NCBI RefSeq assembly: GCF_003992595.1
Contig: NZ_RZNA01000013.1
Span: forward strand, 1 to 64,000
DNA length: 64,000 nt
DNA from: Flagellimonas oceanensis
Lineage (GTDB): Bacteria; Bacteroidota; Bacteroidia; Flavobacteriales; Flavobacteriaceae
Reading direction: 5' to 3'
Shown here: in pieces, positions 1 to 64,000 of the stretch
Numbering within the stretch: position 1 is the stretch's first letter
How the letters are laid out: the number at the start of each line of letters is the position of its first letter
Translations under genes and position numbers: made by a program
Notes under the pieces: generated by a model
Databases searched by the model: none
The model's input: the letters and a program-made list of their open reading frames with translations, nothing else
Told to the model about the DNA's origin: nothing

Positions 1-154
1 TGGGAGGAGGTCATAATGATAATTTTATGAATTTAGCGATGTCCTAAAAGGGGTAAGGCTACATTTTTAGGGAGGGTTACAGTTGTTATCCCCTACCCGT
101 CGGTTACACTCTGGGCAGGTTGCTACAAAATATGTAGGGTTTAAACAGCCAAGG

Positions 155-232
155 TCATTTCGATATGAGATGCAAAAGCATCGATTGAGAAATCTAGTTT
201 TCTCACACTCCCTTTGGTCGGTTCGAAATGAC
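155..232. repeat. Small intergenic inverted-repeat element
   Basis: The ends form an inverted repeat: TCATTTCGA at 155-163 and TCGAAATGA at 223-231. Inside lies a second hairpin, GAGAAA...TTTCTC, at about 187-204. The layout (TCATTTCGA, a GAGAAATCT-like core, TCGAAATGA) resembles small interspersed intergenic repeats I recall from Flavobacteriia genomes. Similar, shorter elements lie near 3.4, 20.87 and 22.32 kb. It may act as a transcript-end hairpin or be a non-autonomous mobile remnant; nothing here decides that. Confidence 0.6.
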
Positions 233-258
233 AACTATCTTATTCCATTATGGAAAGG

Positions 259-327
259 TTATGAACAATGGCTATAATCCATTACCCCCTCCTTCCCTAA
301 ACTAAATTCGCTATTTTTAAGAAACTA
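259..327 (+). repeat. Upstream block A, repeated before the CPBP gene
   Basis: This block precedes the Crp-like gene. It shares two well-conserved segments with 1639-1708: a GAACA-GGCTATAA segment, and about 26 bases later a CTAAACT-AATTC-CTA-TTTTAAG segment. The second contains a TAnnTTTA sequence that could be a weak -7 box. The order and near-identical spacing suggest a duplicated promoter or operator region. Confidence 0.5.
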
Positions 328-362
328 AACATATATAGCCGAGGCCGTTGGCACCCATAGCT

Positions 363-944
363 ATGAAAGAGGGACTCATTGCATCAATTTCGAGACACAT
401 TACCTTAAGTTCCGAAGAAGCACGTTTAATAGAAACGTTTTGGACCAAAAAAGAACTCGACAAAGGTGATTATCTGTTGAGAAACGGGCAAACCTGCCGT
501 ACCGATAATTTTGTCGTAAACGGTGCATTAAAGGCTTTTTACATCAATCCCGATACGGGAAAGGAAGAGATTCTATATTTTGCCATTGAAAACTGGTGGG
601 CAACGGATATGGATAGTTTTCAAAAACAAAAACCTTCCATCTACAATATTCAAGCCATTGAGGTCACTACCCTACTGCAAATCAGCCAGGATTCTTTTCA
701 AAAAATGCTAGGGCAGCTACCAAAACTCGAACGCTTTTTTAGAATCATCCTGGAGAATTATCTGGGGAGTTTGCAGAAAAGAATCATTTTAAACAAAACA
801 CTCGACGCAGAAAAACGCTATTTGGATTTTTTGGAAAACTATCCCAAAATCGCTGAAAAAGTACCCAACTATCTTATTGCTTCGTATTTGGGCATTTCTG
901 CCGAATTTTTAAGCAGAATTCGAAAAAAAATAGATGCATCTTGA
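363..944 (+). CDS. Crp/Fnr-family transcriptional regulator
   Basis: A 193-residue protein with an N-terminal cyclic-nucleotide-binding-type beta-roll (roughly residues 10-115) and a short C-terminal helix-turn-helix (about 150-193, ending YLGISAEFLSRIRKK). This is the size and layout of the many small Crp/Fnr regulators of Bacteroidota, which often control an adjacent gene. I chose the ATG at 363; a TTG at 348 would add five residues. The next gene on the same strand, a flavodoxin-fold reductase, starts 65 bases downstream and is a natural candidate target. The effector ligand cannot be told from the sequence. No cysteine cluster for an Fnr-type iron-sulfur centre is visible. Confidence 0.85.
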   Translation: MKEGLIASISRHITLSSEEARLIETFWTKKELDKGDYLLRNGQTCRTDNFVVNGALKAFYINPDTGKEEILYFAIENWWATDMDSFQKQKPSIYNIQAIEVTTLLQISQDSFQKMLGQLPKLERFFRIILENYLGSLQKRIILNKTLDAEKRYLDFLENYPKIAEKVPNYLIASYLGISAEFLSRIRKKIDAS

Positions 945-1009
945 ACTAGGTCAATTTTTTTCACTTTCCGGATTAGGAATTTTGTCTCGTAATCAAAAAA
1001 ATATGAATT

Positions 1010-1633
1010 ATGAACAAAGTATTGATCATCAACGCAAGTGTACGAAAGGAAAGGTCGCACAGTAGAAAGCTGACAAAACTTTTCGAAGAAAACTGGCAAA
1101 AGAAAAATCCTAAAGATGCTTTTACTTACCGAGAAGTAGGATTGGAGGAAATCCCGCCAATAAATGAAAAATGGATTGCAAGTGCATTTGTTAACCCCTG
1201 TGAAAGGACAAAAGAAAACCAATCAGGTGTTACCCTTAGCGATGCATTGGTTAAAGAGTTTAAAGCACATGATATTTATGTTTTGGGGACGCCCATGTAC
1301 AACTGGTCTATTCCGAGCGGACTAAAGGCTTACATCGACCAACTTATGCGAATCAACGAGACTTGGAAGTTCCGTTCGGGCGAACCAGATGGAGATTATG
1401 TGGGTATGCTTAAAAACAAGAAAATGTTCATACTGTCCAGTCGTGGCGATACAGGTTATGGGGAAAACGAAAAAAATGAACACATGAATTTCCAAACAAC
1501 CTACTTGAAGTTCGTTTTTGGAATTATGGGTATAAAAGACATTTCAATCATCTCTCTGGACAACGAAGAGTTTGGTGGAGAATTATTTGAGAACTCTAAG
1601 AAAGAAATTTACAAAAAGATGAAACAGATTTAA
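1010..1633 (+). CDS. FMN-dependent NADH-azoreductase / NAD(P)H quinone reductase-like protein
   Basis: A 207-residue flavodoxin-fold protein. The N-terminal beta strand and phosphate-binding loop (residues 3-20, INASVRKERSHSRK) and the segment GTPMYNWSIPSGLKAYIDQ (93-111) are typical of AzoR/NQO-type flavoproteins that reduce quinones or azo compounds with NAD(P)H. It is probably cytosolic and binds FMN. The start at 1010 is the ATG just after the AT-rich spacer. It lies next to a Crp-like regulator, so control of a stress-type reductase is plausible. Substrate specificity is unknown. Confidence 0.85.
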   Translation: MNKVLIINASVRKERSHSRKLTKLFEENWQKKNPKDAFTYREVGLEEIPPINEKWIASAFVNPCERTKENQSGVTLSDALVKEFKAHDIYVLGTPMYNWSIPSGLKAYIDQLMRINETWKFRSGEPDGDYVGMLKNKKMFILSSRGDTGYGENEKNEHMNFQTTYLKFVFGIMGIKDISIISLDNEEFGGELFENSKKEIYKKMKQI

Positions 1634-1638
1634 AAACA

Positions 1639-1708
1639 GTTGTGAACATGGGCTATAACTTATTTTATCACACTTAGCCTAAACTTAATTCACTACTTTT
1701 AAGCAAAT
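1639..1708 (+). repeat. Upstream block B, copy of the block before the Crp-like gene
   Basis: This is the second copy of the block at 259-327. It shares the GAACA..GGCTATAA segment (about 1644-1658) and the CTAAACTTAATTCACTACTTTT segment near 1679-1700, with a spacing of 27 rather than 26 bases. It lies directly upstream of the CPBP protease gene. The sequence between the two segments has diverged, which points to selection on the conserved parts or to an old duplication. Confidence 0.5.
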
Positions 1709-1724
1709 AAAACCAGCCAGTACA

Positions 1725-2429
1725 ATGATTGGAGTTTTCGTCTTGATTGCCATTTCGTGGTTGTTTTTATATCTCATAGAAAAGAAAACTATTTTAGCAT
1801 TAGGGTTCCTGCCCGTAGCAAAAAGACTCAAACAATTCTTGATTGGATTTTTGATCACAGCTGTGCTCTGTGTTCTTGTCCAGTTATTGGAATCCTATTT
1901 AAAATCATCCACTTGGGTTTTGAACAAAAACATTTCAACCGGAGCTGTTTTACAGGCTTTTTGGTGGGATTTTAAGTCCGTACTCACTGAAGAACTTATT
2001 TTTCGTGGAGCATTATTGTACCTTCTCATCCAAAAAATAGGCGCTACGAAAAGTATTTTGATTTCAGCCATAGCATTCGGGATTTACCATTGGTTCTCCT
2101 ATGGCGTTCTGGGAAATGCAATGGCCATGATCTTGGTTTTTATCGGGACTGGATTAATGGGTTATGCCTGGGCTTGGGCTTTTTCCAAAACAACATCCAT
2201 AATGCTCCCTTTTGGACTGCATTTGGGCTGGAATTTTATCTACAACACCATATTCTCGAAAGGACCTTTGGGCGATTTGGTTCTGATATCAAAAGGTGGG
2301 AATGAATTGACGGATTGGGCCTCCTTATTGAACTTTATCAGTGGATTGATCATAGTTCCCATTTTGGTACTGCTTTATGTCAAGTATTTTGTGAAAAAGG
2401 AAACAAAAATCAAACCGACAGCAGCGTAA
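1725..2429 (+). CDS. CPBP family intramembrane glutamic endopeptidase
   Basis: A 234-residue, very hydrophobic protein with about six to seven membrane segments. It carries the family motifs in order: EELIFRG at 89-95 (EExxxR, with the catalytic glutamates), FGIYH at 118-122 (FxxxH) and HLGWN at 166-170 (HxxxN). Members of the CPBP/Abi family (CaaX protease and bacteriocin-processing related) cleave substrates within the membrane; in bacteria their targets are mostly unknown. The gene stands alone, with its own upstream block (1639-1708) shared with the Crp-like gene, so shared regulation is possible. Confidence 0.88.
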   Translation: MIGVFVLIAISWLFLYLIEKKTILALGFLPVAKRLKQFLIGFLITAVLCVLVQLLESYLKSSTWVLNKNISTGAVLQAFWWDFKSVLTEELIFRGALLYLLIQKIGATKSILISAIAFGIYHWFSYGVLGNAMAMILVFIGTGLMGYAWAWAFSKTTSIMLPFGLHLGWNFIYNTIFSKGPLGDLVLISKGGNELTDWASLLNFISGLIIVPILVLLYVKYFVKKETKIKPTAA

Positions 2430-2582
2430 AACTGTATTTACGGTTATCTTGAAATAAGATGCAAAGCATTTACGGTAAAATAAAGTGCTCACTTTCCCTC
2501 CTTTGTTTCTACTCACACTCTATTTTTTGCTTGATGTAACATTTTTGCTTGCGCTGAGTCTACAAGTAAAATATTCATCATC

Positions 2583-3323
2583 ATGAAACTATTACGAATA
2601 GCATTACTTGTATGCATACTTGTTGCCATCACCAGCTGCATCAATTCCAAAAACAATGCGGAACAGACCAATTCAATCATAACCTTTAATGAAGGTACTT
2701 CCAAGTTTTCAGCATCGGAAAAACAATTGATTCAAGGGGTTATTTTGGAATCGGAACGGGAAATCCGAACACTGTTGCCCACGCTACCTGACAGTATCAA
2801 CATATCACTTGAAATTGTGGACTGGGACCTTGATGTGGTCGGGGGTGTTACCGGACGTACCGAAACCAATTCTCCTCCCACAGTGTTCATCCAAATTTCG
2901 GAGAACTACCCTGGTGGAATTACCGCTGCAACCCAAAAGGCATTGAAGCATACCATTTTTCATGAATTCCACCATTTATACCGCGGTTGGGCCATTCAGG
3001 ACAACAAGTTTGAACCGGGCATACCCATTGCTGCCATCAATGAAGGTTTGGCCGTAGTCTTCTCCGAAGAATACACTTCTGCCATGGAAGCCGATAGTCC
3101 CCCGGAAGACGAAGTCGCTGAGGTCTGGACTCAGGAATTATTGGCATTACCACAAAATGCAGACTATCAAACTTGGATGTTTCAGCATCCTGATGGTCGC
3201 CAGTCCATCGGATACCGAACCGGCAACTATCTTATTCGAAAAGCGATGGCCGAATCCGGTAAAAACATACTGGAATTAAGTGAGCTCAGCCCCGATGACA
3301 TATTTCAACTGGCAGGGTACTAA
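2583..3323 (+). CDS. Lipoprotein with DUF2268-like zinc protease motif
   Basis: A 246-residue predicted lipoprotein: a hydrophobic signal ends in ITSC, with Cys19 as the lipidation site. An HExxH zinc-binding motif (HEFHH, 127-131) is followed by NEGLA at 153-157, whose Glu154 is a candidate third ligand. This arrangement resembles DUF2268-type predicted Zn-dependent proteases. It is probably anchored in the envelope facing the periplasm or cell surface. The upstream gap (2430-2582) holds a 9-base direct repeat ATTTACGGT at 2436-2444 and 2468-2476. Substrate and exact family are uncertain. Confidence 0.75.
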   Translation: MKLLRIALLVCILVAITSCINSKNNAEQTNSIITFNEGTSKFSASEKQLIQGVILESEREIRTLLPTLPDSINISLEIVDWDLDVVGGVTGRTETNSPPTVFIQISENYPGGITAATQKALKHTIFHEFHHLYRGWAIQDNKFEPGIPIAAINEGLAVVFSEEYTSAMEADSPPEDEVAEVWTQELLALPQNADYQTWMFQHPDGRQSIGYRTGNYLIRKAMAESGKNILELSELSPDDIFQLAGY

Positions 3324-3377
3324 AACCCTTAAAAGGCAAGCCCCATTCGCAAGCTAGGCTTTGATAACACACTATCG

Positions 3378-3385
3378 TATCTTTG
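3378..3385 (+). promoter_or_regulatory. Candidate -7 box for the DCC gene
   Basis: TATCTTTG matches the Bacteroidota sigma-A -7 consensus TAnnTTTG exactly and lies 45 bases before the chosen start. No well-spaced -33 element is evident. The repeat hairpin at 3399-3426 would fall in the leader of the transcript. Confidence 0.45.
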
Positions 3386-3398
3386 TGAAAAAGTAATT

Positions 3399-3426
3399 GG
3401 ATTCCTGTCTGCGCAGGAATGACAGC
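3399..3426. repeat. Short interspersed hairpin repeat
   Basis: ATTCCTG (3401-3407) and CAGGAAT (3414-3420) form an inverted repeat, followed by GACA. This is the common intergenic repeat type whose translation looks like DSCLRRND. It explains the apparent N-terminal extension of the next open frame, which starts at a TTG at 3397 and is therefore not the real start. Confidence 0.6.
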
Positions 3427-3429
3427 ACT

Positions 3430-3834
3430 ATGGAAAATAAAAAGATAATCTTGTTCGATGGCGTTTGCAATCTCTGCAATAGCTCTGTCCAGTTTGTAAT
3501 CAAACGTGACAAAAAAGATATATTCCGCTATGCGGCCTTGCAAAGTGAGACAGGTCAGGAATTAGTAAAGCAGCGCCATATTGATACGAGTAAGGTGGAT
3601 TCCATCATCCTTATCGAGCCCGGCGTGGCCTACTATACAAAATCCGATGCCGCTTTGGAGATAGCACAAGAATTAGGCGGGTTATGGAAGTTATCCACGA
3701 TTTTCACTTGGATTCCGACCTGCATTAGAAACAGCATTTATGATTTTGTGGCCAAAAACCGCTATAAATGGTTCGGGAAACAGGAATCCTGTATGATTCC
3801 CACGCCTGAGTTGAAAGCTAAGTTTTTGGATTGA
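3430..3834 (+). CDS. DCC family thiol-disulfide oxidoreductase-like protein (DUF393)
   Basis: A 134-residue protein starting MENKK. The N-terminal DGVCNLC motif (residues 10-16) supplies the paired cysteines (Cys13, Cys16) that define the DCC/DUF393 family, a thioredoxin-fold-like group of predicted thiol-disulfide oxidoreductases. No signal peptide is seen, so it is probably cytosolic. The ATG at 3430 was preferred over an in-frame TTG at 3397 because the intervening codons are the repeat at 3399-3426. Its physiological partner is unknown. Confidence 0.85.
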   Translation: MENKKIILFDGVCNLCNSSVQFVIKRDKKDIFRYAALQSETGQELVKQRHIDTSKVDSIILIEPGVAYYTKSDAALEIAQELGGLWKLSTIFTWIPTCIRNSIYDFVAKNRYKWFGKQESCMIPTPELKAKFLD

Positions 3835-3852
3835 TCTATTTCCCTTTCAATC

Positions 3853-3880
3853 AAAAAAGGCCCCCATTGGAGACCTTTTT
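3853..3880. terminator. Weak bidirectional terminator
   Basis: AAAAAGG and CCTTTTT pair around a partly matched centre between two converging genes (DCC protein and symporter). The T-rich right arm suits the + strand and the A-rich left arm suits the - strand. The central stem is interrupted, so strength is uncertain. Confidence 0.45.
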
Positions 3881-3900
3881 ATAATAAAATTTTCTAAAGT

Positions 3901-5226
3901 TTATTTTACCTCATCGTAATTGTCATCCCATTCTTCCACATGTGGATCTCCCAGTTTATCCACGGATTTGGCCACGACCATCGATACGGTGGCATCACCC
4001 GTAACGTTCACTACGGTCCTGCACATATCCAACGGTCTATCCACAGCAAAAATCAAGGCAAGTCCAATCGCCAATTTATCCGGTGGAAATCCAATGGACT
4101 CCAAAACTATGACCAACATCACCATTCCCGCTCCCGGAACCGCCGCTGAACCAATAGAGGCCAGCAAAGCTGTCAATACGATGGTCAACTGATTGCCAAA
4201 AGTCAAATCAAAACCTAGAGCCTGGGATATAAATACAGCGGCAACCCCTTGATACAAACTGGTTCCGTCCATATTGATAGTGGCTCCTACGGGAAGTACA
4301 AAACTGGACACTTCCTGATCTACACCGATATGTTCCTCTACCCTTTCCATGGTAACAGGCAAAGTCGCTGCACTGGAACTGGTGGAAAAGGCCAACAGTT
4401 GTGCCGGACTTATCTCTTTTAAAAACCAAAACGGGTTCTTCTTGGTAACAAGACCAACAACTGTCGCGTAGAATACAATCATTAAAGCAAGACCCAATAC
4501 TACCACACCTGCATATTTCAACAGGGCCAATAACAGGTCTGGATCACTTGATGACACCACAACACCTGCCAATAGGGCAAACACAGCGTAGGGAGCCGTC
4601 AACATGATCAAATCCACCATTTTTAGGACGACATAGTTGAGGGAGTCAAAAAAATCTTTTAATGGCTTTGCCTTTTTCTCCCCGATCAACAACATGGAAA
4701 TACCCAAAAAGATGGTAAAGAATATGACCTGAAGCATTAAAGAGTTGTCCGTCATGGCCGCCAATGCATTATCCGGTACCATATCTTCCAAGAATTGTAG
4801 TGGACCGCTATCTTTTTGTCGCGAAGCCTCTTCCAATTTTGAAGTTACCCCAGCATCACCAGCATAGGTATCGGTAAGTTTGGTAACGGTTTCTTCCGAA
4901 ATACCGCTTCCCGGATTCAGAACATTGACCAAAAGTAGTCCAATGGTTATGGCAACTACCGTAGTAACGATGTACGTTGCAATGGTACGGAGACCGATAT
5001 TTCTGAATTTTGATATATCCTTGAGGTCGGAAATACCTTTGACCAAGGACGCCACAATCAAGGGTATGGCAATGAGTTTAAGAAGTTTTACAAAAATGGT
5101 ACCCAGGGGTTGGATCCAGTCATTTACAAATTCCTTGCCCCAGCTAATTTGGGTCATCACAAATCCAAAAAGAATACCAAGTAGCATCCCGATCAGGATT
5201 TGCCAGTGCAATTCGAGTTTCTTCAT
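3901..5226 (-). CDS. Dicarboxylate/amino acid:cation symporter (DAACS family)
   Basis: A 441-residue membrane transporter of the GltP/GltT/DctA type that takes up glutamate, aspartate or C4-dicarboxylates with Na+ or H+. Visible family features are the serine-rich re-entrant loop STSSSAATLP, the NMDGT motif followed by helix TSLYQGVAAVFISQ, and the late segment DRPLDMCRTVVNVTGDA where substrate-binding residues lie. Length and topology (eight helices plus two hairpins) fit. It lies 59 bases downstream of aroC on the same strand and may be read through from it. The substrate cannot be settled from the sequence. Confidence 0.92.
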   Translation of the reverse strand: MKKLELHWQILIGMLLGILFGFVMTQISWGKEFVNDWIQPLGTIFVKLLKLIAIPLIVASLVKGISDLKDISKFRNIGLRTIATYIVTTVVAITIGLLLVNVLNPGSGISEETVTKLTDTYAGDAGVTSKLEEASRQKDSGPLQFLEDMVPDNALAAMTDNSLMLQVIFFTIFLGISMLLIGEKKAKPLKDFFDSLNYVVLKMVDLIMLTAPYAVFALLAGVVVSSSDPDLLLALLKYAGVVVLGLALMIVFYATVVGLVTKKNPFWFLKEISPAQLLAFSTSSSAATLPVTMERVEEHIGVDQEVSSFVLPVGATINMDGTSLYQGVAAVFISQALGFDLTFGNQLTIVLTALLASIGSAAVPGAGMVMLVIVLESIGFPPDKLAIGLALIFAVDRPLDMCRTVVNVTGDATVSMVVAKSVDKLGDPHVEEWDDNYDEVK

Positions 5227-5285
5227 AAAAAAGTTAAGTTAGTGACGGAAAGATACTTTTTTGAACGGAAACGTCCTAACGCGGG

Positions 5286-6350
5286 CTAGATTTTGTTGGT
5301 ACGGGCCAATAGCGTATAGTCCGCTAAGACCAATGCAGCCATGGCTTCCACAATGGGTACCGCTCTGGGAACAACACAGGGGTCATGGCGCCCCTTCCCT
5401 TGCGTGGTCACTTTTTTGCCCTCTTTATTGATGGTCTCGTAGGATTGTAGTACCGTGGCCACAGGTTTAAAAGCCACACTGAAATATATATCCATGCCGT
5501 TGCTGATGCCCCCTTGCACTCCCCCGCTACGGTTGGTTTTTGTAGTGCCATCGGTATTGAAGGCATCGTTATGCTCACTTCCTTTCATGGCAACACCCGC
5601 GAAACCACTCCCGTACTCAAAACCCTTTACCGCATTGATGGACAACATAGCTTCTCCCAAACGGGCATGAAGTTTATCAAAAACAGGTTCACCTAAACCA
5701 ATTGGTACATTTTGAATCACGCAAGTGATCACACCGCCAATGGTATCGCCCTCTTTTTTGATGGATTTGATGTAATCCTCCATCTTCTGGGCCGTTTCGG
5801 TGTCTGGACAACGAACAGCATTGGACTCGATATTTGAAAAATCCAATTCTTGATAAGGCTTGTCCAATTTCATCTCCCCAACTTGGGAGACAAAGGCGTT
5901 TATTTTGATATCACTTAAGAATTGCTTTGCAATGGCGCCCGCCACCACCCTACTGGCCGTTTCACGAGCAGAGCTTCTTCCACCACCCCGGTAATCACGG
6001 AAACCATATTTTTTATCATACACATAATCCGCATGCGATGGTCGGTAGGAATCTTTGATATGTGAATAGTCCTTTGATTTTTGGTTGGTGTTGTTAATGG
6101 CAAAGCCAATCGGCGTACCTGTGGTCTTTCCTTCGAACACTCCTGAATAGATTTCAACTGTATCAGGTTCCTTTCGCTGGGTTACAATAGCGGATTGCCC
6201 GGGCTTTCTTCTGTTCAACTCCTCTTGGACCTTTTCCAAGTCCAATGTTATCCCTGCAGGACAACCGTCAATGATACCCCCCAATGCTTTTCCGTGAGAT
6301 TCACCAAAGGTGGTGAGCCTAAAAAGTTGTCCAAAAGAATTTCCTGCCAT
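5286..6350 (-). CDS. aroC: Chorismate synthase
   Basis: A 354-residue full-length chorismate synthase, the FMN-dependent last step of the shikimate pathway (EPSP to chorismate). The three signature regions are present: [18 protein letters not shown] near the N terminus, the arginine-rich stretch [17 protein letters not shown] in the middle, and [17 protein letters not shown] at the C terminus. It starts at the ATG at 6350. An exact TAnnTTTG box lies upstream at 6390-6397. It is divergent from the LpxH-like gene across a 194-base gap and may be co-transcribed with the symporter. Confidence 0.97.
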
Positions 6351-6389
6351 TCGGTATAAAAATTATGATGTCCCCAAAGGTAGACCATA

Positions 6390-6397
6390 CAAATCTA
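6390..6397 (-). promoter_or_regulatory. Candidate -7 box for aroC
   Basis: Read on the - strand this is TAGATTTG, an exact match to TAnnTTTG, 39 bases ahead of the aroC start. No clear -33 element is seen at the usual distance. Confidence 0.45.
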
Positions 6398-6544
6398 ATT
6401 CAAAAACGATGCTTTGCCTTAATATTATTGTAACATATTTAGTTTCAGCATGATGATTTTTTAACATTATCCTCATGAATTGATGACTTCGATTTCATTT
6501 TTAATTTATTCCAACCATTTTATTTTGCATTAAACCCTATACGA

Positions 6545-7465
6545 TTGAAAAAAAGGAAGATAGAATTGGCAGTTATCTCGGATGTACACTTGGGAACCTA
6601 TGGCTGTCATGCAGATGAACTCATTACATATCTCAATAGCATACAGCCTAAAAAGCTGATTTTGAACGGGGATATTATTGATATTTGGCAGTTTAGCAAA
6701 CGGTATTTCCCCCCTTCCCATCTCAAAGTATTGAGAAAAATCATCGGGATGGCCTCCAAAGGCACTGAAGTTTACTATATCACTGGAAATCATGATGAAA
6801 TGCTTCGTAAGTTCAGTGATACTTCAATGGGAAATTTCAAAATCATGAATAAGTTGGTGTTGAATCTGGATGGCAAAAAAGCCTGGATTTTCCACGGTGA
6901 TGTATTCGATGTCTCGATACAAAATGCCAAATGGTTGGCAAAGTTGGGTGGTTATGGTTACGACCTTCTTATTTTGATCAACAGCTTCCTCAATTGGTGT
7001 TTGGCAAAAATGGGACGTGAGAAATATTCCTTGTCCAAAAAAATAAAGAACAGCGTAAAGGGTGCTGTCAAGTACATCAATAATTTTGAAAAGACCGCTG
7101 CCGAGCTTGCCATAGAAAACGAATATGATTATGTGGTTTGTGGACACATCCATCAACCTAAAAAAGAGATATACGAAAATAAACACGGTAGTTGCACCTA
7201 TTTGAATTCAGGGGATTGGGTGGAAAACCTGACCGCTTTGGAATACTCCTTCAAACGCTGGAGAATCTACCATTACAATCACGATAGACTTTCCCCTTTC
7301 TTTGTGGACGAGGATTTAAAGGAAATGGACATGAACGACCTTATCGCCTCCATTACCGACAAAGAAGTCCGTATTGAGAATGTTACCGAAGAACACCTTA
7401 GCGAAAGTGAAGAAGAAAACGTTGACCAGGACCTCTTAGATGACAAGGGCCTGTCTCAAGATTGA
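6545..7465 (+). CDS. lpxH: UDP-2,3-diacylglucosamine diphosphatase-like metallophosphoesterase
   Basis: A 306-residue calcineurin-fold phosphoesterase. Metal-site motifs are seen in order: DVH at 13-15, GDIID at 42-46, GNHDE at 81-85, HGDVFD, and GHIHQ around 203-207. LpxH removes UMP from UDP-2,3-diacylglucosamine in lipid A synthesis; this protein belongs to the larger Bacteroidota LpxH-like group, so the exact role is by family. The start is a TTG at 6545, because no ATG is available before the conserved strand. An acidic tail of about 40 residues extends past the domain. The last 30 bases overlap the convergent YdiJ-like gene. Confidence 0.8.
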   Translation: MKKRKIELAVISDVHLGTYGCHADELITYLNSIQPKKLILNGDIIDIWQFSKRYFPPSHLKVLRKIIGMASKGTEVYYITGNHDEMLRKFSDTSMGNFKIMNKLVLNLDGKKAWIFHGDVFDVSIQNAKWLAKLGGYGYDLLILINSFLNWCLAKMGREKYSLSKKIKNSVKGAVKYINNFEKTAAELAIENEYDYVVCGHIHQPKKEIYENKHGSCTYLNSGDWVENLTALEYSFKRWRIYHYNHDRLSPFFVDEDLKEMDMNDLIASITDKEVRIENVTEEHLSESEEENVDQDLLDDKGLSQD

Positions 7466-10351
7466 AACCGGGTGCTGTGCCTCCCTTTTCGTCCCATCCT
7501 TAATTTGATGCCTACAACTTGTTCCATTGGCGGCAATCAAAGTTTCTTCAGGGCTTTTCTCTACGGCTGGGAACAACTTTAGTCCACCGACCTGCATACT
7601 TACTTCGTAATGCTCTTTTTCGTAACCGAAAGAACCTGCCATACCACAACAACCTGATGGTATAATCGTCACTTTGTAATTTTTGGGCAGATTCAGCACA
7701 TCAAAGGTTACCTTTTGATTGCTCAATGCTTTTTGATGACAGTGCCCATGTATTTTGATGGTCTTTTCCTCATCGGTAAAACTGTCGGACGTAATATGGC
7801 CCGCTGCAATTTCGGAAGCCAAAAACTCTTCAATCAAAAATGATTGGGAGGCCAACTTGCTTAATTGCCCCTTATCCTCATGCAATCGCTGGTACTCATC
7901 CCTGAATGATAGAATAGCGGAAGGCTCCAGTCCCACAATTGGAGTTCCTTCGTTTAAAACATCTTTGAGGTTCTCCATATTCTGGGCCACCAATTTTTTG
8001 GCTTGCTTCAAAAACCCTTTGGATAGATATGTCCTGCCACTTTCACCATAAAACAGTTCCACATCGTAACCCAACTTGCACAATAGTTCAATGGCATCCT
8101 TCCCAATCTGGATGTCCAGATACTTCACGAACTCATCAATGTAAAGTACCACCTGCTTTTTAGAGAGGTCGGTTCGCTTTACCTGATGCTTCTTCAAATG
8201 GTTCTTAAAATTGAATCGGCCCACTTTGGGCAAATGACGCTCTGGGGCTACTCCCACTGCTTTTTTAAGCATTCCCCCGATGGATTTGGACTCATACATC
8301 CAATTCGTGATGCCTGAAACCTTGCTTCCCATGGCATTCAATTGGGTATTATGGGCAAACAGTTTGCTTCGCAAAGAATAACCGTTGGCTTCTTGATAGT
8401 TGTACAAGAATTCCGCTTTCAAGGCAGCAACATCCACGTTACTGGGGCATTCACTGGCACACGCCTTACAGCTCAAACAAAGATCAAAGGCCGTTTTGAG
8501 TTCCTCGCGATCGAACCGATTGGTTTTTTCTGAATTGGTCAAAAACTCCCGTAATGCATTGGCCCTAGCGCGTGTCGTATCCTTTTCATTTTTCGTAGCT
8601 TGATAACTGGGACACATTCCACCGTTCATGTGATGGCTTTTTCTGCAGTCGCCACTACCGTTGCACTTTTCAGCAGCCTTTAAAATACCTTCACTATCCG
8701 AAAAGTCCAGCAATGTATCAACATCAGGCTCTTTACGGTCAACCTCGTAACGCAAAGACTCATCCATGGGATAAGCATCCACAATTTTACCGGGGTTGAG
8801 CACTAAATTAGGATCAAACAGGGCTTTTACCCTTTTTAAGAGTTCATAATTGGTCTCGCCTATCATCAGCGGGATAAACTCAGCACGTACAATACCATCA
8901 CCGTGTTCTCCGCTAAAACTTCCATTATAATTTTTGGTCAACTTGGCCACATCAGTGGTAATACTTCGGAACAGCACTACATCCCCGGACTTTTTCAAGT
9001 TGAGAATGGGACGCAAATGCAATTCCCCTGCCCCAGCATGTGCATAATACACGGCATCTTGGTTATACCCTTTCATGATTTGGGAAAACTCCCCGATAAA
9101 ATCTTTCAGGTCCTCTAAAGCCACCGCCGTATCCTCGATACAGGCCACTGCTTTTCTGTCCCCCACCATATTGCCCAACAAACCAAGTCCGGCTTTACGC
9201 AGTTCAATGGCCTTGTTGATGTCCTCCCCGTACAAAATTGGGTTGGCATAGCTCAAACCAGATTTTTCAATGGTTTTCAACAATCCATCAAGCTGTTTAT
9301 CCAGGTCCTCCTTAGTATCTGCTTTGACTTCCAACATTAAAATACCCGCTGGGTCACCATCCACAAAAAAACGATTCGCCAATTGGGCCCTATTGTTTTT
9401 GGTACAGTCCAGAATTACCTTGTCCATCATTTCACATAGATGGAGGTTGTGTTGCATCACAGGTGCCACATCACTCAAACAATCTTCCAAAGTTTTGTAA
9501 TGCGTAGCTACCATCGCCGCATATGGTGGCGGTAAATCATCCAACTGAAGCGTTACCTCAGTGGTAAAGGCAAGAGTACCTTCACTTCCAGATAGCAATC
9601 TGCACAAATTGAAATCAGCTTCGTCATCCCCAAAAACGTTGTTCTTGAGCAATTCATCTACCGCATAACCCGTATTTCTTCTGTGAATACTGGGTTTTGG
9701 GAACTCGGATGTTATATGATGTTGCGTTTCTGGGTTGGAAAGTTCTTCGTAAAGTTTGTTATAGATTTTGGCTTCCAACGAATCGCCTTTCTTCTTTTCT
9801 TCGAATTCTTTTTTTGAAATATCTGAGAAAAAGGCATCACTTCCGTCAGACAACACACATTGCATAGCAATTACCTTATCCCGGGTAACCCCATATTGAA
9901 TGGAAGTGGTCCCGGAAGAATTGTTGCCGACCATTCCACCTATCATACATCGGTTGGACGTAGAGGTGTTAGGACCAAAGAAAAGACCAAATGGTTTTAG
10001 ATATTGATTGAGCTCGTCACGCACAATGCCCGGCTGCACCGTAACTTGTTTCTTGTCTTTATCCAAACTGATGATTTGGGTAAAATGACGACTGACATCG
10101 ACCACAATACCTTCTCCCACACATTGACCGGCCAAGGAAGTTCCTGCCGTTCGTGGAATCAGTCCGATTTTGTTGGCGTTGGCGAAATCCAATAAAACCT
10201 TTAGGTCATCAGCATTTTTTGGGTAGGCCACCGCTGTGGGCAGCTTTCTATAAACAGAGGCATCTGTAGCATAGATGGCCTTACTTAAATCATCAAACAA
10301 CAACTCGCCTTTCAATACTTCAGAAAGGTCTTTTAACAAATTTTTATCCAA
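7436..10351 (-). CDS. FAD-binding and Fe-S oxidoreductase (YdiJ / D-2-hydroxyacid dehydrogenase-like)
   Basis: A 971-residue fusion. The N-terminal half is an FAD-linked oxidase of the GlcD/D-lactate dehydrogenase type (PRTAGTSLAGQCVGEG in the FAD-binding part). The middle has ferredoxin-like cysteine clusters (CNGSGDC, CLSCKACASECP). The C-terminal part is a CCG-type domain (SGCCGMAGSFG) as in GlpC/heterodisulfide reductase proteins. E. coli YdiJ, of the same layout, oxidises D-2-hydroxyglutarate; that assignment here is inference. The start is a TTG at 10351, with no ATG in the upstream open frame. The 3' end overlaps the convergent LpxH-like gene by 30 bases. Confidence 0.88.
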   Translation of the reverse strand: MDKNLLKDLSEVLKGELLFDDLSKAIYATDASVYRKLPTAVAYPKNADDLKVLLDFANANKIGLIPRTAGTSLAGQCVGEGIVVDVSRHFTQIISLDKDKKQVTVQPGIVRDELNQYLKPFGLFFGPNTSTSNRCMIGGMVGNNSSGTTSIQYGVTRDKVIAMQCVLSDGSDAFFSDISKKEFEEKKKGDSLEAKIYNKLYEELSNPETQHHITSEFPKPSIHRRNTGYAVDELLKNNVFGDDEADFNLCRLLSGSEGTLAFTTEVTLQLDDLPPPYAAMVATHYKTLEDCLSDVAPVMQHNLHLCEMMDKVILDCTKNNRAQLANRFFVDGDPAGILMLEVKADTKEDLDKQLDGLLKTIEKSGLSYANPILYGEDINKAIELRKAGLGLLGNMVGDRKAVACIEDTAVALEDLKDFIGEFSQIMKGYNQDAVYYAHAGAGELHLRPILNLKKSGDVVLFRSITTDVAKLTKNYNGSFSGEHGDGIVRAEFIPLMIGETNYELLKRVKALFDPNLVLNPGKIVDAYPMDESLRYEVDRKEPDVDTLLDFSDSEGILKAAEKCNGSGDCRKSHHMNGGMCPSYQATKNEKDTTRARANALREFLTNSEKTNRFDREELKTAFDLCLSCKACASECPSNVDVAALKAEFLYNYQEANGYSLRSKLFAHNTQLNAMGSKVSGITNWMYESKSIGGMLKKAVGVAPERHLPKVGRFNFKNHLKKHQVKRTDLSKKQVVLYIDEFVKYLDIQIGKDAIELLCKLGYDVELFYGESGRTYLSKGFLKQAKKLVAQNMENLKDVLNEGTPIVGLEPSAILSFRDEYQRLHEDKGQLSKLASQSFLIEEFLASEIAAGHITSDSFTDEEKTIKIHGHCHQKALSNQKVTFDVLNLPKNYKVTIIPSGCCGMAGSFGYEKEHYEVSMQVGGLKLFPAVEKSPEETLIAANGTSCRHQIKDGTKREAQHPVSILRQALVI

Positions 10352-10439
10352 TTCGGAATACTTTTTGGGAACTAAAACCAGTTTTAGAACGTAAATCTAA
10401 TACAAAACTATCTCTAATTTTTAACTTAACGAGAACCTC

Positions 10440-10937
10440 ATGAAGATTACCACATTATTTTCAGTTTTATTTTTGTTTGCAACAGTTAGCCTTAGCGCAC
10501 AAAGTATTTCCGAGCATGCCTTGGGATTGCGTTTGGGCGATAGCGATGGCTTCGGAGCCGAGATATCCTATCAAAAATCAATAGGCCAATACAACCGTGC
10601 CGAATTTGACCTTGGTTGGAGAGACAGTAGGGAATTTGATGCCTTTAAACTAACAGGTGTTTACCAATGGGTACACCAGTTGGACGGTAACTTTAACTGG
10701 TACTACGGCGTAGGCGGTGGATTAGGTAGTGTAGATTTTGAACCGAACCCCAATTTCGACGATGACAACGACGGCTTGTTCGTTTTTGCGGCAGGAGACA
10801 TTGGTGTGGAATATGATTTTGACATTCCACTGTTGCTTTCATTGGATTTTAGACCTGAAATCGGTTTGGTCGGTTACGATGGATTCGACAATGATTTTGA
10901 TTTCGACATTGCGCTGGGTATCCGATACCAATTCTAA
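10440..10937 (+). CDS. Small outer-membrane beta-barrel-like protein
   Basis: A 165-residue protein with a signal peptide (MKITTLFSVLFLFATVSLSAQ). The mature part alternates polar and aromatic residues as in beta strands and ends in a terminal aromatic strand (LGIRYQF), as usual for outer-membrane barrels. The size would suit an eight-stranded barrel. An acidic loop rich in Asp/Asn lies near residues 100-110. No functional motif is recognised. A strong terminator follows, so it is probably a single-gene transcript, divergent from the YdiJ-like gene. Confidence 0.7.
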   Translation: MKITTLFSVLFLFATVSLSAQSISEHALGLRLGDSDGFGAEISYQKSIGQYNRAEFDLGWRDSREFDAFKLTGVYQWVHQLDGNFNWYYGVGGGLGSVDFEPNPNFDDDNDGLFVFAAGDIGVEYDFDIPLLLSLDFRPEIGLVGYDGFDNDFDFDIALGIRYQF

Positions 10938-10957
10938 ATTTAGAAAACTTTATAGTC

Positions 10958-10992
10958 AACCCTTGGCCCCTATTAAAGCCAAGGGTTTTTTT
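10958..10992 (+). terminator. Strong intrinsic terminator
   Basis: A perfect ten-base stem, AACCCTTGGC at 10958-10967 and GCCAAGGGTT at 10978-10987, with a ten-base loop and a run of T to 10992. It ends the small barrel gene transcript. Confidence 0.9.
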
Positions 10993-11035
10993 ATACCATA
11001 AACATTGAATACCTTCGCAATCCAAACATATAGAA

Positions 11036-12157
11036 ATGAAAAGACTATTTGCAATATTCTTGGGAGTACTATTTTTAGCTTCCTGTGATTCTGAACATGA
11101 AGGATACGTCATCAGCGGTTCCATAAAAGGAGAACCGGAAAATGGAACCATGGTGTTCTTAAAAACAACGGATTCCGTCAATCAATTGGTAGATGTGGAC
11201 ACAGCTACCGTGGAAAACGGGCTGTTTAGTTTTAACGGAAGCCAGGATGAGCCTAAAATGCACTATCTTTTTGTGGACAAGGTTCGTGGGAACGCTCCAA
11301 TAATTGTGGAAAACGGAATCATTGATGTAGAGTTCCAAAAAGACAGTATCGGTTTTGCAAAGGTCAAAGGAACTGAGCAAAATGAATTGTTCATGGACTT
11401 TTTGACCGAGTCCCGTATACTATCCGACCGTGCAAGGAGCATGCAAAACGATATGCGTACGGCAGCGCAACAAAGGGATACCGCCACAGTGGCGGCACTT
11501 CGCGAAGAATTCATGGAATTCCAAGAAGATGCAAAAAACTTCAACATTGATTTTGCCAAGAACAATCCCAATGCATTTGTATCTGTATTGGTAGTAGGAA
11601 ATCTTTTGGCCACAAAAGCACTTCCCGTGGATGAAATAAGGGAATTGTACGAAGGTCTTTCTCCTGAAATGAAAGCAACCGAACCCGGCAAAAAGATTGG
11701 CGAACAATTGGAAAATTTAAAATCCACAGAAGTCGGCGCCGTTGCCCCGGACTTTTCAGCTCCTACCCCGACGGGCGATGTACTGGCACTTAACGATGTG
11801 ACCAGCAACGCCAAACTGACGTTGGTGGACTTTTGGGCAGCTTGGTGCAAACCATGCCGTGCTGAAAACCCGAATATTGTCTCGGTTTACAAAAAATATC
11901 ACGAAAAAGGATTTGATGTCCTTGGCGTTTCTTTGGACAACAAAGCCGAGCATTGGACCAATGCCATTGAATCTGACGGATTGGAATGGAACCACATTTC
12001 CAATCTACAGCGTTTTCAAGATCCAATCGCTCGTTTATACAACATCAATGCGATACCAGCGGCATTTTTACTGGACGAAAATGGCGTTATTGTAGCAAGA
12101 GACCTTAGAGGTCCTGCATTGGAAGAAAAAGTTGCTGAAATCCTCGGTAAGAGCTAA
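11036..12157 (+). CDS. DUF4369-thioredoxin (TlpA/ResA-like) lipoprotein
   Basis: A 373-residue predicted lipoprotein (LFLASC, Cys17). An N-terminal DUF4369-type beta domain (about 22-115) is followed by a helical linker (about 115-230) and a C-terminal TlpA/ResA-like thioredoxin domain with the redox motif WCKPC near residues 270-274. Such proteins are common in Bacteroidota and are thought to keep envelope cysteines reduced or assist cytochrome c maturation; the partner here is unknown. It stands alone between two terminators. The ATG at 11036 directly precedes the lipoprotein signal. Confidence 0.88.
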   Translation: MKRLFAIFLGVLFLASCDSEHEGYVISGSIKGEPENGTMVFLKTTDSVNQLVDVDTATVENGLFSFNGSQDEPKMHYLFVDKVRGNAPIIVENGIIDVEFQKDSIGFAKVKGTEQNELFMDFLTESRILSDRARSMQNDMRTAAQQRDTATVAALREEFMEFQEDAKNFNIDFAKNNPNAFVSVLVVGNLLATKALPVDEIRELYEGLSPEMKATEPGKKIGEQLENLKSTEVGAVAPDFSAPTPTGDVLALNDVTSNAKLTLVDFWAAWCKPCRAENPNIVSVYKKYHEKGFDVLGVSLDNKAEHWTNAIESDGLEWNHISNLQRFQDPIARLYNINAIPAAFLLDENGVIVARDLRGPALEEKVAEILGKS

Positions 12158-12183
12158 GCAGCACAATATATTTTTGATAAAAG

Positions 12184-12212
12184 AAGGTCTTGATGTTTTC
12201 AAGGCCTTTTTT
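12184..12212 (+). terminator. Intrinsic terminator after the TlpA-like gene
   Basis: AAGGTCTTG (12184-12192) pairs with CAAGGCCTT (12200-12208), with one G-T pair, followed by six T. The rhomboid gene converges on it from the other side and ends at 12219. Confidence 0.8.
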
Positions 12213-12218
12213 ATTGGG

Positions 12219-12869
12219 TTATATTTTACCCATTTTATCCAATACAAAAAGGATGATAATCGGAATAGCGAGCAATACCACAATCAAAGTATCCGTCACA
12301 AAGAGCTCTGGCATAAACAATAACGTTGTTGCGTAGCCACCAATAGCACCACCAAAGTGAGCAGTATGACCGATGTTGCCCATCCTGCTTTTCATACCCC
12401 AAATGGAATACAATAAATAAGCAATACCCAATACATAGGCAGGTAACGGAATCGGGATAAACATGATACCCAATTGCATATCGGGATTCAACAATATGGC
12501 TGCATAGAGAACTCCCATTACAGCTCCACTGGCACCAACAGCACTGTAAAATGGCTCATCCTTGTGAAAAACAAGCGCCAACAGACTCCCAGCAATCAAA
12601 CTGACCAGATAAATGATCAGAAACTTGATGGAACCGAACCAACTTATGACCACGGGAGCAAAAAAGTAAAGCGTGAACATGTTCAGAAACAAATGCGAAA
12701 TGTCCACATGCAAAAAGCCTGAAGTTACCATTCGCTCTCGCTGACCTGCCTGTATGGCATTAATACTGAACTTGTATCTATCAAAAAAAGTTGTGTTACT
12801 GAACCCGCGCAGGGAAACCAAAACATTAGCGGCCATAATGGCAATGGTAGCGATATGTAAATTGAGCAT
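12219..12869 (-). CDS. Rhomboid family intramembrane serine protease
   Basis: A 216-residue protein with six predicted membrane helices. The catalytic serine lies in GASG (Ser114), the catalytic histidine in HTAHFGG (His171), and the HLFLNM segment (59-64) matches the conserved HxxxN of rhomboids. It would cleave membrane-spanning substrates within or near the bilayer; targets are unknown. The gene is divergent from the LpxL-like gene across 53 bases holding a palindrome of two back-to-back -7 boxes (12889-12906). Confidence 0.92.
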   Translation of the reverse strand: MLNLHIATIAIMAANVLVSLRGFSNTTFFDRYKFSINAIQAGQRERMVTSGFLHVDISHLFLNMFTLYFFAPVVISWFGSIKFLIIYLVSLIAGSLLALVFHKDEPFYSAVGASGAVMGVLYAAILLNPDMQLGIMFIPIPLPAYVLGIAYLLYSIWGMKSRMGNIGHTAHFGGAIGGYATTLLFMPELFVTDTLIVVLLAIPIIILFVLDKMGKI

Positions 12870-12888
12870 GTAAAAAAAGGTTTGGGTT

Positions 12889-12906
12889 CAAATATAGCTA
12901 TATTTG
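12889..12906. promoter_or_regulatory. Palindromic divergent promoter core
   Basis: CAAATATAGCTATATTTG is an 18-base perfect palindrome. Each half reads as an exact -7 box (TATATTTG), one for the rhomboid gene on the - strand and one for the acyltransferase on the + strand. The + box ends 16 bases before its start codon. The - box lies 20 bases before the rhomboid start. Polymerase could occupy only one direction at a time. Confidence 0.6.
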
Positions 12907-12922
12907 CACACAAGAATAGTCT

Positions 12923-13816
12923 ATGCAGCTAGTAGTTTATATCCTTGTTTATCCTTTGCTCTGGTTGATTTCCAGACTCCCGTTTAAAGTCATTTATTTT
13001 ATTTCTGATGGTATCTATGTACTCCTCTATCGGGTAATTGGTTACCGTAAAAAAGTGGTCCGCAACAATTTAAAGCTGGTGTTCCCTGAAAAATCAGAAA
13101 AAGAACGACTGGTTATAGAGAAAAAATTCTTTAGGCATATGTGCGATATATTTCTGGAGATGATGAAGACCATGGGTATGAGCAAAAAGGAAATTCAAGA
13201 ACGATTCACCGTTACCAATATTGAATTGCTCAATGGTTTGGAAAAAAAGGGTTTAAATACCATGCTCATGCTTCCGCACTATGCAAGTTGGGAATGGGTG
13301 TTATCCTTAAATCTTCAAATTATATCCAAAGGCTACGGTATTTATCAAAAAGTGGAAAACAAGTATTTTGATAAATTGGTTAGGGATATAAGAGGCAAAT
13401 ACAATACCGAACTCATATCAACCAGGGAATCCAGGAAAATTCTGAAAGAAGCAAAAGAAAGCAAAGAACTTATGATGGTTGGTATCATTAGTGATCAGTC
13501 TCCTATGGTAAGTAAAGCAAAATATTGGACAGACTTCATGGGAATAGTCGTTCCCGCCCACGTTGGAGGCGAAGAAATCTGCAAAGCCATCAACTTTATT
13601 CCTGTCTACCTCAAAGTCCGTAAAAAGAAAAGAGGATATTACGAGGGTACATTTAAAATTCTTTCTGAAAACCCTACCGAAGTTCCCGATTATGAAATTA
13701 CGGATGCCTTTCTACGAGAAACGGAAAAATCCATTCGGGAAGCACCGGAGTACTATTTCTGGACTCACAAACGCTGGAAACACAAAGACAAAGCGCCTAA
13801 ATCATTGAAAAAGTGA
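12923..13816 (+). CDS. LpxL/HtrB-like lipid A acyltransferase
   Basis: A 297-residue lysophospholipid-acyltransferase-superfamily protein. The catalytic HX4D/E motif is seen as HYASWE (His119, Glu124), preceded by an N-terminal membrane anchor and followed by basic segments typical of LpxL/LpxM. These enzymes add secondary acyl chains to lipid A at the inner face of the inner membrane. Like many Bacteroidota homologues it could use an acyl-ACP for lipid A or for another glycolipid. The next gene starts 27 bases downstream and is probably in the same transcript. Confidence 0.85.
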   Translation: MQLVVYILVYPLLWLISRLPFKVIYFISDGIYVLLYRVIGYRKKVVRNNLKLVFPEKSEKERLVIEKKFFRHMCDIFLEMMKTMGMSKKEIQERFTVTNIELLNGLEKKGLNTMLMLPHYASWEWVLSLNLQIISKGYGIYQKVENKYFDKLVRDIRGKYNTELISTRESRKILKEAKESKELMMVGIISDQSPMVSKAKYWTDFMGIVVPAHVGGEEICKAINFIPVYLKVRKKKRGYYEGTFKILSENPTEVPDYEITDAFLRETEKSIREAPEYYFWTHKRWKHKDKAPKSLKK

Positions 13817-13843
13817 TATCTTGACAAGAGAAGATCACTGTCG

Positions 13844-14380
13844 ATGAAAAAATCAATCATTATCTTTTTTTGTTTGGGAATTAGTCTATGCTTTGGACAA
13901 ACATCCCCGAAACAAGTACCATCGGAAATCATGGAGGCTATCAAAAACGATGTTTGGGTGCCTTTTATGGAAGCTTACGACCAATTGGATTCACAAAAAA
14001 TCAAGTCCATCCATACCCAGGATATTGTTCGGGTAACCATTTCCCAAAACAATATTGAATCCGGCAATCACTATCTGGAAGGCTTTGGTGGATTTTTAGA
14101 TGGAGTAAAAGACCGAGGAAACCATTTGAGCATAGCTTTTGCGATTCTTACCACTGCCCTTAATTCCATGAAAGATGTTGCTTATCAAACCGGTTATTAT
14201 CGTTTAAGTCGATACGATACAAAAAATGCCGAACCTCAATATGTAGGTTATGGTTTTTTCAATGTTGGACTCCGCAAGGAAAACGGAACGTGGAAAATCT
14301 GGCTGGATTCCGATAGTCGCACCGATATTTCAGACGATGAATTTGATAGTTCAAAAATCATCTATGAGTTAGAAAAATAG
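13844..14380 (+). CDS. Exported DUF4440 / NTF2-like protein
   Basis: A 178-residue protein with a signal peptide (MKKSIIIFFCLGISLCFGQ). The mature part has the pattern of the DUF4440/SnoaL-like NTF2 fold: an N-terminal helix pair, then strands ending in ENGTWKIWLDSDS. These folds bind small ligands or act as accessory domains, and no catalytic set is evident. It ends two bases before the convergent glmM stop, without a visible hairpin. It is likely co-transcribed with the upstream acyltransferase. Confidence 0.65.
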   Translation: MKKSIIIFFCLGISLCFGQTSPKQVPSEIMEAIKNDVWVPFMEAYDQLDSQKIKSIHTQDIVRVTISQNNIESGNHYLEGFGGFLDGVKDRGNHLSIAFAILTTALNSMKDVAYQTGYYRLSRYDTKNAEPQYVGYGFFNVGLRKENGTWKIWLDSDSRTDISDDEFDSSKIIYELEK

Positions 14381-14382
14381 AT

Positions 14383-15774
14383 TTATTCCAATCCTGCTAC
14401 TTCCTTGATCTCACCGATGATTCTATCGGCCAAACCATCCGCTTCGTTCTGTGACTTTGCCTCGGTATAGATTCGGATAATCGGCTCTGTGTTCGATTTT
14501 CTTAAGTGTACCCAGTTTTCCGGGAAATCAATCTTTACTCCATCGATAGTGGATACCTCCTCATCTTTGTACTTGTTGTGCATGGCCTCCAAAAGTGCAT
14601 CCACATCCAAGTCCGGCGTCAATTGAATTTTCTTTTTGCTCATAAAATAACTCGGATAGCTGGCTCGCAGTTCGGCCACAGTTCCTCCTCGCTCTGCCAT
14701 CAGCATCAAGAACAAGGCTGTTCCTACCAAAGCATCACGTCCATAATGGCTTTCTGGGTATATGATTCCGCCATTTCCTTCCCCACCGATAATGGCATTG
14801 TTGGCCTTCATTTTGGTTACCACGTTTACCTCTCCTACTGCAGCGGCTTCGTACGTACCGCCATATTTTTCGGTCACATCGCGCAAAGCTCTCGAAGAAG
14901 ATAGGTTGGAAACCGTATTTCCTTTGGTTTTGGACAACACATAATCGGCACAAGCCACCAATGTATATTCCTCGCCGAACATTTCCCCATCATTGCTGAT
15001 GAATGCCAAACGATCTACATCCGGGTCGACCACAATACCAAAATCGGCCTTTTCCTCAACTACTTTTTTACAGATATCACCCAAATGTTGTTTTAAAGGT
15101 TCTGGATTGTGCGGAAAGTGTCCCGTTGGGTCGCAATAGAGCTTTACCACTTCTACCCCGAGTTCTTCAAGCAACTTGGGAATGGCAATACCTCCCGTGG
15201 AGTTCACACCATCCACCACAACTTTGAATCCAGCTTTTTTGATGGTTTCGGCATCTACCAAGGGTAACTCCAGCACTTCATCAATATGGATATCGATATA
15301 GGAATCATTTTTAATGATTTCCCCTAAATCATCTACCTCTGCAAACTCGAAATCCTCTTTCTCGGCCAAGGCAAGAATCTTCGCCCCCTGTTCCGCATCC
15401 AAAAACTCGCCTTTTTCATTCAATAATTTCAAGGCGTTCCATTGCTTGGGGTTGTGACTCGCCGTTAAAATGATGCCACCATCCGCTTTTTCCAAAGGAA
15501 CCGCAATCTCCACGGTTGGCGTGGTGGACAATCCTAGGTCAATCACATCAATTCCAAGTCCCACCAAGGTGGAAACCACCAAGTTCTGGATCATCTCCCC
15601 AGATAAACGCGCATCCCTTCCAATTACAACCTTCAATTTATCATTCTCTGAATACGATTTAAGCCACGAGCCATAGGCAGCTGCAAATTTAACCGCATCA
15701 ACAGGTGTTAAGTTGTCGTTTGTTTGGCCCCCAATGGTGCCTCGTATACCAGAAATGGATTTGATCAGTGTCAT
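14383..15774 (-). CDS. glmM: Phosphoglucosamine mutase
   Basis: A 463-residue alpha-D-phosphohexomutase. The phosphoserine loop is TASHNPKQ (Ser106), the metal loop is DPDVDRL, the sugar-binding loop is GEGNGG, and the C-terminal phosphate site is RKSNTEPIIRI. In this family Bacteroidota enzymes are annotated as GlmM, converting glucosamine-6-phosphate to glucosamine-1-phosphate for peptidoglycan and lipid A; use of other hexose phosphates is possible. It has an exact TATATTTG box just upstream (15795-15802) and diverges from the AcpH gene. Confidence 0.88.
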   Translation of the reverse strand: MTLIKSISGIRGTIGGQTNDNLTPVDAVKFAAAYGSWLKSYSENDKLKVVIGRDARLSGEMIQNLVVSTLVGLGIDVIDLGLSTTPTVEIAVPLEKADGGIILTASHNPKQWNALKLLNEKGEFLDAEQGAKILALAEKEDFEFAEVDDLGEIIKNDSYIDIHIDEVLELPLVDAETIKKAGFKVVVDGVNSTGGIAIPKLLEELGVEVVKLYCDPTGHFPHNPEPLKQHLGDICKKVVEEKADFGIVVDPDVDRLAFISNDGEMFGEEYTLVACADYVLSKTKGNTVSNLSSSRALRDVTEKYGGTYEAAAVGEVNVVTKMKANNAIIGGEGNGGIIYPESHYGRDALVGTALFLMLMAERGGTVAELRASYPSYFMSKKKIQLTPDLDVDALLEAMHNKYKDEEVSTIDGVKIDFPENWVHLRKSNTEPIIRIYTEAKSQNEADGLADRIIGEIKEVAGLE

Positions 15775-15794
15775 AATTGTTAAAAAAGTTTTTG

Positions 15795-15802
15795 CAAATA
15801 TA
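15795..15802 (-). promoter_or_regulatory. Candidate -7 box for glmM
   Basis: On the - strand this reads TATATTTG, an exact TAnnTTTG match, 20 bases before the start codon, implying a short leader. A TAAATTTC sequence on the + strand (15836-15843) may serve the divergent AcpH gene. Confidence 0.5.
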
Positions 15803-15865
15803 GTTGGGCTTACCCGATTACATGTTTTGAATTTGTAAATTTCGACAGAAAAGGAATTTGCCCCG

Positions 15866-16459
15866 ATGAACTTCTTAGCGCATATCTATCTCTCTTTTGA
15901 TGATGAGGAAATAACTTTGGGTAATTTCTTTGCCGACCATATACGTGGTAACAAATACAAACATTTGCCGGACAAAATCCAGAAAGGCATCCTCCTCCAC
16001 CGTGAAATCGACACATTTACCGATACACACCCTACAGTAAGACAAAGCAGCAAACGACTCCATAAAAATTACAGCCACTACAGCCGAGTGATCGTAGATA
16101 TTTATTACGATCATTTTTTGGCCAAAAACTGGAGCGATTATTCGGATATGCCTTTGGATGAATACGTAGAAAACTTCTATGATCTATTGGAGGACAATTA
16201 TGATATCCTCCCCATGGCCACCAAACGAATGATGCCCTACATGATTGCAGACAATTGGTTGCTCAATTATGCCAATTTAGCGGGAATCGACCGTGTGCTC
16301 AACGGAATGAACCGAAGAACCAAGAACAAGTCCCGAATGAATTTTGCCATTTTGGACCTTGAAGAACACTATACAGAATTCGAAAATGAGTTTACCTCCT
16401 TTTTCGAAGAATTAATTACTTTTTCCAACCAAAAATTTATTTCCCTATGCGAAGACTAA
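15866..16459 (+). CDS. acpH: Acyl carrier protein phosphodiesterase (AcpH, DUF479)
   Basis: A 197-residue all-helical protein of the AcpH/DUF479 family, HD-like hydrolases that remove the 4'-phosphopantetheine arm from acyl carrier protein. The family start MNFLAHIYLSF, the metal-type segment GNFFADHIRG, and the HREIDTFTDTHP stretch (about 50-60) are present. Its last 13 bases overlap the start of the gamma-glutamyltransferase gene, which implies translational coupling, though a functional link between the two is not obvious. Confidence 0.88.
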   Translation: MNFLAHIYLSFDDEEITLGNFFADHIRGNKYKHLPDKIQKGILLHREIDTFTDTHPTVRQSSKRLHKNYSHYSRVIVDIYYDHFLAKNWSDYSDMPLDEYVENFYDLLEDNYDILPMATKRMMPYMIADNWLLNYANLAGIDRVLNGMNRRTKNKSRMNFAILDLEEHYTEFENEFTSFFEELITFSNQKFISLCED

Positions 16460-18129
16460 CATTCCTCCTCCCCCTTATCTTATTCATCAATTGCAAGCAA
16501 CAACCCGCAACACCTACAGGACTGGTCGCCGAAAAAGCCATGGTGGTATCAGCTCGTGAAGAAGCTTCACAATTGGCAGTCGACATCATGAAAAAAGGTG
16601 GAAACGCCTTTGATGCCATGGTGGCAACGGAACTAACCCTTGTAGTCGCCTATCCATTTGCGGGAAGCGTAGGTGGCGGTGGATTTATGGTCTACCGTAA
16701 GAATGATGGCGAGATTGGAGGAATTGATTATCGTGAAAAAGCTCCACTTGCAGCCCACAAGGATATGTATTTAGACTCCTTGGGCAATGTGATTCCAGGC
16801 ATGAGCACTTCTGGAGGAACCGCAGTGGGGGTGCCCGGCACCGTGGCCGGAGTGCTCGAAGTACACAAAAAATTCGGGAAACTTCCTTTAAAGGAAATCA
16901 TACAGCCTATCATCGAATTCGCCAATAAAGGCCTAGTCGTCACTGAAAATCAAGCTAACCGATTGGAAAGATATAGGGAGCGATTCATTGAGGCCAATGG
17001 CGATAGCACCAAATTTGCAGGTCCTTTTGTCGCTGGGGACACCATAAAACACCCAGCCTACGCCAAAACATTGCAAAAAATCATGGAAGAAGGGCGTGAT
17101 GGTTTCTACAAAGGCGAAGTGGCACAAAAATTGGCCGCTTTTGTTCAGGAAAATGGAGGTCTGATCACAGAAGAAGATTTGGAAAAGTATGAACCCGTTT
17201 GGAGAGACCCCATCGTTTTTGACTATAAGGACATCAAAGTGATTTCCATGAGCCCACCCAGTAGCGGAGGGGTAACCATCAATCAAATGTTTAAAATGAT
17301 GGAACCTTATGATGTTTCAAAATTTGGGCATAACTCCGAAAAAACCATTCAATTGTTTACAGAAGCATCCCGAAGGGCCTATGCCGACAGAAATTACTAC
17401 TTGGGCGACCCTGACTTTGTGGACATTCCTTACGATGTCTTGTTAAGTGATGATTACCTTCAAGATAGAATGTCCAACTTCTCTTTTGATAAAGCCACGC
17501 TATCATCAGAAGTAAGCCATGGGGAAGTGGAAATCGTTGAAAGCGACCAAACCACACATTTCTCCATTGTGGATAGTGAAGGGAATGCGGTTTCTGTAAC
17601 CTCGACGCTCAATGGAGGATATGGCTCCAAATTGTACTGTGCAGAGGTGGGCATCTTCTTAAACAACGAAATGGACGATTTTAGCGCCAAGGCAGGAGTG
17701 CCCAATATGTTCGGGCTCATTGGAGCCGAAGCCAATAGCATTGCACCGGAAAAACGTATGCTGAGTAGCATGACGCCCACCATCGTGGAGAAAGATGGTC
17801 AATTGTATATGGTAGTGGGCACACCGGGGGGCTCTACCATTATCACGGCTGTTGCCCAAACCATTTTAAATGTATACGAGTTCAACTTAAGCATGCAAGA
17901 TGCGGTAGACGCACCAAGGTTCCACCATCAGTGGTTACCAGATGTGGTGGTTTTTGAACCCGAAGGGTTTTCCGAAGAGCTTAAGTCTGACTTGAAATCC
18001 AAAGGATACATCATCAATGAAGACCGCACACCCATTATTGGTAAAGTGGATGCGATTCGCGTACTGCCCGATGGAAAACTGGAAGGCGGAGCCGACAAGC
18101 GCGGGGATGACACCGCCGTGGGATATTAA
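16447..18129 (+). CDS. ggt: Gamma-glutamyltransferase
   Basis: A 560-residue Ntn-hydrolase precursor that transfers or hydrolyses gamma-glutamyl groups (for example of glutathione) outside the cytosol. The autocleavage site and nucleophile are in DQTTHFSIVD, with Thr369 as the expected new N terminus of the small subunit; GTPGGSTII and DAPRFHHQW follow as usual. The N terminus is a short hydrophobic signal ending FINC (Cys17), suggesting a lipoprotein with an unusual lipobox. It overlaps acpH by 13 bases and is followed after 10 bases by an ATP-grasp gene. Confidence 0.93.
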   Translation: MRRLTFLLPLILFINCKQQPATPTGLVAEKAMVVSAREEASQLAVDIMKKGGNAFDAMVATELTLVVAYPFAGSVGGGGFMVYRKNDGEIGGIDYREKAPLAAHKDMYLDSLGNVIPGMSTSGGTAVGVPGTVAGVLEVHKKFGKLPLKEIIQPIIEFANKGLVVTENQANRLERYRERFIEANGDSTKFAGPFVAGDTIKHPAYAKTLQKIMEEGRDGFYKGEVAQKLAAFVQENGGLITEEDLEKYEPVWRDPIVFDYKDIKVISMSPPSSGGVTINQMFKMMEPYDVSKFGHNSEKTIQLFTEASRRAYADRNYYLGDPDFVDIPYDVLLSDDYLQDRMSNFSFDKATLSSEVSHGEVEIVESDQTTHFSIVDSEGNAVSVTSTLNGGYGSKLYCAEVGIFLNNEMDDFSAKAGVPNMFGLIGAEANSIAPEKRMLSSMTPTIVEKDGQLYMVVGTPGGSTIITAVAQTILNVYEFNLSMQDAVDAPRFHHQWLPDVVVFEPEGFSEELKSDLKSKGYIINEDRTPIIGKVDAIRVLPDGKLEGGADKRGDDTAVGY

Positions 18130-18139
18130 TTTTCTTTGA

Positions 18140-19066
18140 ATGGAATACGATGTTGTTGTTTTGACAGACCACCGCTACGTGGCTCCACAGAAGAAGACAC
18201 CCTATATTGAAAATGTGCTTCAGGAAGACCACTTGGTTTTGAAAGCTTTGGAAAATCAAGGGTTAAAAGCCATACGCATATCGTGGGACGACCCCGATTT
18301 TGATTGGTCGACCACCCAATATGCACTATTCCGAACCACCTGGGATTATTTTGACCGCTATGTGGAATTCTCGGAATGGTTGGAAAAAGCGTCCAGACAA
18401 ACACAGTTCATCAATTCCAAAGAATTGATTTATTGGAATATTGACAAGCATTATCTGCAAGATTTATCCAATGCGGGATTAAACATTCCTAGAACAATAT
18501 TTATAGAAAAAGGTTCAACTGAGACACTTGTCGAAGCCATAGCCAAAGCTAAATCAGAGCATGGTTTTATGGCGGACGCCTATATTTTAAAACCCTGTGT
18601 ATCGGGAGCGGCTCGCCATACCTACAAAATAGGACAAGATAGGATTGTCGACCATGAATCCATTTTTCAAGAATTGGTAGCGAATGAATCCATGATGCTT
18701 CAGGAATTTCAGCACAACATTGTTTCGGAAGGGGAAATCTCCATGATGGTGTTTAATGGCGAGTTCTCCCACGCCGTGTTGAAAATTGCCAAACCCGGTG
18801 ATTTCAGGGTTCAGGATGATTTTGGGGGTACTGTTCATGATTACTCGCCAAGTGCAGAACAAATAGCTTTTGCCAAAAGTATGGTACATGCCGCACCTGA
18901 GCTGCCCATTTATGCCAGAGTGGATATTTTTAGGGATAATGAAGGTAACTGGGCCTTAGCCGAATTGGAAATTTTTGAACCAGAACTCTGGTTTCGGCTT
19001 AAGCCAGAAGCCGCAAACATGCTGGCGAGGAACATTAAAGAGAAATGTTTGCTCGATGAAGTCTAG
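18140..19066 (+). CDS. RimK/DcsG-like ATP-grasp protein
   Basis: A 308-residue cytosolic protein with an ATP-grasp fold. The nucleotide-binding lysine segment YILKPCVSGAARHTYKI (about 150-166) and a late acidic metal site (ALAELEIFEPELWFR) are visible. The closest layout I recall is the DcsG-like group (named after the D-cycloserine pathway ATP-grasp enzyme), most of which are uncharacterised. Such enzymes join a carboxylate to an amine or thiol using ATP. It lies 10 bases after ggt, so a shared role in gamma-glutamyl or small-peptide metabolism is possible but unproven. Confidence 0.75.
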   Translation: MEYDVVVLTDHRYVAPQKKTPYIENVLQEDHLVLKALENQGLKAIRISWDDPDFDWSTTQYALFRTTWDYFDRYVEFSEWLEKASRQTQFINSKELIYWNIDKHYLQDLSNAGLNIPRTIFIEKGSTETLVEAIAKAKSEHGFMADAYILKPCVSGAARHTYKIGQDRIVDHESIFQELVANESMMLQEFQHNIVSEGEISMMVFNGEFSHAVLKIAKPGDFRVQDDFGGTVHDYSPSAEQIAFAKSMVHAAPELPIYARVDIFRDNEGNWALAELEIFEPELWFRLKPEAANMLARNIKEKCLLDEV

Positions 19067-19100
19067 TTTGCAACACTTATATTTATATAAATATTTAAAA

Positions 19101-20096
19101 ATGAAAAACTTACCGATCCTTCTGTTGAGTATTACCTTAGGCTGTTTTGCACAACAAACGACCACAGGAAATTTAGTTGCATTGGACGATGCTTTTTTTG
19201 ACTATGTTGACGAAAATGCTAAAATAGAAGTACTGGCCGAAGGATTTATATGGTCCGAAGGACCCGTCTGGGTAAAGGACGGTGGGTTTTTGCTGTTTTC
19301 GGATGCTCCGCAGAACACCATCTTTAAGTGGCAGGATGATGAGGGAATAACAGCATTTTTAAAACCGTCCGGTTACACCGGTGTTTTGCCTTATGGTAAT
19401 GAGCCCGGAAGTAATGGATTAATCATCAACAATGATGGCGAATTGGTAGCCTGCGAACACGGGGACCGAAGAATATCGAGGATGCCCCTGTCAAATGGCG
19501 GAAAAGTGACAGTGGCAGACACTTGGCAAGGCAAACGGTTCAATAGCCCAAATGATATTGTGCAAGCCTCCAACGGCACCTATTATTTTACAGACCCTCC
19601 CTATGGCTTGCCCGAACAACAAAATTCAGCTTCGCGTGAAATTGATGCTTTTGGAGTATTTAAAATAGACCCTAACGGTCAGGTGGATATGGTAATCAGT
19701 AATCTCAGCCGTCCAAATGGTGTAGCCTTGTCACCAGATGAAAAAATACTTTACGTAAACCAATCGGATTCCAACGCGCCATACATCATGGCTTATAACA
19801 TTCAGCAGGATGGTTCCTTGGATGAAGGTCGTATCTTTTTTGATGCAACCTCGTTGATCGAATCTGGATTTGTGGGTTCTTTGGATGGTTTAAAGGTGGC
19901 CCAAGACGGAACCATTTTCTCCACAGGACCTAGTGGTGTATTGGTCATTACTCCTGAAGGTAAGCTTTTAGGACGTATAGAAACGGGGCAACGCACAGCC
20001 AATTGCACATGGGGCGATGATGGTACTGTCCTTTACATGACGGCACACAACTATTTAATGCGAATTCAGACCAAAACTAAGGGGACTGGTTTCTAA
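19101..20096 (+). CDS. SMP-30/gluconolactonase/LRE family protein, exported
   Basis: A 331-residue six-bladed beta-propeller with a signal peptide (MKNLPILLLSITLGCFAQ). Family features include the acidic WSEGPVW metal-ligand region, NGLIINNDGELVACEHGDRR, SPNDIV and SRPNGVALSPDEKILYVNQ. These proteins hydrolyse lactones such as gluconolactone with a divalent metal; here the site is periplasmic and the substrate unknown. I chose the ATG at 19101, because the open frame running back to 18975 overlaps the upstream gene and lacks a signal sequence. It ends 4 bases before the convergent repressor gene. Confidence 0.88.
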   Translation: MKNLPILLLSITLGCFAQQTTTGNLVALDDAFFDYVDENAKIEVLAEGFIWSEGPVWVKDGGFLLFSDAPQNTIFKWQDDEGITAFLKPSGYTGVLPYGNEPGSNGLIINNDGELVACEHGDRRISRMPLSNGGKVTVADTWQGKRFNSPNDIVQASNGTYYFTDPPYGLPEQQNSASREIDAFGVFKIDPNGQVDMVISNLSRPNGVALSPDEKILYVNQSDSNAPYIMAYNIQQDGSLDEGRIFFDATSLIESGFVGSLDGLKVAQDGTIFSTGPSGVLVITPEGKLLGRIETGQRTANCTWGDDGTVLYMTAHNYLMRIQTKTKGTGF

Positions 20097-20100
20097 ATGT

Positions 20101-20856
20101 CTACTGGGAAATCTGTTTTTTCAACTCCTCCATCGATTCTTGAAGTTGTTTCAACAGTCCTGTTTCCGTAGTGGCATCCACATTAAACGTCAACTTGCTG
20201 CTTACCTCCCAAATTTCCTGTATCTGAAAGGGTTTGATTTCATAGGGCGGATAGGTTTCGTTTAAAGAAACCAATGTGACATTGTTGGAGTTGGGTTTAC
20301 GCTCAATTTTCTTTACCATAACAGAATCTTGCAACACCACTACGTACATTTTGTTCGGACTCACATGGTCGATATGCTCTATGGCACGGGCCAAAACCCA
20401 ATCATTGGGTCTTAAATTGGGCAACATACTATCTCCTTCTACCTGAAAACCACGATAGGTAGCGTTCCGAAACTCCGGAATGGGCATATCAAAAGCGGGT
20501 AACTGTTGGTACCAGCTCGTATCTGCAATGTTCTGTGGATAACCTGCAGCTGCTTTGGCATTAACCATTACCATGTTGTCGTTCTCGGAATTATCAACCG
20601 TGACCACTTTGGGAATTACACTGGTTTTGGAAGTATCCAGATGTTTTTGATCACTTTCACCAAACAACCACAACGGATTGATCTTAAATTGTCGGAGCAG
20701 CTCGGATACCACCTTTCCGGATAGTTTGGTCCTCCCCCGTTCTATATCGGCCGTGGTGTTCTTTACGCCCAATAATTTAGCGAACTCGGTTTGAGTATAA
20801 CCGAGTTCTCTACGAATATCGGTAAATCGTTTTAGGGTTATTTCATTTTCCATCAT
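20101..20856 (-). CDS. LexA-like self-cleaving repressor (XRE HTH + S24 peptidase)
   Basis: A 251-residue repressor. An XRE-type helix-turn-helix (about 8-60) is joined to an S24/LexA peptidase domain. All parts for self-cleavage are visible: an Ala-Gly scissile site in AAAG-YP (Ala104-Gly105), the nucleophile Ser143 in VEGDSM, and the general base Lys182 in VMVKKIERK. By analogy to LexA and CI it would cleave itself on RecA filaments and release its operators. Start codons ATG 20856 and 20853 are adjacent; a TTG at 20859 is less likely. It is divergent from the radical-SAM gene with four operator-like palindromes between them. Confidence 0.88.
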   Translation of the reverse strand: MMENEITLKRFTDIRRELGYTQTEFAKLLGVKNTTADIERGRTKLSGKVVSELLRQFKINPLWLFGESDQKHLDTSKTSVIPKVVTVDNSENDNMVMVNAKAAAGYPQNIADTSWYQQLPAFDMPIPEFRNATYRGFQVEGDSMLPNLRPNDWVLARAIEHIDHVSPNKMYVVVLQDSVMVKKIERKPNSNNVTLVSLNETYPPYEIKPFQIQEIWEVSSKLTFNVDATTETGLLKQLQESMEELKKQISQ

Positions 20857-20868
20857 CAAGTCAATAAT

Positions 20869-20898
20869 GTCATGTTGAGTACAATCGAGACATCTCGC
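20869..20898. repeat. Short interspersed repeat in the repressor leader
   Basis: This GTCATGTTGAGT...CGAGACATCTCG sequence resembles the interspersed repeats near 155 and 22.32 kb. Its end CGAGA-CA-TCTCG (20886-20897) can form a small hairpin. It lies in the expected untranslated leader of the repressor mRNA. Confidence 0.45.
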
Positions 20899-20940
20899 AA
20901 CTTATTTTTCACGAAAGCAATCAAACTGACAATCCATTCT

Positions 20941-20948
20941 CAAATATA
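20941..20948 (-). promoter_or_regulatory. Candidate -7 box for the XRE-S24 repressor
   Basis: On the - strand this reads TATATTTG, an exact TAnnTTTG match. Operator 1 (20955-20969) begins 6 bases upstream of the box, between where -7 and -33 would be, so repressor bound there should block its own promoter. Confidence 0.6.
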
Positions 20949-20954
20949 GAAATT

Positions 20955-21033
20955 TTGGAATATTTCCAAAAACTTTTATGGATTATTTCCATTATTTGGA
21001 TTATGTCCATATATTTGATTGGAATATTTCCAA
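20955..21033. promoter_or_regulatory. Array of four operator-like palindromes
   Basis: Four related 15-base dyads are seen: TTGGAATATTTCCAA at 20955-20969 and again, identical, at 21019-21033, with two variants between them, ATGGATTATTTCCAT at 20978-20992 and TTGGATTATGTCCAT at 20996-21010. The common core is GGAnTATnTCC. Start-to-start spacings are 23, 18 and 23, so the array itself is symmetrical. The outer copies sit on the two divergent promoters, and the fourth ends 3 bases before the radical-SAM start. This is what an autoregulated repressor with a divergent target would use. Confidence 0.8.
21010..21017 (+). promoter_or_regulatory. Candidate -7 box for the radical-SAM gene
   Basis: TATATTTG, an exact TAnnTTTG match, lies between operators 3 and 4 and touches operator 3. 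The expected transcription start falls inside operator 4, giving a leader of about 12 bases. Confidence 0.6.
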
Positions 21034-21036
21034 GTT

Positions 21037-22299
21037 ATGAATTTTGATAGGATACGTGAAAAATTGAACATATTGGCGGATGCTGCAAAGTATGATGTCT
21101 CCTGTGCCAGCAGCGGAAGTGATCGGACCAACAAGGGGAAAGGACTGGGCAATGCTTCCAAAATGGGAATTTGCCATAGCTACACCGCAGATGGGCGATG
21201 CGTGTCCTTATTGAAAATCCTATTGACCAATCATTGTATTTTTGATTGCGCCTATTGTGTTACCCGAAAAAGTAATGATGTTCCGAGAGCTGCCTTCAAG
21301 GTGCAAGAGGTGGTCGACCTTACCATCAATTTTTATCGAAGAAATTATATTGAAGGGCTCTTTTTGAGTTCTGGAATATTCAAAAGTCCCGACCATACCA
21401 TGGAACGCTTGGTTTCCGTAGCCAAAAAACTACGGGAAGAGGAAAACTTTAACGGCTATATCCATTTAAAGTCAATTCCAGGTGCAAGCGATGAATTAAT
21501 GTACGAAGCGGGGCTTTATGCCGATCGACTTTCCGTCAATATCGAAGTGCCCACCATTTCGGGACTCAAATTGTTGGCGCCGGACAAAAAGCACGAAGAC
21601 TTTACCAAACCCATGGAAAAGGTTAGGAATGAAATTGTACGCTATACATCCGAACGTAAAATCATCAAAAGTACCCCGAAATATGCGCCAGCGGGCCAAA
21701 GCACACAAATGATAGTGGGTGCTTCCGGAGAATCGGATAAGGATATTATGTATTCGGCGACCTATTACTACAAAACGTTCAATATGAAACGCGTATACTA
21801 TTCTGGCTATGTGCCCGTGACCCACGATTCCCGTTTGCCCGCCATAGGCTCACAAGTGCCCATGTTACGCGAAAACCGATTGTACCAAACGGATTGGCTA
21901 TTGCGATTTTATGGCTTTTCCATTGGGGAAATATTGAACAACCAACACCCCAATTTGGATATGGATGTGGACCCAAAGCTCTCGTGGGCCTTGCGCAACC
22001 TCCATCATTTTCCTGTGGATGTGAATACAGCCGATAAGCGCCTTTTGGCCAGAATTCCAGGTATTGGAATGCGGTCAGTTGATAAAATCGTAAAGGCCAG
22101 AAAATTTAGAAAACTGAACTGGGACCATCTCAAAAAAATCGGAGTGGCCCTCAACCGTGCCCAATACTTTATGGTTTGCGATTCCCGCCATTGGGAGCGT
22201 CGTGACCTGGATGCGGATAAAATAAAAGGTATGATTCTGCAACATTCCACTGGAAAGTATCGGAATCAACACAGTACGCAATTGTCGTTGTTCAATTAA
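21037..22299 (+). CDS. Putative DNA modification/repair radical SAM protein (TIGR03916-like) with HhH domain
   Basis: A 420-residue protein. The radical-SAM cluster motif is CIFDCAYC (Cys67, Cys71, Cys74; CX3CX2C). The C-terminal part has a helix-hairpin-helix DNA-binding motif (about 325-360, ARIPGIGMRSVDKIVKAR). This layout matches the family I recall as a predicted DNA modification or repair radical-SAM enzyme, always found with a partner of the DUF4130/TIGR03915 type; its reaction is not known to me. The ATG at 21037 is chosen because the earlier TTG at 21019 lies in operator 4. It heads an operon under the divergent LexA-like repressor. Confidence 0.88.
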   Translation: MNFDRIREKLNILADAAKYDVSCASSGSDRTNKGKGLGNASKMGICHSYTADGRCVSLLKILLTNHCIFDCAYCVTRKSNDVPRAAFKVQEVVDLTINFYRRNYIEGLFLSSGIFKSPDHTMERLVSVAKKLREEENFNGYIHLKSIPGASDELMYEAGLYADRLSVNIEVPTISGLKLLAPDKKHEDFTKPMEKVRNEIVRYTSERKIIKSTPKYAPAGQSTQMIVGASGESDKDIMYSATYYYKTFNMKRVYYSGYVPVTHDSRLPAIGSQVPMLRENRLYQTDWLLRFYGFSIGEILNNQHPNLDMDVDPKLSWALRNLHHFPVDVNTADKRLLARIPGIGMRSVDKIVKARKFRKLNWDHLKKIGVALNRAQYFMVCDSRHWERRDLDADKIKGMILQHSTGKYRNQHSTQLSLFN

Positions 22300-22316
22300 G
22301 AATTGACAATGATTTC

Positions 22317-22363
22317 ATCTCGAAATGTCATCCTAAGCGCAGTCAAAGGAGTCTTCGGGAGAT
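22317..22363. repeat. Interspersed repeat inside the repair operon
   Basis: The ends ATCTC (22317-22321) and GAGAT (22359-22363) are inverted, and the interior GTCATCCTAAGCGCAGTC matches the flavobacterial repeat type seen elsewhere in the window. It sits in the 87-base gap between the radical-SAM gene and its partner and could reduce expression of the second gene. Confidence 0.5.
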
Positions 22364-22386
22364 TTTATAACTAAAAAGCAAACGTT

Positions 22387-23163
22387 ATGAATGCTTCAAC
22401 AACATTAGTTTATGACGGTAGTTTTAACGGATTCTTGACCGCCGTCTTTGTTGCGTTTGATGAAAAAATCAACGTGGCCGACATACAAAAGAACAATCAA
22501 TCCCAAAGTGGTCTGTTTTCTGAAACGGAAACCGTTTTCACTCATGTGGATAAAGCCAAACGCGTTTGGAACGGTATCCGCAACAAGAGTCACAATGCCA
22601 TTTCCAATGTGTACTTTGCGTTTTTGAGTGAAGCGGAGGGTGTTGAAATGATGCTCTACACCTACATTCAAAAATTAATGCGCACCAAAAACGGCAAGTA
22701 TTTGGACTATTCGGACAGTACCGTGCTGTACATTGCCCAGTTGGCCAAAAAAGTGGGACGCGAAAAACATCGCATGGAGGCCTTTGTAAGGTTTCAATTG
22801 ACCAAGGACGAGATTTACTTTGCCAATATTGAACCCGATTTTGATGTGCTACCGTTGATCTCCAAGCATTTTCGGGATCGCTATGCCGACCAAAAATGGT
22901 TGATTTATGACATTAAGCGGAAATATGGAATCTATTACGATTTGAACCATGTGGAAATGGTATCCCTCAACTTGAAGGACATCCACCATAACAAAACGGT
23001 TAAAAGTGATGCCTTTGACACAGAGGAATATGAATATCAGACCCTTTGGAACGATTATTTTAAAAGCACCAATATTGCATCGCGTATCAATCCTAAATTA
23101 CATACGCAGCACGTACCAAAACGTTATTGGAAGTATTTGAGTGAGAAGAAAGAGGCGGTTTAA
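22387..23163 (+). CDS. DUF4130 / TIGR03915-like putative DNA repair partner protein
   Basis: A 258-residue protein with the family start TTLVYDGSFNGFLTAVF and family end HTQHVPKRYWKYLSEKK. As I recall, this family is the obligate neighbour of the radical-SAM protein just upstream; in many Proteobacteria it is fused to a uracil-DNA glycosylase-like (UdgX type) domain. Here it ends right after the DUF4130 part, so the glycosylase domain is absent. No signal or membrane segment is seen. It shares the operon and, by inference, the LexA-like control of the upstream gene. Its last base abuts the convergent gene at 23164. Confidence 0.85.
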   Translation: MNASTTLVYDGSFNGFLTAVFVAFDEKINVADIQKNNQSQSGLFSETETVFTHVDKAKRVWNGIRNKSHNAISNVYFAFLSEAEGVEMMLYTYIQKLMRTKNGKYLDYSDSTVLYIAQLAKKVGREKHRMEAFVRFQLTKDEIYFANIEPDFDVLPLISKHFRDRYADQKWLIYDIKRKYGIYYDLNHVEMVSLNLKDIHHNKTVKSDAFDTEEYEYQTLWNDYFKSTNIASRINPKLHTQHVPKRYWKYLSEKKEAV

Positions 23164-23691
23164 TTAACCCTTACTCCTCTCCCCTACAAAATGGTCATTT
23201 TTGGTCTTGAACAGCACATTAAAACTGGTCAAACTGCCATAAATACGGGTAATATATTGCTGTAGGTCCACTTTTTCTTGGTCGTCTAGGTTTTTGCTAC
23301 TGTTTATTTTTTGCTCCATCACACGGATGCGGTCGCGCACCATCACAATTTTATGAAAAAAGGTCTCAATGGGCATTTCCTTGTTGGCAGTGCCATCATC
23401 AGGCTCCAAAATCAGTTTGCCACCTTTCCATTTATCGGCCATGGCCACTTTTTCATGGGTGTCACTCCACTTTTCCAGTATTTTGACCAAGGAACGTTCC
23501 ACATCAAAAAAGCTCACGCTGTCCACTTCATCGGCTACACCTTCAATCACTTCAAATTGGGAATCCAAATCAATGGTTTCCAATCCGTTTTCCAAAAAGG
23601 TCACCCAATAATGCTTGGACGATACGTTGGTTACCACACCCTTTCCATATTCCGGATGGTCTATTCTGGAGCCAATGCCTAATATTTTCAT
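23164..23691 (-). CDS. Small protein with PcrA/UvrD-tail-like (Tudor-type) N-terminal domain
   Basis: A 175-residue cytosolic protein I cannot assign to a named family. Its first 45 residues (IGSRIDHPEYGKGVV...) look like the Tudor-like tail of UvrD/PcrA helicases; the UvrD in this window ends with TGARVNHTRFGRGKI. The rest is helical and highly charged, with a likely helical hairpin from residue 110 on. In PcrA this tail contacts RNA polymerase, so a polymerase or DNA-linked role is possible but is inference. It ends immediately next to the DUF4130 gene with no gap. Confidence 0.65.
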   Translation of the reverse strand: MKILGIGSRIDHPEYGKGVVTNVSSKHYWVTFLENGLETIDLDSQFEVIEGVADEVDSVSFFDVERSLVKILEKWSDTHEKVAMADKWKGGKLILEPDDGTANKEMPIETFFHKIVMVRDRIRVMEQKINSSKNLDDQEKVDLQQYITRIYGSLTSFNVLFKTKNDHFVGERSKG

Positions 23692-23713
23692 AATAACATG
23701 TATTTTCTATTCT

Positions 23714-23721
23714 CAAATTTA
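23714..23721 (-). promoter_or_regulatory. Candidate -7 box for the Tudor-like gene
   Basis: Reads TAAATTTG on the - strand, an exact TAnnTTTG match, 22 bases before the start codon. On the + strand, TAACTTCG near 23742-23749 may serve the permease gene. Confidence 0.45.
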
Positions 23722-23774
23722 GAATTTTTGGCTGTATGCCCTAACTTCGTCCTTGGTTTTATAAACCAGCATTC

Positions 23775-25523
23775 ATGGAACCACATAAACTTAGAGCAAA
23801 GCTCGGGGAGTTGGCTTCAACTTCCATCAGTGGTAACGACATCAGTTCTTCTTGCCTGTACGTCTCCGCTTTAGCCGTTTTACATGCCGGACAATATGCA
23901 TGGATCTCATTATTGATTGTCGGTGTCGTTCTTTTTTTATTTAGAAAAATTTACGGCGAAGTCGTCGGGGCCCTACCCATGAATGGAGGAGCCTACAATG
24001 CCTTATTGAATACCACCAGCAAAGGGATGGCATCTTTGGCAGCGTCCTTGACTTTATTGTCCTACATGGCCACAGCAGTCATTTCTGCCAATGAAGCCAT
24101 GGCCTATTTAAAAAATATCGTGCCCCAACTTCCCGTTATTTTGGCCACGATTGGTCTATTGGCTGTCTTTATGGGACTTGTCATCATCGGTATTGGGGAA
24201 TCCTCTAAAGTTGCGATTGCCATCTTTATTTTCCACCTATCTTCTTTGGTTTTATTGTCGTCCTTTGCAGGTATTTACCTTTTTGAACACGGGTGGGATG
24301 TATTTGCCGAAAACAACGCCCTTCCCGTAAAACACGGAGCGTTGCCCATGGCCTTGTTCTTTGGGTTTTCTGCCGCCATGTTGGGAATAAGTGGGTTTGA
24401 AAGCTCGGCCAACTTTGTTGAGGAGCAAAAAAAAGGGGTATTCCCGAAAACCCTACGCAATATGTGGGTTGTGGTTACTATTTTCAATCCCTTAATCGCC
24501 TTTCTGGCCTTGGCAGTATTGCCCATCTCTGACATTGAATCCAATAGTGAAGCCTTGTTATCCATCATGGGGGATCAGGTAAGCGGCTCCTGGTTGTCAT
24601 TTCTGGTTTCATTGGATGCCGTACTGGTGTTGAGCGGGGCAGTGCTTACTTCCTTTGTCGGGGTGTCAGGTCTAGTGGAACGTATCACTTTAGATAGAAT
24701 CCTTCCACCATTTCTTCTCAAAAGAAACAAGAACGGAAGTACCTATCGGATTGCCATAGTATTTTTCATGCTTTGCGTATCCATTCTATTGATTACCGAA
24801 GGTAACTTGGAAGCCTTGGCCGGTGTGTACACCATAGCGTTTTTGTCCGTAATGGCCCTTTTTGGCATTGGTAATATCCTGTTGAAAGTACGGCGAAAGA
24901 ATCTTCCGAGACCGGAGCGTTCAGGTTGGCTATCACTCTTGATTGCCATTGCTGCCGTAATCGTGGCCTTAGTGGGCAACATATTGCTCAACCCTGATTA
25001 TCTCGCTGTTTTCATGGAGTATTTTATCCCGACCATTGCGCTCGTTTTGGTCATGCTCAACAGAACAGCTCTTTTAAAATTGTTATTGCGTTTGATACGG
25101 TATTTTCTGGATCCCATCAACCGTTTTTTAGTGAAATCCTACCGAGGCATCAATCGGGTAATCGACCGCATCAACGACCAAGAGTTTGTATACTTTACCA
25201 AGAAAGATGATGTGGCCGCCCTCAACAAAGTGTTGCTGTACATCAGAAACAATGAACACACCCGAAAACTAAAGATCGTATCTGTTTTTCCTGAAGGGGA
25301 ACAAGCCACCGATAACTTCGTTTCTGATTTGAAAGTGTTGGACAGGGAATATCCGGAAATCAAAATTGAGTACATCCAATTACACGGGGAATTCACACCA
25401 AAATTAATCAAGGAATTATCTGATAAGTGGAACATTCCCATCAATTTTATGTTCATTGGAAGTCCTGGGGACAAATTCCCCTACCCCCTACAGGATTTGG
25501 GCGGAGTGCGGCTCATCATTTGA
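23775..25523 (+). CDS. APC-type amino acid permease with soluble C-terminal domain
   Basis: A 582-residue transporter. About 12 membrane segments fill residues 30-440, with the first-helix region (SISGNDISSSCLYVSALAV) and MNGGAYNALLNTTSKG loop typical of the APC superfamily (amino acid/polyamine/organocation). After residue 440 a charged soluble part of some 140 residues follows, with alternating strands and helices resembling a USP-like regulatory tail. The substrate is probably an amino acid. It stands alone between the Tudor-like gene and uvrA. Confidence 0.88.
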   Translation: MEPHKLRAKLGELASTSISGNDISSSCLYVSALAVLHAGQYAWISLLIVGVVLFLFRKIYGEVVGALPMNGGAYNALLNTTSKGMASLAASLTLLSYMATAVISANEAMAYLKNIVPQLPVILATIGLLAVFMGLVIIGIGESSKVAIAIFIFHLSSLVLLSSFAGIYLFEHGWDVFAENNALPVKHGALPMALFFGFSAAMLGISGFESSANFVEEQKKGVFPKTLRNMWVVVTIFNPLIAFLALAVLPISDIESNSEALLSIMGDQVSGSWLSFLVSLDAVLVLSGAVLTSFVGVSGLVERITLDRILPPFLLKRNKNGSTYRIAIVFFMLCVSILLITEGNLEALAGVYTIAFLSVMALFGIGNILLKVRRKNLPRPERSGWLSLLIAIAAVIVALVGNILLNPDYLAVFMEYFIPTIALVLVMLNRTALLKLLLRLIRYFLDPINRFLVKSYRGINRVIDRINDQEFVYFTKKDDVAALNKVLLYIRNNEHTRKLKIVSVFPEGEQATDNFVSDLKVLDREYPEIKIEYIQLHGEFTPKLIKELSDKWNIPINFMFIGSPGDKFPYPLQDLGGVRLII

Positions 25524-25604
25524 TGGTGGCAAATAATGGTCGGGGCAGCTTTCGTTAACAAAAACGAAACCAGAAGGCCACTTCCTTTTTACATCCCAAA
25601 TCGC

Positions 25605-25612
25605 TACATTTG
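25605..25612 (+). promoter_or_regulatory. Candidate -7 box for uvrA
   Basis: TACATTTG is an exact TAnnTTTG match 16 bases before the start. No LexA-like operator of the kind at 20.96 kb was seen here. Confidence 0.5.
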
Positions 25613-25628
25613 AGGTTTGCTATGATTT

Positions 25629-28490
25629 ATGATCAATTACGAAGAACATATTGAGGTTAAGGGCGCAAGGGTCCATAACCTAAAAGATATTGATGTTACC
25701 ATTCCACGGGAAAAATTGGTGGTGATCACAGGACTTTCAGGCAGTGGAAAATCCTCTTTGGCCTTTGATACCATTTACGCCGAAGGCCAACGAAGATACA
25801 TTGAAACTTTTTCAGCCTACGCCAGACAATTTTTGGGTGGATTGGAACGCCCCGATGTAGATAAAATTGATGGCCTTTCGCCTGTAATAGCCATTGAACA
25901 GAAAACCACTTCAAAATCCCCTCGCTCTACCGTTGGCACCATTACCGAAGTGTATGACTTTTTACGATTGTTGTTTGCACGTGCGGGCGACGCCTACAGT
26001 TACAACACGGGCGAAAAAATGGTGAGCTACAGTGATGAGCAGATCAAGGATTTAATCATTGAATCATACAAGGACAAGAAGATAAACGTGCTGGCTCCTG
26101 TTATCAAATCACGAAAAGGACATTACCGTGAATTGTTTGAGCAGATCGCAAAGCAAGGTTTTGTTAAGGTACGGGTCGATGGAGAGATTACCGACATTAC
26201 CAAAGGAATGAAGGTTGACCGCTACAAAACCCACGATATTGAGATTGTAATCGACCGCTTGAAAGTGGGCGATAGCGAAGATTTCCATAAACGCTTGAGC
26301 GAAACCATCAACACAGCGATGTACAGTGGTGACAATGTGCTCATGGTGCTGGAAGAAGGCGAATCGGTGCCAAGATATTTCAGTAGGGATTTAATGTGTC
26401 CGTCATCGGGCATCTCCTACCCCACTCCCGAGCCCAACACGTTTTCCTTTAACTCGCCGAAAGGCATGTGCCCCGAATGTAGCGGATTGGGCCACGTATT
26501 TCAGGTCAATGAGGATAAAATCATCCCAAACAAAAAAGTATCCATCAAATCAGGTGGGCTTGCTCCTTTGGGGGAATACAAAAAATCCTGGGCTTTCAAA
26601 CAACTGGAAACCATTGCGCAACGCTATAATTTTGACCTAACGGATGCCATTGAAAAGATTCCGGATGAAGCCATTAACGTTATTTTGAACGGTGGTAAAG
26701 AAAGTTTTGAAGTGGATTCCAAAAGTCTCGGCGTAAAAAGACAATACAAAATTGATTACGAGGGCATTTCCAACTTCATCAAAACACAATACGAAGAAGC
26801 CAACTCCACTTCCATAAAACGGTGGGCGAAGGATTATATGGACAAAGTGGAATGTCCAGCTTGTGCAGGCTCCCGCTTGCGCAAAGAGTCACTCTACTTT
26901 AAGATAGATGGCAAGAACATTGCGGAATTGGCTCAAATGGACATTGCTGAGCTCGCCGATTTTTTCAAACATCTGGAAGACACCTTGGAGGGCAACCAGA
27001 AGAAAATTGCCGAGGAAATCATAAAAGAAATCAAAGCGCGAGTTGGGTTTTTATTGGATGTAGGACTTGATTACCTCTCCTTGAACCGAAGCTCCAAATC
27101 CTTATCCGGTGGTGAGGCTCAGCGTATCCGATTGGCCACTCAAATCGGCTCCCAATTGGTAGGCGTACTCTATATTTTGGATGAACCAAGCATTGGACTG
27201 CACCAACGCGATAACGAACGTTTGATTCACTCCTTGGAAGCACTACGCGATATTGGAAATTCCGTAATCGTTGTGGAGCACGACCGTGATATGATCGAAT
27301 GTGCGGACCATGTCATCGATATTGGCCCAAGAGCGGGAAAACACGGGGGCGAGATTATTTCCGAAGGAAGTCCAAAGGAATTGATAGACCATCATACCAT
27401 AACAGCCCAGTATATTACAGGTGAGATGGAAATTCCCGTACCCAAAGAACGACGCAAGGGTACGGGCAAAAAAATCACGCTTTCCGGTTGTACGGGCAAT
27501 AACCTAAAGAATGTTACCGTGGATTTCCCTTTGGGAAAACTCATCGGGGTCACGGGTGTATCGGGCAGTGGCAAATCCACTTTGGTGAACGAGACCCTCT
27601 ACCCTATTATGAACGCCCACTATTTTAATGGCGTCAAAAAACCGATGCCCTATAAAAAAATCAAAGGGCTGGAGCATATCGATAAGGTCATTGACATTAA
27701 CCAATCGCCGATTGGCCGTACACCACGATCCAATCCTGCTACCTATACTGGGGTTTTCAGTGAAATACGGTCGCTTTTCTCCAAAACCACTGAAGCTACC
27801 ATACGAGGATATAAACCTGGACGGTTCAGCTTTAATGTGGCGGGCGGTAGATGTGAAACCTGTCAAGGAGGGGGACTCAAGGTCATTGAAATGAACTTTT
27901 TGCCCGATGTGTACGTGGAATGTGAGACGTGCAATGGCAAACGGTTCAACAGGGAAACCTTGGAGATTCGATACAAAGGCAAATCCATTGCAGATGTGTT
28001 GGAGATGACCATCAACGAAGCTGTCGATTTCTTTGAGAATATTCCAAAAATTCATCGTAAACTTAAGACAATAAAAGATGTAGGTTTGGGTTATATATCA
28101 CTGGGGCAGCAATCCACTACCCTCTCTGGTGGAGAGGCCCAACGCGTAAAATTGGCTACGGAACTCTCCAAAAGAGATACTGGAAACACATTTTACATCC
28201 TCGACGAACCGACCACAGGCTTACATTTTGAAGATATACGAGTGCTTATGGAAGTGCTTGACCGTTTGGTGGACAAAGGCAACACCATTTTGGTAATTGA
28301 ACACAATATGGACGTTATCAAAATGATGGATCACATCATCGACATTGGATATGAAGGTGGAAGAGGCGGTGGAACGGTTGTTGCAACGGGTACACCGGAA
28401 GAGGTCGCCAAGGACAAAAAAAGCTACACCGCTAAGTTTTTAAAGAAAGAATTGGACAATACAAAGCAAAAAATTAAACGCGCCGTTTAA
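25629..28490 (+). CDS. uvrA: Excinuclease ABC subunit A
   Basis: A 953-residue UvrA, the damage-recognition ATPase of nucleotide excision repair, acting as a dimer with UvrB. Both ABC modules are complete: Walker A GLSGSGKSSLAF at the N terminus and GVSGSGKSTLVNE near residue 645, two LSGGEAQR signatures, and the zinc-module cysteines (CETCQGG...CETCNG). It is followed on the same strand after 17 bases by a LOG-family gene and then the M1-like gene, forming a likely three-gene transcript. Confidence 0.97.
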   Translation: MINYEEHIEVKGARVHNLKDIDVTIPREKLVVITGLSGSGKSSLAFDTIYAEGQRRYIETFSAYARQFLGGLERPDVDKIDGLSPVIAIEQKTTSKSPRSTVGTITEVYDFLRLLFARAGDAYSYNTGEKMVSYSDEQIKDLIIESYKDKKINVLAPVIKSRKGHYRELFEQIAKQGFVKVRVDGEITDITKGMKVDRYKTHDIEIVIDRLKVGDSEDFHKRLSETINTAMYSGDNVLMVLEEGESVPRYFSRDLMCPSSGISYPTPEPNTFSFNSPKGMCPECSGLGHVFQVNEDKIIPNKKVSIKSGGLAPLGEYKKSWAFKQLETIAQRYNFDLTDAIEKIPDEAINVILNGGKESFEVDSKSLGVKRQYKIDYEGISNFIKTQYEEANSTSIKRWAKDYMDKVECPACAGSRLRKESLYFKIDGKNIAELAQMDIAELADFFKHLEDTLEGNQKKIAEEIIKEIKARVGFLLDVGLDYLSLNRSSKSLSGGEAQRIRLATQIGSQLVGVLYILDEPSIGLHQRDNERLIHSLEALRDIGNSVIVVEHDRDMIECADHVIDIGPRAGKHGGEIISEGSPKELIDHHTITAQYITGEMEIPVPKERRKGTGKKITLSGCTGNNLKNVTVDFPLGKLIGVTGVSGSGKSTLVNETLYPIMNAHYFNGVKKPMPYKKIKGLEHIDKVIDINQSPIGRTPRSNPATYTGVFSEIRSLFSKTTEATIRGYKPGRFSFNVAGGRCETCQGGGLKVIEMNFLPDVYVECETCNGKRFNRETLEIRYKGKSIADVLEMTINEAVDFFENIPKIHRKLKTIKDVGLGYISLGQQSTTLSGGEAQRVKLATELSKRDTGNTFYILDEPTTGLHFEDIRVLMEVLDRLVDKGNTILVIEHNMDVIKMMDHIIDIGYEGGRGGGTVVATGTPEEVAKDKKSYTAKFLKKELDNTKQKIKRAV

Positions 28491-28507
28491 AAAAATACTG
28501 AACAACA

Positions 28508-29200
28508 ATGCATATGCGAAGAGAAAAACATTCCAAAGGATGGAATGAGATCAAGACAAACGATTCCTGGGCCATATTTAAAATTATGGGGGAGTTTGTC
28601 AATGGGTTTGAAAAAATGAGTGTCATCGGTCCCTGTGTCTCCGTTTTTGGGTCGGCACGGGTTCGGGAAGGACACCCCTACTATGATTTAGCCGTAAAGG
28701 TATCCCAAAAGATAGCCGAAGCAGGCTATGGAGTCATTACCGGCGGTGGACCCGGAATTATGGAGGCCGGTAACAAAGGTGCCAACTTAGCGGGAGGTAC
28801 TTCCGTAGGATTGAACATTGACCTGCCTTTTGAGCAGCACGACAATCCTTACATCGATGATGACAAGAGTTTGGATTTTGATTACTTTTTTGTTCGCAAG
28901 GTCATGTTCGTAAAATACTCGCAAGGGTTTGTGGTTATGCCCGGTGGATTCGGGACTTTGGATGAATTCTTTGAGGCCCTTACCCTGATTCAAACCCATA
29001 AAATACACACCTTCCCTATCATTCTTGTGGGAACGGAATTCTGGAAAGGTTTGTTGGATTGGATCAAGAATACCTTGGTCGAAGCGGGCAACATCAGTCC
29101 GAAGGACTTGGATTTGATCAAATTAGTGGACACCGAAGATGAGGTGGTAGAAATCATAGATGCCTTCTACAAGGGTAGAACACTGAGTCCAAATTTTTAA
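28508..29200 (+). CDS. LOG family protein (TIGR00730-type Rossmann fold)
   Basis: A 230-residue cytosolic protein with the LOG nucleotide-binding signature PGGFGTLDE, preceded by GGGPGIMEAGNKGA. Characterised members are cytokinin-activating 5'-monophosphate phosphoribohydrolases; bacterial relatives also act as nucleotide 5'-monophosphate nucleosidases. The bacterial substrate here is unknown. ATG codons at 28508 and 28514 are both possible starts; the first is given. It lies 17 bases after uvrA and 10 bases before the next gene. Confidence 0.9.
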   Translation: MHMRREKHSKGWNEIKTNDSWAIFKIMGEFVNGFEKMSVIGPCVSVFGSARVREGHPYYDLAVKVSQKIAEAGYGVITGGGPGIMEAGNKGANLAGGTSVGLNIDLPFEQHDNPYIDDDKSLDFDYFFVRKVMFVKYSQGFVVMPGGFGTLDEFFEALTLIQTHKIHTFPIILVGTEFWKGLLDWIKNTLVEAGNISPKDLDLIKLVDTEDEVVEIIDAFYKGRTLSPNF

Positions 29201-29210
29201 TCCTACTATA

Positions 29211-32045
29211 TTGATCAACCATCGAGCTATACTTAGCGTTTCGCTGCTTATCATAATGGTGTGCCCCATGCTTTGGGGCCAGCACCAAAATGAGATAGTG
29301 GCCACACTCGATGGTCCCACCAATCAAATACGGATTCGGCAACATTTTACCTACGTCAACCAATCCAGCCAAGGGCTTTCCACCCTGTACTTTAACGATT
29401 GGAACCATGCCTACTCCAACAAAAACACAGCTTTGGCCAAGCGATTTGCCGAAGAGTTCAACCGGAGTTTACATTTAGCCAAAGACAGGGAACGCGGCAA
29501 GACCACCATAAGAACCATAGTAGATGACAACTATGCCGGGTTGGACTGGAAACGGGAAGGCAACATGGATATTATTTCCGTAACCCTGAATGAAATTCTT
29601 AAGCCCGGTGAGTCGATTCAACTATTTTTCACCTACACCATTCGGTTGCCTGAAGCAAAATTTACCGGTTACGGACATACTGATAGCAGGGGATACAATT
29701 TGATGGATTGGTACTTTACCCCGGCTGTTTTCGATGGTAATTGGAAGTTGTACAACAATATGAACCTTGATGATCAATATACCGATGTAACGGAAACCAG
29801 GATTAATTTCACGTTTCCCAACCGTTTGTTCTTGGCATCCAATTACAGAAAATCAAGTGTTTCCAATTTCCCTGAAGGACAGCACGTACAACTCATTGGC
29901 AATAAAAGAAAAAACTGTGAAATCATCCTGACCATCGATGATAGATTCACTAAACATGTTACGGATGAGTTGACCATCACAACGGATATAGAATCCAATA
30001 AATATGAAGAAATAGCCCAAGGAATATCCATCAGTAAAATTTCCGCATTTCTTTATGAAAACTTAGGGGAATATCCCCATGACAATCTACTGGTAAGTGA
30101 GTATGACTACAACAGGTCTCCTCTGTACGGAATTAGTCAACTCCCCTCTTTTATACGGCCCTACGAAGAGCAATTCCAGTTCGAAATGAAGTTTTTGAAA
30201 ACTGCCATTCGCAGTTATTTAAAGGAATCTTTGTATCTCGACCCAAGAAAAGAACGATGGGTAAACGATGCCATCGGATACTACTTGATGATCAAGTTTG
30301 TGGAAGAATACTATCCCAATCAAAAACTTATCGGAAAACTGTCTCGAATTTGGGGCTTGAAGAATTTTCATTTGGCAAAAATGGATTTCAACGAACAGTA
30401 TGCACTGTTCAGCATGCTCTCGGCCAGAAAAAACATAGATCAAGCCTTGACCACTTCGAACGACTCCTTGATAAAATTCAACCAAAAAATAGCCAATGGG
30501 TTCAAAGCTGGACTCGGAATGTCATATCTGTCCGCTTATCTTGGAAAAAAGGAAATAGATAGTACGGTCTTGGATTTCTTCAAAAATTACAAACAAAAAC
30601 AATGGGTAACCGCTTCTGATTTTAAGCAAACCATTGAAAAATATGCCGATAAAGACGTTGACTGGTTTTTTGATGAATATGTGTCCACAGATCATAAAAT
30701 CGATTACAAAATCAAGAAAATCGAAAAAACCGAGGACTCCATAACCTTTACCTTAAAAAACAAAAGAGGTACCAATGTGCCCATTTCCGTTTTTGGACTG
30801 AAAAATGATTCCGTGGTATCGCAATACTGGTTCACAGGAATCGACACTACCAAAACCTTTACCATTCCCAGAAAAAGTGAAGATCGTTTGGTGCTCAACT
30901 ATAATCAGAAAATTCCGGAATTCAACCAGCGCGACAACTGGAAAACATTGAATGGATGGCTATCGAGCAACAAAAAATTAAAATTTCAGTTCTTCAAGGA
31001 CACTGAAAACCCCTACTACAATCAGGTGTTTTATGTCCCAATTGTGAATTTCAACCTGTATGATGGAGTAACACCCGGATTAAGGCTGTACAACAAAACC
31101 TTTTTGGAGCGTCAGTTCCAGTACGACATATCTCCCACATATTCTTTCTTAGAGCATACGATGGTGGGGAAAGTTGGTTTCAGATATCGTAAATACCATA
31201 AGAAAACGGGACTATATGTTACCAACTATTCGTTTTCGGCATCCACCTCGCACTTTCAAGAAAATTCGAGGTTTACCACCATTACTCCTGCTGTGGTCTT
31301 TGGGTGGCGCCCCAATGATCTATTGTCCAACCGCAGGCAAAGTTTAATGTTCCGGTATAGGAGTGTTTTCAGAAATATTGATGAGAGTCTGGTTGGGGAA
31401 TTGGACACTGACCCCGATTATGGGGTAATGAATGTTCGCTTTACGGATTTGGACAACAACATTTTGAACTACTCCTCTTGGTCCGTGGATGCACAGCATT
31501 CCAGTGAATTTACCAAACTTGCCTTTGAATTGGAATACCGTAAGCTTTTCCAAAGCAATAGACAATTCAATCTTAGATTTTATGCCGGAAAGTTTTTGCG
31601 CAATAAAACAGATTCCAACTTTTTCAGTTTTGCTCTGGACAGACCCACGGACTACATGTTCGACTTAGCCTATTTGGGTAGATCCGAAGATTCTGGACTC
31701 TACAGCCAACAGGTTATTATTGCTGAAGGTGGATTTAAATCAAAGCTCGAAAACCCTTTTGCCAACGATTGGATCGCTACCACCAATGCAAGCACCAATA
31801 TTTGGCGTTGGGTAGAAGCGTATGGTGACCTTGGATTTATCAAAAACAAAGGACAGGACACCCGTTTTGTGTATGATTCAGGGATTCGTTTGAATCTGGT
31901 AACGGATTATTTTGAACTGTACTTTCCTGTTTACTCCAACAGAGGCTGGGAAATTGCAGAAGATGACTATAGCCAACGTATCCGTTTTATAGTGACCATA
32001 AGCCCTAGAACACTGATTGGCCTGTTTACCAGAAAGTGGTTTTGA
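29211..32045 (+). CDS. M1-peptidase-like pseudoenzyme with C-terminal barrel-like domain, exported
   Basis: A 944-residue protein with a signal peptide ending in LWGQ (TTG start at 29211). The N-terminal 570 residues follow the M1 (gluzincin) layout, but the zinc site is lost: the place of HExxH reads KTAIR (330-334), the downstream ligand helix reads WVNDA (350-354) instead of WxxEG, and the GxMEN loop is YGISQLP. It cannot be a normal zinc peptidase. From about residue 590 the sequence has alternating aromatic beta strands and ends with TRKWF, as in outer-membrane barrels. It is probably a surface or outer-membrane protein, co-transcribed with uvrA and LOG. Confidence 0.7.
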   Translation: MINHRAILSVSLLIIMVCPMLWGQHQNEIVATLDGPTNQIRIRQHFTYVNQSSQGLSTLYFNDWNHAYSNKNTALAKRFAEEFNRSLHLAKDRERGKTTIRTIVDDNYAGLDWKREGNMDIISVTLNEILKPGESIQLFFTYTIRLPEAKFTGYGHTDSRGYNLMDWYFTPAVFDGNWKLYNNMNLDDQYTDVTETRINFTFPNRLFLASNYRKSSVSNFPEGQHVQLIGNKRKNCEIILTIDDRFTKHVTDELTITTDIESNKYEEIAQGISISKISAFLYENLGEYPHDNLLVSEYDYNRSPLYGISQLPSFIRPYEEQFQFEMKFLKTAIRSYLKESLYLDPRKERWVNDAIGYYLMIKFVEEYYPNQKLIGKLSRIWGLKNFHLAKMDFNEQYALFSMLSARKNIDQALTTSNDSLIKFNQKIANGFKAGLGMSYLSAYLGKKEIDSTVLDFFKNYKQKQWVTASDFKQTIEKYADKDVDWFFDEYVSTDHKIDYKIKKIEKTEDSITFTLKNKRGTNVPISVFGLKNDSVVSQYWFTGIDTTKTFTIPRKSEDRLVLNYNQKIPEFNQRDNWKTLNGWLSSNKKLKFQFFKDTENPYYNQVFYVPIVNFNLYDGVTPGLRLYNKTFLERQFQYDISPTYSFLEHTMVGKVGFRYRKYHKKTGLYVTNYSFSASTSHFQENSRFTTITPAVVFGWRPNDLLSNRRQSLMFRYRSVFRNIDESLVGELDTDPDYGVMNVRFTDLDNNILNYSSWSVDAQHSSEFTKLAFELEYRKLFQSNRQFNLRFYAGKFLRNKTDSNFFSFALDRPTDYMFDLAYLGRSEDSGLYSQQVIIAEGGFKSKLENPFANDWIATTNASTNIWRWVEAYGDLGFIKNKGQDTRFVYDSGIRLNLVTDYFELYFPVYSNRGWEIAEDDYSQRIRFIVTISPRTLIGLFTRKWF

Positions 32046-32202
32046 TTATCAAATTAATAATTAGTAGCTTTTAAAATTCATTTTCATTAAAAAATTATTA
32101 TTTTTTTAGGTTTAATTTTGAATTAATTTCAATTCATTAACAAGGTCTAGTATTGCAATTCTGATGGTTTTTTAGTAATTTCGCAGAAATCTTGAACGAT
32201 CT

Positions 32203-34614
32203 ATGAAACCTAACCCTAGTACAAGCAACGATATTTCTTTTGATGACTTTAAATCTCAAATCCTACAAGATTATGAGACTGCCGTCATGAGTAGGGAATG
32301 TAGCTTGATGGGACGCCGTGAAGTTCTTTCCGGGAAAGCCAAGTTCGGAATCTTCGGCGACGGAAAGGAACTTCCCCAATTGGCCATGGCAAGAGCTTTT
32401 CAAGATGGTGATTTCCGAAGTGGTTACTACCGTGATCAAACCTTTATGATGGCCTTGGGATATTTGAGCCCCAAAGCATTTTTTCACGGACTCTACGCCA
32501 CCACGGATTTGGAAAAGGAACCCATGAGTGCCGGTAGACAAATGGGCGGCCACTTTGTGACCCATAGTTTGAATGAAGACGGCACATGGAAGAACCTAAC
32601 GGAACAAAAGAACAGTAGCGCGGATATTTCCTGTACCGCCGGACAGATGCCTCGCTTGCTTGGCTTGGCTCAAGCTTCCAAAATATACAGACATGTTGAT
32701 GGTATCGATCAAACCAACTTCTCCAATAATGGCAACGAAGTGGCTTGGGGAACCATTGGTAACGCAAGTACCAGCGAAGGACACTTTTTTGAGACACTGA
32801 ATGCCGCTGGCGTGATGCAAGTACCCATGGTCATCAGTATTTGGGATGATGAATACGGAATTTCCGTGCCCTCGGAATACCATACTACCAAAGGGAGCAT
32901 TTCCGAGGCGCTTAGCGGGTTTCAACGTGATGAAGAACGAGAAGGCTTTGAGATTTTAAGAGTCAAGGGCTGGGATTACACCGCATTGATACATGCATTC
33001 GAAAACGCATCTGACATAGCCAGGGAAAGCCATGTGCCCGTATTGATCCATGTAACGGAACTCACGCAGCCCCAAGGTCACTCCACTTCGGGGTCACACG
33101 AAAGATACAAGTCTTCCGAACGTTTGCAGTGGGAAAAGGAAAACGATTGTAACAAACGTTTTAGGGAATGGATACTGGAAAATGGCATTAGCACCGAAGA
33201 ATACCTGAAAAAGTTGGAGCGTGAAATCAAGCACAAAGTCAGGGCTGCCAAAAAAGATGCCTGGTCCGAGTTTTTAAAACCACAGCTGACCGCTAAAAAG
33301 GAATTGGTGCAATTGCTTGAAAAAGTTGCTGCCCAAAGTCCTAATCGCGCTTTCATTACCAAATTGAAAAACGATTTGATTGCTATCGAAGAACCCTTGA
33401 AAAAAGATTTGGCCTCCAAATCCAGACAAGCACTTCGATATCTTTTGGAAGAATCCACACCTGAGAAAAAACAGCTTCAACAATGGGTGGATGATTTCTT
33501 GGCGACCAACGAACCACAATACAGCTCCCATCTTTATAATGAATTGGGCAACAAGGCCACAAAAGTGGATCAAGTAACTCCCTCCTATTCCGATAATGCT
33601 GAAGAAGTGGATGGCAGAATCATTCTGAGGGACAACTTTGATAAATTATTCAGTATGTACCCAGAGGCTCTGGTTTTTGGTGAGGATACTGGAAACATTG
33701 GGGATGTAAACCAAGGACTGGAAGGTCTTCAAAAGAAATATGGTGAACTCAGGGTTGCTGACACAGGAATCCGGGAAACCTCCATCATTGGCCAAGGAAT
33801 CGGTATGGCGCTACGTGGCTTGCGCCCCATCGCCGAAATACAGTATTTGGATTATATTCTTTATGCGATTCAAACCCTAAGCGATGATTTGGCCACCTTG
33901 ATGTACCGAACCGTTGGAAAACAAAAAGCACCATTGATCGTCCGTACAAGAGGACACCGTTTAGAAGGTATCTGGCACTCTGGGTCTCCCATGGGTGGGT
34001 TGGTTCATTTATTGCGGGGAATGTACATCCTTGCTCCTAGAAACATGACCCAAGCCGCAGGCTTTTACAACACCCTCATGAAAAGTGACGAACCTGCGCT
34101 CATTATCGAGAGCTTAAACGGATATCGCTTGAAGGAGAAAAAACCTTCCAACCTTGGAGAGTTTTGTACACCCATTGGAAAAGTGGAAACTCTGAAAGAA
34201 GGAACAGATATCACACTGCTGTCCTATGGTTCTACATTGAGAATCGTGGAAAGAGTAGCGAATGAACTTTTGGAAGTAGGTATAGATGCCGAAGTAATCG
34301 ATGCGCAGTCCTTGCTTCCATTTGATTTGGACCACGATGTGGTAAAAAGTCTACAAAAAACCAACAGATTCTTGGTAATCGATGAAGATGTTCCTGGAGG
34401 CTGTTCAGCTTATTTGCTACAGGAAGTAGTTGAGAAACAAGGTGGTTACCGCTACTTGGACAGTGCTCCACAAACATTGTCCGCCAAGTCGCATCGACCC
34501 GCATACGCGTCTGATGGGGATTATTTCTCCAAACCCAATGCCGAGGATATTTTTGAGAAAGTGTACCAAATCATGCACGAATCCGACCCAAAATCCTACC
34601 CTGTGCTTAGATAG
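32203..34614 (+). CDS. 2-oxoacid dehydrogenase E1, fused alpha and beta subunits
   Basis: An 803-residue fusion of both E1 chains, which decarboxylate 2-oxoacids with thiamine diphosphate in the branched-chain (or related) dehydrogenase complex. The alpha part (1-440) has the TPP-binding stretch GNASTSEGHFFETLNAAGV; the usual GDG is altered to GNA, as I recall for this Bacteroidota type. The beta part (about 465-803) has FGEDTGNIGDVNQG and RVADTGIRETSIIGQGIGMA. A 157-base AT-rich gap precedes it. E2 and E3 are not in the window. Assignment to branched-chain substrates is by family. Confidence 0.88.
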   Translation: MKPNPSTSNDISFDDFKSQILQDYETAVMSRECSLMGRREVLSGKAKFGIFGDGKELPQLAMARAFQDGDFRSGYYRDQTFMMALGYLSPKAFFHGLYATTDLEKEPMSAGRQMGGHFVTHSLNEDGTWKNLTEQKNSSADISCTAGQMPRLLGLAQASKIYRHVDGIDQTNFSNNGNEVAWGTIGNASTSEGHFFETLNAAGVMQVPMVISIWDDEYGISVPSEYHTTKGSISEALSGFQRDEEREGFEILRVKGWDYTALIHAFENASDIARESHVPVLIHVTELTQPQGHSTSGSHERYKSSERLQWEKENDCNKRFREWILENGISTEEYLKKLEREIKHKVRAAKKDAWSEFLKPQLTAKKELVQLLEKVAAQSPNRAFITKLKNDLIAIEEPLKKDLASKSRQALRYLLEESTPEKKQLQQWVDDFLATNEPQYSSHLYNELGNKATKVDQVTPSYSDNAEEVDGRIILRDNFDKLFSMYPEALVFGEDTGNIGDVNQGLEGLQKKYGELRVADTGIRETSIIGQGIGMALRGLRPIAEIQYLDYILYAIQTLSDDLATLMYRTVGKQKAPLIVRTRGHRLEGIWHSGSPMGGLVHLLRGMYILAPRNMTQAAGFYNTLMKSDEPALIIESLNGYRLKEKKPSNLGEFCTPIGKVETLKEGTDITLLSYGSTLRIVERVANELLEVGIDAEVIDAQSLLPFDLDHDVVKSLQKTNRFLVIDEDVPGGCSAYLLQEVVEKQGGYRYLDSAPQTLSAKSHRPAYASDGDYFSKPNAEDIFEKVYQIMHESDPKSYPVLR

Positions 34615-34681
34615 ATTTTTGGTATAGGTCAATTCAAAACCACTTTTCGTCAATTATTGTTACGTTTTCTAAAACAGAATT

Positions 34682-34689
34682 TATATTTT
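34682..34689 (+). promoter_or_regulatory. Candidate promoter of the DoxX gene
   Basis: TATATTTT matches TAnnTTTG at seven of eight positions, with a TTG 22 bases upstream (34657-34659) as a possible -33 element. The DoxX start codon is at 34713. Confidence 0.35.
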
Positions 34690-34712
34690 CACGTGGATTA
34701 AAAAATCCCCGC

Positions 34713-35090
34713 ATGAGAAACAACACTTTAATAAACCTAGGTCTAGCCATATTGAGAATCGTACCTTCTGCATTTATGTTGACCCATGGTTACCCAAAAC
34801 TTATGAACCTTATCAACGGTAATACGGAATTTGCCAACCCATTCGGTATTGGTCAAGCCCCTTCCCTGTTCTTGACCGTTGTTGCTGAATTTGTTTGTCC
34901 GCTTTTGATAATCATTGGTTTCAAAACGCGTTGGGCAGCTATACCCACCGCTATTACCATGTTTGTTGCCGGATTTATCATCCACGGAGCTGACCCGTTC
35001 GGAAGAAAGGAAATGGCCTTGATGTATCTGACCGTATTTGTGGTTATTATGCTATTGGGTCCTGGCAAATATAGTGTGGACAGAAAGTAA
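34713..35090 (+). CDS. DoxX family membrane protein
   Basis: A 125-residue protein with four membrane segments and the DoxX pattern (RIVPSAFMLTHGYPKL near the N terminus, then FLTVVAEFVCPLLIIIGFKTRWAA). DoxX proteins are small membrane proteins linked to redox or thiosulfate chemistry in some bacteria, but most are of unknown function. It ends two bases from the convergent holA stop, with no hairpin seen. Confidence 0.85.
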   Translation: MRNNTLINLGLAILRIVPSAFMLTHGYPKLMNLINGNTEFANPFGIGQAPSLFLTVVAEFVCPLLIIIGFKTRWAAIPTAITMFVAGFIIHGADPFGRKEMALMYLTVFVVIMLLGPGKYSVDRK

Positions 35091-35092
35091 TC

Positions 35093-36094
35093 CTACATTA
35101 TTTCGGAAAGGAGTTCTTTCAGCAAGTCTGCTTGCGCCATATTATTGGCGCCCACCCCTTTACCCTTTAAATCCAATGTTCGGAGGCTGGAAATAACCCC
35201 ACTGACCCTTTTCATGGGATAGTTTTTAGCAGCGACCACATATTCGTTCACAAAATAAGGATTTACCCCCAACACTTTGGCCACGTTACCTGGCGAATGG
35301 TCTTTGAGCCCGTGATATTGCAACAGCTGAGTAAAGAAGGTGTTCAACAAAGTGACAGTTACCACAAACGGATTGTCCTTTGGATTTTGGGCGAAATAAT
35401 CGATTATTCGTGAAGCCTTTTTCACATTTCGCTCCCCTATTGCCTTTTTTAGTTCAAAATTATTGAAGTCCTTACTGATTCCGATGTGCTCCTCAATCAA
35501 TTCGGGAGTGATTTCGGTAGTGGAAGGCACTATCAATGTAAGTTTATCCAGTTCATTACTGATTTTACTCAAATCGGTTCCCAAAAACTCAACCAACATT
35601 ACGCAGGACTTGGGGGAAATCTTATATTTTTTGGTGGCCAAGGTTCTCCGGACCCAATCCGCAACTTGATTTTCGTATAGTTTTTTACTCTCAAAAAGTT
35701 CCCCGCTCTTTTTAATGGTTTTGTAGAGCTTTTTACGCTTGTCCAACTTTTTGTATTTATAACACAGTACCAGAATTGTGGTCGGTTGTGGATTTTCAGC
35801 GTAGGGCACAAGGTTTTCAATGGTTCGGGAAAGGTGTTGCGCCTCTTTCACAATGACCACTTGGTATTGGGCCATCATGGGAAACCGCTTGGCGTTGGCA
35901 ACAACCTCATCCACAGAGGTCTCCTTTCCGTACAATACCATCTGGTTGAATCCCTTTTCATCCTCCGTAAGAACATTTTCAGCAATATATTGGGAGATAC
36001 GGTCAATATAGTAGGGCTCCTCCCCCATTAAAAAATAGATAGGTTTTGGATTTCCCTTATTGATTTCCGCTACGATCTCTTTTACTTTGTCCAT
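35093..36094 (-). CDS. holA: DNA polymerase III subunit delta
   Basis: A 333-residue delta subunit, the wrench of the clamp loader that opens the beta sliding clamp. The family features are the N-terminal phosphate-loop-like region (PIYFLMGEEPYYIDRI), the clamp-interacting FPMMAQYQVVIVKEAQ segment, and the helical C-terminal collar domain. Length is normal. It is divergent, across 26 bases, from the small PD-(D/E)xK gene. Confidence 0.93.
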   Translation of the reverse strand: MDKVKEIVAEINKGNPKPIYFLMGEEPYYIDRISQYIAENVLTEDEKGFNQMVLYGKETSVDEVVANAKRFPMMAQYQVVIVKEAQHLSRTIENLVPYAENPQPTTILVLCYKYKKLDKRKKLYKTIKKSGELFESKKLYENQVADWVRRTLATKKYKISPKSCVMLVEFLGTDLSKISNELDKLTLIVPSTTEITPELIEEHIGISKDFNNFELKKAIGERNVKKASRIIDYFAQNPKDNPFVVTVTLLNTFFTQLLQYHGLKDHSPGNVAKVLGVNPYFVNEYVVAAKNYPMKRVSGVISSLRTLDLKGKGVGANNMAQADLLKELLSEIM

Positions 36095-36120
36095 TCAATT
36101 TATATCACCAGATTTGTAGA

Positions 36121-36567
36121 ATGCAAGATTTGAACTTTCCGCCTTATTCGTTTCGAATCAAAAATAGCCAAAATAGGCAGTACATTTTTGATGGGCTTCG
36201 TAAAAAATTTGTAGTACTTCAACCCGAAGAATGGGTGCGTCAACATGTGCTTCGATATTTAGTGTTCACAAAGAATTATCCCAAGAGCTTGATCAATGTT
36301 GAAAAACAGCTCACAGTCAATAAGCTGAAGAAGCGATATGATGTGGTTGTCTTTAATCCTGATGGTTCTATTTTTCTATTGATCGAATGCAAGGCTCCAG
36401 AGGTAAAGATCACACAAGACACCTTTGACCAGATTGCAAGGTACAACTACGAATTGAAGGCAGAGTATTTAATGGTAACGAATGGTTTGGAGCACTACTA
36501 CTGCGAAATGGACCATGAAAATGAAAAGTACACCTTTTTGAAGGATATTCCTGATTTTAGCCGTTAA
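36121..36567 (+). CDS. Small protein with type I restriction HsdR N-terminal-like nuclease fold
   Basis: A 148-residue stand-alone protein resembling the HSDR_N (PD-(D/E)xK) domain. Candidate active-site residues are Asp74 in YDVVVF and Glu89/Lys91 in IECKAP, with Glu61 before them. There is no helicase, methyltransferase or specificity gene beside it, so it is not part of a restriction system here. Such short homologues are common in Bacteroidota, often next to holA, and their role is unknown. The glycosyltransferase follows after 12 bases. Confidence 0.8.
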   Translation: MQDLNFPPYSFRIKNSQNRQYIFDGLRKKFVVLQPEEWVRQHVLRYLVFTKNYPKSLINVEKQLTVNKLKKRYDVVVFNPDGSIFLLIECKAPEVKITQDTFDQIARYNYELKAEYLMVTNGLEHYYCEMDHENEKYTFLKDIPDFSR

Positions 36568-36579
36568 TTTGCCTCCGTT

Positions 36580-37581
36580 TTGAAAATCGCCGTAGTCATA
36601 CTCAATTGGAATGGAGAAGCTTTGTTGGAAAGGTTTCTGCCTTCGGTTATGGAGTATTCACATGGAGCTGATATTTATGTAGTGGACAATGATAGTACCG
36701 ACGGATCCGTGGACTTTCTAAAACAGCACTACCCAACAGTCGGAATTGTCCAAAACAATATCAACGGTGGATTTGCCAAAGGCTATAACGATGGCCTTAA
36801 ACATATTGAAGCCGACGTATTTTGCTTATTGAATTCCGATGTGGAAGTCACGCCCAATTGGTTGGAACCTATAAAAGATGCATTTCAATCCCTTCCTGAT
36901 GCCTCCATTATCCAACCCAAAATATTGGACCTGAACAAAAAGGACCATTTTGAATACGCAGGGGCCGCAGGGGGATTTATTGACATGTTCGGGTATCCAT
37001 TTTGCCGGGGACGCATTTTTCAGACCATTGAAAAGGACATAGGCCAATACAACGATATAAGGGAAGTGTTCTGGGCCACGGGCGCCTGTATGTTCATCAA
37101 AAGCGATGTTTATAGAGAATTAGATGGTTTTGATGAGGACTATTTTGCCCATCAAGAAGAGATCGATCTCTGTTGGCGAGCCAAAAATAACGGATACAAG
37201 GTATTTTATGTGGGAACCAGTGAGGTCTATCACTTGGGTGGAAGCACCTTATCCAACATGAACCCGAAGAAGACCTTTCTAAATTTTAGGAATTCCCTGT
37301 ACTCCATCACAAAAAATCTACCTAGGAGAAAAGCGTTTCCTATCATAATTGCTCGCTTACTCTTGGATGGCATTGCAGCCCTACGCTTTGTGTTTCAATT
37401 AAAATTCGATCACTGCTTTGCCATACTCAAGGCCCATTTGGGTTTTTATCTTAACTTTATAAAAATGTACAGAAAGCGTGAAAAAGCTAATTTTTTATTA
37501 AAGTACTATGTCGCGACATCCATTGTATGGTCCTATTTCGTAAATCAAGTAGAGAATTTTAACATTTTAGTAAAAGATTAA
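36580..37581 (+). CDS. Family 2 glycosyltransferase
   Basis: A 333-residue GT-A fold enzyme. The nucleotide-sugar site is seen as VILNWNGEALLERFLPS at the start and the DxD-like YVVDNDSTDGS; the acceptor region has EDYFAHQEEIDLCWRAK (the ED...E..D motif of GT2 rhamnosyltransferase-type enzymes). A hydrophobic C-terminal stretch may associate with the membrane. The TTG at 36580 is the only start that keeps the first strand. Donor sugar and acceptor (a surface glycan is likely) are unknown. Confidence 0.88.
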   Translation: MKIAVVILNWNGEALLERFLPSVMEYSHGADIYVVDNDSTDGSVDFLKQHYPTVGIVQNNINGGFAKGYNDGLKHIEADVFCLLNSDVEVTPNWLEPIKDAFQSLPDASIIQPKILDLNKKDHFEYAGAAGGFIDMFGYPFCRGRIFQTIEKDIGQYNDIREVFWATGACMFIKSDVYRELDGFDEDYFAHQEEIDLCWRAKNNGYKVFYVGTSEVYHLGGSTLSNMNPKKTFLNFRNSLYSITKNLPRRKAFPIIIARLLLDGIAALRFVFQLKFDHCFAILKAHLGFYLNFIKMYRKREKANFLLKYYVATSIVWSYFVNQVENFNILVKD

Positions 37582-37614
37582 CGATGCCGAAATATGGGGA
37601 CTTTGCTTTTTCTC

Positions 37615-37622
37615 TAATTTTG
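37615..37622 (+). promoter_or_regulatory. Candidate -7 box for the OmpA lipoprotein
   Basis: TAATTTTG is an exact TAnnTTTG match, 56 bases before the start, leaving a moderately long leader. No well-spaced -33 was seen. Confidence 0.45.
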
Positions 37623-37678
37623 GTGTAGTTTCTTTAACATTTGAAATATCTAACAATCCTTAAATTATACTCTGAACT

Positions 37679-38551
37679 ATGAAAAAAATTTTTCTAGGAA
37701 CCTTGGCGATGACAATCCTTTTATCTTCTTGCGTATCGCAAAAGAAATATGCTGATTTGGAAGCCAAGCACAAAGAAACGCAAGACCTTTTGAACTCAGC
37801 AACCGTTAAATTGAACGACTGCTTGGAAGAAAAAGCAACTGCAGACTCCAGATTGAAAACCCTTGAAGATCAAAATGCATTCCTTAAAGCCAACAACCAA
37901 GAGCTCATCAACAACATGGGCAATTTGACTACGCTTACCACAAAAGGTGCTGAAAACCTTGAGAAATCCCTTGAGAGTCTTCAAGAAAAAGACCTTACTA
38001 TCAGAAAACTTCAAAATGCCGTTACACGTAGAGATTCTGTAAACCTTGCTTTGGTACAGAGCCTAAAAGGTGTGTTGGGCAACTTGGATGATGATGACAT
38101 CGAAATCAGTGTTGAAAAAGGTGTTGTATTCGTATCCATTTCTGATAAATTGTTGTTTAGAAGCGGAAGCTACAACGTAACAAATGCTGCTAAAGAAGTA
38201 CTTGGTAAAGTTGCCAAAGTAGTGAACAACAAGCCTGATTTTGAATTTATGGTAGAAGGACACACGGACAACGTACCTTACAGAAGCGGTGTTCTATTGG
38301 ACAACTGGGATTTGAGTGCTAAAAGAGCAACTTCCGTTGTTAGAATCCTTCAAGATGATTTTGGTGTAGATCCTGCAAGAATGACTGCTGCTGGACGTAG
38401 CTACTACGTGCCACTTGTCGACAATGATACTTCTGCAAACAGAGCCAAAAACAGAAGAACAAGAATCGTTGTACTTCCAAAAATCGATCAGTTCTACAAC
38501 ATGATTGAAGAAGGAATGAAAGATCCTGCCATCGGAGGTACTGGCAAATAA
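37679..38551 (+). CDS. OmpA family lipoprotein with coiled-coil
   Basis: A 290-residue predicted outer-membrane lipoprotein (LLSSC, Cys18). A coiled-coil (about 22-135) leads into a C-terminal OmpA/MotB domain that binds the diaminopimelate of peptidoglycan. The binding residues are intact: Asp in GHTDN (near 198) and Arg in the NRRTRIVV segment. It probably tethers the outer membrane to the cell wall. It ends at a strong terminator and is the intact relative of the degenerate protein at 46181-46954. Confidence 0.9.
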   Translation: MKKIFLGTLAMTILLSSCVSQKKYADLEAKHKETQDLLNSATVKLNDCLEEKATADSRLKTLEDQNAFLKANNQELINNMGNLTTLTTKGAENLEKSLESLQEKDLTIRKLQNAVTRRDSVNLALVQSLKGVLGNLDDDDIEISVEKGVVFVSISDKLLFRSGSYNVTNAAKEVLGKVAKVVNNKPDFEFMVEGHTDNVPYRSGVLLDNWDLSAKRATSVVRILQDDFGVDPARMTAAGRSYYVPLVDNDTSANRAKNRRTRIVVLPKIDQFYNMIEEGMKDPAIGGTGK

Positions 38552-38577
38552 GAAATAAGCTTTTAGCTTAAGAATAG

Positions 38578-38604
38578 AAAAGCGGCCAATTGGCCGCTTT
38601 TTTT
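38578..38604. terminator. Perfect palindromic bidirectional terminator
   Basis: AAAAGCGGCCAA (38578-38589) and its exact reverse complement (38590-38601) are followed by T, with A ahead of it. It serves both the OmpA gene (+) and the YciO-like gene (-) that converge here. Confidence 0.9.
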
Positions 38605-38606
38605 AT

Positions 38607-39227
38607 TCAATAGATTTCAAGACTTCCCTTACCCTCACGGATAAGCTCAGGCTCATCGCCGGACAGGTCTATGACCGTCGAAGCAACATTATCCCCATAA
38701 CCGCCATCAATGACAATATCCACTAAGTTCTGCCATTTCTCATAAATGAGTTCCGGGTCAGTGGTGTACTCCAAGATATCATCATCATCCCGAATGGACG
38801 TGGAAACTATGGGATGCCCCAACCCTGTTACCAATGCCCTGGCAATCGCATTATCGGGCACACGGATACCCACGGTCTTCTTTTTCTTGAAATCTTTGGG
38901 TAGATTATTGTTCCCCGGAAGTATGAAGGTGTAAGGCCCGGGAAGGGTTCGCTTTAATATTTTAAAAGTTGAGCTGTCTATCTGTCGTACATAATCGGAC
39001 AGGTTACTCAAATCTGCACAGATAAAGGACCAATTCGCCTTTTCCAATTTTACGCCCTTGATTCTTGCAATACGCTGCAGAGCCTTTGAATTGGTAATAT
39101 CGCAACCCAACCCATAAACCGTATCCGTAGGATAGATTACAAGCCCGCCTTTCCTAAGCACGTTCACAACTTTTTCAACCTGCTTTGGATTGGGATTTTC
39201 TTCATAAAGTTTTATCAGCTCTGCCAT
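38607..39227 (-). CDS. Sua5/YciO/YrdC family protein (YciO-like)
   Basis: A 206-residue protein of the YrdC fold, with YPTDTVYGLGCD and the GPYTFILPG and HPIVSTSI segments. Members include the TsaC/Sua5 enzymes that make threonylcarbamoyl-AMP for tRNA t6A; the length and sequence here are closer to the YciO subgroup, whose role is less clear. An exact TATCTTTG box lies upstream at 39261-39268. Confidence 0.85.
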   Translation of the reverse strand: MAELIKLYEENPNPKQVEKVVNVLRKGGLVIYPTDTVYGLGCDITNSKALQRIARIKGVKLEKANWSFICADLSNLSDYVRQIDSSTFKILKRTLPGPYTFILPGNNNLPKDFKKKKTVGIRVPDNAIARALVTGLGHPIVSTSIRDDDDILEYTTDPELIYEKWQNLVDIVIDGGYGDNVASTVIDLSGDEPELIREGKGSLEIY

Positions 39228-39260
39228 CTTCTATTTAAATAATTCCTAACGGATTGATTA

Positions 39261-39268
39261 CAAAGATA
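39261..39268 (-). promoter_or_regulatory. Candidate -7 box for the YciO-like gene
   Basis: Reads TATCTTTG on the - strand, an exact TAnnTTTG match, 33 bases before the start codon. Confidence 0.5.
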
Positions 39269-39456
39269 CTACTTATTGTAGCGTGCTGAGCATCCAAAAT
39301 ACCCTGTTAAATTTATGATAAAGCACCCAACCCATTCATTTTTTGGAATCTCTGTAAAAGGAAAAGGGGCATTCGTCAATCCATATGGGGCATTGGTTAA
39401 TTGGCACCATACATATTGAAATAAATGCCGCAACTTTAAATAAAAATAGCATTCCT

Positions 39457-40092
39457 ATGAAATCAAAAATATTTTCCACAATACTGATGAGTTATAGCTT
39501 TCTGGCACTTTTTTTGGGTTGTGGCACTTCCAATAAATCCCAAAACGATCACTTTAATGGAAAAGATGCTCTAGCTAAACTGGATGGAGTATTGATGCAA
39601 CTCGACCAATTTGATGCTTCTGACTGCTCGAACTTGGACGACATTGTAACCATCAACGAAAAAATGCGTAGAATCGTTGAAAGTATCAGGTCTACCAATG
39701 CATTTGACAGTATAGTCCAGGCATTTGATGCCAATACAAACCAGATTGACTTTGTGATTTCTGAAGATGAACAATTTGGTGTTTTCTCTTGGCGCACCAA
39801 AATGGATTGTTTGGGCAATAACATCAAAAACATTGCGCTATACAAATCCGACAATAAAGTACTAGCATCCTCTTTGTATGGCAAATCGATGATATTCCAT
39901 GATATAAAATCCCAAAAACAGGCTGAGGGCAAAACCGTATACCTTTTATTGGGCAGTTCTTCCATAAACAAAGTACCAAAGGATTTAACAGCAAAGGGAT
40001 ATAAAATAACCAACGGATACTTGACAGAATCCCAAATTCCATCGATAGCTAATAAAAATCAGCAGTATGCTTCTTCTGGCATGGACCAATAA
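39457..40092 (+). CDS. Hypothetical lipoprotein
   Basis: A 211-residue predicted lipoprotein with a hydrophobic signal ending LFLGC (Cys22). No family is recognised. Two cysteines (in DASDCSN and TKMDCLGNN) may form a disulfide, and the mid part alternates strands and helices. I start it at the ATG at 39457, because the open frame back to 39385 would put 24 polar residues before the lipoprotein signal. It is convergent with uvrD. Confidence 0.65.
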   Translation: MKSKIFSTILMSYSFLALFLGCGTSNKSQNDHFNGKDALAKLDGVLMQLDQFDASDCSNLDDIVTINEKMRRIVESIRSTNAFDSIVQAFDANTNQIDFVISEDEQFGVFSWRTKMDCLGNNIKNIALYKSDNKVLASSLYGKSMIFHDIKSQKQAEGKTVYLLLGSSSINKVPKDLTAKGYKITNGYLTESQIPSIANKNQQYASSGMDQ

Positions 40093-40156
40093 GTTCAGGG
40101 AGTAATTTTGTAAACCAAGATAAATATCTCTAGGATTTACAAGAAAGCGAAAACTA

Positions 40157-42526
40157 TTAAGCCTCATCCAAGACCTCAAGCTTGGCAAAACGTAGCAATA
40201 ATTTTTTGATGCCACCTTGATCAAAATGGATTTCCGCTTTTTTGTCATTGCCAGCACCTTCGATATTGAGTATTTTACCTCTTCCAAATCGGGTATGGTT
40301 AACACGCGCACCAGTAACCAAACCAGGGTCTAAATCCAATGGTTTCCCCGGTAATGATATTTCAGGTTTCAGCTTTCTTAATTTTCTTAGTTGCTCTTCA
40401 TTCGGTTTTGGAACATTTGGCGGTGTACCGTTTTTTGGTTTTACCTGTCGAAGTTTACTTTTGTCCACCTCGCCAAAAATATTCTTATCAATCATGGACT
40501 TGTATCGATAGCCATCATTAACAGGCGTCAAATTCTCCACGTACTGCTCCTCTATCTCCTCCAAAAATCGACTGGGTTCTGCATCAATCAGCTTACCCCA
40601 ACGATACCTGTTCTGGGTATAGGTTAGAAATGCCTGTTTTTCGGCACGGGTCAAGGCCACGTAAAATAATCTACGCTCCTCCTCTAGCTCGCTTCGGGTG
40701 TTCATGCTCATGGCCGAGGGAAACAAATCCTCTTCCATTCCCACAATGTACACATAAGGGAATTCCAGTCCTTTGGCCAAGTGAATGGTCATCAAGGCCA
40801 CCCTGTCATCATCCTCGATGTCCTTATCCATATCCGTTGCAAGGGCAACATCCTCTAAGAACTCTGTCAAACTACCCGTGGCATCGGCAATTTCCTTTTG
40901 ACCTTCCACAAAGTCTTTAATACCGTTCAATAGCTCCTCAATGTTCTCCATTTTGGCAATCCCCTCAGGAGTACCGTCTTTTTTGAATTCCAACAGAAGC
41001 CCCGTTTTTTTGGCAACATGCTCCGCCAACGTAAAGGCATCCGAACCTTCGTTCATAATCTGGAAACTCTGAATCATGGTCACAAAATCCTTCAGCTTGC
41101 GCTTGGTACCTGCGTTGATGTTCAGATTTAGCTTGTCCAAATGCTCCATGACCTCAAAGATGGAGCGCCCGTAATGATTGGCGGCCACCACAAGTTTATC
41201 CACAGTGGTTTGACCAATCCCCCTTGTCGGGAAATTGATGACCCGCTTGAGCGCCTCCTCATCCTTTGGATTGATGATCAATCGCAAATAAGCCAATACA
41301 TCCTTGATTTCCTTTCTTTGATAGAAGGACAAACCTCCATAAATACGATACGGAATATCACGCTTACGAAGAGCATCCTCAATGGCACGGGATTGCGAGT
41401 TGGTACGGTACAATACGGCAAAGTCCCCGTTTTGCATCTGTTGCTGCATCTTGTTCTCAAAAATGGAACCAGCTACATAGCGTCCTTCTTCAGCATCGGT
41501 AACGCTACGGTGTATTTTTATGAGCCCTCCATCATCATTGGAAGTCCAAACATTCTTCTCCAACTGGTTTTTATTGTTCGCGATGATGGAGTTGGCGGCA
41601 TTGACAATATTTTTAGTCGAACGATAATTTTGTTCCAAACGATAAACAGCTACATCATCATAATCCCGTTGAAAGTTGAGGATATTACTGATGTTCGCCC
41701 CACGGAAGGAATAAATACTCTGTGCATCATCCCCCACCACACAAATATTCTGATACCTATCCGACAATGCTTTCACAATCAAGTACTGCGAATGGTTGGT
41801 GTCTTGGTACTCATCCACCAAAATATATCGAAAACGATCCTGATATTTCATCAACACCTCTGGAAAACGGGTCAATAATTCGTTGGTACGCAACAAAAGG
41901 TCATCAAAATCCATAGCACCAGCTTTAAAACACCGGTCTACATAATTTTGATAGATTTCCCCTAATCGTGGGCGTTTGGCCATGGCATCCGCTTCCATTA
42001 ATTCTGGATTCTGAAAGTAGGCCTTTACGGTAATCAGACTGTTTTTATACGAAGAAATTCGATTCTGAACCTGTTTGTACTTGTACACATCCTTGTCCAA
42101 GCCCATTTCTTTGATTATCGCAGCGATCAGGCGTTGCGAATCTTGCGTGTCGTATATGGTGAAATTGCTCGGGTAGCCCAGTTTATCCCCATCAAAACGA
42201 AGCAGTTTGGCAAAAACGGAGTGGAACGTACCCATCCATAGGTTCTTGGTTTCGGAAGAACCGGCAATAGTGGCAATACGTTTTTTCATCTCTCGCGCTG
42301 CCTTGTTGGTAAACGTAAGAGCAAGGATATTAAAGGAATCCACCCCTTGCTCCATCAAATGGGCGATTCTGTAGGTTAACACTCGTGTTTTTCCAGAGCC
42401 CGCACCTGCAATTACCATCAAAGGACCATCCTTGTGCAATACCGGGGCACGCTGCGCATCATTCAATTCATCTATAAAATTACTCAAGGGCCAGAAGCTT
42501 TTAAAAGTAGGCGTGAAATTAGCCAT
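40157..42526 (-). CDS. uvrD: UvrD/PcrA-type DNA helicase
   Basis: A 789-residue superfamily 1 helicase. Motifs seen are Walker A GAGSGKT (about 41-47), DEYQDTN (II), QNYRSTKNI (IV region) and the motif VI region (VALTRAEKQAFLTYTQNRYRWG). The C terminus has the Tudor-like tail (TGARVNHTRFGRGKI) that in PcrA contacts RNA polymerase. The role is unwinding in nucleotide excision repair and at stalled transcription or replication. It is divergent from the DsrE-like gene. Confidence 0.93.
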   Translation of the reverse strand: MANFTPTFKSFWPLSNFIDELNDAQRAPVLHKDGPLMVIAGAGSGKTRVLTYRIAHLMEQGVDSFNILALTFTNKAAREMKKRIATIAGSSETKNLWMGTFHSVFAKLLRFDGDKLGYPSNFTIYDTQDSQRLIAAIIKEMGLDKDVYKYKQVQNRISSYKNSLITVKAYFQNPELMEADAMAKRPRLGEIYQNYVDRCFKAGAMDFDDLLLRTNELLTRFPEVLMKYQDRFRYILVDEYQDTNHSQYLIVKALSDRYQNICVVGDDAQSIYSFRGANISNILNFQRDYDDVAVYRLEQNYRSTKNIVNAANSIIANNKNQLEKNVWTSNDDGGLIKIHRSVTDAEEGRYVAGSIFENKMQQQMQNGDFAVLYRTNSQSRAIEDALRKRDIPYRIYGGLSFYQRKEIKDVLAYLRLIINPKDEEALKRVINFPTRGIGQTTVDKLVVAANHYGRSIFEVMEHLDKLNLNINAGTKRKLKDFVTMIQSFQIMNEGSDAFTLAEHVAKKTGLLLEFKKDGTPEGIAKMENIEELLNGIKDFVEGQKEIADATGSLTEFLEDVALATDMDKDIEDDDRVALMTIHLAKGLEFPYVYIVGMEEDLFPSAMSMNTRSELEEERRLFYVALTRAEKQAFLTYTQNRYRWGKLIDAEPSRFLEEIEEQYVENLTPVNDGYRYKSMIDKNIFGEVDKSKLRQVKPKNGTPPNVPKPNEEQLRKLRKLKPEISLPGKPLDLDPGLVTGARVNHTRFGRGKILNIEGAGNDKKAEIHFDQGGIKKLLLRFAKLEVLDEA

Positions 42527-42628
42527 TATTGACCTTTTGCTAAAATCAAGCTTTCAATATTTATAAACACCGTTTACCGTTTTTGGTCTGATTTTTAAAT
42601 ATATTTAAACTCCTAACTAAAATATCTG

Positions 42629-43168
42629 ATGAATTTTAACCATTTACCGCTGTTCTTTATTCTTATTGTTGCTTATTCAGGGTTTTCTCAAACCACCAAA
42701 ACAGGCCCCATCATAGAAAACCATGGTGCCGTTTGGAAAATAGACAACCCCGACTTCAAAACGGACAAATCCCAAGAATTCAAAGTGGTTTTTGATGTGA
42801 AAGACGGCCCCGAGTCGGATACCGAAATCAACAGAAACCTGAATACCGTAGCACGCTTTTTGAACATGCACGCCCAAAGCGGAATCCCCGCCTCCCAACT
42901 AACTGTTGCTCTTATTGTTCATGGTACGGCAGCAAGAAACTTATTGACAGACAAGGCTTTTAAAGAAAGGTACAATGTGGACAACCCAAACAGTGAACTT
43001 GTGGAAAGTTTGTTGGAAGCCGGAGTGGAAGTCATTATGTGCGGACAATCCTCTAAAACAAGGGGGCTTCCAAAGGAAGATTTGATTCCGGGCATCAAGA
43101 TTGCCCTTTCCGCAATGACGGCGAACATCCAGTTGCAAAACCAAGGATATCGTCCAATCAAATTATAA
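42629..43168 (+). CDS. Exported DsrE-like protein
   Basis: A 179-residue protein with a signal peptide (ends in GFSQ). The rest matches the DsrE/DUF1791 fold: FKVVFDVKDGPESDTEINRNLNTV, LTVALIVHGTAARN, and the single conserved cysteine in VIMCGQS (about 136). DsrE-type proteins carry sulfur on such a cysteine in the cytosol; this one is predicted periplasmic, which is a common Bacteroidota variant of unknown role. The M20 amidohydrolase follows after 12 bases. Confidence 0.8.
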   Translation: MNFNHLPLFFILIVAYSGFSQTTKTGPIIENHGAVWKIDNPDFKTDKSQEFKVVFDVKDGPESDTEINRNLNTVARFLNMHAQSGIPASQLTVALIVHGTAARNLLTDKAFKERYNVDNPNSELVESLLEAGVEVIMCGQSSKTRGLPKEDLIPGIKIALSAMTANIQLQNQGYRPIKL

Positions 43169-43180
43169 ACCAACACCATC

Positions 43181-44467
43181 ATGAAAAAAATACTATCCCT
43201 TACCTTAATCCTGACCGGTTCCATCTTGCATGCACAAGATCATGGCCTAGCAGCCGACATTGCCGCAGTGGAATCCAAAGTGATTGAATGGCGACATGAT
43301 ATGCACCAACATCCGGAGTTGAGCAACAGGGAGTTCAAAACTGCGGAAAAAATAGCCGCACATTTAAAATCTTTGGGGATTGAAGTGCAAACTGGAGTTG
43401 CCCATACAGGCGTTGTGGGGCTTTTAAAAGGAGACCACCCAGGAAAAGTGGTGGCACTCAGAGCCGATATTGATGCACTGCCCGTTACCGAACGGAACAA
43501 TCTTCCGTTCAAATCCGAAGTGACATCCGAATATTTGGGACAAGAAGTCGGGGTGATGCATGCTTGCGGGCACGACACACACATTGCCATTATGATGGGA
43601 ACTGCAGAGGTCTTGGCCAAGAACAAAGACAAAATCCATGGGACCATCAAGTTCATTTTTCAACCCGCTGAAGAAGGTGCACCTCCAGGAGAAGAAGGTG
43701 GTGCCGAGCTCATGGTAAAGGAAGGTGTGCTGGACAATCCAAAAGTGGATGCCATTTATGGCCTGCATATCGGTTCTTATCTCGCTGCGGGACACATTGC
43801 CTACAAACCAGGCGGTGCGTTGGCCGCTGCACAGCGATTTGTTGTGAAAATAAAGGGGAAACAATCCCATGGTTCACAACCTTGGGCAGGTATCGACCCC
43901 ATTTTTGTGGCCTCCAAGATTGTTGATGGTTTTCAATCCATCATCAGTCGTGAAATGGAACTGACCAAGGAAGCTGCAGTCATTACCGTTGGAAAAATCA
44001 GTGGAGGAGTTCGGAACAATATCATTCCGGAAAGTGCCGAACTTATCGGAACCATTCGCACCTTGGATTACGATATGCAAAAGCAAGTCAACCAAAGAAT
44101 GAAGGAAATGGCCGAGACCATCGCCAAAGCTTACCGTGCCGAGGCTACGGTGGAGATAGATAAAGGAGTCCCCATTACCTACAACGACCTGGATTTGACC
44201 GCAGCATCTTTGCCCAGCCTTCAAGAAGTGGCAGGGTCTGAAAATGTACATTTGATCAAAGCCATCACGGGAGCAGAGGATTTTTCGTTCTACCAAGAAA
44301 AAATACCGGGTTTCTTCTACATATTAGGTGGAAAAGACCCCAACGCCGGTCCCGATGAGCATTTCCCGCATCACACACCTGACTTCAAAATCGTTGATAG
44401 TGGTTTGCAATTGGGCGTAAAGGCCATGACGGAAATTGCACTGGATTATCTGGACAGAAGTAAATAA
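43181..44467 (+). CDS. Exported M20 family amidohydrolase
   Basis: A 428-residue metallo-amidohydrolase with a signal peptide (ends ILHAQ). The zinc-site motifs of the M20D group are intact: HACGHDTH (about 126-133) and FQPAEEG (about 156-162). The lid domain lies between, and HHTPDFKIVD is near the end. These enzymes hydrolyse N-acyl amino acids or similar amides (hippurate hydrolase/IAA-amino acid hydrolase relatives). Being exported, it probably acts in the periplasm on environmental substrates. Co-transcribed with the DsrE-like gene. Confidence 0.9.
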   Translation: MKKILSLTLILTGSILHAQDHGLAADIAAVESKVIEWRHDMHQHPELSNREFKTAEKIAAHLKSLGIEVQTGVAHTGVVGLLKGDHPGKVVALRADIDALPVTERNNLPFKSEVTSEYLGQEVGVMHACGHDTHIAIMMGTAEVLAKNKDKIHGTIKFIFQPAEEGAPPGEEGGAELMVKEGVLDNPKVDAIYGLHIGSYLAAGHIAYKPGGALAAAQRFVVKIKGKQSHGSQPWAGIDPIFVASKIVDGFQSIISREMELTKEAAVITVGKISGGVRNNIIPESAELIGTIRTLDYDMQKQVNQRMKEMAETIAKAYRAEATVEIDKGVPITYNDLDLTAASLPSLQEVAGSENVHLIKAITGAEDFSFYQEKIPGFFYILGGKDPNAGPDEHFPHHTPDFKIVDSGLQLGVKAMTEIALDYLDRSK

Positions 44468-44567
44468 TATTACTTTCATAAAATAAAAATATAGACCTCA
44501 ATATCCTAACATTTGGAATTTGGACATTGGGGTTTGATATTTGTAGCTACTACGTCAAATTATATAA

Positions 44568-46142
44568 ATGGAAACATTCCTTGAATTTCTGGGCGATATC
44601 CCTTGGTGGACCTGGGTATTGATTTTTCTTGCATTGGTCGCCATACGTGATATCTTTTTCCAAAAAGCCCATACCATTAGCCATAATTACCCCATAGTAG
44701 GCCATTTAAGGTATTGGTTGGAAAGTATAGGACCTGAGATGCGCCAGTATTTTGTGGCCAACAATAGGGAGGAACTTCCATTTAACCGTATTGAACGTAG
44801 CTGGATTTATGCATCAGCCAAAAAAGAGAACAATTACGAAGGTTTTGGTACCGATAGGGACATCTACAAACACCAGCATATCTTTATTAAAAATGCGATG
44901 ATCGGTTTTCAAGCTTCCGAAAACCATCCAAATATAGAGCATCCTTATTTTTTGCCATGTGCCAAGGTCATGGGGTCTTACAACAAACGTAGAAAACCCT
45001 ATCGCCCAGCTTCTATCATCAATGTTTCCGCGATGAGCTTTGGTTCACTGTCGGCCGCTGCCATAGAATCTTTGAACAAGGGTGTTGAAAAATGCGGTGC
45101 TTACCACAACACTGGTGAAGGTGGCCTCTCCCCCTATCACAAACAAGGCGGTGACGTAATTTTCCATTTTGGCACAGGCTATTTTGGGGTAAGGTCAAGA
45201 GATGGTGGGTTTTCCATGGACAAACTAAAGGTCTTGGTAGACGACAACCCATGCATCAAAGCCATTGAAATAAAACTATCCCAAGGTGCAAAACCCGGTA
45301 AGGGTGGTGTACTCCCTGGATCAAAAATAACCCCAGAACTCGCAGAAATTCGTGGCGTCGAAGTAGGAAAAGATGTTATCTCCCCTCCTACCCACAAGGC
45401 TTTTTCCTCTATTCCCGAACTTTTGGATTTTATTGAATCCATTGCGGAAGAAACCGGATTGCCCGTGGGCATCAAAGGCGCCATTGGAAAAGTGGACCAG
45501 TGGATAGAGCTGGCCGATTTAATGAAAAAAACAGGAAAAGGCCCCGATTTCATTACCATTGATGGCGGTGAAGGAGGTACAGGTGCAGCACCGCCCAGTT
45601 TTGCCGACCATGTTTCCCTGCCGTGGACCTATGGATTCTCCAAAGTATACAGTCTGTTCATGGAACGAGGACTTACCGAAAGAATCGTATTCATCGGAAG
45701 TGGAAAATTGGGATTCCCAGGTAAAGCAGCAATGGCATTTGCCATGGGAGCCGATTGCATCAATGTGGCCAGAGAGGCCATGATGAGCATTGGGTGCATT
45801 CAGGCTCAGGTTTGCCACACCAATAGATGCCCTGCCGGAGTTGCCACCCAAAGCAAATGGCGTCAAAATGGCATCAATGTCCCGTTAAAATCCGATAGAT
45901 TGGCCCAATATTTCAAAACTTTCAGGAAAGAGCTTTTGGAGATCACACATGCCGCAGGTTACGAACATCCCTGTCAATTTAATATGAATGATGTGCAAGT
46001 AAACGTGGATGATGATTATCTTAGCAGCAACTTGGAAGCCGTTTATCGCTATCAAAAGGAAAAGGTCGAGTTTGAATCCATGCAGCAGCTTTTTGATTGT
46101 GAACACCTCGGCGGAAAACCAGCATTAAAAAAAACATTTTAA
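44568..46142 (+). CDS. FMN-binding glutamate synthase family protein with N-terminal membrane helix
   Basis: A 524-residue protein that corresponds to the FMN/synthase domain of glutamate synthase. NVSAMSFGSLSAAAIESL, GGEGGTGAAPPSFADH and the iron-sulfur segment CHTNRCPAGVATQ are present. It lacks the glutaminase domain, and starts with a membrane helix (IPWWTWVLIFLALVAI). The stand-alone GltB-like proteins are not proven glutamate synthases; they may oxidise or reduce another substrate at the membrane. The gene stands alone. Confidence 0.85.
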   Translation: METFLEFLGDIPWWTWVLIFLALVAIRDIFFQKAHTISHNYPIVGHLRYWLESIGPEMRQYFVANNREELPFNRIERSWIYASAKKENNYEGFGTDRDIYKHQHIFIKNAMIGFQASENHPNIEHPYFLPCAKVMGSYNKRRKPYRPASIINVSAMSFGSLSAAAIESLNKGVEKCGAYHNTGEGGLSPYHKQGGDVIFHFGTGYFGVRSRDGGFSMDKLKVLVDDNPCIKAIEIKLSQGAKPGKGGVLPGSKITPELAEIRGVEVGKDVISPPTHKAFSSIPELLDFIESIAEETGLPVGIKGAIGKVDQWIELADLMKKTGKGPDFITIDGGEGGTGAAPPSFADHVSLPWTYGFSKVYSLFMERGLTERIVFIGSGKLGFPGKAAMAFAMGADCINVAREAMMSIGCIQAQVCHTNRCPAGVATQSKWRQNGINVPLKSDRLAQYFKTFRKELLEITHAAGYEHPCQFNMNDVQVNVDDDYLSSNLEAVYRYQKEKVEFESMQQLFDCEHLGGKPALKKTF

Positions 46143-46180
46143 TTTAGACCCAAATATTTAAACAAGCAATTGTACTACTT

Positions 46181-46954
46181 ATGAAAAGAAATTTACTTCT
46201 AATCCTACTTCTGGCGATAACGACAAGCACTTTTTCCCAACGAAAAAGTGAACTCTTTGCTGAAATTGACACCTTGAAGACCAGAATCTCCGAAGTGGAA
46301 CAGGAATTGGCCGTAGCACAGCGCGAAATATCCTCCAGTAATGCCGAAGCAGAGGCTTTACGTTCGGAAAACGCAACCCTTCGCGATGCGAATGCTACGC
46401 TGTTGGGCAACATGAGCAATTTTTCACAATTGTCAAAACAGAATTCGGACAATGTAGACCGTGCCATGGAAGCCTTGGCCAGAAAGGAAAGACAGCTCAG
46501 CGGCATCAACGATATGATTTCTTCCAACGACTCCACTGCCATCGTTTCCTTGACCAACATAAAAAAAACAATGGGGGAAAATGCCAAAGTTGGTGTTGAA
46601 CAAGGCATTGTCACGATCAGTAACAGTCTAACCACTCTTTTTGGTTCGGATACTGGTGCAGAATTGACTGAAGAAGGGAAAACATGGTTGGCCGGGGTGG
46701 CCGACGTGATCATAGCCAATCCAAATTTCAAGACAGTAGTCGAGGGATTGAACATCACAGGGGAGTTTGCCCCTACCTACAACCAGGTAGCCGCTGTGGC
46801 TTCAGAATTGGTGACTGTTCTGGAGGTTCCCGCAGAAAGCATCAGTGTTACCGCTAAGGATGGAAATTTCAAGGAAGGCATCAACATCAAACTACAGCCT
46901 GACTACAAAGGTTTTTATGCAAAGGCCAAAGAAAGTACAAAAGGGGCGCAATAA
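46181..46954 (+). CDS. Degenerate OmpA-like protein with coiled-coil
   Basis: A 257-residue exported protein (signal ends in TFSQ; no lipobox). The layout copies the OmpA lipoprotein at 37679: a coiled-coil of heptads, then a C-terminal domain whose VGVEQGIVTISNSLTTLF and NPNFKTVVEGL segments align with it. The peptidoglycan-binding Asp of GHTDN is missing (GLNITGEF, about 188-195), and the C-terminal Arg is absent. It therefore probably no longer binds peptidoglycan. The relation is read by eye and would need a profile search to confirm. Confidence 0.75.
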   Translation: MKRNLLLILLLAITTSTFSQRKSELFAEIDTLKTRISEVEQELAVAQREISSSNAEAEALRSENATLRDANATLLGNMSNFSQLSKQNSDNVDRAMEALARKERQLSGINDMISSNDSTAIVSLTNIKKTMGENAKVGVEQGIVTISNSLTTLFGSDTGAELTEEGKTWLAGVADVIIANPNFKTVVEGLNITGEFAPTYNQVAAVASELVTVLEVPAESISVTAKDGNFKEGINIKLQPDYKGFYAKAKESTKGAQ

Positions 46955-47031
46955 CCTTTTGGTCTGAAATACTTTTTGAGGTTTTGATGCGTTCTAGGTA
47001 GTGTAAAATCAATAAAAAACCAGACTACCTT

Positions 47032-47553
47032 ATGAGTGGAGATCAAATCCTTCAGTTATTTGCTTATTTATTACCAGCCGTTGTCACTGGCGTTGTCGCT
47101 TTCTACTTTTTTAGATTGCATACCCGAAACGAAGATGGACGCAGACGGTTTTTGCTGCACAAAGATTCCCAAAAGGAAACATTGCCCATTCGTTTGCAAG
47201 CTTATGAGCGCATGGCCCTTTTCTTGGAACGCATTGCCCTAAACAGTCTAGTGGTCCGTGTATCACCAACAGGTAAAAAGAAAAGTGATTACGAAAACCT
47301 ATTGATCAAACAGATAGAGACGGAGTTTGAGCACAATCTATCACAGCAGATTTATATGTCCGATGGATGTTGGAACATCATCAAAACGGCTAAAAACGCC
47401 ACCATACAAATCATTCGTTCCGCTGGAATGAGCGAAACCGACTCGCCTGATAAATTGCGTGAGGACATCCTTAACCAGACCATGGAGAAGGAATCTCCCT
47501 CTGCTGCGGCCCTTGCTTTTGTTAAAAAAGAGGTAACTGAACTTTGGGATTAA
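47032..47553 (+). CDS. Hypothetical single-pass membrane protein
   Basis: A 173-residue protein with one N-terminal membrane helix (FAYLLPAVVTGVVAFYFF, about 11-28) and a charged, mostly helical cytosolic part (RLHTRNEDGRRRF onward). It is conserved-looking, with no domain I recognise. The spacer to the next gene (47554-47715) is noncoding low-complexity sequence. No function is proposed. Confidence 0.65.
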   Translation: MSGDQILQLFAYLLPAVVTGVVAFYFFRLHTRNEDGRRRFLLHKDSQKETLPIRLQAYERMALFLERIALNSLVVRVSPTGKKKSDYENLLIKQIETEFEHNLSQQIYMSDGCWNIIKTAKNATIQIIRSAGMSETDSPDKLREDILNQTMEKESPSAAALAFVKKEVTELWD

Positions 47554-47715
47554 TAAATTAAGTTCAAGTGCCAAGTTCAAACTCTAGCACAAAAAGAAGA
47601 GAAACACGAGCCAAGACTCAAGTTTAGAGTTAGGAGTTATTCGGTTATTGAGTTACTGCAAACTGCCAACTGACTTCACGAGTTCTCCTACACCAAGCAT
47701 CTGACATCAAACAGC

Positions 47716-48630
47716 CTATTCCTGTTTTTCAGGTTCTATAGGACTTGTTTCCTCGTTCTTGTTCTTGGCATACAGATAACCACGTTTCCACCACAAGGTC
47801 ATCCGTTCCTTATTGAAAACCAATGAGTTTGTGGTGAGAACCGTTGGCGTATAATAGAAATTGATGATGGCATCCTTCTGATTGGCCACCAACTTGCCAA
47901 TACGGATGTTCTGATTCTCGATACGGTCGAGCATAAACCCAAAAATAGTAGTGATCAGATCAAAAGGGTTTTTGGACGACATACGGTTCAAATGGTTTAC
48001 CTCGGTATGGAGTACCACCACATCGACTTCGGTTGCTCCGCGGTTCAAGGCTTCTTCAATGGGAACTAAAGTTCCCAAGCCACCATCGGCATACTCACAT
48101 CCATTTTTTTTGGCCAAGCTCATAAACGGTGTGTAGTTGGACGAAATCCATATCCAATCAATGAATTCATCGTAGGTACAATCATTTATGGATTTATACT
48201 CCACCTGATTGAGTGATAGATTGGACACGGTGACCACCACATCTGTCTTACCATGTTTTAATTCATTGAACTCCTCTACTGTGATGGACCTGCGAATCAA
48301 TTTTCGTAGATTCTCACTTTCTCCAAAGGTCTTTTTACCCTTGATGAAGTTTTTGATGACGTTCCAATGATTGATGGCAATGGTCTCGATACCATGTTTT
48401 TTCTTGATGATAAATGGGCAGTTATTGAATATACTATCTTGATTGACGTTTGAATAAATGTGCTTGATCTTGTCCAACTTATTCAATGCCAGATGGGAAA
48501 TCAAAAGGCTTCCTGTGGATGTGCCCACGAACAGGTCGTAATCATGCTTGGCCTCTTGAATCAAAAATTGGGCAACACCACCAGCAAAGGCTCCCTTGCT
48601 ACCTCCTCCCGAAATGACCAATGCCCTCAT
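47716..48630 (-). CDS. Patatin-like phospholipase
   Basis: A 304-residue cytosolic or peripheral protein with the patatin fold. The oxyanion loop is GGGSKGAFAGG (8-18), the nucleophile is Ser38 in GTSTG, and the dyad Asp lies in YADGG (about 175). It should hydrolyse acyl esters of lipids. The gene overlaps the stop of the upstream M1 peptidase gene by four bases (ATGA), so translation is likely coupled. The charged C-terminal tail is variable in the family. Confidence 0.9.
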   Translation of the reverse strand: MRALVISGGGSKGAFAGGVAQFLIQEAKHDYDLFVGTSTGSLLISHLALNKLDKIKHIYSNVNQDSIFNNCPFIIKKKHGIETIAINHWNVIKNFIKGKKTFGESENLRKLIRRSITVEEFNELKHGKTDVVVTVSNLSLNQVEYKSINDCTYDEFIDWIWISSNYTPFMSLAKKNGCEYADGGLGTLVPIEEALNRGATEVDVVVLHTEVNHLNRMSSKNPFDLITTIFGFMLDRIENQNIRIGKLVANQKDAIINFYYTPTVLTTNSLVFNKERMTLWWKRGYLYAKNKNEETSPIEPEKQE

Positions 48631-50718
48631 TCACCTAAAGTTTTCTCCAAATATTGTTTTTCTTCCTGACTTAACAAAGGGTAAAGTCCCTTAATACGGG
48701 CTGTATTTCCTTCGGATTGTAAAAAGTCGCTCAATATTTCCCTAGACGATTTTCTAAAGTGCCATACGTGATGACTACAGGACTCCACAAGATTTTTCAG
48801 GACCGTATCCGTAAAGCCGCCAATGCTCTTCAAATACTGAAATGCAATCAAGCGGGTCTCAAAGTGATGTACGGATCCCGTGTACCCGCTCAATTCATCA
48901 AAATAAACTGCCTTTAAATCCTTGTTGTACTCAGGAGTAACCAAAGCTAGCGTCAACCAAAGCAATCGAATATTTTTATTGGGGAAACCTATGATTTCAT
49001 CCGTTTCATTGAGGTATTTGCTCCGGTTCTGCGGGAAATCCGTCCACAAACGGTATAGAGCAGCTTCTATCGTGGTATAACTTTCATCCTTTAAAAGGCT
49101 TTCTGCTTCTATTTTAAGTTCCGTAGGGATTTTGTTCTGTGACAGGATAACCGCTTGCCTTGTTTTCACATCTCCAGATTGAAGAATGGAACCTAAAAAC
49201 CCAGGCGACAACTTGATTCCATAATCCAAAACAAGGTTTTCCTTTAATGGACTGGATTTAAATTTTCTCCATTGACGTTTTAAAATCTCCTCTGTTTTAT
49301 CTGGCTGTTCCGCTATCTTGTTTTTCAGTTCAAAAAAGGTTTTGATGGATGGATTCTTATCTTGTAAAAACGAAACCACTTGATCATACGGAAAATCAGA
49401 TTCCTGCAACCACAATTGCTCAAAATCTTCAAGGTCGGTATTCGAAACCGCTTCTAATTCCTCCATTAAATTGGGAATGGTCACATTTTTAAAGGCATAT
49501 TTGTTCAAATAGTTTTGGAGACCTTTTTTAAAAGCCTTCGCTCCCACCCGCTCTTGCAGCATTACCAAGGCCCAAGCTCCTTTTTCATAAAAAGTAAGGC
49601 TACCGGCCCCTGAATTTCGCAATGCTTCGCCTCCATCATCTCCAGAAAATCGTTGTAAAGCGTTGGCCGTTTCCAACAAATGCCAATAGTAATGATCATC
49701 GCCAAAAATATCCTTTTCGGCCAAGTAAGCGTAAAATGTAGCAAAGCCTTCATGCAACCAATGGTGCTCGCTGCTGGTTTCCGTGACCAAATCGCCAAAC
49801 CAATGATGGGCCAGTTCGTGCGCATTGACGTTGACGTAGTTTTTATCAACGAAAGCTGTGGAATCTATCACGTATTGATTCGAAAATATAGTGCAGGTAG
49901 TATTCTCCATTCCCGCGTAGAGGAAATCCTGTACCGGGACCTGTTTATAGTTCTGCCAAGGATAAGGAACGCCGATTTCCGTCTCCAAAAAGTCAAAAAT
50001 ATGCTGAGTATATCGGTAAGTTGGCTCTACTTTGGTGAAATCCGTGGGTTCATAGTACAATTCAATGGGAATTCCCGAGGCTGATTCAATAACTTTTTTA
50101 TTGTAGCCTCCAATGGCAAAACCGACCAAATAGCTGCTCATGGGGTTTTTCATGTCAAATTGCCACAAATGTCCCTTTGATTCTGGCAAGGGTTCCTTTT
50201 TGATGAGATTCCCATTGGCAATCACGGTATAATCTTCTTTTAAAAGAATATCAAGATCAAACTCGACCTTTTCGGTCATATCATCAAAACTGGGCAACCA
50301 ACGGCTTGTGTATTTTCCCTGACCCTGCGTCCAAACTTGTTCGTTGTTCCTGACCTCGTCATCCCATCCTAAAAAATATACCGTTTTGTTTTGGTTTAGC
50401 TACATAATCCATTGAAACGATGTGGTTCTCCCCTTTTTTCATTTCATCTTTGATGGTAATCCTCTTGCCGTTGTAATCGTAATCGATTTTTGCACCATCA
50501 AAAGAAACATTCGAAAAATCCAGGTTCACGGCATCCAAAAAAATGGAATCCACATCCTGAATCACTTTAAACTCATAAGCAACGGTACCTTTGATACGGT
50601 TTTCGGCAGGTGTGGGTTCAATCAAAACATTGGCATGCACAAAGTCTACTTTATCCTGAATTTGGGCTGACAGGAACTGTACAAACAAGAAAAATATAAG
50701 TGTGGGGCTCAGCTTCAT
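48627..50718 (-). pseudogene. M1 family metallopeptidase, split by a one-base frameshift
   Basis: Two open frames on the same strand join into a single M1 aminopeptidase of about 696 residues. The first (50359-50718) has the signal peptide (ends in LSAQ) and N-terminal domain; the second, up to 50297 and beyond, has the GMENTT loop and HELAHHWFGD...WLHEGF zinc site (HExxH-18-E, complete). In the A-run at 50371-50376 the frame slips by one base: removing one base restores FLGWDDEVRNNEQVW and continuous reading. It could be a sequencing error, a real mutation or slippage. Patatin is coupled downstream. Confidence 0.8.
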
Positions 50719-50764
50719 ACCATCATCTTATCAAAAGTCCTTCCAAATTACATATTTTAGTTCG

Positions 50765-52897
50765 ATGAATCCCAATTTTCTACAAACTCCCATAGCATAT
50801 TTAAAAGGTGTTGGCCCAAATCGGGCCGATGCACTAAAGGCCGAATTGGGCATTGAGACCTTTAGGGACCTGCTACATCTGTTCCCAAATCGCTATTTGG
50901 ATAGGACCAGTTATTACAAAATCAATCAACTGCAACCTAGCGGCGCTGATGTGCAGGTAGTTGGGAAAATTGTCCATATAAAAACCGTAGAGCAAAAACG
51001 GGGAAAGCGATTGGTGGCCACTTTTATGGATGAAACAGGACAAATGGACCTGGTTTGGTTCCGAGGGCACAAATGGATCAAGGAAAATTTAAAATTAAAC
51101 GAACCCTACGTGGTTTTTGGGCGGGTAAATAAATACGGAAGCAGCTATTCGATGCCCCATCCCGAAATGGAAACCTTGCAAAAGCATCAACAAGGATTAA
51201 AAATGGTGATGCAGCCCATCTACCCTTCTACAGAAAAATTGAGTAATAAAGGCATCACGAATCGGGTGATTGGTAAAATGATCCAACAATTGTTCTTGGA
51301 ATGTCAAGGCAAGTTTCCAGAATCGTTATCGCCCACCATTTTGGAGGAACTGAAATTGATTTCGAAGAGTTCCGCGCTGTTCAATATTCATTTTCCGAAG
51401 AATCAGGAATTGTTGGCCAAGGCACAGTTCCGCTTAAAGTTTGAGGAGTTATTTTTTGTGCAATTACGATTAATATCCCAAAATTTACAGCGGAAGCAAA
51501 AAATCAAAGGGATGCCCTTTGAGGCCGTAGGCGAAAAGTTTACCGAATTCTTTGAAAACCACTTGCCTTTTGATTTGACCAAAGCGCAAAAACGCGTAAT
51601 TAAGGAAATCCGCAACGATTTGGGGAGCAATGCCCAAATGAACCGACTTTTACAGGGTGATGTGGGTTCAGGAAAAACCATTGTCGCATTGATGTGCATG
51701 TTATTGGCGATTGACAATGGTTTTCAAGCCTGCTTGATGGCCCCAACAGAGATTTTAGCGACACAACACTACAACGGACTCAAAGAACTGTTGGAAAACA
51801 TGGACGTTAAAATTGCCTTATTGACGGGCTCTACCAAAAAATCCGAACGCACTTTGCTTCACAATCAACTGGAAAATGGCAATTTGAACATATTAGTGGG
51901 CACCCACGCGGTTTTGGAGGACAAAGTCCAGTTCAAAAATCTTGGTTTGGCCATTGTGGATGAACAACACCGTTTTGGTGTGGCGCAACGGTCTAAATTG
52001 TGGAAAAAAGGAAGCCCTAATTCATCCGAGGATGGAGGGGCCATACCCCCCCATATTTTAGTAATGACAGCGACCCCCATTCCCAGAACTTTAGCAATGA
52101 GTCTTTATGGGGATTTGGATATCTCTGTTATAGATGAACTCCCGCCAGGCCGAAAACCAATCAAAACAGTACATCGTTTTGACAGTAACCGATTAAAGGT
52201 GTTTGGTTTCATCAAAGATGAAATCAAAAAAGGACGTCAAATTTATATTGTATATCCACTGATTCAAGAATCCGAAGCTTTGGATTACAAAGACTTGATG
52301 GATGGCTATGAAAGCATTGTACGTGATTTTCCGCAGCCCGAGTATCAGATTTCAATTGTTCATGGCAAAATGAAGCCTGCCGACAAAGACTACGAAATGG
52401 AACGCTTTGTTAAAGGTGAAACCCAGATTATGATTGCCACTACGGTAATCGAGGTTGGCGTAAACGTACCCAATGCCTCCGTGATGATCATTGAGAGTGC
52501 CGAGCGCTTCGGTCTTTCCCAATTACATCAACTTCGTGGTCGTGTGGGCCGAGGCGCGGAACAAAGCTTTTGTATTTTAATGACAGGCCACAAGCTTTCC
52601 GAGGATTCCAAAACCCGATTACAAACCATGGTCCGCACCAACGATGGTTTTGAGATTGCGGAGGTAGACCTTAAACTACGTGGGCCAGGCGATTTGATGG
52701 GCACGCAACAAAGTGGTATGCTGAATCTTAAGATTGCTGATATTGTAAAGGACAACCAAATCCTGAAAACAGCTCGTTACCATGCCATCCAATTGCTGAA
52801 AGACGACCCAAGATTGGAAAAAGCAGAAAATGCACCTATTTTAAATGCCTATTCCAAAATGATGGCCAACAAAACCATTTGGAATTATATTAGTTAA
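50765..52897 (+). CDS. recG: ATP-dependent DNA helicase RecG
   Basis: A 710-residue RecG, which remodels stalled replication forks and branch-migrates Holliday junctions. The N-terminal wedge/OB domain has KGVGPNRADALKAELGI; the helicase motors contain GDVGSGKT (Walker A), DEQHRFGVAQR (motif II) and MTATPIPRTLAM (III), and the QLRGRVGRG (VI). The start at 50765 is the ATG just before PNFLQTPIAYLKG; the open frame running back to 50702 overlaps the divergent gene. It is divergent from the M1/patatin pair. Confidence 0.95.
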   Translation: MNPNFLQTPIAYLKGVGPNRADALKAELGIETFRDLLHLFPNRYLDRTSYYKINQLQPSGADVQVVGKIVHIKTVEQKRGKRLVATFMDETGQMDLVWFRGHKWIKENLKLNEPYVVFGRVNKYGSSYSMPHPEMETLQKHQQGLKMVMQPIYPSTEKLSNKGITNRVIGKMIQQLFLECQGKFPESLSPTILEELKLISKSSALFNIHFPKNQELLAKAQFRLKFEELFFVQLRLISQNLQRKQKIKGMPFEAVGEKFTEFFENHLPFDLTKAQKRVIKEIRNDLGSNAQMNRLLQGDVGSGKTIVALMCMLLAIDNGFQACLMAPTEILATQHYNGLKELLENMDVKIALLTGSTKKSERTLLHNQLENGNLNILVGTHAVLEDKVQFKNLGLAIVDEQHRFGVAQRSKLWKKGSPNSSEDGGAIPPHILVMTATPIPRTLAMSLYGDLDISVIDELPPGRKPIKTVHRFDSNRLKVFGFIKDEIKKGRQIYIVYPLIQESEALDYKDLMDGYESIVRDFPQPEYQISIVHGKMKPADKDYEMERFVKGETQIMIATTVIEVGVNVPNASVMIIESAERFGLSQLHQLRGRVGRGAEQSFCILMTGHKLSEDSKTRLQTMVRTNDGFEIAEVDLKLRGPGDLMGTQQSGMLNLKIADIVKDNQILKTARYHAIQLLKDDPRLEKAENAPILNAYSKMMANKTIWNYIS

Positions 52898-53033
52898 CAT
52901 CGATTAGGTTTGTAATTGGAAGATGAAGCAATTCTCTACACTTCTTTGTTACAAATTGAAAATCAACCCTTAAGATTTGTTAACTTTAAAAACAACCCAT
53001 TGAAATTGCGGTTGAACATCGTAATTTTACCAG

Positions 53034-53048
53034 AACCGAAAATCGGTT
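53034..53048. promoter_or_regulatory. Small inverted repeat upstream of leuC
   Basis: AACCGA (53034-53039) and TCGGTT (53043-53048) flank three A, just upstream of the leuC -7 box. Its position suits an operator, or it could be chance; no regulator gene is nearby. Confidence 0.35.
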
Positions 53049-53062
53049 TTACACACAAATTT

Positions 53063-53070
53063 TAACTTTG
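53063..53070 (+). promoter_or_regulatory. Candidate -7 box for the leu operon
   Basis: TAACTTTG is an exact TAnnTTTG match, 26 bases before the leuC start, so the leader is short and leaves no room for a leucine attenuator after this promoter. Confidence 0.55.
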
Positions 53071-53096
53071 TAGGCTTACAAATTATTGAAGACACA

Positions 53097-54509
53097 ATGA
53101 GCAAGACACTTTTTGATAAAGTTTGGGATTCACACGTGGTGAAGCATATTGAGAACGGTCCGGATGTACTTTTTATTGACAGGCATTTGGTTCACGAAGT
53201 AACGAGTCCCGTAGCTTTTTTAGGATTAAAGAACAGAGGTATAAAAGTATTGTATCCAGAACGCACCTTTGCGACCGCGGACCACAATACCCCAACCAGA
53301 AATCAACACTTGCCGGTAAAGGACCCCTTGTCCGCAAATCAGTTAAAGGCTTTGGAAGAAAACGCCAACGCGCACAACATACCTTATTGGGGACTTGGAC
53401 ATAAGAAAAACGGAATTGTACACGTAATTGGCCCGGAAAATGGAATTACAGTACCCGGAGCCACTATTGTTTGCGGGGATTCACACACTTCCACGCACGG
53501 AGCCTTTGGTGCTATCGCTTTTGGTATCGGAACAAGTGAGGTAGAAATGGTGCTTTCCACACAATGCATCATGCAGCCCAAACCCAAAAGTTTGCGCATT
53601 AATGTGAATGGGGAATTAAGCGAAGCTGTTACACCCAAAGATGTAGCGCTCTTCATCATTTCCAAATTGTCCACTTCCGGTGCAACCGGCTATTTTGCAG
53701 AATATGCAGGTGATGTCTTCAAAAATATGTCCATGGAAGGTCGTATGACGGTTTGTAATCTTAGTATCGAAATGGGTGCCCGTGGCGGTATGATTGCTCC
53801 TGATGAAACCACATTTGAATATATAAAAGGAAGGGAATACACGCCAAAAGGTAAGGATTGGGATGCTGCCATGGAATACTGGAGTACTCTTTATTCTGAT
53901 GATGATGCTGAGTTTGACAAAGAAGTGACTTTTGATGCCAGCGAGATAGAACCTATGATCACTTTCGGTACCAACCCTGGAATGGGCATCGGTATTAGCA
54001 AGGATATTCCTTTGGCTGAAACTATTGATGGTTCTCCTGCTACTTACAAGAAATCCTTGGAATATATGGACTACAGCGAAGGCGAGGCCATGGTAGGCAA
54101 ACCTATCGATTTTGTGTTCCTCGGAAGCTGTACCAATGGTAGAATTGAAGATTTTAGGGCTTTCGCTTCCATCATCAAAGGAAGAAAAAAAGCGGACAAC
54201 GTGACCGCTTGGTTGGTTCCCGGTTCACACAAAGTGGAAGAGGCTATCAAGGAAGAGGGCATCTTGGATATTTTGACCGATGCTGGTTTTGAATTGAGGG
54301 AACCTGGCTGTTCTGCTTGTTTGGCGATGAACGATGATAAAATTCCAGCTGGAAAATATGCGGTAAGTACTTCTAACAGAAACTTTGAGGGACGACAAGG
54401 GCCAGGAGCTCGTACCCTATTGGCAAGTCCTTTAGTGGCTGCAGCAGCAGCTGTTACCGGTAAGGTGACCGACCCAAGGGAATTAATGCACGAAGAAGTT
54501 TTGGCATAA
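53097..54509 (+). CDS. leuC: 3-isopropylmalate dehydratase large subunit
   Basis: A 470-residue aconitase-family large chain. The iron-sulfur cysteines are in [24 protein letters not shown] and [14 protein letters not shown]. With LeuD it isomerises 2-isopropylmalate to 3-isopropylmalate in leucine synthesis. It heads the leuCD-leuA-like-leuB operon. A 74-base spacer of TGATAACTGATAATTGA-type low-complexity sequence separates it from leuD. Confidence 0.97.
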
Positions 54510-54583
54510 TAATATACAATAAACTATTAGCAATGAGTGGCTTATTGTTAATTGAACATTGATAACTGATAATTGAAAGAAAA

Positions 54584-55180
54584 ATGGCTTACGATAAATT
54601 CAACATACTAACAAGTTCAGCGGTACCATTGCCCATAGAAAATGTGGATACCGACCAAATCATTCCGGCACGATTCCTAAAAGCTACTGAACGTAAAGGA
54701 TTCGGGGACAATTTGTTCCGTGACTGGAGATATAATTCCGATGGCACGCCAAAAGAGCAATTTGTACTGAACAACCCCATCTACTCTGGAAAAATATTGG
54801 TGGGAGGCAAAAACTTCGGTTCAGGTTCTTCCCGAGAGCATGCAGCTTGGGCTGTGTACGACTATGGCTTCCGCTGTGTGGTATCCAGTTTTTTTGCAGA
54901 TATCTTTAGAGGCAACTGCTTGAACATCGGTGTACTTCCCGTTCAGGTAAGTCCAGAGTTCTTGAACAAAATCTTTAAGGCTATTGAAGCTGACCCAAAA
55001 ACGGAATTGGAAGTCAATCTACCGGAACAAAAGATTACCATTTTGGCAACAGGTGAGAGTGAAAGCTTTGACATCAACGATTATAAAAAACAGAATATGC
55101 TCAATGGCTTTGACGATATCGACTATTTGTTGAACATCCAGAAAGACATTGAGAAATACGCTGAAAGCACGCCTTTGTAA
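54584..55180 (+). CDS. leuD: 3-isopropylmalate dehydratase small subunit
   Basis: A 198-residue swivel-domain protein that completes the LeuCD isomerase. Signature segments are [14 protein letters not shown] and the conserved [12 protein letters not shown]. Length is normal. It is followed after 30 bases by the LeuA-like gene. Confidence 0.97.
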
Positions 55181-55210
55181 TTGATTGCCCAGACACTACG
55201 GCACTAAAAA

Positions 55211-56728
55211 ATGAAAACACGCACCATAGAAATTATGGACACCACCCTACGGGATGGTGAACAAACCTCTGGGGTTTCTTTTTCGGCTTCCGAAAAACTT
55301 ACCTTGGCCAAACTGCTGCTGGAAGAACTCAAGGTAGACCGTATTGAAGTGGCTTCTGCCCGCGTTTCCGAAGGAGAACTGCTGGCGGTTAAAAACATTA
55401 CCGATTGGGCGGCAGCGGAAGGCTATATTTCCAAGGTGGAGGTTTTGACCTTTGTGGATAAAGGGGTATCCCTAAAATGGATGCAAGAAGCTGGTGCAAA
55501 AGTGCAGAACCTGCTTACCAAAGGTTCCTTAAATCATTTAACCCATCAACTTAAAAAGACTCCAGAGCAGCATTTTGCGGAAATTGAAAATGTAGTTTCC
55601 GAAGCTCAAAAGCTCGGAATTGAAACCAATGTTTATTTGGAGGATTGGAGCAATGGGATGCGCAATTCCAAAGACTACGTTTTTCAGTTTTTGGATTTCT
55701 TGACCCAACAGCCCATAAAGCGAATTCTGCTTCCAGATACCTTGGGCGTGTTGACGCATACGGAAACGGGAGAATTTATCAAGGAAATCATTGAAAGGTA
55801 TCCAAGCAACCATTTTGATTTTCACGGACACAACGATTATGATTTGAGCGTAGCGAACGTAATGGAAGCACTAAAAGCTGGCGCCCACGGATTGCATCTT
55901 ACCGTTAATGGCATGGGTGAACGAGCCGGTAACGCACCTTTGGCCAGTGCCGTGGCGGTAATCAACGATTTTTTACCTGAAATTAAGATTGGTGTAAAAG
56001 AATCATCCCTATACAAAGTAAGTAAATTGGTGTCAGCCTTTACTGGTTTCAGCATACCTGACAACAAACCCATTGTCGGCGATAATGTATTCACACAAAC
56101 AGCTGGAATACATGCAGATGGAGACAGCAAAAAGAATCTTTACTTTAACGACTTATTACCCGAACGTTTTGGTAGGAAACGTAAATATGCCCTAGGTAAA
56201 ACATCAGGAAAAGCAAACATTCAAAAGAACCTTCAAGAGCTTGGATTGACCTTGAACGATGACGAACTGAAAAAAGTCACGGAGCGAATCATTGAGCTTG
56301 GCGACAAAAAAGAACGTGTTACAAAAGACGACTTGCCTTACATCATTTCGGATGTTCTGGACAGCAACCTTCATCAACAAAAGGTTTTTGTGAAATCGTA
56401 TGTGCTGACACATTCCAAAGGACTGAAGCCCTCCACTACTCTTTCCATTGAAATTGAAGGAAAGACCTACGAAGAAAATGCTCAAGGAGATGGGCAGTTC
56501 GACGCTTTTATCACAGCATTGAAAAAAGTGTACAAAAAAGAGGGTCGGGAATTGCCAAAATTGGTGGATTATGCAGTTCGCATACCTCCTGGCAGTAATT
56601 CCGATGCACTCTGCGAGACCGTCATCACTTGGCAGACCAAAGAAAAAGACTTTACTACCCGTGGGCTCGATTCAGACCAAACGGTATCCGCCATTAAAGC
56701 CACGGAAAAAATGCTTAATCTGGTTTGA
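55211..56728 (+). CDS. leuA: 2-isopropylmalate synthase-like protein (LeuA/CimA family)
   Basis: A 505-residue HMGL-fold enzyme with a C-terminal regulatory domain. The catalytic parts are MDTTLRDGEQTSGVSFS at the start, FHGHNDYDLSVANVMEA with the metal histidines, and the NGMGERAGNAPL loop; the C-terminal part (about 375-505) is of the LeuA dimer/allosteric type. Its place between leuD and leuB argues for leucine synthesis (2-oxoisovalerate plus acetyl-CoA), but the group also contains citramalate synthases, so the substrate is not fully fixed by sequence. Confidence 0.85.
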   Translation: MKTRTIEIMDTTLRDGEQTSGVSFSASEKLTLAKLLLEELKVDRIEVASARVSEGELLAVKNITDWAAAEGYISKVEVLTFVDKGVSLKWMQEAGAKVQNLLTKGSLNHLTHQLKKTPEQHFAEIENVVSEAQKLGIETNVYLEDWSNGMRNSKDYVFQFLDFLTQQPIKRILLPDTLGVLTHTETGEFIKEIIERYPSNHFDFHGHNDYDLSVANVMEALKAGAHGLHLTVNGMGERAGNAPLASAVAVINDFLPEIKIGVKESSLYKVSKLVSAFTGFSIPDNKPIVGDNVFTQTAGIHADGDSKKNLYFNDLLPERFGRKRKYALGKTSGKANIQKNLQELGLTLNDDELKKVTERIIELGDKKERVTKDDLPYIISDVLDSNLHQQKVFVKSYVLTHSKGLKPSTTLSIEIEGKTYEENAQGDGQFDAFITALKKVYKKEGRELPKLVDYAVRIPPGSNSDALCETVITWQTKEKDFTTRGLDSDQTVSAIKATEKMLNLV

Positions 56729-56774
56729 CACTAAAAACCATGAACTATCAACGATAAACGAATAACTAGAAGAA

Positions 56775-57833
56775 ATGAAACTAAACATAGCGCTCTTGGC
56801 CGGAGATGGAATTGGCCCCGAAGTAATTGATCAAGCCGTAAAAGTATCCGATGCCGTAGCCGAAAAGTTCGGTCACGAAATAAGCTGGACCCCTGCCCTA
56901 ACCGGTGCCGCTGCGATTGATGCCGTTGGCGAACCTTACCCGGACGAAACCCACGAAGCCTGTGTTGCTGCCGATGCCGTTCTTTTTGGAGCCATCGGTC
57001 ATCCACGATTTGACAACGACCCATCTGCCAAGGTACGTCCTGAGCAAGGCTTGTTGAAGATGCGTCAAAAATTGGGATTGTTCGCCAATGTTCGACCCAC
57101 CTTTACTTTCCCATCATTGATTGAAAAATCTCCATTGAAAAAAGAGCGGATTGAGGGAACTGACCTTGTCTTTCTTCGCGAACTGACCGGAGGCATCTAC
57201 TTTGGAAAACGAGGTCGTGAGGACAACGATAATACAGCTTACGACACTTGTACTTATACACGAGCCGAAGTGGAGCGTTTGGCAAAAAAAGGTTTTGAAA
57301 TGGCCATGCAACGTTCCAAAAAGCTTTGTTGCGTGGACAAGGCCAACGTTTTGGAAACTTCGCGTTTATGGAGGGAAACCGTTCAAAAACTGGAAAAAGA
57401 CTATCCCGAAGTGGAAGTGTCCTATGAATTTGTGGATGCCGTGGCGATGCGTTTGGTGCAATGGCCAAGTGCTTACGATGTTTTGATTACAGAAAACCTA
57501 TTCGGCGATATCTTAACAGATGAAGCTTCCGTAATTTCAGGGTCTATGGGATTGATGCCGTCCGCTTCATTGGGCGAAGAGACCTCTTTGTTCGAGCCCA
57601 TTCACGGTTCTTACCCACAAGCTGCTGGAAAAGACATTGCCAACCCATTGGCGACCGTTTTATCTGCCGCAATGATGTTTGAAACCGCATTTGGTCTCAA
57701 GGATGAAGCCGAAGCGATTCGCGAGGTAGTGAACAATTCATTGGCCGAAGGTGTGGTGACCGAAGATCTTGCCGATGGCGGAAAAGCATACAAAACCAGT
57801 GAGGTTGGGAACTGGTTGGCCGAAAATATTTAA
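56775..57833 (+). CDS. leuB: 3-isopropylmalate dehydrogenase
   Basis: A 352-residue beta-decarboxylating dehydrogenase that oxidises 3-isopropylmalate with NAD+ to 2-oxoisocaproate. The substrate and metal regions GGIYFGKRG and [22 protein letters not shown], and the NAD region [21 protein letters not shown], are as expected. It is the last gene of the leu operon and ends at a terminator. Confidence 0.97.
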
Positions 57834-57859
57834 TCAACCCCCACATAAAAACCAAAAAG

Positions 57860-57890
57860 AAAGCCCCGAATTTCGGGGCTTTTTATTTTT
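57860..57890. terminator. Bidirectional terminator between leuB and gapN
   Basis: AAAGCCCCGAA (57860-57870) and TTCGGGGCTTT (57872-57882) form an 11-base stem around one base, so the tip must open into a small loop in practice. T follows on the + strand and A precedes, so it may end both converging transcripts. Confidence 0.85.
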
Positions 57891-57905
57891 TAAACGTTTT
57901 TCAGC

Positions 57906-59498
57906 TTACAAAATGTAGTCCGTACTCAAAAAGTTGCTCACCTTAGCCTCCATCAATTGCTCCACCGTTTGAACGTTCAAATTGTTATCCTTAAACGCTA
58001 CAAAGGTTCGTATAGAGAACGAACGCAATGCATCATGCACGCTTAATGTAGACTGAGCCGAATCTTTTCTTCCCGTAAATGGATACACATCCGGTCCACG
58101 CTGGCACGAGCTGTTCAGGTTCACACGGCACACCAAGTTCGCCAAAGTGTCTATAAGCGGCGAAAGGGTATACACATCCTTACCGAACAAACTTACCTGC
58201 TGCCCGTAGTTGGATTCCGCCATATCATCTAAAGGCTCTTCAATATCCTGAAAAGAGAGCACAGGAATTATCGGCCCGAACTGTTCTTCTTGATACACTC
58301 GCATATCCTTGGTTACAGGATAAAGCACTGCTGGCCAGATATAATTATCGAAATGTTTTCCTCCTTTTTTGTTGATGATTTTGGCACCTTTTGCCAAGGC
58401 GTCATCCAACAACTCCTGAATGTATTCGGGCTTGTCAGGTTCAGGAAGCGGCGTCAGATTCACACCATCATCCCAAGGATTACCGAATTTTAGTCCATCC
58501 ACTTTCTCGGCAAAGCGTTTCAGGAAATCATCTTTCACTTCGTCATGTACATAAACCACTTTTAAAGCGGTACAGCGCTGCCCATTAAAGGACAACGTAC
58601 CCGAAATACACTCGTTGATGGTCAAATCCAACTCGGCATCAGGAAGAACAATGGCCGGATTCTTTGCCTCCAAGCCCAAAACCAATCGCAATCTGTTGCT
58701 TTTGGGATGCTGCTCTTGTAAAGCATTCGCCGACTTACTGTTTCCTATCAAAGCCAAAACATCCACCTTACCTGTCTGCATTATTGGTGCCGCCACGGCT
58801 CTTCCGCGACCGAAAAGTATATTTACAACTCCTTTTGGAAAACTACTCTGAAAAGCCTCCAAAAGCGGCGTAATAAGTAAAACTCCATGCTTAGCTGGTT
58901 TAAATATGGTGGTATTCCCCATAATAATGGCGGGAATCAACAAGGCAAAGGTTTCGTTCAATGGGTAATTATAAGGCCCAAGGCACAAAACGACCCCAAG
59001 TGGACCTCTTCGAATATGCGCATATACTCCATCATGTTTCTCAAACTTGGCACTATCGCGGTCCAACTTCTTGTAATCTTCAATGGTATCATAAATGTAC
59101 TCTACGGTACGATCAAACTCCTTGTACGAATCCGGTTTGGATTTCCCTATCTCCCACATCAAAAGCTTTACGACTTGTTCGCGCTTTTGCTCCATTTTCT
59201 TCACGAAGGATTCCATGCACTCCACACGATCCTTGACCTTCATCGTAGGCCAGAGCCCCTGTCCTTTATCATATGCCGCTAAAGCCGAGTCCAAGGCCTC
59301 CAAAGCTTCCGTCTCGCCCATATCGGGTACACTTCCCAAAGTAGTTGGAGCATACTCTTCCGTGGAGGATATCGTGGAAATCACAGGACTGGTATCGCCA
59401 TCCCATTTCCGTAGTTCTCCATTGACCAAATATGTTTTTTGATGAATCTCTTCTTTAATCTGAAAAGCTTCCGGTATTGCCGTTGTAGTTGTTGCCAT
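57906..59498 (-). CDS. gapN: NADP-dependent glyceraldehyde-3-phosphate dehydrogenase (GapN-like)
   Basis: A 530-residue aldehyde dehydrogenase of the non-phosphorylating GapN type, oxidising glyceraldehyde-3-phosphate directly to 3-phosphoglycerate and making NADPH. The catalytic Cys is in [14 protein letters not shown] and the Glu in [11 protein letters not shown]. The ATG at 59498 is preferred; the frame running back to 59570 crosses the promoter. It lies downstream of ilvA but has its own -7 box (59550-59557), so it is probably a separate transcript. Confidence 0.85.
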
Positions 59499-59549
59499 TA
59501 GTTGTTGTTTTACTTTGATTAGTGTTGTTAAATGGTCACCAGTGTTACA

Positions 59550-59557
59550 CAAAGCTA
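59550..59557 (-). promoter_or_regulatory. Candidate -7 box for gapN
   Basis: Reads TAGCTTTG on the - strand, an exact TAnnTTTG match, 51 bases before the chosen start. It lies inside the apparent N-terminal extension of the open frame, supporting the later start. Confidence 0.5.
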
Positions 59558-59656
59558 ACACAAAAACCATTGAAAATCACGTTGTTTTTACGCAAACGCT
59601 TTCGGTAGATCAAAAATCAAACTCTTTCATAAAGATGCCTGAAAATGTTGGAGCCA

Positions 59657-60922
59657 TCACACCAAATACTGGAATAAATCGGGTTTATTGTTGAGATAAT
59701 CCCCATAGAAATTGTTGTCCTTCATCCGTTGGATCAAAGGTGCCAAGTCGTCGGGCGATTTCAATTCCACCCCTACAATGGCAGGGGCATTTTCCCTGCT
59801 CGATTTTTTGGAGTATTCAAAATGGGTAATGTCGTCATTCGGACCCAAAATATCGACCACAAATTCCTTTAATGCGCCTGGGCGTTGTGGGAACCTCACT
59901 ATAAAATAGTGCTTCAGTTGGGCATACAGCAGGGCCCTTTCCTTAATTTCGGCCGTGCGGGTTATGTCGTTATTACTCCCGCTGACCACACAGACCACAT
60001 TCTTGCCCCTGATTTCGTCTTTGAAATAGTCCAAAGCAGCAATCGTCAAGGCACCTGCGGGCTCTACTACAATGGCATCCCTGTTGTACAGGTCCAAAAT
60101 TGTTTGGCATACTTTCCCTTCGGGAACGGTTACCATTTTGTGCAGGTATTCTTTGCAAATGGGATAGGTCAAGGAACCAACTTTCTGGACCGCTGCCCCA
60201 TCGATAAACTTATCGATGTTTTCCAGTTCCACCAATTTCCCTTTTTCAATAGATTCAAGCATGGATGGCGCACCTTCAGGCTCCACTCCTATTATTTTAA
60301 TGTTAGGGGATAATGCCTGGAAAGTACCGCACAGTCCCGATGCCAATCCGCCACCGCCAACGGCCACAAAAACATAATCGATAGGCTCAGTGGATTGCTG
60401 CAGTATCTCCAAACCAACAGTTGCTTGACCTTCGATGGTTTTTTCATCATCAAACGGATGCACAAAGGTTTTGCCTTTCTGCTCACAGAACAATTCTGCT
60501 GCTTTTTTGGAATCGTCAAAAGTATCGCCCTCCAAAACCACATCCACCCATTCCCCTCCAAACATATTGGTCTGGTCTATTTTCTGTTTAGGGGTCACTA
60601 CGGGCATGTAAATGGTGCCTTTTACCTGCAAATGACTACAGGCAAAGGCAACACCCTGGGCGTGGTTCCCTGCACTCGCACAGACCACACCGTTATCCAG
60701 TTGTTTTTGACTTAGGGAGCTAATTTTATTGTAAGCACCACGGATTTTGTAACTACGTACCCTATGAAGGTCTTCCCGTTTAAGAAGAATATTGGCCCCA
60801 TAAGCTTTAGAATAGCGGATACTTTGCTGCAGCGGCGTTTCCTCTGCCACTTGGGCAATGGTCTTTGCTGCTTGATAAATATCCGCTATTTGCGGAAAAT
60901 AGATTTCCACAGTTTCACTCAT
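59657..60922 (-). CDS. ilvA: Threonine ammonia-lyase
   Basis: A 421-residue PLP enzyme making 2-oxobutyrate from threonine, the entry step of isoleucine synthesis. The PLP lysine is in VRSYKIRGAYNKI and the phosphate loop is VGGGGLASG. A single ACT-like regulatory domain forms the C terminus (about 335-421), the short form of the enzyme. It lies 18 bases downstream of ilvC and is the last gene of the ilv operon. Confidence 0.93.
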   Translation of the reverse strand: MSETVEIYFPQIADIYQAAKTIAQVAEETPLQQSIRYSKAYGANILLKREDLHRVRSYKIRGAYNKISSLSQKQLDNGVVCASAGNHAQGVAFACSHLQVKGTIYMPVVTPKQKIDQTNMFGGEWVDVVLEGDTFDDSKKAAELFCEQKGKTFVHPFDDEKTIEGQATVGLEILQQSTEPIDYVFVAVGGGGLASGLCGTFQALSPNIKIIGVEPEGAPSMLESIEKGKLVELENIDKFIDGAAVQKVGSLTYPICKEYLHKMVTVPEGKVCQTILDLYNRDAIVVEPAGALTIAALDYFKDEIRGKNVVCVVSGSNNDITRTAEIKERALLYAQLKHYFIVRFPQRPGALKEFVVDILGPNDDITHFEYSKKSSRENAPAIVGVELKSPDDLAPLIQRMKDNNFYGDYLNNKPDLFQYLV

Positions 60923-60940
60923 AGGGCCAATGGTTTTGTA

Positions 60941-62416
60941 TTATCCGATTGGCTTCATTGCTGTCATGGATGCACGCAATCTAGCACCAACAACCTCTAC
61001 ATCGTGCTCACGGATGGCCTTGTTCACGGCAATCAACCTTACGTTGTCCACGCCAGTGTCTTTACCTTCTCCAAAGTGCTTACCTATAATGTCAGTCTCC
61101 ACGGTTTTCATGAAATCGGTCAACAAAGGCTTACACGCATGGTCGAACAAATAACAACCATACTCTGCCGTATCGGAGATGACACGGTTCATTTCGAACA
61201 ATTTCTTTCTCGCAATCGTATTTGCAATCAATGGTGTCTCGTGCAATGACTCATAATAGGCCGACTCGCCAATGATTCCGGATTCGGTCATGGTCTCATA
61301 GGCCAGTTCCACCCCGGATTTCACAAAAGCGACCATCAAAACCCCGTTGTCATAGTATTCCTGTTCAGAGATTTCCATGTCCCCAGCTGGAGTCTTTTCG
61401 AAAGCAGTTTCGCCAGTGGCAGCTCTCCAATCCAATAGATTTTTATCGCCGTTGTCCCAGTCTTCCATCATGGTTTTGGAGAAATGTCCGCTCATAATAT
61501 CATCCATATGCTTTTGGAACAATGGACGCATGATTTCTTTCAACTCTTCGGCCAAATCAAAGGCTTTGATTTTAGCAGGGTTGGACAAACGGTCCATCAT
61601 ATTCGTAATCCCTCCTTGCTTTAACCCTTCGGTAATGGTTTCCCATCCATATTGAATCAATTTGGAGGCGTATGCTTCATCGATTCCTTTTTCAACCATT
61701 TTATTGAAAGAAAGAATAGATCCTGTTTGTAACAAACCACAAAGAATGGTCTGTTCTCCCATCAAATCCGACTTTACTTCCGCCACAAACGATGATTCAA
61801 GAACTCCCGCCTTGTCTCCTCCCGTACCTGCAGCATAGGTTTTGGCTTGTTCCAAACCTTTACCTTCTGGATCGTTTTCTGGGTGTACGGCAATCAAAGT
61901 TGGTACACCGAAACCTCTTTTGTACTCTTCACGCACCTCAGAACCCGGGCTTTTTGGCGCCACCATGATTACGGTAAGGTCATCACGTACTTGCATACCT
62001 TCTTCCACAATATTGAATCCGTGGGAGTAGGATAAGGTAGCTCCTTGCTTCATCAAAGGCATTACTGTGCTTACCACATTGGAGTGCTGCTTATCCGGTG
62101 TCAGGTTAATGACCAAGTCAGCATCTGGAATCAACTCCTCATAAGTACCCACCACAAAGTTGTTCTCTTTGGCGTTTTTAAAGGATTGTCTTTCCTCCTT
62201 GATAGCTGCTGGACGCAGGGCATACGAAATGTCCAATCCTGAGTCACGCATGTTCAACCCTTGGTTCAACCCTTGGGCACCACACCCAACAATTACGATT
62301 TTCTTTCCTTTTAGTGCGGTAACACCATCAGCAAACTCGCTGGAATCCATAAATCTGCATTTCCCCAACTGTGTCAGTTGTTCGCGAAGTGATAGTGTGT
62401 TAAAGTAATTTGCCAT
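60941..62416 (-). CDS. ilvC: Ketol-acid reductoisomerase, long (class II) form
   Basis: A 491-residue KARI, the length of the class II (plant and enterobacterial) type. The Rossmann motif is [18 protein letters not shown], and the cofactor loop [12 protein letters not shown] fits NADPH use. It isomerises and reduces acetolactate or acetohydroxybutyrate in Val/Leu/Ile synthesis. It sits 24 bases after ilvN in the ilv operon. Confidence 0.95.
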
Positions 62417-62440
62417 TTTTAATATTTGATTTTACGCTAT

Positions 62441-62968
62441 TTAGTTTTCTTGAAATTCCTGTAATATTTCGCTAATGGGCATTGCTGCCTTGGTCACCGT
62501 AATCCGGCCCGAACGCACAAATTGCATAATACCATAAGGTAAAAGTGCATCATGCATTTCGTCGATTTCGTGCCTACGACCTGTTTTGGCCAAGGCAAAA
62601 AACTCACGGTTCACGGTAACTATCTGTGCATTGTGTTCTTTTATAATGTTTTGAATCTGACGCTCATCGAACAACAAATGCGAGGCAATCTTGAACAAAG
62701 CGGATTCTTGATAAATGGTTTCATCATCGGTATGATAATATGCCTTGATGACCTCTATCTGTTTCTCGATTTGACCAACGATTTTTCGCGTCCAATCCTC
62801 CGTGGTAAAGACCACTATTGTAAATTTAGAGACGCCTTCAATCTCTGACTTTGAAACATTTAGACTTTCTATGTTGATATGTCGCTTTAAGAATATCCCC
62901 GATATCCTATTGAGCAATCCCACATGATTTTCGGAATACACCGAGATGGTATACCATTGTTTTTCCAT
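62441..62968 (-). CDS. ilvN: Acetolactate synthase small (regulatory) subunit
   Basis: A 175-residue regulatory chain. The N-terminal ACT domain (YTISVYSENHVGLLNRISGIF) normally binds valine for feedback inhibition; a second, ACT-like C-terminal domain follows. The IlvB catalytic gene lies just upstream in the operon but is separated from ilvN by a methyltransferase gene, which is unusual. Confidence 0.93.
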   Translation of the reverse strand: MEKQWYTISVYSENHVGLLNRISGIFLKRHINIESLNVSKSEIEGVSKFTIVVFTTEDWTRKIVGQIEKQIEVIKAYYHTDDETIYQESALFKIASHLLFDERQIQNIIKEHNAQIVTVNREFFALAKTGRRHEIDEMHDALLPYGIMQFVRSGRITVTKAAMPISEILQEFQEN

Positions 62969-62976
62969 GTTCGCTT

Positions 62977-63555
62977 TTATTTTTTTACTGCAACTATAAG
63001 TCCTGTGGACCAGTTCATTTTTGTAATTGTTATGTCTTTTCTTGCATCAAGCACCCTGACCAATTCTTTGGCTTTTTCTTCATGGCTTTCAGGCCAATTG
63101 GGCTGTTTTTGCATATCATCGATTACATAATATCCACCCTTGTTCAATAACGCCAATGCAGTGTCCAAATGACTATATTTTCCTGGCCATGCATCTGCGA
63201 AAATCAAATCAAAAGAATTTCCGTTGTATTTATCCAGCCAATCGCCTCCTTCTGCACATACCAACTTCAATCTATCCTCGCCATCAAAAAACAGTTTGGC
63301 GACTTCAACAAGTTCAGGGTCGTTATCTATGCTTATAATTCTTGAATCTTTATCCATCCCTTGTACCATCCATGCCAAGGACAAGCCGATTCCCGTACCC
63401 AGCTCCAAAAAATTTCCGGCAGGCTTTGATGCCACCAATGTTTTGAGCAAAGTACCGATATAGATATCAGAGGGCATGGTAAAGCCCATTTCCTTTGACT
63501 TGTTGAGCAGACTATCGTACTGCTCAGGTTTTTCCAGGATGACGGATTGATTCAT
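62977..63555 (-). CDS. O-methyltransferase-like SAM-dependent methyltransferase
   Basis: A 192-residue class I methyltransferase. The SAM-binding motif is NFLELGTGIGLS (about 48-59), followed by acidic IDNDPE and the FADAWPGKYSHL motif, as in the caffeoyl-CoA/catechol O-methyltransferase-like group. It has no gap to the ilvB stop (63556) and only 8 bases to ilvN, so it is translated within the ilv operon. Its substrate is unknown, and no link to branched-chain amino acids is evident. Confidence 0.85.
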   Translation of the reverse strand: MNQSVILEKPEQYDSLLNKSKEMGFTMPSDIYIGTLLKTLVASKPAGNFLELGTGIGLSLAWMVQGMDKDSRIISIDNDPELVEVAKLFFDGEDRLKLVCAEGGDWLDKYNGNSFDLIFADAWPGKYSHLDTALALLNKGGYYVIDDMQKQPNWPESHEEKAKELVRVLDARKDITITKMNWSTGLIVAVKK

Positions 63556-64000
63556 TTATTTTAATCTGATGTCTGAAACGGATGCTCCTGATGGAATCAT
63601 AGGGAAAACATTATCCTCTTTTTCCACTTTCACTTCCAAAAAGTAAGGGTCTTTGGATGCCATCATTTCTTCTACCGCCTCCTGAAGATCACCTCTTTCG
63701 GTCACTCTTCTTGATTTGATATGGTATCCTTCCGCGATTTTCACAAAATCTGGGTTGGTCATTACCGTAGAAGCATAGCGTCTATCAAAGAACAGTTCTT
63801 GCCATTGACGAACCATACCTAAGTGGTCGTTGTTCAGTACCACTATTTTTACCGGCACATTGTGCTGGAAAATAACACCTAGCTCCTGAATGGTCATTTG
63901 ATACCCTCCATCGCCGATAATAGCGACCACTTCGCGGTCCATAGCGCCCATTTTGGCACCGATGGCTGCTGGAAGCCCAAATCCCATGGTTCCCAAACCT
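63556..64000 (-). CDS. ilvB: Acetolactate synthase large subunit, C-terminal part (cut by window edge)
   Basis: About 148 residues of the C-terminal domain; the rest lies beyond the right edge. The TPP-binding motif is AIIGDGGYQMTIQEL with the closing NND, preceded by TMGFGLPAAIGAKMG, which identifies the catalytic chain of acetohydroxyacid synthase. It is the upstream gene of the ilv operon seen here. Confidence 0.93.
   Translation of the reverse strand, partial: GLGTMGFGLPAAIGAKMGAMDREVVAIIGDGGYQMTIQELGVIFQHNVPVKIVVLNNDHLGMVRQWQELFFDRRYASTVMTNPDFVKIAEGYHIKSRRVTERGDLQEAVEEMMASKDPYFLEVKVEKEDNVFPMIPSGASVSDIRLK

Follow-up and report, generated by a model that had tools for sequence, protein, structure and literature searches.

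Sequence features of a probable Bacteroidetes non-canonical LexA and its operator array beside a predicted damage-controlled radical SAM/DUF4130 pair in Flagellimonas oceanensis

In Flagellimonas oceanensis an S24-type repressor gene stands divergent from a radical SAM gene followed by a DUF4130 gene, an arrangement that raises the question of whether the repressor governs these neighbors alone or as part of a wider response to DNA damage, and of what the pair might do once induced. We analyzed the 64,000-nucleotide stretch of DNA that carries the locus (the window); the coordinates of its features are collected in Table 1.

Table 1. Features of the repressor and radical SAM/DUF4130 locus, in positions of the window
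Feature	Position	Strand	Basis or remark
XRE-S24 repressor with the sequence features of a GGA-N5-TCC-type non-canonical LexA of Bacteroidetes	20101..20856	-	PF01381 + PF00717
-7 box (TATATTTG), repressor promoter	20941..20948	-	CAAAnnTA placement in array loci
Operator dyad 1 (TTGGAATATTTCCAA)	20955..20969	.	sits between -33 (20967-20970) and -7 of repressor promoter
Operator dyad 2	20980..20990	.	dyad search and relatives
Operator dyad 3	20998..21008	.	full array only with divergent SOS gene, in loci examined
-7 box (TATATTTG), radical SAM promoter	21010..21017	+	fixed position in array loci
Operator dyad 4 (TTGGAATATTTCCAA)	21019..21033	.	dyad search
Radical SAM/helix-hairpin-helix protein, TIGR03916 (COG4277 kind)	21037..22299	+	profile match
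C-terminal QLSLF, putative sliding-clamp-binding-type motif of radical SAM protein	22279..22293	+	residues 415-419
TIGR03915/DUF4130 protein, no UDG domain; fold predicted as compact DHH-DHHA1 (RecJ/Cdc45-like)	22387..23163	+	
DUF4130 C-terminal tail, residues 201-258, bearing most radical SAM-dependent residues	22987..23160	+	

The repressor ORF spans 20101-20859 on the minus strand, with an ATG at 20856 or 20853 as the most likely start, and a domain search places HTH_3 (PF01381) at its N-terminus and Peptidase_S24 (PF00717) at its C-terminus. The complete self-cleavage set that an earlier note on this DNA had recognized in the XRE-S24 protein was confirmed: Ala105-Gly106, Ser144 and Lys183, numbered here from the TTG and hence one higher than in that note, are invariant in 15/15 aligned proteins, the window's included. 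The S24 tree was built without 8 of 81 rows, which the ORF filter had missed. At an E-value of 0.001 the window repressor matched neither the LexA winged-helix profile PF01726 nor TIGR00498; another gene of the same genome, on contig C16, matches both. A non-canonical LexA group of Bacteroidetes that uses GGA-N5-TCC has already been published, with motif, EMSA and mitomycin induction given for the regulator class, whose member examined by experiment is the S. agarivorans protein (PMC8565304). The window repressor shares with that group the HTH_3 and S24 domains, the Ala-Gly and Ser-Lys residues and GGA-N5-TCC dyads at its own promoter. By these features it is of the published kind, and nothing found contradicts membership. 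The proposal that it acts separately from any LexA is not supported, the predicted regulon in PMC8565304 also listing a COG1573-COG4277 operon.

Four GGAnTATnTCC dyads (20957-20967, 20980-20990, 20998-21008 and 21021-21031) lie between the divergent genes, where 0.46 were expected, and a count of four was reached in 0/100 shuffles. Their start-to-start spacings of 23-18-23 and the identity of the outer two as a 15-mer agree with what had been claimed for them. A supposed overlap of the dyads with both -7 boxes was not upheld: these boxes follow TAnnTTTG, which we take to be the Bacteroidetes -7 box, and are flanked by dyads instead. In the repressor promoter the spacer between -33 and -7 is taken up by dyad 1, and the radical SAM -7 box is bracketed by dyads 3 and 4; no good -33 box was seen at normal spacing for the radical SAM promoter. 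A claimed overlap with the radical SAM start hinges on the codon, being absent if translation begins at ATG 21037, with dyad 4 just upstream, and present if it begins at TTG 21019, with dyad 4 inside the ORF. The presence of several dyads between the divergent promoters of a self-cleaving repressor resembles lambda-type CI arrays. In contrast to those arrays, the one in the window would control SOS repair genes, its dyads and spacing differ, and no Cro-like partner gene occupies the divergent position in the window.

Conservation of the dyads in relatives, which the earlier note had named as a point on which its proposal could be refuted, was found, with at least two dyads upstream of the repressor in 80/80 named relatives. 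A three-operator array of rigid 22/23 + 18 bp geometry is present in 64 of these 80 and varies with the divergent gene, the full array occurring in 37/37 relatives with the radical SAM gene opposite, in 27/29 with a lone DUF4130 gene and in 0/14 with neither, where the repressor keeps two dyads (14/14). Dyads 1 and 2 go with the repressor; a third was observed only alongside a divergent SOS gene. A fourth dyad occurs in 11/80 named relatives, eight of the 11 being titled Muricauda, Allomuricauda or Flagellimonas. CAAAnnTA lies at -16 from dyad 1 in 37/38 radical SAM-type and 27/27 lone-DUF4130 array loci, and the radical SAM-side -7 box at +52/+53 from dyad 1 in 65/65 array loci, counts made without two lone-DUF4130 loci having no full array. 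The fixed geometry is among the new points of this analysis; neither it nor the swapping of the divergent gene is described in the part of the main text of PMC8565304 considered here. At least one GGA-N5-TCC was present within 420 bp in 78/80 loci (the window and 79 relatives, identity at least 44%) and within 350 bp in 0/20 sampled paralogues of ~30% identity; thus, the motif tracks orthology. With exact CTAA-N5-TTAG in 0/20, the search did not confirm these paralogues as members of the CTAA group, and they served solely as a negative control.

Single dyads gave 55 matches genome-wide versus 37 for a reversed control, and because most single-dyad matches lie inside ORFs the regulon scan was restricted to double boxes at 19 bp. 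Such boxes occur at three genomic places (reversed control 0), two of them upstream of dinB-dnaE/SRAP and of a PA0069-type radical SAM gene. It is clustering that carries the signal; single dyads mean little genome-wide. The published system likewise has boxes at dinB-dnaE, SRAP, a COG1533-type radical SAM gene and the COG4277 operon, in a Flavobacteriaceae host (PMC8565304). These targets bear directly on the earlier idea of a private operator, in which a local, damage-induced repressor would control the radical SAM/DUF4130 pair alone, apart from any SOS master regulator. Four clustered dyads at this locus and a third dyad that accompanies the divergent gene fit such an idea; however, we rejected a private regulon on account of the double boxes at the two other sites, and the two dyads retained where neither gene lies opposite, the published global role of the class (PMC8565304) and the fact that no second protein of its group turned up in the genome make a private repressor very improbable.

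A resident phage CI-type immunity repressor, lying beside repair genes by chance, would account for the phage-repressor-type N-terminal domain, and a phage origin of the regulator class is argued in PMC8565304. The similar neighborhood in many genera, the conserved chromosomal position and the promoter-linked SOS targets leave this explanation scarcely credible, and a scan of viral contigs returned two relatives, one of them full-length. This full-length relative (L300, 63%) sits among ordinary-looking chromosomal genes, judged by eye, and a phage origin of the copy in the window was rejected. The second, L301, is a 56-residue match. We return to the non-canonical LexA, for which the regulatory part is a well-supported prediction in this host; we consider the regulatory explanation as a whole very likely. 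Damage control of the radical SAM/DUF4130 pair is supported as a prediction, and SOS control of the pair is reported across several bacterial groups in PMC8565304.

The neighbors belong to a 'putative DNA modification/repair' pair (TIGR03916/TIGR03915), found in Bacteroidota and Proteobacteria, for which NCBIfam and Pfam give no defined chemistry. Both identifications of the earlier note stand, the radical SAM/HhH protein scoring 670.7 bits (cut-off 343.5) and its DUF4130 partner 274.4 bits (cut-off 112.25), far over the curated values, and the operon order is also that of the family. The CX3CX2C cluster motif of the radical SAM protein lies at 21235-21258, and its one PDB match is weak (RuvA, E 0.0032, query 250-369). 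Its C-terminal QLSLF corresponds to the sliding-clamp-binding consensus QL[S/D]LF or QxxLF (PMC12309361). A motif of this type ends 74/77 complete radical SAM C-termini of relatives (66/69 distinct ones) and none of 578 other ORFs examined as a control, and QLxL[FI] forms the last five residues in 4/4 proteobacterial radical SAM proteins. This putative clamp-type end is also among the points new to this analysis, as are the predicted DUF4130 fold and the radical SAM-dependent residue set described below. In four proteobacterial plasmid pairs the second protein is annotated as UdgX family (467-481 aa), whereas DUF4130 is the sole domain found on the 258-aa second protein here; the reported absence of a UdgX-type glycosylase at the locus was correct by profile searches of the pair, and one UDG-family match lies elsewhere in the genome.

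Two predicted models of the DUF4130 protein point to a DHH-DHHA1 fold, with DHH-superfamily chains in rows 1-43 of 50 and 1-32 of 50 of the structure-match lists, the rows being counted by title or by known identity, and the Cdc45 chain being assumed to be the match in replisome entries. Aligned RecJ/Cdc45 rows share 5-14% identity with DUF4130; a PDB search with a sequence profile from DUF4130, run up to E 10, found no DHH chain, and direct phmmer returned nothing at E up to 1. We hold a compact RecJ/Cdc45-like DHH-DHHA1 fold to be very probable on these models. DUF4130 is much shorter than RecJ, Cdc45 or PAP phosphatase, and differs from them in an extra conserved tail linked to its radical SAM partner. 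A catalytic DUF4130, working as a DHH-type nuclease or phosphodiesterase and not as a binding module, would suit the fold matches to RecJ and PAP phosphatase and D10, which by range arithmetic would coincide with the first of the motif-I aspartates in RecJ. By the same arithmetic, S12 and N14 would replace Asp at the other two motif-I positions (position 14 is mostly N, sometimes E or D), no DHH signature was noticed in DUF4130, and RecJ uses six metal ligands (PMC4846377). The ligands seem incomplete compared with RecJ, as in Cdc45, and the metal site is probably broken; we regard an active enzyme as quite unlikely.

A set of 19 residues of DUF4130 depends on the radical SAM partner, being complete in 58/59 paired proteins (the remaining one is cut by a contig end) and reduced to at most 7/19 in 43/47 DUF4130s without an adjacent radical SAM gene. 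The set was chosen after a first comparison and rescored on a larger, partly overlapping sample, which is no independent test; a tally free of such selection, taken over every column with at least 95% identity, was also computed. Among 12 phylum-survey loci labeled as paired, 11 hold the radical SAM gene in the locus; L215, where this gene lies ~3 kb farther upstream in the same orientation, was counted as paired, and the comparison was made without L125 (no ORF), one of 24 lone-DUF4130 survey loci. UdgX-fused proteobacterial partners (n=4) keep 12-13/19 of the set versus 3-5/14 core residues. The residues lie mostly in the flexible C-terminal tail (pLDDT below 50 at residues 202-215 and 239-258 in the predicted model) and form a candidate docking surface. 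Their graded loss without an adjacent radical SAM gene (19, 17, 11, 9, then at most 7 of 19) and the shortened tail of many such proteins might reflect decaying leftovers under relaxed selection only. However, these DUF4130s retain the core (mean 0.86 over the 13 columns in residues 1-100 for which paired forms show at least 95% identity), both D175 and R178 persist in 47/47, the ORFs are open, and the array is kept in 27/29 named lone-DUF4130 loci, all 27 with the -7 box. Thus, one DUF4130 function seems to persist without the radical SAM protein, and decay alone appears unlikely.

We propose that the S24 protein serves as the cell's non-canonical LexA, whose dimers would sit on the array in undamaged cells, occupying dyad 1 in the spacer of its own promoter and dyads 2-4 around the radical SAM promoter. 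Upon damage, RecA filaments would provoke Ala-Gly self-cleavage, followed by joint induction of the repressor, the radical SAM/DUF4130 pair, DinB-DnaE, SRAP and the PA0069-type radical SAM protein. Binding and induction are carried over from PMC8565304 and cleavage from the conserved residues, and we regard these steps as highly probable. The repair mechanism of the pair is our inference. Through QLSLF the radical SAM protein would likely be tethered to the sliding clamp where forks have stalled; DUF4130, as a non-catalytic RecJ/Cdc45-like protein, may hold single-stranded DNA, to which we give an even chance; and its tail would, with somewhat better odds than that, dock onto the radical SAM protein or its substrate. 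That the docked enzyme performs SAM-radical chemistry on a damaged base with no need for a UdgX glycosylase is a tentative suggestion, slightly below an even chance. Equally tentative is the joint reading of a clamp-tethered radical SAM complex on a miniature, non-nucleolytic RecJ/Cdc45-like subunit, in which the tasks of DUF4130 would fall into two separable parts, a single-stranded DNA role of the DHH core that is ancient and is kept in SOS regulons after radical SAM loss and a docking tail that decays stepwise once the partner is gone, under a modular array with dyads 1-2 for the repressor and dyad 3 for whichever SOS gene lies opposite.

The locus is a clear further example of a published regulator class, not a new system. 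It is the pair that could matter, as the predicted fold, the clamp-type tail and the radical SAM-linked residues make its function testable at the bench.

Domain, ORF and dyad searches upheld the earlier note's description of the locus, an XRE-S24 repressor and four GGAnTATnTCC dyads facing a divergent radical SAM/helix-hairpin-helix gene (rSAM) and its DUF4130 partner; four dyads were observed between the repressor and rSAM genes vs 0.46 expected, and none of 100 shuffles reached four. These dyads are the published GGA-N5-TCC motif. According to PMC8565304, which demonstrates gel shifts and mitomycin induction, the Bacteroidetes SOS response is run by phage-repressor-like S24 proteins; the group binding GGA-N5-TCC is found mainly in Flavobacteriaceae, and its predicted targets include dinB together with a gene for DNA polymerase III alpha, a COG1533 radical SAM protein, a COG1573-COG4277 operon and COG2135 (SRAP). 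A search of the 4.27-Mb genome, restricted to two exact dyads at 19 bp spacing, returned three double boxes (reversed control, 0). One of them separates dinB and a dnaE-like gene from a divergently oriented SRAP gene, and a second lies upstream of a PA0069-type radical SAM gene. The operator is thus not private, and the interpretation of the locus as a private switch gives way to one in which the most likely role of the S24 protein is that of SOS master repressor. Three single dyads between script-called ORFs (L055, L052, L047) mark possible further regulon members. The S24 proteins of [Muricauda] okinawensis and yonaguniensis are 96% identical to that of the window, which makes a relative of Flagellimonas/Allomuricauda the probable host.

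Coordinates of features in the window, elsewhere in its genome (G000) and in genome G256
Feature	Position	Strand
XRE-S24 repressor gene	window 20101-20856	minus
TIGR03916 radical SAM/HhH gene, divergent from repressor	window 21037-22299	plus
TIGR03915/DUF4130 gene, next after rSAM gene	window 22387-23163	plus
Single GGA-N5-TCC	window 25469	
uvrA-like gene	window 25629-28490	
Canonical LexA	G000 C16:5247-5594 (L093 1480-2103)	minus
UDG family (PF03167) match	G000 C16:22262-22744 (L184)	
Single dyad L055	G000 C52:328754	
Single dyad L052	G000 C52:115734	
Single dyad L047	G000 C50:27629	
DUF4130 genes of G256	C1:739126; C1:3567391	

No S24 paralogue was found in the genome, the sole further match being a 50-residue stretch (E 0.09); the only additional S24-family match, located on contig C16, is a canonical LexA (TIGR00498, 162 bits against a cut-off of 111, plus a LexA_DNA_bind domain), which reads Cys-Gly in place of the usual Ala-Gly and lies in a stretch that appears AT-rich. 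Because PMC8565304 reports Bacteroidetes to be without LexA homologues, this may be an acquired copy. The genome's sole UDG family match is on the same contig, outside the window. Inspection by eye placed a uvrA-like gene near the repressor/DUF4130 locus here and in several of 16 relatives listed; in the window a single GGA-N5-TCC sits 160 bp ahead of it, within the preceding ORF.

Of the 299 family genomes surveyed, 199 matched the S24 protein, with identities among the matches listed falling into two groups (≥44% or ≤37%). The listing includes 113 relatives at ≥44%; upstream DNA was taken for 79 of them and for the window, and 78 of these 80 loci have one or more dyads within 420 bp; GGA-N5-TCC was absent within 350 bp of all 20 sampled S24 paralogues of ~30% identity. 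Three dyads spaced by 22 or 23 and then 18-20 bp (the array) occurred in 25 of 31 loci with rSAM opposite the repressor, 19 of 24 with DUF4130 but no rSAM, 6 of 7 with dinB-dnaE (L150, L163, L166-L170; a SRAP-like gene intervenes in L167 and L168) and 0 of 18 with something else. In a second, partly overlapping set of 80 named loci, all had at least two dyads and 11 a fourth; the array was found with rSAM (37/37) and lone DUF4130 (27/29) and in none of 14 loci with neither. Dyads 1 and 2 thus go with the repressor, and dyad 3 goes with the divergent SOS gene. TAnnTTTG is the Bacteroidetes -7 box. Among 65 array loci, window included, the repressor has a box of this type at -16 relative to dyad 1 in 64, and the divergent gene has one at +52/+53 in all 65; the 14 loci with neither gene gave four repressor matches (-16 to -18) and one divergent match, at another position.

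All 76 survey genomes with TIGR03916 also carry TIGR03915. A further 26 have TIGR03915 (one a 45-residue fragment) but no TIGR03916 at E 0.001; every one scores lower on the TIGR03915 profile than any paired genome, and in 17 the match stops at positions 188-201 of 243. Genome G256 carries DUF4130 twice: a copy whose profile match is shortened lies near the repressor, and a full-length copy lies next to rSAM. On an S24 tree of 73 of 81 rows, loci must have switched between rSAM and lone DUF4130 at least 10 times, with 2-3 switches forced by the strongest branches alone. With near-identical rows removed, we scored 19 DUF4130 residues picked knowing part of the scored data (R125, H128, R129, F133, R135, R165, D168, E214, W221, Y224, R233, N235, H239, H242, P244, R246, Y247, W248, K249), rSAM being called absent in named loci from the fetched neighbourhood only. 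Of 59 paired proteins, 58 have the full set and the last is truncated by a contig end; of 47 proteins that lack an adjacent rSAM, 43 keep 0-7 residues. In the four exceptions the count is 19 (L227), 17 (L266), 11 (L175) and 9 (L129), a gradation that looks like stepwise decay once rSAM is lost. Over unselected columns, comprising all those ≥95% identical in paired rows, mean orphan retention was 0.86 (13 columns, residues 1-100), 0.47 (10, 101-140), 0.71 (21, 141-200) and 0.21 (19, 201-258). Four proteobacterial UdgX fusions beside rSAM show the reverse of the orphan pattern, with 12-13 of the 19 residues and 3-5 of 14 core residues in a loose alignment. We read this pattern as a putative docking or substrate face existing only for rSAM.

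The window rSAM ends in QLSLF-Asn. The usual clamp-binding motif is QL[S/D]LF or QxxLF, and PolC has QLSLF at its C-terminus, according to PMC12309361. The motif lies within the last ten residues of 74 of 77 complete rSAM C-termini from the loci searched (some genomes twice; 66 of 69 with identical ends removed), the other three having a close form slightly further in, and the terminal residues of four proteobacterial plasmid homologues are QLALI, QLALF, QLSLF and QLSLI. Of 591 other closed ORFs (≥150 aa, script-called in named loci), 13 matched; because all 13 are rSAM proteins, the true control is 0/578. Two proteins of the same regulon carry clamp-type motifs, DinB (QIDLF) and the PA0069-type radical SAM protein (QVKLF). 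Our literature search on this motif gave no match mentioning radical SAM.

In the mechanism we consider most likely, the repressor would keep both promoters off until RecA filaments trigger self-cleavage, a step that rests on published work in relatives and the sequence evidence here; the later steps we infer. The rSAM/DUF4130 pair would then be made together with DinB, which also has a clamp-type motif, and SRAP. rSAM would quite probably be brought to stalled forks via the clamp, and the DUF4130 tail fairly likely contacts it, docking onto rSAM or its substrate. There is an even chance that DUF4130 holds single-stranded DNA, and we suggest tentatively that rSAM carries out some radical reaction on a damaged base.

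TIGR03916-type matches occur on 158 plasmid records, most often from Phaeobacter, Paracoccus and Azospirillum, and on 10 phage-collection records, and the gene can therefore travel on mobile DNA. The window regulator itself belongs to an already published kind of master regulator, and what merits a specialist's attention in the repair pair is its fold, its tail and its clamp motif.
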